DNA of 37,903 nt from Entophlyctis helioformis (taxonomy: Eukaryota; Chytridiomycota; Chytridiomycetes; Chytridiales; Chytriomycetaceae), in the NCBI GenBank assembly GCA_025526915.1, contig JAHLKH010000220.1:1-37903 (forward strand), written 5' to 3'. The notes under the pieces were generated by a model. That model did not search any database and was not told where the DNA came from. It saw nothing but the letters and a program-made list of their open reading frames with translations. The position numbers and the translations under genes are program-made. Of the stretch, positions 1 to 37,903 are shown piece by piece. The number at the start of each line of letters is the position of its first letter. The first letter of the stretch is position 1.

Positions 1-1645
<1,645 letters not shown>

Positions 1646-1755
1646 TTGGGTCGCGGCGATTGGCGGCAACCTTGCCCAAGATCTCGACAGCCAGCACAAC
1701 AACAACTCGACAGCCAACAGCCAACACAGCCAGCACACAACAACTACAGCACAAC
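1646..1755. promoter_or_regulatory. Bidirectional promoter region, VPS4 / thioredoxin
   Basis: Only 110 bp separate the start codons of the divergent VPS4 and thioredoxin genes, so both promoters and 5' leaders must lie here. The thioredoxin side is rich in ACAACA and AGCACA, with no TATA box. ATG context on that side is CAACATGTC. Confidence 0.55.
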
Positions 1756-2486
1756 ATGTCGCTCATCCATGTGTCCTCTGCCGCCGAGTTCGACAAGCTC
1801 ATCGGGTCGGCCAAGCTGAGCGTCGTCGACTTTTTCGCCGTGTGGTGCGGGCCGTGCAAGATGGTCGCTCCCCGCTTCGAGGCGCTGGCGGCCAAGTACC
1901 CGGGCGTGCAGTTCCTCAAGGTTGACGTGGACCAGCTGCAGGTGCGTGTCTGTGCTGGTTGTGTCTCGTTGTGTGTGTGTTTACGGCTATAGAGGCAGCA
2001 GACAGTAGACGTAGCAGCAGGCAGGCAGCATCGGAGGCAGCATCGGAGGCGCAATCAAGGCAGCCGGCGCACGCCACACTTGGATGGATGGACAGGCACA
2101 CACGGCCAGACAGGCAGACAGGCAGACAGGCAGACAGCTGACACGGCTCGCAACAGGAGGTGTCGGGCAAGATGGGCGTGCGGGCCATGCCGACGTTCCA
2201 GTTCTTCAAGGCCGGCGCCAAGCTCAACGAGGTCGTGGGCGCCGACATCAACAAGGTGGAGCGGCTCGTGGCCGAGCTTGGTGCTGGCGGCGCAGGCTTC
2301 CCGGCAGGCGGCGGCCGCGTGCTTGGGTCTGGGGCCGAGGCGCCCAAGACGGCGGCCAAGGAGAGCGGCGGCGGCCTCGACATTGTGCTGTTTGCCATTG
2401 GCGCGCTCATGATGTACCTGTGGTACTCCAACTCGCTGTCGTCGTGGCTGTACGGCTCGGCCGCGGCGTCGGCGGGATCGCCGTGA
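1756..2486 (+). CDS. Thioredoxin with C-terminal membrane anchor
   Basis: Disulfide reductase of the thioredoxin fold, about 171 residues from two exons, 1756-1941 and 2157-2486. The junction is in phase (Q|EVSGK) and the 215-nt intron begins GTGCGT and ends CAACAG. The thioredoxin domain fills roughly residues 1-105, with the active site WCGPC at about 30-34 and the cis-proline loop RAMPTFQFF encoded by exon 2. Unlike the ordinary cytosolic protein of about 105 residues, it continues through a Gly/Ala linker into a hydrophobic stretch ([17 protein letters not shown], about residues 135-155) and a short polar end. There is no N-terminal signal peptide, so I infer a tail-anchored protein with the redox domain facing the cytosol. 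The membrane it enters cannot be told from sequence. Confidence 0.85.
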
Positions 2487-2536
2487 GTTCGTGTGTCCTC
2501 TGGCCTTAGCCGTGGCCTACGCCATAAGCCATGCCC

Positions 2537-2584
2537 TATGTCGTGGCCTATGTCGTGGCCTATGTCGTGGCCTATGTCGTGGCC
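2537..2584. repeat. 12-bp minisatellite, four copies
   Basis: Four perfect head-to-tail copies of TATGTCGTGGCC, with degenerate copies on both sides (about 2505-2595). It lies just after the thioredoxin stop codon, in 3' UTR or intergenic DNA. Confidence 0.9.
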
Positions 2585-2782
2585 TATGCCACGCACTCGC
2601 GCAATAAACATCTCGCGCTTGCACTCGCCGTCTGGAGCCCGCCCACAGGCAGAGCTGGCCGTGTCTCACGCCGCTGATCGTGGCCCGCAGTCTGGCGTAC
2701 ATGGCTGCACTCGCCGCATACGAGGTGCCCTCGCCATACACGAGCTGCACTTGCCGCCCAATCTGCGCGTTGCCCTGCATTC

Positions 2783-3803
2783 ATGTCTCACGGCTTGCCC
2801 GATGGCCTGCCCGATGGCCTGCCCGCCACGCTCGAGCGGCTGGTGCGCCACGGCTCCAAGACGCTCATCAAGGTGCGCTGCCTGCTGGCTGTCTCACGCC
2901 GTGCTGGCTGGCTGTCTCACACTCTTGCTCGGCTGTCTCACGCACGCCTGCAGGAGGCCCGCGACGCTCTGCTGCACCGCGACCTGCTGCCCGACGCCGC
3001 CGCCGCCATCGCCCGCTTTGCGGCCACGTCGCCGCTGTGCGCCGCCTTCCAGCCCCGGCTGCGGCTGCTGCACCTGTTCAGCGACCTGCTGCTGGCCAGG
3101 CGAGTCTCGCCTATCGTCTGCCTGCCTGCCTGCCGCTGTCTGTCGCTCGCTTCGTCTGACTATTCGTGTGCTCTCGCCGGGCTGTCTCTCGGCTGTCTCT
3201 CGGCTGTCTCTCGTCTCGCCCACAGCGTCCCGAAGCGCCTGCCGTGGATCGGCCCCGCCCTGGCCGCCCCAACCGCCGCGCTCATGCGCTCGGCCGCTGA
3301 CGCCGCGGGCACCGACGCCGCCCACCTGGCCAGCCTGCACAAGCTCGTGGCCATCTGGCGCGCAAAGGCCGCCGTGCCCGACCCACTGCTGGCCGACCTC
3401 GACCGCATCGTCGCGTCTGCAACCGCCGACTCGACTGGTGCTGCAGACGCTGCAGCCGCCGCACACACTGCACACACTCCAGACGCTGCAGACACTGCCG
3501 CCCAAGACCGGCCGTCCAGCCAGAGCTTCTCGCTCTCTGCCAGCCAGATTGACGCGTTCTACGGCTCCCACAGACTGCCGGCCGACATGCCTGCCGGCGT
3601 CTTGGTGCACGCAGAGCGAGCCGCAGACGCGCCGGCCTGGACGCCCATCTCGGCGGCTGCTCTTGCCCAGGCTGCGCAGTCGCTGCGATCGGGCTTGCCA
3701 ACGCCCGACTCGCCGTCGCAAGAGCCGCCCGACTGGCCCGCCATCTTTGACGATTTCGACTCGTCGCTGCTGGCCTACAAGGACCACCACAACCAGCAGC
3801 ACA

Positions 3804-3836
<33 letters not shown>

Positions 3837-4918
3837 TGTTGCAGTCCATGGACGGCCTCGCGAGGTTCGATGCGAATGGGTGGGAGACGGCGTACCTGGA
3901 CGACTGGATGCGGCAGAACAAGCTCAACAAGACGGTAAACAAGCAGCCGCTGCGCATGGACAGCCATCCGCAAGGCAAGCCGTTGGCTGGTGCTTCTGCT
4001 GCTGCCAAGGAGTCGTGGAAGCGCGGTGCCAGGCACCTGTCGCGGTCTCGGTCGCGGTCTCGGTCCAGATCGCCCGTTCGTTCAAGACGCAGAAGCAGAA
4101 GCAGGAGCAGAAGCAGGAGCAGGAGCAGGAGCAGGAGTAGAAGCAGATCACGATCAAAGGGTCGCGGCCGTGGCCGTCGTGCACGCCGTCGCTCCATCAC
4201 ATCGGGCACTTCCGCCTCGGTCTCTTCTCGTTCCCGTTCTCGTTCGCGTTCCCGCTCATCCTCGTCAGACAGCCGCGACCGACGCGACCGCCGTCGGGAC
4301 AGCCGCCCGTCTCGCCGCCGCAGCCGCTCGCAGTCTCGATCGCGGTCACGGTCGTGGCCCAGATCGCCCATGCCTATGCGTGACGACGCGCGCAGCACCA
4401 ACCGCCAGCCCGCCAGAGTCGGCCCGGCCGTCTCCAACGCCAATCCCAAGACCAGTAGCAGTAGCAGCAGCAGCAATACCAACACCAGCAAAGCGGCCCC
4501 TCTGCCGCCTGCACCAGCTCCATCGCAACCCGTGCAGCACTACTATCCAACGGCAGCCACTGCCATCAATCCGTACTACCATGCAACTCACGCTCCGGCC
4601 GGTCTGCCAACCGCCTCATGGACGCCGCACGCGCCACACGCGCCACATGCCTACCAGCCGCCCACCTACTACCCACACCCACCACAACCGCCATCGCTAC
4701 CGAGCCATGCCCAGCACGCGTACCAGCAGTCATACACCCCACAGCACCCACAGCACCCACAGCCATCCTTCGTTGGCCACTATGCACCGTCGCAGCCACC
4801 GTACTATGCTGGTGCCGTCCCACCGCCACCACCGGCACGACCGGCGCTTCCGCCACCGCCTGGAGCGTGCCAGCGCTGCGGACTGCCCGGCCACGCTACG
4901 CACGAATGCCAATGGTAA
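2783..4918 (+). CDS. CID-domain, SR-rich, CCHC zinc-knuckle protein (CHERP-like splicing factor)
   Basis: Probable nuclear RNA-processing protein. Three exons are proposed: 2783-2872, 2954-3099 and 3226-4918. The N-terminal part is helical and resembles a CID (RNA polymerase II CTD-interaction domain): RLRLLHLFSDLLLA, then LASLHKLVAIWRAKAAVPDPLLADL. A segment with IDAFYGS and PADMPAGVLV resembles the region after the CID in CHERP. Then come a polyglutamine run, two long Arg-Ser blocks (about 4035-4165 and 4205-4370), a Pro/Tyr/His-rich tail and a C-terminal zinc knuckle CQRCGLPGHATHEC (CX2CX4HX4C). SR blocks and CIDs point to coupling of splicing and transcription. The second intron (3100-3225) appears to be GC-AG. 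Both introns are multiples of three without stops, so retention would only lengthen the protein. CHERP orthology is likely but not proven; an SCAF-type protein is the alternative. Confidence 0.65.
3806..3835 (+). repeat. (CAG)10 polyglutamine tract
   Basis: Ten uninterrupted CAG codons, preceded by HNQQHNQQ, in the linker of the CID/SR protein. Pure CAG runs are prone to length change. Confidence 0.9.
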
Positions 4919-5059
4919 CCACCACCACCTCCTCCTCTTCCTCTTCCCTCTCACACTACTCCAACTGCACATACATAAAAGGGTCGTACGAAGAAGAAGA
5001 AAGAGAATCTATTGTTTGTATACTGGTTGGACGGCACACCCACAGCCACACGCACGCTT

Positions 5060-8000
5060 TTACAGAGACACTTTTTTGCGCAGAGACGCCACGCGACCGC
5101 CGCGTGCCTGCTGTTGCTGCTGTTGTTGCTGGTCGAGCAGCTTGGCGCGGCGCGCCTGGCGCTGCTCGCGGAGAAAGGACGAGCCCGGGTCGATGCGCGC
5201 GCCGAACACGAGGGGATCCCAGCCGTGGAAGTATGCGGTAAAGTCCAGGGGTTCGGTGCCCTGGGCGATCCACAGCACGTCGCCGTCGTTGGTGTCGGTG
5301 GTCGTGTCAGCGTCGGTGGCGGGGTCTGCGTGTGTGACGGTGTGTGTAACAGTCGGTTGGGAAGGTGTGGCGGATGGCGATGGCCGCACAAAGACGGAGG
5401 ATGTGCCGGTGGAGCCGTGTGGCCGACTCGACGCCGACGCATCCACAGGGGCAGAAGCAGAGGCAGTGGCAGAGGCAGTGGCAGCAAGAGCGCTCAGGCT
5501 GGGCCGCGACAGGCTGCTGGAGCTGCCGCGCCGGTGGCCGGCAAACACGCCGCTCTCTTCCATGGCCAGCGACGCGCGGCGGGCGAGTGCCGTGAGCGAC
5601 GACGTGATGGACCGGCGGCTGCTTGGCGGCGATGTTGACGACGATGACGACGTGTCCAGGTTGTTGACGGAGCCGTGGCCGCCATAGGCAGGGGACGGTG
5701 CAGCGATCGACACGACGTCGAATGCCATGGCGGGGCGGGCTTCCGGGATCGCTGGCTGCTGTTGTTGCTGCTGCTGCGGTGGCTGCATGGCAGGCGGCGG
5801 CGGCGCGATCGAGAGCACCGGTGCACGGCCGGTCAAGAACGCCGACGCCGTCTTGGCACCAATGCCCACACCGGTCGTCTGACCGCCATTTACAGCGCCA
5901 CCACCGCGGCGACTCGCACCACGCACAACCGGCTCAAAGACGGCGTATCGCCCGTCGTCCAGCCGCTCAAGCCACACCTCGACGCTCTTGCGCGTCAGCT
6001 TGCGCACGACATCCGATGCCGCGTCGCCCGTCCACACAAACACCTTGTGCGGCGCGCCCGGGTCGAGGATGACGCACGTGTCGGGCAAGAGGTCCGTCTG
6101 TGCCACGGCGCCGGTGAGCTCCTCGACCAGGAAATAGCCCTGCGAGCACGAGCAGCGGAGCACGCGCGGCGGCCGCGTGTAGTAGAACTCGACGCCCGGT
6201 GCGTAGACGGTGCGGCCGCCGAGCAGGCGCCAAAAGGCTCGCGGCTCCAGTTTCTCGGCCACGGCTTCGTACGTGAGCAGCGCTTGGCCGCTGCCGTCCG
6301 TCTCCGCCGCCTCCCCGTCTCTCTCTCTGTCTCTGTCCATGAGACTGCCACGGCTGCCACAACCGCCGTTCTCGTCGTCGTCGTCGCTGTCCGCGTACGT
6401 CGTCTCGGCCACGGGCGACCCGACGCCATCGATTTCATACTGCTCGCTAAACGACAGCACCATCTCGACCACGAGGCGTGCACGGCGACACTCGTCCTTG
6501 GACGCGCCCTTGCCCATCCACAGATAGTTGCGTGAACCACTGACATTGCCACTGCCATTGCCAGTGCCCGTCGACTGCACCAGAAAACAGTCGCGCGAGA
6601 CGAGCGACGCAGCCGTCGCCGGCACCTGCACCGCGCGCGTCGTCTTGTACCGTGCATCGGTGCGGATATGGAACACTGTCGTCTCGCCCGCATTACCACC
6701 ACGCTCACGCGAGTCAGCGAGCCGTTGCAGCCAGTCGGCGCGACTGCCGGACCGCAGCACGCACAGGTTATCGAGGTGCGCAAGGAGGGCGATGGGTTCC
6801 TTGCCCTGCTCGAGCGTCACGAGCCGCACGGGCGAGTTGTACATGGTCTGCACGAGGTGCTCCATCTCGGCCTGGGTCTTGAGCTTGAACGTCGAGTATG
6901 CAAGCCGCGAGGCGTGGCGGCCTTGCCAAAAGTACACGACGCACTCGAGGACGGGGGCGGGCCCGTCGTCGGCGGCGTCTGACATGGACCCATCACCATC
7001 GTCGTCGTCTTGGTCTGTATAGGCACCATCATCGCCATCATCGTCATAGTCGTTGTCGTTGTCGGTGTCGTGGGTGTACGAGACGGCCGACGAGCGCGAC
7101 GGACTGTACTCGCTGCGACTGGTGCGGCTATGAGCGTGACGGACGCTCGCCGCATCACCATTATCGTCCAAGTCCGAGTCCATGTCCATGTCGCGATCGC
7201 CGCTCTCTGCGCCACGCCGCCGTTCGCCAGCAGCCGTCGGCGTGACATCCGATCTCGCGTCCACGTCACTGCCGTTGCCCGCATCCGTCTCGGTCTCTAC
7301 ATCAGCAGCAGCCGACGACGACGACGACGCGGGCGGCTGTCCCGCAGAGGCACCAGCAGGCGACGGCCGCAGCGAGCGCGACCGCCCACGGCCGACAACG
7401 CGCTCCATGGTATCGACGCGGTACACGCACAGGAACACGTACGCGTCGTGCGTGAAAAAGTGTCCGCGCTCGCCCTCGGGCAGCTGCACAAAGCGGCCGC
7501 GGTTGTACACAAAGCACGTGAACGCTTGCAGGAGCCGGTTGGCGTGGTCAATGGTCTCTTCGATCATGAGACCGTCGTAGTCGACCGTCGGCGGCGGCGC
7601 GTACAGTGCCTTGACATCGACCTTGATTTTGGATTTCGGCGGCTCGGACGAAGAGGAGGAGGAGCCGGTGGTGGGGTTTGCGGCGGCAGTGGAAGCGGCG
7701 TGGCCTGATGCGATGGTGTGCACGTCGGCCCAGTTGAGATGGTCGATCGACGCGGCGTCCCAGTCGGTGAAGCGCAGCTTGAAGATCTCGGGCTCGTGCT
7801 GGTCGATGCATTTGACCAGACCGACCCACGACGGGCGGTCTCTGGACGCGACAACCTTCTGCTCAATGCAAGCGATGCCACGTCAGCCCACCGAAACACT
7901 CTCACACACTCACACGCACAAACACAACAACTATACATCAACAACACGTACAGCTAGGAGCTCGGTCGCCATCGCGCGCAGTTGCGGCCACGCGTTCTTG

Positions 8001-11000
8001 CCGATCCACAGAAACAGCTCGACGCCTGCATCGAGCACGTAGCAGCCGTCCGAGACAAGCACGGACCGGCGGATGACCTGCGCCGCCACAATATGGCTCT
8101 CGAGCTCGGGGGCCATTTTCGGGAACACGCGGTACAGCCTGTGCGGCGCCATGCCCAGCGCCTCGAAGCGCCGTGCGTCTCTGTCGGTCTCGTCGCCGTC
8201 TGCACCGCCATCGCCATCGGCAGCAGCTTCGGCTTCGGCATCCTCCCGCGTGCGCTCGCCGCCCAGGATTTCCCAGAACCGCGGCACCTCGTCCCACTCG
8301 TCCATCTCGACAAAATGCGCGCGGCCGACACGCTCGAGCCGGTTAAGGCGGTTGCACACCATGCGGCCCTTGGCCCGGTGCTGCAACGCCGACGCCGAGC
8401 CGTTCCACTGGAAGATCTCGAGGCCCCAGTCGAGGATGTACACGGCGTCGGATTTGAGGGACCAGTAGCCGGGCTCGACGAGACAGAGGCAGAGATTGCT
8501 GCGGCCGTAGACCTTGTACAGACGCAGTGGGTATCGCTTTTCTTGCGCGGCAAACAGCCCCGACTCGGCGGCGTGGCTCTCGTCTTCGAGCACGAGGTCG
8601 GCAAAGAGCGTCTGGAACTCGGCCGACTCTTCGCCTTCCGCCTGTCACGTGGACACCAGGATCACGTCAGTCGGTAGCCAGACACGCACAGATACACAAG
8701 CACAGACACAAGCACAGACACAGACATACCTCGCGCTGGATGCGGCAGGTTGCACCGATCCAGTTGCGCAGGCCGACCGAGTACATGGCGACACAAAACT
8801 TCTTGTCCATCTCAGCCCGCGACCCGATCCACGTGTAAATCTCGTGGCTCAGGCCATCGGCATCGGCATCTGCATCCGCACCATCATCCACGCGATCATC
8901 CACATCACTCTGCTGGCCACGGCTGCGACTGCGACGGCGGGATGCGGTGACAAGCACGATATAGGCATCGGCGACACAGAAATGGCCGAGAGCGTCGGCG
9001 TCGACGAGGGTGGGAGTGAATGCCTCGATGCGGAACACGGTGATGCCCTCGTGGCTGGCCAGGTGGGCGGGAAACACGTCCGAGTAGTCGAGGTTGTGCA
9101 TGCGGTGCTGGGCAGGGTTGAGCCACTTGTTGGCGGTGGCAGCCGAGCCGGCAGGACTGGCAACAGCAGCCGTGTCGCCTGTCCCAGCAGCAGCAGCATG
9201 CGTGGCGGACGCGACGCTTGATGCACGGCCCCTCCCTGCACCAGGCTCGGCCAGTGACGAAGAAGAGGACGAGGTGGAGGACGAGGCGGGTCGCGGCTCG
9301 GACTGGGAGCGCTCGGCAAAGCGCAGCAGCTCAATCTGGCGCACGACCGAGGTGCGCGACTCGCGCTCCATGTGCGCCTCACGGGCGTCATCGACGGCCT
9401 GGGCCGACACGACTGACGCGGACGCGGACGAGGACGAGGACCGGCCGAGCGCGCCAAAGCCTCTCGACACGATCATGGAGTTGAGGGCCGAGATAAAGAC
9501 GGAGCCCTGCTCGCGGCGCAGCTGGTCTTCGCGCTGGGCCTGCTCGGGCGACGTGGTGGAGCGGCGGGCGGACACGAACACGTCCGAGTCCGGCAGGGCG
9601 GGCGGCGGGCCGAAATCGACGCCGTAAAACTCTGCCGACTGGAGCACCTGGCGCGTCGGGGGCGAGGGCCGCAAGTGCATGGCGCCATGGTGGCCGAGAT
9701 GCTTTGTTTGAAAGTGGGCGTGAGCGTGATGGTGCGCGTTGTGGTGTGCGTGCAGATACGCAAAAGAAGACGAGGCAGAGGTAGGGGTGAGTACGGGGGA
9801 CGTGGGGGAGGAGGGGCCGGGCGAGTCGGCGGAGCCGGGAGTGAAGAGGGAGGAGATGGAGCGGATGAGGGAGTTGACGGGGTTCCAGAGCAGCGATCCG
9901 GTGGAGATGAATGCGGCCTCTGCGGCGGGGCCGGGGAGGGGCGGGCGGCCGTTCACGGCGACGGACGAGCCCATGCCGTACGTGGCGAATCCTCCGTTGT
10001 TGGGATTGTTGTAAGAGGACTGGGCAGCGATCACCGAGCGGACGTGGCCATTGCTGCCACTGGTGCCATTGCTGCCATTGCTGCCACTGGTGCTACTGCT
10101 GCCGTAGTTGCCGTAGCCGTGTGCAGCCACAGCACCGGTGATGATGCGCGAGGATGTGGTGGTTCTGGATGGCGCCGTGGCGTTGAAGCTGTTGCGCTTG
10201 GACCTGAACGACTGCGAGTGCGAGTGCGAGTGCGACTGCGAGATGGAGCCGTGGCGGACGACGCCCGAGTGGCTCGCACGGCCGGTAAAGGACACGACGG
10301 AGCGTCTGTGGGCGAGGGCCGGGAGGCCGCTGCTGGTAGGAGTGGTGGTGCTCGTAGGAGTGCTCGTAGTGGTGCCATTGGCAAGCGACAGCGACGACAG
10401 CGACGAGTGCGACGAGTGCGACGAGAGTGGCGACAAGCCAGACGGGCCAGCAGAGAGCAGCAGGGCCGGCAGCGGCGGTGCGGGCGGCGGCACAGCAGAT
10501 GCTTGTGCTTGTGGTTGTGGGTCGCTGTTGCTGCTCGAGGTGCTGCCAGTGGCCATCGTCGAGGTGGCCGACGTGGACGCCATCCGGTGGTGGACAGAGA
10601 GGCTGGCTGATGGACAGCGGCTGGCTGATGGACAGCGGCTGGCTGGCTGGCTGGCTGGCTGGCTGTGCGTGCTGTTGGACGGCGGGGCTCTGCGGCGGCT
10701 CTTGGCGGCTCGGCGCGGGCTGGCGGCAGCGGTTGTGGGACGAGAGTGTCGAGGGTCGCTGCTGCTGGGAGAGTGCCTGCTGCTGGAGAGTGTCGCTGGA
10801 GCAGAGTGCCCAACGACGCCTGCGGCTCGACGTCGCTCAAATTTGCACTTTGGCTCGTTGGCTCTTGGCTCGTTGGCTCTTGGCTCACTGCGCGTCGCCT
10901 TGTGCGTGGCCTGGCCTTGTGTGGCCTTGTGCACGCGCCACTCGCCCATCCACCATCTGCCAGGCATGCAACGGGCATGGGAACGACATGGAAGAGGCAA

Positions 11001-13865
11001 GGGATCGCCATGGAAGAGGCAAGGGATCGGCATGCAAAGGGCTCTGCGCGTCTCGCTCACCTTATCCTTCTTGCCCGTCGACTCCCGTCCGCCCTTGGAC
11101 ACTCGCCGCGTCTTGTCCACATCCGCATCTGCATCCGCGTCTGTCCCCGCAGAAACAACTGCCTCGACCACTGCAACGCTCGTCCGTGTCGACACGGGCA
11201 GCGGCACTCCTGCTGCAACGGCTACACTCGCCCGCGTCGACGCCGGCAACGGCACTCTTGCCGCCTCTCCTACACTCGCCCGCGGCGTCTCGGCGCGCGA
11301 CACGGGCAGCCGCACTCCTGCCGCCTCTGCCACTGATCGCCGTCCCCTCGCGTGCCCTGTCCGATGCTCATGCGCCGTCGATACCGACGCCACCGTCGGC
11401 CGTCGCCCATTGAGCACCAGCAGCGTCTTGCGCTTGAGGTTCCTCGTCTCGGCGCGGATGCGCTGCTTGAGTCCCGCGATCGCCGTGTCCGTGAGCGGCT
11501 CGACAACCAGGTCGCCATCCTCTTCTGCTTCGTTGTGGCCGTCCACTGCATCACCATGGCGAGCATCCGTTGCGCTGCCGTGTGTCCCCTGCCCCACGTG
11601 GCTGGCTCGCAGACTGCTGTGGCCATCGCCCGGCTCATCGTCATCGTCATCATCGTCATCATGGTCGTGCAGACGAGGCGGCCGCCCTGTGACCGGTGTC
11701 GTGTACATGGACGACAGCGGCGACCGCGACGACGATGACTGCGAACTCTGCGACAGCAGCGTCGCCGACCGGTTGAGACCCATCTGCAGCGCAAGCGGCG
11801 AGCCACTGGCCGCCTCACTCGAATGTTCGCCTGGGAACGCCACGCTGACACTGCCCGTGAGCGGGCGTGTGGTCGGAGATGGTGCACGCATGGTCAGCGA
11901 CCGGCTCATCCCGCCGCGTCCACCTCCGCCGCCTGCCGCCACCATGGACGTGGACGTGTCCTTGCGCGCCAGCCCGGTCCGCGTGCCCATACGCGACAGC
12001 GACACTGGCATGCGACTGCTCAGCCGCGTGCGTGTGCGCAGCAGCCGCACAGACTCGGCCAGCGGATCCGCCACCTCGTCCGTCGACCCAACACTCACAA
12101 TCAGCGACTCGTACATGACCGGGCTGCTGAAGCTCGACGCCGTCGACAGCGGAAAGGACACCTGGCTCGAGGCCGACGTCGACGTGTACTGGCGACGCAG
12201 GCTGCTGTTGCGTGTGCTGCCAAGACTGATGCTGGGCGTGATGCTCGTCTGGCTCGTGCGGTGGTCGGCGGGGTCGTTGCCGCCGGCCACGCGGCTGGTG
12301 TGCGGACTGCCACTGGCGTGATCGGGCAAGGTGGCCATGGACGACTCGGTCAGGATCCCGATGCCCCCTGGCCCTGGTCCAGATCCAGACGCGACCGTCT
12401 GCAAAGGCGGTGCCCGTGACCGCGTGCGCGCTTCATACGCGGTCGCTGACCTTGCCAGGCTCGATCGGCGTTTGGGGCGTGTGCGCCGTCCTGTAATGAT
12501 GGTCGGGAGCACAAGGGTCGCTCCAGGCACCGTGGCTGTCGGTGCGATCGTTGTTGAAGGCGGTGGCGGAGGTGGTGGTGGTGGTGGTGGAGGCGGCGGG
12601 ATATGAGCACCATGCACTTGCTGTGGATGTGGATGTCTGTGTGGATGCGGATCGGCTGGGGATGCGGATGCGTGGCTGGGCAAGAGTGCATCGGCGAGCT
12701 CTGCAAGGATCGGTGACACGATGGCTTCCGCTGGCTGCTCGACATGTGGGACCGGTCGAGATGCGACAGGCACAGTCGCAGCAGCAGCCAGACCATCGCT
12801 CGACACAAACTCTTCAAAGCCATCAAAGACGGTTTGCACCGTGTGCTGCTCCGTCCTGCCGCTTGTCTTCTCGCTTGCCTTGTCCGTTGTGATGGCAGAC
12901 TCGGCCACAAGCAGCTGATCCATCCCGTCATCAGCAACACTGCGACGCGTGTCCGGTACAGCATCCATGCTGCTTGACGTGGGCGACAAGAGGCGGAACG
13001 TGCCATTGATCGCATCTGGCATGCCCACGGGGTCGTCCATCAGCGACGCTCCCGCACCAGCATCCTCAGTGGCAGACACCATCTCGTTCTCGTGGCTCGC
13101 AGTCTCTTCCGCAATGGCATCGACACCAGACACGGCAGCCAGGCCAGACACTGCGCTGTTGTCGCCAGTCTCGATCTCTTCAATGGACGTCAGACTCGCG
13201 AGCGACGCCATGGGATCCATCATTTGCTCGTTGATGCTGTCGTTCCCATCGACCGACGACGCGGCAGAATGCGCTTTGACGGTCGTGGAACCCTGTCCTC
13301 CTTGCACATCGGCAACCGACTCGCTGCCGCCGCCGCCGCCAGCAGACGACTCGCGTGAATGCGGCACGCTCAATAAATCGCTCCCGCGTCTCGACTGCGA
13401 CTGCGACTGCGACTGGGACTGGGATGGTGGCTGCGACTGTGGCTGTGGAAGCGCGGCCGGCTGGGAAGACACCGCCACGGGCGTCGACGGCCGTTTTCTT
13501 CTGAGACGGTTAAAGAACATGGACCGCGAGCCGCCCGTCGAGTCCGGCTCTCCGCCACTGCCACTGCCACCAGCACTCGAGGCGGCGGGCGTGTCGGCAG
13601 AGGGCCCAGACGCGCCGGTTGTTGCTGGAGCAGGCGTGCCAGACGAAGAGGATGGCGATGACGACGACGATGGTGCAGACGCGGACGAGGTAGGGAGAGG
13701 CGGCAGGGGATGCAGGAGGTGCCGCAGCTGCTGCTTGGCAGCACCGGTGACGCCAATGAGGCGGCTTGACGAGCCGAGACGCTTCCTGCGTGTCTTTGGC
13801 GACGTCTGTCCCGCTGCTGAAGAGGACGATGATAAAGATGATGCGTTGTCAGGCGGACGGTCCAT
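5060..13865 (-). CDS. Giant flightless/gelsolin-repeat actin-binding protein with long Ser-rich N-terminus
   Basis: Proposed exons: 13865-11061, about 10600-8730, 8641-7952 and 7858-5060, about 2,700 residues. The three later junctions join in phase. The C-terminal half carries gelsolin repeats that follow flightless-I most closely: FRIEAFTP, YTWIGSRAEMDKKFCVAM, LRNWIGATCRIQRE, YILDWGLEIFQWNG, FWEILGGE, FKLRFTDWD, GHFFTHDAYVFLCVY, VVYFWQGRHASRLAY, FWRLLGGR and, at the end, IAQGTEPLDFTAYFHGWDP. Such proteins bind, sever or cap actin. No leucine-rich repeats are visible, although flightless-I normally starts with them. Instead about 1,500 residues of Ser/Thr/Pro/Gln low complexity precede the repeats, with a further Ser-rich insert of roughly 200 residues inside the last repeat. 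The ATG at 13865 (MDRPPDNASS) is chosen because upstream codons look like leader DNA. Alternative: two genes, the second starting at 10583 (MASTSATST). Confidence 0.75.
10600..11060 (-). other. Intron 1 of the gelsolin-repeat gene (acceptor unresolved)
   Basis: A strong donor AAG|GTGAGC follows codon 935 (GKKDK). Downstream sequence loses the Ser-rich coding character and holds tandem GAGCCAAGAGCCAAC units and a 28-nt CCAG tract until coding character returns near 10583. Several CAG acceptors lie close together at 10590-10650. The intron happens to be free of stops in the coding frame, so the frame stays open across the whole gene. Confidence 0.6.
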
Positions 13866-14230
13866 GCAGGTGGGGGGTTGAATAAAACGGGTCAAGAAGG
13901 AAAGCGACCGACGCACCGGTGATGTGCTGCAGGTCACGCGGTCGGTGGATGCGAGGGGATGGACGCGAGCAACGACGCGAGCAACGATGCGAGGGGATGA
14001 GACGAGTCTGTGATGGTATGAGACGCGACGCGCAGTGCTGAGTGCTTGTTTGTGGGTAGAGGAAGAGGGCCGGGCAGGAAACGAGATCACGGAGCCGCCC
14101 GCGACTCTGCCCCAGACCCACGAAGCGTCAGACCCACGAAGCGTCCGACCCTCAGCACCGCACAGCAGAGCGCAGCGCAGCACAGCACAGTCGAACCCAC
14201 ACACCTCACACACACACACACACACACAAC
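13866..14230. promoter_or_regulatory. Divergent promoter region, gelsolin-repeat gene / SUB2
   Basis: 365 bp between two divergent start codons. It holds short direct repeats (CGAGCAACGA and GCGAGGGGATG units near 13950-14000; CAGACCCACGAAGCGTC twice near 14110-14150) and a CA dinucleotide run immediately before the SUB2 ATG. I see no TATA box and no gene. Confidence 0.5.
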
Positions 14231-16945
14231 ATGTCGTTTGAGTTTGCCGACGACCTGATCGACTACAACGAGGAGGACGAGCTGGAGGCTCCCTCTGGGG
14301 CTGCCGCCGCCGGTGCCAACGGTGCCAGCGGTGCCAACGGAGCCAGCGGCGCAGCGTCTGCGGGCGGCCTCGTGTCGGTGACGGGCGCAGGCGGTGCAGG
14401 TGCAGCGGCTGGTGCCGGGCCCGACGGCGGCGACAAGGAGGCCAAGAAGGGCTCGTACGTGGGCGTGCATGCCACGGGCTTCCGCGACTTTCTGCTCAAG
14501 CCCGAGCTGCTGCGTGCCATTGGCGACTGCGGTTTCGAGCACCCGTCGGAAGGTGTGTGGTGCCTGTGTGTCTCTCTATGTCTGTGTCTATGTCTATGCT
14601 CTGTCTGTGTCTGCGTCTATGGCTCTGTCTGCGGCTCTGTTGTTGTGCTGTGTTGTTGTGCTGCCCATGTCCATGTCCATGCGGCTGGCTGGCTGGCTGG
14701 CTGGCTGGCTGTGCTGAGCGTGCGAGAGCGGCCCCCGCTGGGCAACCCTGGCGGGCTGTCTCACGCCGTCTCTCGCCGTCTCTCGCCGTCGCTGGCTGTC
14801 TCTCGCCGCCTCTCGCACAGCAACCGCCTGCCTGCCTGGCAACCGCCTGCTGCCTGCCCAGTGCTGTGCTGCGATCACCTTTTGCGCCGCTGCTGACACA
14901 CGCACCCTTGTCTGTCTGCCAACGCCTGTCGACGCCTGCCCACTTGACGACGCCTTCGCACTTGACGACGCCTGCCTCCGCCTGCAGTGCAGCAAGAGTG
15001 CATCCCGCAGGCCATCCTCGGCATGGACGTGCTCTGCCAGGCAAAGTCGGGCATGGGCAAGACCGCCGTCTTCGTGCTCGCCTCGCTGCAGCAGACCGAC
15101 ACGTCGGGCGCCGCCTCGGTCTCGTCGGACCCGTCCATCCTCGTCCTCTGCCACACCCGCGAGCTCGCCTTCCAGATCCGCAACGAGTACGCCCGCTTCT
15201 CAAAGTACCTGCCCGACGTCAAGACGGCCGTCCTCTACGGCGGCACCCCCATCCGCCAGAACGTCGACACGCTCAAGAACGACAAGCCGCAGATCATCGT
15301 CGGCACCCCCGGCCGCATCCTCGCCCTCGTCCGCGACAAGGTGCTCTCGCTCAAGAACATCAAGCACTTTGTGCTCGACGAGTGCGACAAGATGCTCGAT
15401 GCCCTGGGTATGTCGTCTCTCTCCTGTTCATCTCCGCGTCTCCGTCAACATCCATCTTCCCATCCCTCCCGTCGGTGGCTGCCGCATTCGCTGTCGCTGT
15501 CGCAGAGACGCTGGGCTCCGACGCGTTGCAGGCGACCTGGGCGTGAGCGTGAGCGTGGGCTTGCGTAGACGTTGTCATGTGTGCGCTGGCTGCCCTTGCG
15601 CAGCCGTCACCACCGTCTGGTCTCGAGCGGAAATGACGGCGCTCGTCTTGCCCATCGCCGCGTCAGTCAACGCGACTTTTCCAGCAGTCACGACTCTTTG
15701 GCAGTCGAGCAGTCGAGCAGGCGAGCAGGCGGGCAGCATGGCAGGCAGGCAGCGTCGGTTGCTTCTGGCTTTCCTGGATATCCGATGCACAACCTGGGTG
15801 ATGACTCTACATGCTTAACCCAGCTCTTCGAAGGCCGGCACAATGTGCGTCACTGCACAGCTCGCTCTCTTGAGAAGGACGTCCAGCCTGACAGGTTGTG
15901 CATCATCCACCTGCGTATCCACACCGGCCACGCTCAGCCCACGCTGCTCAGACTGTGCGCCACGCCTACGCCCACATCCATGCGCAGTCATGCCGCCGCG
16001 TTTCAGCTCCACAGCCTCAGCCGCCCACTCCCCCCATAGCTCTCTCTTCTATTCATCTCCCTTTCCCCACTGTTTTCTCTGCGCAGCCTGTCTGCACCGA
16101 GCCAAGCCAACCAACGCTTTTCCTCTCTTTCTTCCTCCCCTCTGCGACCACAATGCTCGTCTCGGATCGCCTTGACTCGGATCCCGGCCCGCTCGGACAG
16201 ACATGCGCAAGGACGTTCAGGACATTTTCCGTGCCACGCCTCACCACAAGCAGGTCATGATGTACAGTGCCACTCTCAGCAAGGAGATCCGCCTTGTCTG
16301 CAAGAAGTTTATGCAAAACGTGAGTCTTGCTCTGTTCTCTTTGGCCGTCTCGACTGTCCAAGGATGCTGACACTGGCCGACACGCCTTGCTATGCGCAGC
16401 CCCTCGAGATCTTTGTCGACGACCAGACCAAGCTGACTCTCCACGGTCTCCAGCAGTACTACGTCAAGCTGGACGAGGCTGCCAAGACCCGCAAGCTGCA
16501 CGATCTCCTTGACGAGCTCGACTTTAACCAGGTCTGCATCTTTGTGCGCTCGGTCCAGCGCGCCATTGCCCTCGAGCAGCTGCTTTCCAGCAGCAACTTC
16601 CCGTCCATCTGCATCCACTCGAGCTTGCCGCAAGAAGAGCGCATCGCCCGCTACAAGTCGTTCAAGAGCTTCGAGAAGCGCATCATGGTGGCCACAGACA
16701 TTTTTGGCCGTGGCATTGACGTTGAGCGCGTCAACATTGTCATCAACTACGACATGTCCGACTCGCCCGACGCATACCTTCACCGTGTCGGCCGTGCCGG
16801 ACGATTCGGCACCAAGGGTCTGGCTATCACATTCATCTCCTCGGAGGCTGACCAGGAGGTGCTCAAGCTCGTCCAGGGGCGCTTCGAGGTCAAGTTTGCA
16901 GAACTGCCCGAGACCATTGATCCCTCCACCTACCGTGCCTCGTGA
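14231..16945 (+). CDS. SUB2: DEAD-box RNA helicase SUB2/UAP56 (DDX39B)
   Basis: Spliceosomal and TREX-complex ATPase needed for spliceosome assembly and mRNA export. Four exons, 14231-14552, 14988-15407, 16201-16319 and 16400-16945, give 468 residues; every junction restores family sequence ([35 protein letters not shown]). Visible motifs are the start [15 protein letters not shown], the Q-motif region, AKSGMGKT (Walker A), PGR, DECD (the subfamily form of DEAD), YSATLS (motif III), [11 protein letters not shown] and [10 protein letters not shown] (motif VI). A Gly/Ala/Ser-rich insert of about 45 residues follows the first 22. No frameshift is seen. Introns are 435, 793 and 80 nt; the second is by far the longest well-bounded intron in the window and contains a snoRNA candidate. 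Confidence 0.96.
15787..15901 (+). ncRNA. Intronic C/D box snoRNA candidate in SUB2
   Basis: A C box GTGATGA (15798-15804) and a D box CTGA (15888-15891) are bracketed by a perfect 10-bp terminal stem: GCACAACCTG (15787-15796) pairs with CAGGTTGTGC (15892-15901), and both arms sit next to their boxes as in a canonical C/D snoRNA. The box-to-box span is about 94 nt, normal for the class. It lies in the sense direction inside SUB2 intron 2, about 300 nt before the 3' splice site. A possible C' box is TGAGAAG near 15871; no clear D' box is seen. The guide before box D would be the sequence ending GACGTCCAGC, but I cannot assign an rRNA target. Human DDX39B also hosts C/D snoRNAs (SNORD84, SNORD117) in its introns. 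Confidence 0.75.
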
Positions 16946-17144
16946 TCTGCACGAGACGGCTCGCTTCTAGCCTTGCTAGCATCCTTTGCCCCCCTCCTTC
17001 TGCGTACCTTCAATGAACCTTGGCACGGACTGAGCATGCTTGCTTCGCATCCAAAATGGTTTGTAGTCGCCATTCTTTGTCTGTTGTTCATTTTGATAAC
17101 GTAATGTATATATTAAAACTGCAAATTTTTCGGTCATGTGATGA

Positions 17145-17226
17145 GGGCGGATGGCCGAGCGGTCCAAGGCGCCACGTTAAGGCCGTGGTCTCTCCGGAGG
17201 CGTGGGTTCGAATCCCACTTCGCTCA
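17145..17226 (+). tRNA. tRNA-Leu (AAG)
   Basis: An 82-nt type II tRNA. The acceptor GGGCGGA pairs with TTCGCTC (two G-U pairs), followed by discriminator A. The D arm is GCCGAGCGGTCCAAGGC, the anticodon stem CCACG/CGTGG with loop TTAAGGC, the variable arm long as in leucine tRNAs, and the T arm GTGGG-TTCGAAT-CCCAC. The anticodon AAG at 17179-17181 reads CUU and, after A34-to-inosine editing, CUC. There is no intron. It stands alone between SUB2 and a reverse transcriptase fragment. Confidence 0.95.
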
Positions 17227-17231
17227 CTCAC

Positions 17232-17236
17232 TTTTT
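17232..17236 (+). terminator. RNA polymerase III terminator
   Basis: A run of five T residues begins five bases after the last tRNA-Leu base, the normal Pol III stop signal. Confidence 0.8.
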
Positions 17237-17269
17237 GCACGCCGAGCCTCATTGCTTGGCGGATGCGAC

Positions 17270-17640
17270 ATTCTTTTTGGATCAGGCGGCGGCGTCTCTA
17301 TCCCGCCACGCACGAACGAGTTCCTCAAGGCGCTCTACACGTCATCCTCTGCATGTGCACGATCAGGCAATGAGGCTCGCTGAGCCGTTCAACGTCAGGC
17401 GAGGCGTCCGCCAAGGCTGCCCGCTGTCTGGCCTCTTGTTCAATCTGTTCCCCAACAACATACTCGATGGCATCCCTGAGATCAGCATCCCAGCCGTGGC
17501 TGACGGTCATGGCATCCGTGGGCTGATGTTTGCAGACGATGTGGTCATTCTCGCAGGGTCGCATGCAGCATTGGCAGACGCGGTGAAAGTCGTGGCGGCA
17601 ATCACGTCTTCATTCCAACACGAGTCTTGGCTGTCCACTC
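17270..17640 (+). pseudogene. Non-LTR retrotransposon reverse transcriptase fragment
   Basis: Remnant of an RVT_1-type reverse transcriptase, as in LINE-like elements. In one frame (to about 17375) it reads SIPPRTNEFLKALYTSSSA. After a frame change it continues AEPFNVRRGVRQGCPLSGLL (RT motif B region) and GIRGLMFADDVVILAGS (the FADD catalytic motif C), ending near FQHES. The first catalytic Asp region, endonuclease and 3' end are absent. The frameshift and truncation mean it is dead. It begins about 45 bp after tRNA-Leu and ends at the stop codon of the opposite-strand ankyrin gene. Confidence 0.85.
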
Positions 17641-17641
17641 G

Positions 17642-19150
17642 TCACCTGCTTGACGCTTGCAGTTTCTTGATGGTCGACTTGAGCCGCTTGATGGTAGTGG
17701 TCTTGATGTCATCTCCTTGGTTAGCTTCCACAAGCAGTGCCTGTGCCTGGTCCAGCGTAAGACTGCCAAGCAGGACATTGGCAATTTCGGCAGTCCCGGC
17801 CAAGTCGAGTGCTCTGAGCCCAACCGCGTATCCGCATTCCAGCAAGTACGGCAGCTCCTCGGCGTTGCCCAATCTAACCACAGATTCCATGGCGCGGCTT
17901 GATGCGCGGCAGCCTTTGGAGTGCATGTACGTGGCGACGTCAAAGTGTCCATGGATGATGGCCTCGTCCAGCGCGTCTGACGTGTACTCTAAACCGCGGG
18001 TCTCGTGAAGCCACTTGATGACATGAAGACGACCGTATGTAGCCGCGTCACTTATCGCTGCAGCTGTGCATCCTTCCGTCCTGTTCTCATGGAGCCACTT
18101 GATGGCAGGAAAATGGCCGTGCTCAGCCGCCCTATCCATGGCACGAGTCGTGCATCCTTCCGTCCTGTTGGCATGCAGCCACTGGACGACATGTAGATGT
18201 CCGTTGCGAGCCGCGAAATCCATGGCTCGAGTCGTGCATGCCGCACCTAGATCAAACAAGTACTGCAGTACGTCGAGATGCCCACGGCGCGCTACTAGAT
18301 CAACGATCTCATGCCAGTACTCGCTTGCCGCATCATACTCGGCCAGCCAGTCCTGGAGAGTGCAGTACATGACGTCAAGATGCTTGAGCAGATCGAGGAA
18401 CCCATAGAAGATTGCCAGGCGAGCGAGTGCGATCGGATACGTAAAGTCGAGCAGATCAAACCAGCCGTGCCGCATGGGAATGAGAAGCAGGCGGTGGGTG
18501 CTCCAGTCGTCGTTGTTGAACGAGTAGTCGTAGTCGTTCTTGTATGCGTCTGAGCCTGCATATCTTCCCTCGGTGTAGTCAGGAAAGCGCTTGCAGAGAC
18601 GATCGTACATGGAGCGAGAGTGTGCGAGGAGCAGTCCGTTGTCGGCCTCCAGCCAAACGAAAGGCAGCAGATCCAGATCGCCCTGCCAGTCCATCTTGAG
18701 CGCATCGGTCCACAGCTCCATCTTGGTCTCATCGTCGAGTTTGGCTGTGTCGCCGAGCAGTCCGCACAGGAAGCGAGTGAGCGGGCCGGCTGCCTTGAGG
18801 ATCATGGCATGGATCTCGGCGGGCTTGCCGTCCCAGTGGCTGCGTCCGAACGCAAGGTCGCCGGTGGCTGGCGGCACCACATAGCGAGGCACACCTGGCT
18901 GAGCAGTCGTTGCTGCTGGCTGTCCTGGTAACCCTGGCTCGACGGCTTGGCTGCCGCTCGCACCAACGACCTGCTCGACCACAGCCAGCACAATGTCCGT
19001 GCGACCAAGGGCAACCAGCAGCTCGGCTGTGCTCTGCAGCTGGCTCTGCAGACTGCGCACTTGGTCGTCGCTGGCTGCTGCTGCTGCTGCACTGACTGTC
19101 TTTCGTCGCCTCAACTGCATCGTCGCAGCTGCTTGTGGATGTCCTGACAA
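17642..19150 (-). CDS. F-box-like / ankyrin-type repeat protein
   Basis: One uninterrupted frame of 502 residues; the start could be 19150 (MSGHPQ) or the internal MQLRRRK. The order is a basic start, a heptad-like helix (VRSLQSQLQSTAELLVALG), a Pro/Gln linker, an F-box-like segment (WDGKPAEIHAMILKAAGPLTRFLCGLL), and divergent ankyrin-type repeats: RGHLDVLQYLFDLGA, NGHLHVVQWLHANRTEGCT, HGHFPAIKWLHENRTEGCT, YGRLHVIKWLHETRG, HGHFDVATYMHSKGC. A short lysine-rich helix ends the protein. F-box plus ankyrin proteins often act as substrate receptors of SCF ubiquitin ligases; that role is inference here. This repeat style occurs in large families in chytrids, amoebae and giant viruses. The gene is intact although reverse transcriptase scraps lie on both sides. 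Confidence 0.8.
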   Translation of the reverse strand: MSGHPQAAATMQLRRRKTVSAAAAAASDDQVRSLQSQLQSTAELLVALGRTDIVLAVVEQVVGASGSQAVEPGLPGQPAATTAQPGVPRYVVPPATGDLAFGRSHWDGKPAEIHAMILKAAGPLTRFLCGLLGDTAKLDDETKMELWTDALKMDWQGDLDLLPFVWLEADNGLLLAHSRSMYDRLCKRFPDYTEGRYAGSDAYKNDYDYSFNNDDWSTHRLLLIPMRHGWFDLLDFTYPIALARLAIFYGFLDLLKHLDVMYCTLQDWLAEYDAASEYWHEIVDLVARRGHLDVLQYLFDLGAACTTRAMDFAARNGHLHVVQWLHANRTEGCTTRAMDRAAEHGHFPAIKWLHENRTEGCTAAAISDAATYGRLHVIKWLHETRGLEYTSDALDEAIIHGHFDVATYMHSKGCRASSRAMESVVRLGNAEELPYLLECGYAVGLRALDLAGTAEIANVLLGSLTLDQAQALLVEANQGDDIKTTTIKRLKSTIKKLQASSR

Positions 19151-19173
19151 ACTCCGCTCGACGCGACCGCGTC

Positions 19174-19230
19174 CATCTGGTCTGCTCGCTCTCTGTGCCG
19201 TTCAGCGTCAGGCGAGGCATCTGCCAAGGC
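19174..19230 (+). mobile_element. Second reverse transcriptase scrap, homologous to the 17.4 kb fragment
   Basis: The sequence around 19198-19230 matches 17385-17417 at nearly every position (CCGTTCA-CGTCAGGCGAGGC then CCAAGGC) in the same orientation, and translates to VPFSVRRGICQGS against EPFNVRRGVRQGC. It is a copy of RT motif B that stops abruptly where ABCC transporter sequence begins. The two scraps flank the ankyrin gene. Confidence 0.7.
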
Positions 19231-20305
19231 AGTTCGCGTGCGTGGCTGTCGCTTCGTCTGCAGCTCCTCGTATCTACCGTCGTCCTCGTTGTCATCGCAC
19301 TCAGTGCCACCAAGAACATCACTGGCTCGGCTGTAGGTCTTGCCATCTTCGGTGCTCTCAAGATTGGCGAGAACGTTGTGGACACATTGGGCGATGTTGC
19401 CGAGACCGAGGCTGCCTTCAACTCGGTCGAGCGTCTCAACTACTACGCCAACGAGCTGCCGGCCGAGGCACCGCGCGTGATGCCCAACGACCCCAAGTCC
19501 AAGGACGAGTGGCCGACTGCCGGTGCACTTGCCATCCGCGACCTGCAGATCTGCTACGACTCGCGTCCCGACCACGCCGTCATCAAGAACCTGTCGCTCT
19601 CCATCCGTCCTGGCGAAAAGGTCGGCATTGTCGGCCGCACCGGCTCGGGCAAGAGCACGCTCATGACGGCCCTGTTCCGCATCATGGAGGCATCCAAGGG
19701 AATCCATCACCATCGACGGCCGCGACATTGCGACGCTCGGTCTCAAGACGCTGCGCTCTCGCCTGCAGATCATCCCGCAGGAGCCCGTGCTGTTCAAGGG
19801 AACCGTGCGGTCCAACCTCGACATGCTGCAGACGGGGTACACCGACGACCAGCTGTGGGAGTCGCTGTCGCTCGTGGGTCTCAAGGACTACGTGGCTGCG
19901 CAGACGGACAAGCTGGATGCGGCGATCGAGGAGAACGGATCCAACCTGTCGATGGGCCAGCGCCAGCTGCTGTGTCTTGCCAAGGCCATTCTCGCACGTC
20001 CCAAGGTGCTCATCATGGACGAGGCGACGGCGTCGGTGGATGCCGAGGCCGACAAGCGCATCCAAGAGTCGATCCGGTCGCAGTTTGCACACACAACGGT
20101 GCTGAGCATTGCGCACCGTCTCAACACGATTGCGGCGTTTGACCGCGTGCTTGTGCTTGACCAGGGCGAGATTGCCGAGTTTGATGCGCCGCATGTGCTG
20201 CTCGGTCGGGCTGGCTCAGCGTTTGGCGAGCTTGTGGATGCGACTGGTGCTGCCAACGCTGCCGTCATTCGCGAGATTGCGTCTGGCCACTACAACAACG
20301 CCTAA
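19231..20305 (+). pseudogene. ABCC-type ABC transporter, C-terminal fragment
   Basis: Only the last 355 or so residues of a full ABCC (MRP/YCF1-type) transporter, normally near 1,500. It opens inside the second membrane domain (RAWLSLRLQLL) and continues through SVERLNYY and the linker to the second nucleotide-binding domain: GRTGSGKST (Walker A), LSMGQRQLLCLAKAIL (signature), VLIMDEATASVD (Walker B), LSIAHRLNTI (H-loop). One extra A near 19700 shifts the frame inside FRIMEASKG; on both sides the frames read clean family sequence. There is no start codon or signal, and the upstream DNA is a reverse transcriptase scrap plus the oppositely oriented ankyrin gene. It is either a truncated pseudogene or an assembly join. 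The catalytic motifs are intact, so loss would be recent. Confidence 0.85.
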
Positions 20306-20327
20306 TCCATTGTCAATGTGCACCAAC

Positions 20328-20333
20328 AATAAA
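20328..20333 (+). promoter_or_regulatory. Polyadenylation signal AATAAA
   Basis: Canonical AATAAA 23 bp after the ABCC stop codon, in the 89-bp gap before the convergent membrane-protein gene. Confidence 0.65.
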
Positions 20334-20394
20334 CGCGTAGGATCTGTAGATGTATTGGCCGCTGATGACTTCATTTATGCGTTGAAAGGCCGAC

Positions 20395-21801
20395 TTACAT
20401 GGCCTTGAAGGTGCCAAACTTGCGCGCAATGACGAGCGCCATGATGAGCCGGTAGTTGCGCACGTAAAACTCTTGCGGGGTCGCCTTCATGCCAAACTCG
20501 CAGACCATCCTGGAAGGAATGCGCGGGTCAGTCGTTGCATGTGTGCAATCCAACCACCACATCCTCCAGCAGCAACGGCAAGGGCAACGCACGTGGTCTT
20601 GATTTTGTCGCGAGCGAGATAGTACACGGGTGCAAACACAACGCAGCAGCAGGTGATCACGCACAGAGCCTGCATCCACGGGTTGCGTGCCATGCGCGAG
20701 ACGTCGTGGCTTGCATATGCCGACACCTTGCTTCCTGGATACTGAGTGCTCACAGTGATGGTAGCGCGGTAGCCAGCAGCACGCACACAGGACTTGATGG
20801 CCTTTTTGAGATTGTAGACATCCCACGCGATCACCTTTTCAAGGTTGATCCTACGGCAAGGCGACACCGAGCAACAAGTAGCAGATCAGCACGCCTGGCT
20901 GTGCACGCCCCTCATCTGCAACATCAATGACGCGACTGGGATGCAGACACTCACTCTTTGAGCTTGTTAGTTGACAGTGCATACGTTTCGAGCGCCTCAC
21001 GGATCGTCATGGGCTTGTCGCCAGCACCCGACGGCACGCAGACGATGCGCGTCCACGTATCTTGGATGTACTCGGTCACGTCCAGCTCAAACCGAAAGTC
21101 GGTCACAGTCCTGGTCTCGGTGCGTGTGCCATTGCTCGAGTGGACAGTGCGCCGCTCAACATGCGTGCCGGTGACCTTGATGAAAAACAACGGCTTGGAC
21201 GCATACGTCACAAAGTACTTCCACAGCTCATCGACCTTTCCGTGCAAGGTCTGTCAGTCTGGCGATTACCTGCCCACTTGCTTTTGCCACACCACACACT
21301 CCACACTCTACACCCTACACTCACATCATCGTCAAGGACCATATCCCACGACTCGACATTGTTGTGCATGGCCGAGCGCTGCACTTTGACGGTTGAAGGG
21401 CCGCTGATGGGCACAACCTGGTGACGGTACAGGATCGTGTTTTCGGGGAGAGTACCAAAGTAGGTGCCGGCGACATGGGTCTCGTTGGCAGCATCGTCGG
21501 TCTCGGGATCCGCCCTGTCTGCGGAACCACCAGCATCGTGCACTGCTGCTTCGTACGAAGGCGGCGACGCCACCGACGCATCGACTGGGCTGTGGCTGTG
21601 CACCGCCTGCTGCTGTGGCTGCTGAGGCTGCAGCATCTGCTGCTGAGCAGCAAGTTGCTGCTGCACAAAGGCGAGCTGGGCAAGGGACTCGGGAGAGTAT
21701 GCTGGCTTGGGTGCCTCGACCTGCACACCCTGCTGCTCCTGCTTTTTCTGCTGATCCATCGTCGTTTGGCGTTGGACAAAGCACAGCTTGCATTGCCACA
21801 T
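20395..21801 (-). CDS. Conserved-looking membrane protein with polyglutamine N-terminus, unknown function
   Basis: Not recognised as a named family. Exons are 21801 (or 21759, MDQQKKQEQQ) to 21325, 21250-20955, 20850 to about 20572, and 20509-20395. Exons 1-2 and 2-3 join in phase (DDD|TLHGKV and LKE|INLEKV); I could not find a clean exon 3-4 donor. Residues 1-100 are Gln/Pro/Ala-rich with a PPSYEAA motif of the PPxY type that WW-domain ligases bind. A beta-rich soluble part follows (THVERRTVHSSNGTRTETRT, FRFELDVTEYI), then a short helix (NLKKAIKSCV) and a hydrophobic hairpin (ALCVITCCCVVFAPVYYLA and VALAVAAG). The layout recalls uncharacterised fungal membrane proteins. It is convergent with ABCC and divergent from the next gene. 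Confidence 0.65.
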
Positions 21802-21909
21802 GATCTCATAATTCGTAACAATTGCGATCCAAATGTTTCTCGAGCTGTACCAGAATTGTCAATAACCAACAGCACAGGCTAAAGTTTTCTCTGCCCAGCG
21901 ATCTGCATC

Positions 21910-22332
21910 ATGTCTTACATGTCTGTCTGCCTGTGCACCGATTGCATCTCACATTGCATCGCCGCCGCTGCAGTCGTCGATACGACGTTTGCCTTGCTGT
22001 CGGCCCTCATCTTTGTCACTCTTCCATGGGAGAGCACCGTCGATGCCTGTGCCCGCCGCAACGGCAGATGGGAGAGACAGGACCGCCGCGACTGCGAGGA
22101 GGCTCGCGCGACTGCGTTCAACTTCTTGCTCTTCTTCTCCATCTTCCGCTTCGCCGTGCAGTGCGTGTGCGTCTACTATGTCGACCAGTACGCCAGAAAG
22201 ATTCACGCTCAACTTGCCCTTGATGACGCCGAGATGGGGATTGCTCCTTCAGATGACCTTGCCAAGTCTGCTGCTCCTGCCTCACTTGATGCCCCTGCCG
22301 CTCCTCAGCCAACCACCACCACAGCTCCTTGA
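21910..22332 (+). CDS. Small two-helix membrane protein, unknown function
   Basis: A 140-residue open frame, no family recognised. It has a Cys-rich start (MSYMSVCLCTDCISHC), a first hydrophobic segment (TTFALLSALIFVTLPW), a charged loop (ARRNGRWERQDRRDCEE), a second segment (FNFLLFFSIFRFAVQCVCVYYV) and an Ala/Pro/Thr tail. Hydrophobic segments separated by a charged loop argue for a real protein in DNA where random frames are usually Arg/Ala/Pro-rich. Its start is 108 bp from that of the divergent membrane-protein gene, so they probably share a promoter. Confidence 0.55.
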   Translation: MSYMSVCLCTDCISHCIAAAAVVDTTFALLSALIFVTLPWESTVDACARRNGRWERQDRRDCEEARATAFNFLLFFSIFRFAVQCVCVYYVDQYARKIHAQLALDDAEMGIAPSDDLAKSAAPASLDAPAAPQPTTTTAP

Positions 22333-23213
22333 TGCAGCAATGAAGCACACTGGCACTGCAGAAGCCGTGATGGCTTGCCTCGCATTCTTCTGAAAGGCGA
22401 TCGACATGGATTGACTATCAACGCTCGCATTGCCAAGGCGTCTGCAGACTCTGGCCTGCCTGTCCATCCTGCCACTCATGAATCTGCTGTTTGCCATTCT
22501 TGGCCGATCCACGACTGGATGGAATGACGTCCCCTTGCACCTGCTGGGCAGAGCCAAGACTGCCGATGCTAGTGGCAACCCAGTCGCAGCAGCAGATGCC
22601 CGTCCACTTTGTCACAATCTCGCAGGCGGCCTGCTCTCCTCTCGGTCTTGCAAGGCGTCGTTTGACAAGGATCTGCTGTGGCAATATTGAGGACGATATC
22701 GAGGACAGCGCTGCACCGGTTGCAATGCCGCATTCGCAGCCACCATTGCACGGCCGAGACGCTAAGCTTGGAGATGGCACCGAGTCTGCAGCTGCCCGTC
22801 TTGGTTGTGGCAACGGTGTCAAGGAGGAGCTGGCCACAGTGGCTTGCAAGATGTGTCCTGGCTGTGAGCGAGCGCGGACTCTCGGCATCTGCCAAGCCAC
22901 ACTGCGTGCTGCCTGCCTGCCTGCGGGTCGAGCCAGCATGCCAGCCAGTCTCTGGTCTGCCGACCTGCTGACCTGCCCACCTGCCCGACTGGCAGCTGCG
23001 CACCAGCTCGACACGGCATGCGAGCCTGGTCGGCTGACTGCTGTCCCTGCGATGGTCCCTTTGCTGCACGTGCCCAAGAGGTGGCGTCCTGGCGTCATTG
23101 TCGCATCGGACGTGCACTCGCACTCCCACGCATGCCGGACATGTGATGCCAAGAAGCTTCACACTGCGCCAGCATAAAGTACGGGGCCGAGGGACTGCGG
23201 CGAGCTGCCCAGC
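22333..23213. other. 880-bp stretch without a recognisable gene
   Basis: Long open frames cross this stretch on both strands (for example 22491-23177 plus and 22418-23152 minus), but their translations are Ala/Arg/Cys/Pro-rich with no domain, repeat or signal I can name. GC-rich DNA produces such frames by chance. It likely holds the 3' UTR of the small membrane protein and the ceramidase promoter. Confidence 0.5.
23173..23180 (+). promoter_or_regulatory. Possible TATA-like element of the ceramidase gene
   Basis: CATAAAGT lies 34 bp before the proposed ceramidase ATG. It is a weak match and very close to the start, so it may be chance. Confidence 0.3.
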
Positions 23214-24664
23214 ATGTTCAACCTCCAACGCACTCTGTCATCTCCAAACCACTCGCATTTCTGGGGGCCGCCGTCGTCGTCGGTCAACTGGTGCGAGACC
23301 GACTACAATGTGCGTTGTGCTGGCTGTGGATGCTGTGCACTGTCTGTCTTGAATGCCTGTGTTGGCGAGTGATCGAGTGATCGCCTGGCCTGCAAGCAAC
23401 TGACGGTCGGCGGGTCTGCAGGTGACGTCGTATGTGGCCGAGTACTTTAATACCGTGTCGTCGCTTGCCATGGCTGCTGTGGGTCTGCTCGGCGTGCTGC
23501 TGCATCCATGGGCCGAGCGTCGCTTCCACGTCGCCTTTCTCACAACCGTTGCTGGTGAGTGCACTGCTGCGACTTGCGTCTGTGTTTGTGTGTTTGCAGT
23601 CTCTCCACATGGACGCATGCTCACTCGCTCTCACACATACTCGCTCGCTGCTCGATGCGATGCTGGATCGGATCGCCAACCAACCAGTCGGGCTGGGATC
23701 CGTCGCATTCCACGGCACGCTCCACAAGTTTGCGCAGGCTCTCGACGAGGTGCCGATGCTGTACTCGTCGCTCACGTTTGTGTACATTGGCGTGTGCCAG
23801 CGCTACCGTCTCTTGCCATCGCGTCGTCGGCTGTTTGCGACCGTCCTCTGTCTGCACGCCATCGTGACCACGCTGCTGGTGACACTGTCGCACGGCCCGC
23901 TCCAGTTTGCGCTGTTCCACACGAGCTTTGGCACGGCGCATGTGTATGCACTGTACCACGCCGTGCAAGTGTACCGATCTCGCCGAGCTCGTCTGATGGC
24001 GGCGCAGCACTCGCTCACAAGCACGCAATCCAGCAACGGTCACATCCAACAGCAGCAGCAACAAGCACCAAGAGATGCGATCCTGTGGACGTTTGAACGC
24101 GGCGCTGCGCTGTACGGATCAGCCATGGTGTGCTGGATCGTCGACATGACGCTCTGCGAGTACGTCAATCCTGGCTACGAATCCACAGCTGTCCTGCCGA
24201 TCAACCCACAGCTGCATGCATGGTGGCACGTGCTGGTGTCGCTTGGACTGTACAACATGGCGCTGCTCACTCTGGCGGCGCGTGTGGAGACTCGGTCGCT
24301 TCGCAAGGCACAGCGCCGTGCACGCAAGCAGGCAGCCGCACAGGCAGCCGCTGAGCAGGCATCGTTCGAGTCTGGATCGCCTGGCAGCAGTGTCGCGTCT
24401 CATTCTGGATCGGACGGCAGTCCGTTGTCTGACGCTCGCTTCGGCTTTGTCAGGGATGGCGGCTTTGCAGGCATGGACGAGATCGGGCTTGCATTCTGGG
24501 GTGGATTGGTGCCGTATGTTGTTGTTCTGCATAATGGCGCTACTGGGCGTTCGTCGTCGTCTGCTACTGCTGGTTATTCTGGGAACCGGTCTGACAGCAC
24601 TACCAGCTCTGATCGCCAACAACTGCTCAAGTCGAGCAGTGCATACCCCTCGTATCTGCAGTAA
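23214..24664 (+). CDS. Alkaline ceramidase (ACER / YPC1-YDC1 family)
   Basis: Integral ER/Golgi membrane enzyme that hydrolyses ceramide to a sphingoid base and fatty acid. Three exons, 23214-23309, 23422-23554 and 23688-24664, give about 401 residues. Both junctions rebuild family sequence: WCETDYN|VTSYVAEYFNTVSS and TTVA|VGLGSVAFHGTL. Family motifs are WGPPSSSVNWCE near the N-terminus, GSVAFHGTL and DEVPMLYSSLTFVY (His and Asp of the metal site) and HAWWHVLVSLGLYN (the C-terminal HxxxH-type site). Several hydrophobic helices fit the seven-helix fold. The C-terminus, after AARVETRSLRKAQRRARKQ, extends about 120 residues beyond the usual end and is Ser/Gly-rich. The first ATG gives only six residues before the conserved region, so this start is not fully secure. 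Confidence 0.9.
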
Positions 24665-24823
24665 AAGCGTCTCTTCAATCTGTCCATGCAGTGCACTGGC
24701 AACCTTCAACACACGCTTGAGCAGACAGGACAGGCGAGCAAGGAGACTGCAGGCGTCTGCTGGAAGCCAGTCCATATGAGTATGGAACGGTGTTTAATGG
24801 ACAAGCAGATGGAAGGCGTGCGG

Positions 24824-25312
24824 TCAGAGACCCAATGCCGACGGCCGCTGTTTGTGGTAGTCCATCTTCTCGACCTTGACCTCGCCATCGACCAGCTTGT
24901 AGACGTACAGCACGATCGACGTGCCCTGGATGTCCATGAGCACAAAACTCGGCGTTGTCTCGACAAAGGCAGACAGTGGGACGGCTGGCTTTGGTGGCGA
25001 CGCGTTCTGCGGCGTGGGCGAGCCCGCTGCCGAGCCAGCTGGTTGCGCGTCGTGTGCAGCCGCGTCGTTGTCAGGGACGGCATCGTGCGACGGGGATGCC
25101 GATGCCGATGCAGACGCAGCACTGGCAGATGCAGCATGGGCAGCATTGAAGGCGTCAACGACGGCGGCAGGCGGGGGCTGCACAAGCGAGAAGGCGCCCG
25201 TGGCCGAGCCGGGGTTGACAAAGAAGCGGCCCTCGTGCTCAAAGGCCTCAAAGACGTGCGTGTGGCCCGAGATCAGGATGTCAACGTCCAGCTGGCGGGC
25301 GGCCACTTTCAT
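24824..25312 (-). CDS. VPS29: VPS29 retromer subunit, 5' part missing
   Basis: C-terminal part of VPS29, the metallophosphoesterase-fold scaffold subunit of retromer (endosome-to-Golgi retrieval). Clear family sequence: RQLDVDILISGHTHVFEAFEHEGRFF, NPGSATGAFS, PSFVLMDIQG, YVYKLVDGEVKVEKMDYHKQ. A low-complexity Ala/Ser/Pro loop of about 60 residues is inserted between GAFS and TPSFVLMD, where the family has a short loop. The first 105 or so residues of the normal protein, with the early metal-site motifs (GDxH, GNxD/C, HGH), are not present upstream. There the opposite strand starts PUS3 within 37 bp, and in-frame minus-strand sequence soon meets a stop. ATG at 25312 simply falls in the frame. 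It is truncated, rearranged, or joined by an assembly deletion. Confidence 0.85.
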   Translation of the reverse strand: MKVAARQLDVDILISGHTHVFEAFEHEGRFFVNPGSATGAFSLVQPPPAAVVDAFNAAHAASASAASASASASPSHDAVPDNDAAAHDAQPAGSAAGSPTPQNASPPKPAVPLSAFVETTPSFVLMDIQGTSIVLYVYKLVDGEVKVEKMDYHKQRPSALGL

Positions 25313-25349
25313 GTTGAATGCAAAACGGCTTGCACGCCTCGCCCAAAAG

Positions 25350-26920
25350 ATGGACTACGAAGGATGGAGCCGACAGCAGCTAGTTGACCGCCTGCGTGTG
25401 CTGGAGGGTGCGGCGGGTGCACAGGCTGCGGCACCGACTGCGGCACCGGCTGCGGCACCTGTCGATGCTGGAAGGAAGGACAAGGCCGGCAAGCATGACA
25501 AGCGAAAGAGGCTGGACGAGCAGCGGCCGTTCGACTTTTCCAAGCACCGGGCACGGCACATTGCGCTCAAGGTGGCCTACATCGGCGACGCTTACCACGG
25601 CTTCTCGTCTGCCAGCAGCCTGGCGTCTACGACGGGCACGGCTGAAGGAGCAGCAGCGACGGCCAACGTCGACGACGCCATCCCGACCGTCGAGGCGGCT
25701 CTCTTCCGTGCGCTGCTGACCGCCAAGCTCGTGCCGTCGATTGCAGACATTGGATGGTCGCGCTGTGGCCGCACGGACCGCGGCGTCTCTGCATTCGGCC
25801 AGGTCGTTTCGCTGTGGATCCGCACATCCCGCCCATCAGACGCCTCGACGCTCTCGTGGCCGGAAGTCGCTGCTCTCTCCTCGTCCGACCGGTCGCGAAC
25901 GCACTCGTCGTCAGATCGTCCTGTCAGCGCGACGACAACTGCCACTGCAGCTGCGGTGATTGCGAGCACTACGACGGCGGCTGGCGACGGCGCTCTCCAG
26001 AGCTGCAGTATCTGACGACCCTTAACCGGCTGCTGCCCTCTGATATCCGCGTGCTGGCGTGGTCGCCTGTCGATGCCGCGTTTGATGCGCGCTTCACTTG
26101 CACGTCGCGACGGTACAACTACTTTTTCGATGGCGAGGGGCTGGATATCGCGGCGATGCAGGAGGCTGCACAGCTGTTTGTCGGCACACACGATTGCCGG
26201 CATGTGTGCAAGATCGATGCGTCCAAGGTGGACAGGGACCGGTTCTTTGAGCGCACCGTGTCCGAGTGCCGCATTGTGCCGTCTGCCGAGATCCGGGGCG
26301 ATGTTGTGGGGAAAGCGGGCGGGGGCACCGATGCGCTGAGTCGCATGAATGTGCTCGTGGTTGAAGGCCGAGCGTTTCTGTGGCACCAGGTGCGCAACAT
26401 GATGGCCCTGCTGACCATGGTCGGCCGACGCCAGGAACAGCCATCCATCATCTCGCAGATGCTGGACATGAGCGTGCACCCACCCAATGCCGGACGGCCC
26501 CTCTATGACATGGCACCGGACGGCCCGCTCGTGCTTGTCGACTGTCTTTTCCCGCCCTCCACGCTTCACTGGCTGGTGCGTGATGATGCGGCTCCCAACA
26601 CCACGCTTCCAGGCGTGCCCAACGACACCCGCGTCGCAGCACATGTCCTTGACTTGTGGCGTGTCTCTGCGACCCGCACGCTGCAACTGGAGACCCTCCT
26701 GTCGGCCTTTGTGCGTCTTGGTGCACACCCGCCGCCGCCTCTCCCACTCTCTGCCGACTCCAAGAAACATGTGCCGCTGCTCACCCGTGCAAGAGCCGAC
26801 TCCGTCGAGACTGTCGCCCGCAAGGCAGCCGCGACGAAGCGTGGCCAGAAGCGTGCTCGTGGATCCGCTGCATCGCCCCTTGGTGACGACAAGAAGAGCC
26901 GCATGGACAGTGATGAATGA
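25350..26920 (+). CDS. PUS3: tRNA pseudouridine38/39 synthase (PUS3/DEG1), frameshifted
   Basis: TruA-family enzyme that makes pseudouridine at tRNA positions 38 and 39. The start MDYEGWSRQQLVDRLRVLE matches the family's N-terminal helix. Then come an Ala/Pro/Lys linker, IALKVAYIGDAYHGFSS, GRTDRGVSAFGQVVSL (containing the catalytic Asp), LTTLNRLLPSDIRVLAWSPV, FDARFTCTSRRYNYFF, and WHQVRNMMALLTMVG. The frame changes near 25990-25995: upstream reads ...AAGDGAL, downstream reads ELQYLTTLNRLL. One missing C in the CTCCAG stretch would explain it and no intron does so cleanly. There is a Ser/Thr-rich insertion just before this point and a Lys/Arg-rich, NLS-like C-terminus. It lies head to head with VPS29. 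Confidence 0.9.
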
Positions 26921-27099
26921 AGTGTATGCCCAGTAGTCAGGGTCTGCCGCTCTTTGCATTCTGAAGGCATGATGTCATTCAAGGCCGTTGAACGGACGGC
27001 GCATCGGGCCGAGTGCGCGTTTGTGTGCCTGTGGGTGCCACCGCGCACACATGTGCACCAGGACGCCACAGGACGAGCCTGAAACATTGCAGCGTTCAC

Positions 27100-27107
27100 T
27101 TAAAAGG
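27100..27107 (+). promoter_or_regulatory. TATA-like element, first surface-protein gene
   Basis: TTAAAAGG lies about 85 bp before the ATG at 27188. TATATA at 27173-27178 is only 10 bp from the ATG and too close to act as a TATA box for this start. Confidence 0.4.
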
Positions 27108-27187
27108 GTCGGGATGCCCACACTCAAGTGCAGCCAAGACCACTCCTTCTACATACACACACCCCGCACCCGTATATACTACATAAC

Positions 27188-27616
27188 ATGATTTCCATCC
27201 GCCGCACGTCCGTTGTCCTTGCCGCTGCTGCTCTGTTGAGCACGCAGGCAGTCCTTGCCCAGAAGCTGCACGGCGCCAGCCAGCTCGTTGTCGTCGTTGC
27301 TGGACCCACCAAGACGCTTGCCACCATCGAGCCCACCACCTTTGCCGACCCTTCGGACGCATCCGAGTCTCCTTCTGCCACTCTGGCTCCCATTGCCCAG
27401 TCGACCGTTGCTCCTGCTGCTTCCGCCTCGCCGGCCGTTGCTCCTGCGCCGGTTGCTAGTGCCACCGCTCCAGCTGTCTACGCCGAAGCGACCGCCGCAC
27501 CTGTGCCCGAGGGCAGCAAGCCGCCTGGCGACGTGAGCGCCGGCAAGGCGAGAGCCACCGTCAGCTACTCGCTGTATGCGATCCTTGGTGTCGCCATCGT
27601 GCTTACAACGTTCTGA
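27188..27616 (+). CDS. Secreted, probably GPI-anchored Ala/Pro-rich surface protein A
   Basis: 142 residues, no named family. It has a signal peptide (MISIRRTSVVLAAAALLST, cleavage probably after VLA), then QKLHGASQLVVVVAG, an Ala/Pro/Ser/Thr-rich middle that would be a target for O-glycosylation, and a hydrophobic C-terminus with no charged residue after it (YSLYAILGVAIVLTTF). That last feature, after small residues (DVSAGKA), fits a GPI-attachment signal. It shares its plan and the AQK(L/M)H..(S/T)QLVVV motif with the gene at 29057, so the two are paralogues. Single exon, with AATAAA overlapping the stop codon. Confidence 0.7.
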   Translation: MISIRRTSVVLAAAALLSTQAVLAQKLHGASQLVVVVAGPTKTLATIEPTTFADPSDASESPSATLAPIAQSTVAPAASASPAVAPAPVASATAPAVYAEATAAPVPEGSKPPGDVSAGKARATVSYSLYAILGVAIVLTTF

Positions 27617-27621
27617 ATAAA
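27616..27621 (+). promoter_or_regulatory. Polyadenylation signal overlapping a stop codon
   Basis: The stop TGA and the signal AATAAA share an A (TGAATAAA), giving this gene an extremely short 3' UTR. Confidence 0.7.
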
Positions 27622-27811
27622 CGACCGCTTCCCCTTTTACAGCATTTTGGCTTGCCAGTCGTCGGCACGATGGTTGCCGTTGTGGACGGGACACCAAACT
27701 TGGACACAATGGGCTGCCGTTTGACCGACAACATCCACGCCACCTCAATCACCCATTTCGACGCGTCACAATGAACCATTTTAAGACGCATTGTTGTGCA
27801 CACTGGCAGGC

Positions 27812-27819
27812 TATAAAAG
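27812..27819 (+). promoter_or_regulatory. TATA box, Gly-rich surface-protein gene
   Basis: TATAAAAG, a perfect TATA consensus, 51 bp before the ATG at 27863. An ACAACAACAACAAC leader precedes the start codon. Confidence 0.8.
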
Positions 27820-27862
27820 CCACGTCCATCCCCCCTCACACTCCACAGCAACAACAACAACG

Positions 27863-28744
27863 ATGCGCATAACACTCCTCTCTCTGATTCTCGCTGGTGC
27901 TTCGACCGTCGCGGCTGCAGGCTATGGCGAGCCGTACAGCAAGCCCGATACCCCATCAAACCCTCCGACGACCGGCGGTCCTGGTGGTGACAAGTACGGC
28001 GGCGGCGGCGGCGGCGGTGGTGGTGGTGGCGGTGGCGGCGGTGGCAAGTACGGCGGTGGTGGTGGCGGCGGTGGTGGTGGCGGTGGTGGTGGTGGTGGTG
28101 GTGGTGGTGGCAAGTACGGCGGTGGTGGCGGCGGCGGTCCCAAGGCGACTCCCACTCCTCCCACGACCGGCGGTCCTGGCGGTCCTGACGCGCCAGGCGG
28201 TGGCAAGTACGGCGGTGGTGGCGGCGGCGGTCCAAGTGGTCCAGTTGGTCCCGATGGCACGCCTACGCCTACTCCTCCCACGACCGGTGGTCCTGGTGGT
28301 CCTGGCGGTTACGATGGTGGCAAGTACGGCGGCGGCAGCGGTCCAAGCGGTCCAGTTGGTCCCGATGGCACGCCTACGCCTACTCCTCCCACGACCGGCG
28401 GTCCTGGTGGTCCTGGCGGTTACGATGGTGGCAAGTACGGCGGTGGTGGTGGCGGTCCAAGCGGTCCAGTTGGTCCCGATGGCACGCCCACGCCCACGCC
28501 AGGCACCGCTGGCGGCTACGGCGAAAGCAATGCGGTCGCAACAACCCCCGCGTCTCCAGGCGGCGGCTCGGGACCAAACGGCGGCGAGTGTATCGGCGGC
28601 GCGACCATGGGTGCGGACGGCTCGTACACATGCCTCACTGCGTCGACCGAGGATACCGATTACCTTGCCAACTCCGCTTGGCGCGAGAAGGGCACGATTG
28701 CGTCTGTTATGTCGGCTCTCATGGCGCTCGCTGCGTTTGGTTGA
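27863..28744 (+). CDS. Secreted Gly/Pro-rich repeat protein, probably GPI-anchored
   Basis: A 293-residue single-exon frame. After a signal peptide (MRITLLSLILAGASTVAAAG) comes a glycine-rich region built of polyglycine runs separated by KYGGG. Three near-identical units follow, each GPSGPVGPDGTPTPTP, then PTTGGPGGPGGYDGGKY (the last copy ends differently). A small Cys-containing region (GGECIGGATMGADGSYTCLT) and a hydrophobic end (IASVMSALMALAAFG) suggest a GPI signal. Glycine-rich secreted proteins often serve as wall or coat structural proteins; that role is inference. It sits between the two paralogous surface-protein genes. Copy number may be affected by assembly of the GGT/GGC runs. Confidence 0.75.
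   Translation: MRITLLSLILAGASTVAAAGYGEPYSKPDTPSNPPTTGGPGGDKYGGGGGGGGGGGGGGGGKYGGGGGGGGGGGGGGGGGGGGKYGGGGGGGPKATPTPPTTGGPGGPDAPGGGKYGGGGGGGPSGPVGPDGTPTPTPPTTGGPGGPGGYDGGKYGGGSGPSGPVGPDGTPTPTPPTTGGPGGPGGYDGGKYGGGGGGPSGPVGPDGTPTPTPGTAGGYGESNAVATTPASPGGGSGPNGGECIGGATMGADGSYTCLTASTEDTDYLANSAWREKGTIASVMSALMALAAFG
28226..28500 (+). repeat. Tandem coding repeat, about 110 nt, three copies
   Basis: Three tandem units in the Gly-rich gene begin near 28229, 28340 and 28456. Each encodes GPSGPVGPDGTPTPTP, and the first two continue with a Gly-rich spacer to KYGGG. Near-identical DNA indicates recent duplication. Confidence 0.75.
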
Positions 28745-28990
28745 ACAAGTCTCTTATATCTGTCCTGATGCCTTTTGCTTGAATGAATGAATGCTTGCAC
28801 TAGCTATGAACGCTTTGAGAGGCACCAAGGCCACGAAAGGTTGCAAACGCGTGCTTTGCACGACGGGCACAATGAGCCCCCACCCTCTACACGTCTGCCA
28901 ATCAGACGCGTGTTTCAAGTTGAGCGCGCCACTTGCACGACGTGTGCCATTGTCGTGCTCAGGGTCCCCAAGGCGTCCTGCCCATTGCGC

Positions 28991-28998
28991 TATAAAAT
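28991..28998 (+). promoter_or_regulatory. TATA box, second surface-protein gene
   Basis: TATAAAAT 59 bp before the ATG at 29057. Confidence 0.75.
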
Positions 28999-29056
28999 GG
29001 CGGCGACCCGCCCCGTTGCCCGCAGTCCCAATTCCCCACCCTCCCAGCACATAAGC

Positions 29057-29497
29057 ATGTATTTTTCCAAGCGTAGAGCCTCGGCCGTCGTTGTCGCCGC
29101 CGTTCTGGCTGCATGCGAGGCAGTCTCGGCCCAGAAGATGCACCAGGGCACGCAGCTCGTCGTCGTCAACCAAGGCTCAACCTGGGCCACCATGGCTGCC
29201 ACCGCCTACGTCGACGGTGCGTCGGCCGCCACATCCACGTCGGCCGCTACTGCTACCGCTACCGCCGAGCCTGCCGCCCTTGCTCCGGCAGCAACCGCCA
29301 CATCGCTCACGGATGGCTTCAACCTGCCCGTCAAGATTGCCATGCAGTCGGTGGCTGCAGAGGCCAGTGCCACCAGCGCGGTCGCTGATCAGTCGGGATA
29401 CGCCTCCGGCGAAGTCAGCGGTGCAAGCCAGCTTGTCACGACGGCGTTCTCTGCGCTGTCTGCCGTCGGCGTCGCTCTCCTGACGAGCCTCTTGTAA
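29057..29497 (+). CDS. Secreted, probably GPI-anchored Ala-rich surface protein B
   Basis: 146 residues, paralogue of the protein at 27188. Signal peptide MYFSKRRASAVVVAAVLAAC with cleavage probably at VSA, then QKMHQGTQLVVVNQGSTWAT. An Ala/Thr/Ser-rich middle (SAATATATAEPAALAPAAT) is probably O-glycosylated. The C-terminus is small residues (SGEVSGAS) followed by an uncharged hydrophobic tail (LSAVGVALLTSLL), as in GPI-attached proteins. Single exon with a TATA box and a nearby AATAAA, so probably strongly and conditionally expressed. No enzymatic motif is seen. Confidence 0.7.
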   Translation: MYFSKRRASAVVVAAVLAACEAVSAQKMHQGTQLVVVNQGSTWATMAATAYVDGASAATSTSAATATATAEPAALAPAATATSLTDGFNLPVKIAMQSVAAEASATSAVADQSGYASGEVSGASQLVTTAFSALSAVGVALLTSLL

Positions 29498-29506
29498 AGC
29501 ATCACG

Positions 29507-29512
29507 AATAAA
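29507..29512 (+). promoter_or_regulatory. Polyadenylation signal AATAAA
   Basis: AATAAA nine bases after the stop codon of surface protein B. Confidence 0.65.
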
Positions 29513-29622
29513 CCTGATCGTCGCATGTCAGCCTGCCCAGCCGTGCTTCTAACCCGGCGTGTTGTTGCCTGTCGTGGAGCGCTGTGCCCGCAAAACTCCG
29601 ACGTCATCAGTGTCGACGTGTG

Positions 29623-29630
29623 CATAAAAT
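29623..29630 (+). promoter_or_regulatory. TATA-like box, SBP-7TM receptor gene
   Basis: CATAAAAT about 80 bp before the receptor ATG at 29711. Confidence 0.55.
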
Positions 29631-29710
29631 GGGAGGCCGTCCGTCTGCCCGTCTGTCTGTGCCCTGTTCCGACTCGAGAACACAGCCTTCTTGCTCATCT
29701 CGTGAATGCA

Positions 29711-32700
29711 ATGCGCCAACGGCTGACCGTCGACTTGCTGCTGCTGCTGCCGTTGTCACTGCTGCTGCTGTTTCTGTCTGCAGCACCGTCCGCTGTGATG
29801 GGTACGCCGCACGCACACGCTGGCTGTGCCTGATGGACGAAGGAGTTGGCGCTGACTCTGCGTGGTGGCACCGCATCGACACCGCATCACCGCGATGCCG
29901 GACCACAGCGGCACGGCCGGTCGTCAATGTGCTCATGCTGCCAACAGTCAACGCAGACTTTGAGACGGCCGTTCTGCGCAACTTATCGGATGCCTGGTGC
30001 GTGACGGTCTGTCCGCCTGTCCTCTCCCCCACCCCAGCAGTTGGTCCTGGTCATGCAACAACGCAGCCGTTTTCGTCTGTCCGCGTCTGACGCTTGACGG
30101 CAACCGCGTCTTCTTGTCAACTGTCATGGCCATGAAGCCTTAACCGTCCCAACTGACGCTGCTTCTCCATGGCGCAGGAGCGTGACATCGGGGATAGACA
30201 TCCAAATCACTATCCTCGACTCGTCAAACACGGGCACTGCGTTTGGAGACCTTGTGCTCAACTCGTACCTCAAGCCCCGCCGCACCGAGTACGACATTTT
30301 TCAGATCGACATTGTGTGGCCAGGCGATATGGCGGCGTACTTGCTGGATCTATCGCCGTACCTGAGCCCGGATGATCTAGCGCCGTTTATGCCGGCGATT
30401 CTGGACGCAGATCGCATCGACGGTCGGTATGTGGCGCTGCCCTTCTTTACAGACTTTGGGCTGCTGTACTACAGGCGTGACTGTAAGTGGAGGTGTTGTG
30501 GCAGTGCTCACACGGCGAGCCACACTGAGTGAGTCTGGCTCCAACGCATCTAGTGCTGCAAAAGTATGGATTCAGCGGGCCGCCCAGGACATGGGACGAG
30601 CTGGAGATCATGGCGCGCAAGATACTAGACGGAGAGCGGCCAACGCGTCCAAGCCTGTCTGGGTTCTCTGGACAGCTCAACAACTACGAAGGCTTGACCT
30701 GCAACGTATGTCGCTTGTGCGCCAATCGCGAGACACACCATTGACACGGCTGCGCAACCTCCCCACAGTTTGCCGAATGGCTTGGTGCAGCAGGCGTCCC
30801 TCTGCCCATCAAAGCCGACAAGACCATCCACTTCGATACTCCGCAGGTGCGCTCGTTTCTGACGCGGTTCCGCAACTGGGTCGGCGACATTATCTCTCCC
30901 ACGACTCTGCTCTTTGACGAAGGCGCGTCGTTCAAACAGTGGATCGCCGGCAACACTGTGTTTATGCGGTCGTGGGTCAATGTGATCAAGACGACCACCG
31001 ATGCCAACGTCTCGTTTCCGTGGGACACTTCCCAGGTGGGTGGCGGCCGTCCACTTGATGCCCATATGGATCAGAGTCGCATACTGATGGGTTCCGAGTG
31101 GGCAGTTGCTTGGCTATAGCACAGATATCGGGCCATCGACGCTGGGCGGCTGGCATTTAGGCGTCTCGCATGCAACCAAGAACCCAGACGCTGCCGCTGC
31201 TGCCATCAAGTTCCTCACGTCTGCAGCTGTCCAGAAAGCGCGTGCTGTTCGCCACGGGATACTGCCCACCATCCCTGCCTTGTACAATGGTATGGTTTTG
31301 GTAGTGTGAATGGTTTGCGTTGGATTGCTTACAAAGGCTGAATGGACAGACGCGGATGTGTGCCAAGTCATTCCAAAGTGCCAGCTGTTTGCCAATATGA
31401 GTTTTGTGGTGCGGCCGTCTGCACAGTCATCACCAAAGTACACGAGCGATCTTTCCAAGTTGCTCTACGACAGCGGTGCGCACACTCCAGTTGCTTATTC
31501 GCACATCCCATACTGTACTGACCAACACATATACTGGATGGATGGATGGATGGACAGTGCACGAGTACCTTGTCAGCAACATTAGCCTCGACACGCTCAT
31601 GTCCATCCTTATGCGCCAGACATCCAAAATCATTGGCACGTACAGCGTGGATGCCAAGTTTATCGACTGGGCAGACCCGCTTGGCGCAACGTTTGTGGTG
31701 CTCAATGGAATCGGCTTTGCTGCTGCTGTTGCCACGATGGTCATGATGTTTGTGCACGCAAACCACGAGGCCATCAAGTCTGGCGGCTGGGTGTACCTGC
31801 TTCTTGTATGCGCAAATGCCTCGTTTCCATGCGTCCGGGTTCGAACGAATGATTGCTGACGCTGGCGGCAGGTCCTCGCAGGCGTGTTTTTGGGATACGC
31901 GTCCATTCTGTTGTACACGGGACCGCTCAATGATGTCAAGTGCATCATGCAGCCATGGTTCTTGACGCTCGCGTTCAGTGTTTGCATGTCGACGCTGTGC
32001 ATCAAGAACTGGCGCACATCACGTGTCTTTAACAACCCCATGGTAATGTCTGCCTGCTGCCGGCAGTCTTGCGACTGAGCGTCGACTGACACGAATGGCG
32101 CCACAGAAAGGAGGTGCGCCAACCAATATCCGGCTGCTCATGTACATTGGCACGGCATGCCTGGTCAATGTTGCCCTGTTGCTTGCATGGACCATCATTG
32201 CGCCACCCAAGCCGGCTGTGATCGTGGTCAACGATCCCGACGCGTACAGCGTGTGCCGCAATGACACCAACCCATCTGGCCACATGGCGTTTACCATTGC
32301 CGTCTTTCTTTACAATGTCGGCATTCTCGTGGCAGGTGAGATTGTCTGTTGGATGCGTGAATTCAAACTGGGACATGGACTGACACGATGCAATGTGGGC
32401 ACGCGAAAAAAGGCGTATGGTATGCGTACCTCACCCGCCACGTCTTTGCGCAGTTCAACGACTCGCACAGCATCGCCATCATCACCTACAACACCATACT
32501 CTGCTGCATAGTCGGCGTGCCCATTCTGTACGCCGAGGGTCTGGGCGTCCGTGTGCACTACACTCTGCGCTCGGCCGTCATCTTTGCCATCACAACCGTC
32601 GTGCTCGTTGGTCTGTTTTACAAGAAACTCCTCATCGTCCTCGGGTACCACGCGTTTGGCAAGGACAAGCTCACAATCATGCTGGAGCGCCGGCTCAACC

Positions 32701-33385
32701 GGCCCAGCAACGCCTCGTCTCGCGGACACCAGGAAAAGGTAACGACACGGGTACCCAAACTATCGAGTCGCGCCAGCAGCTTTGGCGGGCAGGGATCGTC
32801 GTCGTCGACTGGCCAATCGCAGACTGCGGCACCTGTTCGCGATAGTATGGAGTCGGTGTGGCTGAATGCACGGGTAGCCTCGGTGACGCTGGCCGAGTGC
32901 GTTGCGTTCAAGGCGCATGTCCGCACAGGCCGGTTTCTAGCGTTCCTGTCCATGTGGCGCAGACGGCGGCTCATGTACGTGCCGCATCTGCAGCTCATGG
33001 TCCTCCGCGACACGGAGACTGGCGTCGATGCACTGGATGTAAGGGCCGCTGTTTCCACACCTGCCCGTGCTCTACTGCTGGATGCAACATCTCTGGTGTG
33101 CGACTGCTGACTGGCTTTGGGCAGACGACAACCACATACTGCATATGGGATGTGCGCATCGTGTCTGCGGCGACCGACAACCCAGAGCTGCCACACGTCA
33201 CTGTGCGCATCAACCACAGCGTGTATCTGGACATTCTGTTCTCTGGCCAGGAGGCGTGCCGATTCTGGATGGGCGTGTTCCATCGGATCCAGTCTGGGTC
33301 GACGGCGATGGCGTCGATGGAGGAAGGGTCGCATGACGAGACGTCCGACATGATCGCCACCAGCGGCAGCCAAAGTCAGAGGTAG
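29711..33385 (+). CDS. Seven-helix class C-type receptor with bacterial-type sugar-binding (SBP) ectodomain
   Basis: Twelve exons: 29711-29801, 29909-29996, 30178-30482, 30554-30705, 30769-31035, 31106-31289, 31350-31475, 31558-31805, 31872-32042, 32107-32335, 32413-33038 and 33125-33385. All phases agree and give about 915 residues. Residues 1-25 are a signal peptide (DLLLLLPLSLLLLFLSAAPS). Residues 30-435 follow the fold of extracellular solute-binding proteins of ABC sugar importers: DIFQIDIVWPGDMAAYLLDL, YVALPFFTDFGLLYYRRDLL, PRTWDELEIMARKI, STLGGWHLGVSHATKNPDAA. Residues 445-696 hold seven hydrophobic helices of the class C GPCR type, with the conserved Cys pair (DVKCIMQPW before TM3; YSVCRND in loop 2) and YNTILCCIVGVPILY in TM6. 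A Ser-rich tail follows, then a stretch of 120 or so residues (FLAFLSMWRRRRLMYVP to EACRFWMGVFHRI) that may be a PH-like fold. Probably a plasma-membrane sensor of a sugar or similar solute. Confidence 0.85.
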
Positions 33386-33488
33386 CAGGCGCAGTGGTAG
33401 CCAGTCGGAAGATGATCTTTGCTGAATGAATGCACCATACTAACATGCTGTTGGGTGCTGTTGGATACGAGCGCATTCATTTTGTCGG

Positions 33489-33590
33489 TAAGGCGAAGTA
33501 GTTGAGTTGAAGCAGGTAAGGCGAAGTAGTCGAGTTGAAGTTGAAGCAGTTGAGGTGCTGAGAGGGCAAGGCGAAGCAGTCGAGTTGAAG
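33489..33590. repeat. Short imperfect tandem repeat
   Basis: Three copies of AAGGCGAAG(T/C)AGT(T/C)GAGTTGAAG with spacers, between the convergent ends of the receptor and uS19m genes. No gene is seen in this 222-bp gap. Confidence 0.7.
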
Positions 33591-33607
33591 ACAGACAGCC
33601 AGCCAGC

Positions 33608-33859
33608 CTAGCGGTCCTTCTTCTTGAACGAGAACGGCTTGCGGGTTGTGGAGAACTCGCCCAGCTTCTTGCCGACCATCTGCTCAGTCACAAAGACGGG
33701 CAGGTGCGTCTTGCCGTTGTGGACCAGGAACTTGCGGCCGACGTGCGACGGCAGGATGGTGGACGAGCGCGCCGCCGTGATGATGGGCTCGGCGGCGTTG
33801 GTGGCCGTCATGCGGGGGAACGGCACAAAGAACGGGCCCTTCCACACGGCTCTCGGCAT
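33608..33859 (-). CDS. Mitochondrial small-subunit ribosomal protein uS19m
   Basis: 83 residues, one exon. Start [17 protein letters not shown], then [42 protein letters not shown] and a basic end FSFKKKDR. These are the S19 signatures (SxIxPxxVGxxxxVxNGKxxxPV and VGxKLGEFxxTR). The protein binds the 3' domain of small-subunit rRNA in the 30S head. Nuclear location and close resemblance to fungal RSM19 point to the mitochondrial ribosome. The frame continues upstream of this ATG, but that part is CA/AC repeat and not family sequence. Confidence 0.9.
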
Positions 33860-34241
33860 GGCGTGCGCTGCGGTGGTTGTGTGTGTGTGTGGTTGTGTAG
33901 TTGTGGTTGTGGTTGTGGTTGTTGTAGTTGTTGTAGTTGTTGTGGTTGTACAAGCAGTCGTCGCAGTCGCCGAAAGAGATCTCGCCGTCAAGCCGTTCGT
34001 CGACGTCGTTTTTTTCCAGCTCTGCGACCGCGACGAGACCTCTTGCAGACACCTCGCAGACACCTCGCAGCTGTAAGCACGCACGCTGGCTGGCCCGTAC
34101 GCACGCCTGTAAGCAAACTGACAGACGCCCGCCGACGCCGCCATACAAACAGACAACAGACAACCGCCCAGCGACCGACAACCGACAGCCGACAACCGAC
34201 AACCACACGACGCCCTCTGACCGCCCAGCGAGCCGCCCCGC
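33860..34241. promoter_or_regulatory. Divergent promoter region, uS19m / RPA1
   Basis: 382 bp shared by two divergent ribosome-biogenesis genes. Next to uS19m is a GT/GTT run (about 33875-33950); next to RPA1 is an ACAACCGACA repeat block (about 34145-34210). No TATA box and no gene seen. Confidence 0.5.
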
Positions 34242-37200
34242 ATGAACATCTCCAACGCCGTGTCTGCGCAGGTCGGCGCCGTCCACTTCTCGTTCTACTC
34301 GGCCAGCGACGTGCGCAAGCTCTCGGTCAAGCACATCACAAACCCGCTCATCTTTGACAACCTCGACCATCCCACTGCCGGCGGTCTGTACGACTCGGCC
34401 CTCGGCCCCTACGACAAGGGCGAAGTGTGAGTCGCATTCATCGCATGCCCGCGCAGACGCCGACGTCTTTTTTGTTGTTGTCGTCGTGCTGCTGCCATGC
34501 CGTGCCGTACAGACCTGCGGCCGTGCCATACAGACATGCGGCCATGCCATGCCATACAGACCTATACACACTGGTGGACGCACAGGCTAACCCCTGCGAT
34601 CCACCCGCTGCGCCTCGGCTCGACAGATGCACCACCTGCCACCTCGGCCACTCCCTGTGCCCGGGCCATTTCGGCCACATTGAGCTGTCCGTGCCCGTCT
34701 ACAACCCCATCACCTTCCGTCTGCTGTACAAGCTGCTGCAGTCCACCTGCTACTACTGCCACCGTCTGCGCACCTCCCGCACCGTCATCCACCATTTCGG
34801 CGCAAAGCTCAGACTCGTGCAGGCCGGCCTGATCGTCGAGGCCTCGCAGCTCGACCAGATCATCTCGGTCCGTGGTGGGGCCGCCAAAAAGGACAAGGCG
34901 GCCACAAAGACCGCCAAGCCCAAGGCGTCCAAGTCGGCCTCGGCTGTCGTCGACAACGAGGCTGCCGAAGACAATGGCGGCGACGACGACAACGACAACG
35001 ACAACGACAGCGACAATGACCAGGACGACAACGACGATGCGTACATGGACGCTCTCGAGGCCGCTGCCGCCGAAGAGGCCAACGATCCCGCTCTCGCCCA
35101 TCTGCCGCCCAATGCGTCGGCCTCGGAGCGCATCATTGCACGCATCGAAGCCTTTGTCGACAAGGCCTTTGCCAACGCCAACGCGAACCCCAAGTGCGTT
35201 GCCGCAAAGACCACGCTGGTCACCGACAACCTGCGCCGTCTCGAGCGCCAGTTCCTACAGGCGATCCCGTCGCTTGCGTGCCAAAACTGTGGCGGCCAGT
35301 CGCCAAAGTTCCGCACAGAGGCCCAGACCAAGATCTTTGAGCGTCCGCTGGCTGCCAAGCAGCGCTCGCTCATGAACGCGCGCAACCTCAAGTTTGAGCC
35401 GCTGTTTGGCGAGTCGTCGTCCTCTGCTGACGCCCCAGCTGCCAGATCGGCACCGCTTGACCGCCGCGTCAACGTGTCGCTTTCTGCCGATGATGTGTAT
35501 TCCGTCGCCGGTGTCGACCCAGAGACGGCCCCCGCCGACGGCACGCCTAGAGACACGTACCTCACGCCTCTGCAGGTGCGCGCTCACTTGGAGCTGCTCT
35601 GGAAGCGCGAGCAGACCATCCTCGACGTGCTCTACGGCACTCCCCAGAAGGACGGTACGCGCGTGTCAAGCCCAGACATCTTCTTCCAGGACGTCGTGTC
35701 TGTGCCCCCGAACCGTTTTCGTCCGCTGTCCAAGATGGGCGACATGATGTACGAGCACCCGCAGAACATCCATCTGACCGAGATCATCAAGTCCAACCAC
35801 GCCATCCAGGACCTCCAGCTCCAGGAACGCGAGGCTCTGTCCCAGCTTGCTGGCGCCGATCCCAAGCTTCTGCAGCTGCGTCGCGCCGAGTACCTCAAGC
35901 GCACGGTCGAGTCGTGGATCAAGCTGCAGCAGAGCGTCAACTACCTCATCGACAGCTCCAAAGCCCCGCTCGCTGCTGGTGGCAAGCCTGCCCCGCCTGG
36001 CGTGCGCCAGATTCTCGAGAAGAAGGAGGGTCTGTTCCGCAAGCACATGATGGGCAAGCGTGTCAACTACGCTGCCCGCAGTGTCATCTCGCCCGATCCA
36101 TACATTGAGACCAACGAGATTGGCATCCCGCCCGTGTTTGCCACCAAGCTGACGTACCCCGAGCCTGTCACGCACCACAACGTCAAGGAGCTGCGCAAAA
36201 ACGTCATCAACGGCCCCACCAAGTGGCCCGGTGCCGCCTATGTGCAGAACGAGGACGGATCGCTTGTCAACCTGGCCATGTTTGACGAGGCTGGCCGCAC
36301 GGCCATTGCCAACCAGCTGCTGACTCCCAGCATGCACCACGGCGACACCAACACGGCGTACCACTTTTCACACACCAACAAGAAGGTGTACCGCCACCTG
36401 CGCAACGGCGACTTTCTCCTGCTCAACCGTCAGCCGACGCTGCACAAGCCGTCCATCATGGCGCACACGGCACGCGTCCTGCCCAACGAGAAGACGATCC
36501 GCATGCACTACGCCAACTGTAACACGTACAATGCCGATTTCGACGGTGACGAGATGAACGCGCACTTGCCGCAGAACGAGCTTGCGCGTGCCGAGGCCAT
36601 GCTGATTGCCCGCACCGACCAGCAGTACCTGGTTCCCACGGACGGCGGTGTGCTCCGCGGTCTCATCCAGGACCACGTGGACGCTGGTGTCGACATGTGC
36701 TCGCGTGACACCTTCTTCACGCGCGAGGAGTACCTGCAGCTCGTGTATGCCGGCCTTCTTCCCGAGGGCTCTGCATCGCTCGCTCTCGGCAATGGCAACA
36801 TCGAAGAGAAGATCAAGATTGGCCGCCATGGCCGTATTGTCACGCTGCCGCCTGCCATCTTCAAGCCCACGGCCAGATGGACGGGCAAGCAGATCATCTC
36901 GACCATCCTTGTCAACCTCATTCCCGAGGACCGCGACCTCCTCAACCTCAAGTCCAAGTCGCGCATCCCGGCCAAGCAGTGGGGCCCCACGGCACCCGAG
37001 GAGCAGCAGGTGCTCTTCATGGACGGATACCTGCTCACTGGTATCCTGGACAAGTCGCAGTTTGGTGCGAGTGCCCAAGGGTTTGGTGCACGCCATGTAC
37101 GAGGTGTACGGAGCACCGTATGCGGGCAAGCTGCTGTCTATTCTTGGCCGGCTGTTCACAACGTACCTCCAGTTTTGCCGGCTTCACCTGTCGCATGGAC

Positions 37201-37903
37201 GATTTGCGGCTCACCGAAGAGGGCGACCAGGTGCGTCGCGATCTCATCAAACCGCGCCAGCGGGATCCGGTCGCGAGGCTGTCGCTGAAGTCACGTCGGT
37301 CAAGCCGGTCGACGAGGCGGCCATCAAGAAGCAGCCGCTGCACGTGCAGAGCCAGGCACATCGGATGTACAAGGCCAAGGTGTCGCTTCGCGTTAGAGAG
37401 CGTGCTGCGCCAGTCGGAGAAAATGGCGGCGCTCGACTCAGCCATGAAGTCGCGCACCAACCGCGTAACTTCCGAGATCATCTCATCGTGTGTGCCCGAC
37501 AGGCTCCTCAAGCCGTTCCGGCCAACAACATGCAGGTCATGACCGTCTCGGGTGCCAAGGGCTCCGGTGTCAACGTGTCGCAGATCTCGTGTCTGCTTGG
37601 CCAGCAGGAGCTCGAAGGCAAGCGTGTGCCCACCATGATCTCTGGCAAGACGCTGCCCAGTTTCTTGCCGTTTGAGACGTCGGCGCGCGCTGGTGGATAC
37701 ATTACCGGCCGTTTCTTAACAGGCATCCGTCCGCAAGAGTACTACTTCCACTGTATGGCTGGTCGTGAGGGTCTCATTGACACGGCCGTCAAGACATCGC
37801 GTTCCGGATACCTGCAGCGCTGTCTCATTAAGCACCTGGAGGGTCTGCGCGTGCACTACGACCACACTGTCCGCGACCTCGACGGGTCGGTGCTCCAGTT
37901 CCA
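34242..37903 (+). CDS. RPA190: RNA polymerase I largest subunit (RPA1/A190), 3' end outside window, with frameshifts
   Basis: Catalytic subunit that synthesises pre-rRNA in the nucleolus. Exon 1 is 34242-34426. A 200-nt intron (34427-34626) follows, and exon 2 opens so that [23 protein letters not shown] restores the zinc-binding clamp motif. Further features: CYYCHRLR, a charged Asp/Asn linker (about 34975-35045), [22 protein letters not shown], the catalytic loop [16 protein letters not shown] (three metal-binding Asp, near 36536), and [19 protein letters not shown]. After [13 protein letters not shown] the frame breaks five times in 450 bp (about 37080, 37175, 37250, 37388 and 37518). Between breaks all pieces read good family sequence ([55 protein letters not shown]). 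From 37530 to the edge the frame is clean ([20 protein letters not shown]). Indels in short homopolymers suggest assembly error. Pol I identity rests on the N-terminus and these segments. Confidence 0.92.

Follow-up and report, generated by a model that had tools for sequence, protein, structure and literature searches.

The receptor gene lies on the plus strand at positions 29711–33385 of the window, by which we mean the whole analysed stretch of 37,903 nucleotides on contig C220 of the chytrid Entophlyctis helioformis, whose genome assembly comprises 29.6 Mb in 482 contigs. The gene contains twelve exons (29711–29801, 29909–29996, 30178–30482, 30554–30705, 30769–31035, 31106–31289, 31350–31475, 31558–31805, 31872–32042, 32107–32335, 32413–33038 and 33125–33385), which join in frame to give 915 codons followed by a stop codon. 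All 11 introns are of the GT-AG type and 60–181 bases in length, and the same exons were recovered when the protein was re-aligned to the window by spliced alignment. These results agree with the twelve-exon model with matching phases that the sequence-only reading of this DNA had proposed, and we infer that the gene is spliced in this way. Hydropathy analysis revealed a single N-terminal peak, in addition to peaks for seven helices at residues 450–689, which agrees with the signal peptide and the seven helices of the same reading; the signal peptide, with hydrophobic residues 7–25 in exon 1, is assigned by hydropathy only. The mature part of the product is composed of a type II solute-binding protein (SBP) ectodomain (residues ~34–433, exons 2–8; 29917–31643), a class C seven-helix (7TM) domain (7tm_3; residues 441–692, exons 8–11; 31665–32627), a Ser/Thr-rich linker visible in the sequence (residues 693–780; 32628–32891), and a conserved C-terminal tail domain that is identified by profile matching and split by intron 11 (residues ~781–887; 32892–33298). 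Two small open reading frames flank the gene. About 210 bases upstream and on the same strand, positions 29057–29497 encode a small alanine/threonine-rich protein that, judged by eye, looks secreted and has a GPI-anchor-like hydrophobic C-terminus. Directly downstream, a minus-strand frame at 33608–33860 resembles ribosomal protein S19 by eye.

A second copy of the gene is present on contig C106, where positions 55500–61000 match window positions 28851–34377 at 98% in one colinear piece. The hypothetical protein BC831DRAFT_468454 of E. helioformis (P0001, 853 residues) is 99% identical to the window product and carries the residue changes seen in C106, which identifies it as the protein deposited for the C106 copy. 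The two copies differ at 43 of 2,748 exon bases and at 30 of 919 aligned intron bases. The exon substitutions are distributed over codon positions 1, 2 and 3 as 6, 1 and 36, and 36 of the 42 changed codons are synonymous (one inserted signal-peptide codon left out), which indicates that the reading frame is under selection. The deposited protein runs into intron 11 and stops there, and it lacks exon 12 (33125–33385) and with it half of the tail domain. Three observations support exon 12: the tail domain runs on into it; the tail of the paralog on contig C53 is interrupted by a GTAAG...CAG intron at the corresponding point (the paralog on C148 has none there); and its changes between the copies are mostly synonymous (five of seven changed codons), none of the seven falling within residues 830–887.

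The view of the C106 copy as a plain allele is weakened by the 21.9–25.3 kb segment of the window, which is inverted on C106 and about 15 kb away, and the two contigs are not simply colinear. The segment (21924–25306) corresponds to C106:76002–79803, inverted and displaced relative to the receptor region, and a closer copy is found on contig C181. Other parts of the window are repetitive. In the window-wide repeat search against the genome, 38 candidates out of 477 were scored and the known C106 receptor match was absent from the results, so that gaps in it are uninformative; on this basis, positions 19228–20346, which overlap an ABC-transporter-like frame (19096–20142, by eye), form a high-copy repeat with at least 25 other places in the genome at 92–98% identity. 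Positions 18001–19180, part of a minus-strand frame (17642–19201), belong to a multicopy family with at least 11 other places at 76–82% identity among the scored candidates, short extra pieces uncounted.

The ectodomain matches SBP_bac_1 over residues 96–345 (E 6.6e-22, 79.3 bits against a cut-off of 26) and SBP_bac_8 (E 7.6e-15) in a Pfam scan of the receptor product. No family beyond these two and 7tm_3 was returned up to E 10, and, judged on the sequence, chance is excluded as the source of the matches. ANF_receptor, the type I flytrap, gave no match in the receptor up to E 10, whereas four other proteins (P0121, P0123, P0125 and P0131) were positive with the same library. Among PDB sequences, the closest solved relative is 6jar, an alpha-glycoside-binding protein by its title, which aligns with residues 53–411 at 37% identity (E 4.5e-64), and the alignment with the trehalose/maltose-binding protein 1eu8 (E 9.2e-41) extends to residue 433. 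The best PDB matches are alpha-glycoside binders, i.e. sugar binders of ABC importers. The alpha-glycoside-binding protein of 6j9w, 6jar and further entries is from Thermus. The fold was assessed on a predicted model of the relative from Phlyctochytrium arcticum (P0003) rather than of the window's own protein, and the structure comparison lists SBP rows only, spanning residues 27–432, so that it bears on the ectodomain and carries no information on the tail. An importer-type SBP in place of an ANF domain, as first read from the letters, is upheld by the sequence for the window product and by the predicted fold for the P. arcticum relative, and neither shows an ordinary ANF/type 1 fold.

To locate the putative sugar site, we used the positions that depositors had mutated according to the PDB titles, from which alone the roles of these residues are taken. 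R49, D118, W287 and R356 pair with A81, D152, W317 and R384 of the receptor in the phmmer alignment; three of the four are identical, and R49 is lost, with alignment gaps nearby. An SBP consensus was defined from 16 SBP-only proteins as the 77 columns with an identity of 90% or more. Of these columns, P0001 keeps 54 and changes 23, the four aligned receptors all keep 43, and N280, P282 and Y283 of the consensus are changed in the receptor. Because R49 is not kept and these three positions are changed, the ligand may be a different one. A drifted ectodomain would no longer bind an alpha-disaccharide; its ligand would be a different sugar or an oligosaccharide of the cell wall, or it would have none, as in one GABA-B subunit. 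The lost arginine and the 23 changed consensus positions point in this direction, as do the ligands across the wider SBP fold family, which range from trehalose to cello-oligosaccharides and sulfoquinovosides by structure titles. The retention of D152, W317 and R384 and the alpha-glycoside binders at the top of the PDB matches speak against it, and we regard such drift as a serious possibility, though the less probable one. An ectodomain for alpha-linked sugars is the reading that we retain below.

The tail domain is not confined to receptors of the SBP type. A related block of ~105 residues, preceded by a Ser-rich linker, forms the C-terminus of the window protein and of the paralogs on C53 and C148. 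Receptors without an SBP match on C6, C55, C165 (two), C319, C44 and C128 (C128 by eye) end in a strongly conserved tail, of which a diverged form is seen by eye on C80 and in P0125 of Polyrhizophydium stewartii. A profile of the three SBP-type tails (with corrected C53) was compared with a profile of seven others (C6, C55, two from C165, C80, C319 and C44), which gave a probability of 79.5 and a score of 35.8. The maximum among 298 column-shuffled controls was 19.9 and the reversed profile scored 13.8; with an alternative placement of the C53 intron 17 codons earlier, the maximum of 300 shuffles was 20.6, and the match is slightly stronger with the corrected C53 tail. Because the score lies well above the shuffled maximum, the tail is taken as common to both receptor kinds in this genome. 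Its extension by sequence to all chytrid SBP receptors was dropped, as the tails of P0003 and of the metagenome relative P0004 are unmatched. In comparison with the E. helioformis SBP-type tails, their probabilities are 2.1 and 0.1 (2.0 and 0.1 with corrected C53); with the other E. helioformis tails, they are 0.1 and 0.1. When both were added to the profile, the match with the other tails was 9.4 instead of 74.3, in a comparison whose C53 row carried ~17 wrong residues.

The tail has no meaningful match in Pfam, including the PH families, although such searches can miss diverged PH domains, and no PH domain was found among PDB sequences, where the best matches are unrelated (E 0.88 and 0.83). 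A PH domain consists of seven strands capped by a C-terminal helix. In the AlphaFold model of P0121, six strands (residues 793–802, 806–817, 822–827, 862–866, 873–878 and 881–887) are followed by a helix (891–908), with block means of pLDDT of 60–78 on the strands, 32–48 in the central loop and 54 at the extreme C-terminus. The P0003 tail is modelled with a similar strand-helix order at pLDDT below 50. The PH-like tail of the sequence-only reading is therefore compatible with the predicted order of strands and helix but finds no counterpart in Pfam or PDB sequences, and a PH-like nature is suggested by the models. A disordered or coiled-coil region in place of a folded domain would fit the empty sequence searches and the low pLDDT of the P. 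arcticum tail, and an ANF receptor of P. planicorne ends, by eye, in an apparent coiled coil. We consider this unlikely in view of the conserved block common to other receptors in the same genome and of the P0121 model, in which two sets of three strands flank the loop. A folded, possibly PH-like tail is thus preferred. A search of open-licence papers turned up neither a PH-like nor any other named domain in the tails of fungal class C receptors, and the domain common to SBP-type and ANF-type receptors may be new. A tail domain of this kind is not known from GABA-B or mGlu receptors.

The seven-helix part matches the 7tm_3 profile over positions 2–251 of 251 (E 1.2e-46, 159.9 bits against a cut-off of 33.5), a full-length match that confirms the class C assignment first made from the letters; the domain was also recovered by exon-wise matches and in PDB sequences, with mGlu2 (2.8e-15) and GABBR2 (7.8e-15). 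The cysteines of TM3 and extracellular loop 2 have a recognised role in class C receptors, and C511 and C594 are the candidates here. C511 aligns with the mGlu2 cysteine at the start of TM3, and C594 is located in loop 2, offset in this alignment from the mGlu2 loop cysteine. The KNWR and FNDS motifs of the receptor align with KTYR and FNEA of mGlu2, motifs with a recognised functional role. The helices might instead serve only as an anchor, in which case the protein would be a membrane-anchored sugar-capturing protein or an uptake helper that does not signal. SBP-type genes with a single-pass look do occur in the same genome (two copies, contig C58), and membrane-anchored SBPs of gut fungi are described by Seppala 2016 (PMC5168858). 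This reading is quite unlikely given the full-length 7tm_3 match and the alignment of both motifs with mGlu2. A weaker argument against it is that exons 8–11 differ between the two copies at 4 of 1,274 bases, three of the changes being synonymous; it is weak because introns 8, 9 and 11 are identical in the two copies. G-alpha genes are present in the E. helioformis genome, and a G-alpha exon cluster of about nine tandem gene copies occupies one contig (G000:C33:23190–42559).

The junction of the two domains is located within exon 8 (31558–31805; residues 405–487), which carries the end of the SBP, a short linker and TM1–TM2 in a single open frame. The 6jar alignment reaches residue 411 (433 for 1eu8) and 7tm_3 starts at residue 441, which leaves too little space for a Cys-rich domain between them, the absence of which had been noted from the sequence. 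Both domains are contained in one protein, in keeping with the proposed fusion of an importer-type SBP to a class C 7TM domain, and their assignment to separate genes is contradicted by the exon 8 frame and by full-length relatives, evidence from DNA and protein rather than RNA. A pair of adjacent genes, or a fungal 7TM gene joined to a bacterial SBP by misassembly or contamination, is so improbable that we reject both readings on the exon 8 junction, the introns throughout the SBP part, the C106 copy with the same structure, the paralogs on C53 and C148/C195, and the complete proteins of P. arcticum and of a metagenome.

Within the E. helioformis genome, 27 exon-level matches to the ectodomain are spread over five contigs (C220, C106, C53, C148 and C195). 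C53 carries a full SBP-7TM-tail paralog that is 39% identical, and C148 and C195 (L040 and L041) carry two nearly identical SBP receptor copies whose frames are broken at different places, by either sequencing error or decay. Two further SBP_bac_1-like genes lie in opposite orientation on C58 (L042, C58:23500–29000; L043, C58:2500–8000), a contig with no listed 7tm_3 match; the L042 frame, which was the one read, ends with one hydrophobic helix, and the genes possibly encode single-pass membrane SBPs as in gut fungi. Beyond the genome, 281 proteins were retrieved at E ≤ 0.001, of which the best 120 were described. SBP_bac_1 and 7tm_3 are combined in P0003 (880 residues, aligned over 74% of the query at 36% identity), in P0004 (834 residues) and in P0005 of P. 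bullatum (552 residues), whose gene model lacks TM1–TM2; the search for the same architecture that the sequence-only reading had proposed thus returns full-length relatives from P. arcticum and the metagenome. P0002 is a triple SBP. By precomputed domains, none of the other 115 of the 120 has 7tm_3, and all have SBP domains except P0017, for which none is listed. The searches scored only the best word-sharing candidates, and absences such as that of the Allomyces receptors are uninformative.

An ectodomain tree was built from six receptors and every third SBP-only protein (39 of 115, many from metagenomes and presumed bacterial). The six receptor ectodomains fall on one side of a branch with an SH-aLRT of 100 by a quick method. 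The 7TM tree, built from 20 rows, does not recover the SBP type as a single clade, which appears in 6% of 200 bootstrap trees; this weighs against the reading offered below, although the AU test does not reject such a clade (p 0.252). The genome contains 50 exon-level matches to 7tm_3 on 22 contigs. Among 20 proteins with precomputed domains, E. helioformis proteins with ANF_receptor (type I) and 7tm_3 map to C6, C165, C55 and C81, and a domain scan confirmed both domains in P0121 and P0123; type I (ANF) and type II (SBP) receptors thus coexist in this genome. Two metagenome proteins (P0129 and P0130, of which only P0129 was scanned) join a Chlamydia-PMP-type repeat ectodomain to 7tm_3, an arrangement that resembles the pectin-lyase-fold receptors known from gut fungi.

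The architecture itself is not new, contrary to what the first reading implied. Krishnan 2012 (PMC3251606) reports SBP_bac_1 in eight Allomyces macrogynus receptors of the Glutamate family (class XVI), ANF in most fungal members, and BMP (type I) in two receptors of A. macrogynus, so that a fungus with both flytrap types is not new either. The A. macrogynus receptors likewise combine an SBP_bac_1 ectodomain with 7tm_3 and have no NCD3G (Cys-rich) domain, but they belong to the phylum Blastocladiomycota and are compared here by published description. In gut fungi (Neocallimastigomycota), about half of ~100 class C receptors carry type II SBPs that resemble sugar-uptake SBPs such as palatinose and trehalose/maltose/sucrose binders, joined to a 7TM domain, and no ANF-type receptor was found in that study, in contrast to E. 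helioformis, which has both types (Seppala 2016, PMC5168858). Glutamate-class receptors are enriched in Blastocladiomycota and Chytridiomycota according to Liu 2025 (PMC12842992), and in a 2026 review (PMC13308352) the fungal glutamate-like class (XVI) counts as uncharacterized and has no known ligand. The present receptor conforms to this early-fungal pattern, with a type II SBP and 7tm_3 in one protein and no NCD3G. It lacks the ANF flytrap of animal class C members, which fungal members often lack. Compared with GABA-B and mGlu receptors, it shares the class C 7TM domain, and with GABA-B also the absence of a Cys-rich domain, but their flytrap is of type I (ANF). The importer proteins 6j9w/6jar and 1eu8 (Thermococcus litoralis) share its sequence family, and for the former this extends to the overall identity and the probed residues given above; unlike the receptor, they are soluble importer subunits without a 7TM domain.

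Taken as a whole, the sequence relationships make it likely that the receptor is a class C GPCR that senses a small extracellular alpha-linked sugar, the most probable ligand being a disaccharide such as trehalose, maltose or sucrose. By analogy with the importer family, the two SBP lobes would close on the sugar, and the closure would be passed through a linker of ~8–30 residues straight to the helices, with no Cys-rich domain in between, an anatomy that is seen in the protein. The 7TM domain would then activate a G protein, as expected from its family and the G-alpha genes of this organism, and the conserved tail domain may, more speculatively, serve as a docking site for a lipid of the membrane, for G-beta-gamma or for another protein. 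The ectodomain probably goes back to a single capture of a bacterial sugar-binding protein, which was placed on an existing fungal class C receptor; the receptor ectodomains form one clade, and the direction and number of fusions are inferred. A role in nutrient, glycan or host sensing would be in keeping with such a receptor.

More tentatively, and with the odds somewhat against so broad a statement, the class C receptors of chytrids may be a modular chassis, in which one 7TM domain with an undescribed, probably PH-like tail carries interchangeable type I or captured bacterial type II disaccharide-binding flytraps within one genome, the tail being a fungal coupling element absent from animal class C receptors. 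The closeness to solved trehalose/maltose binders names candidate ligands and residues, which would make a first fungal class C ligand directly testable, and the presence of type I and type II flytraps on tail-sharing bodies in one genome offers a tractable case of ectodomain exchange.
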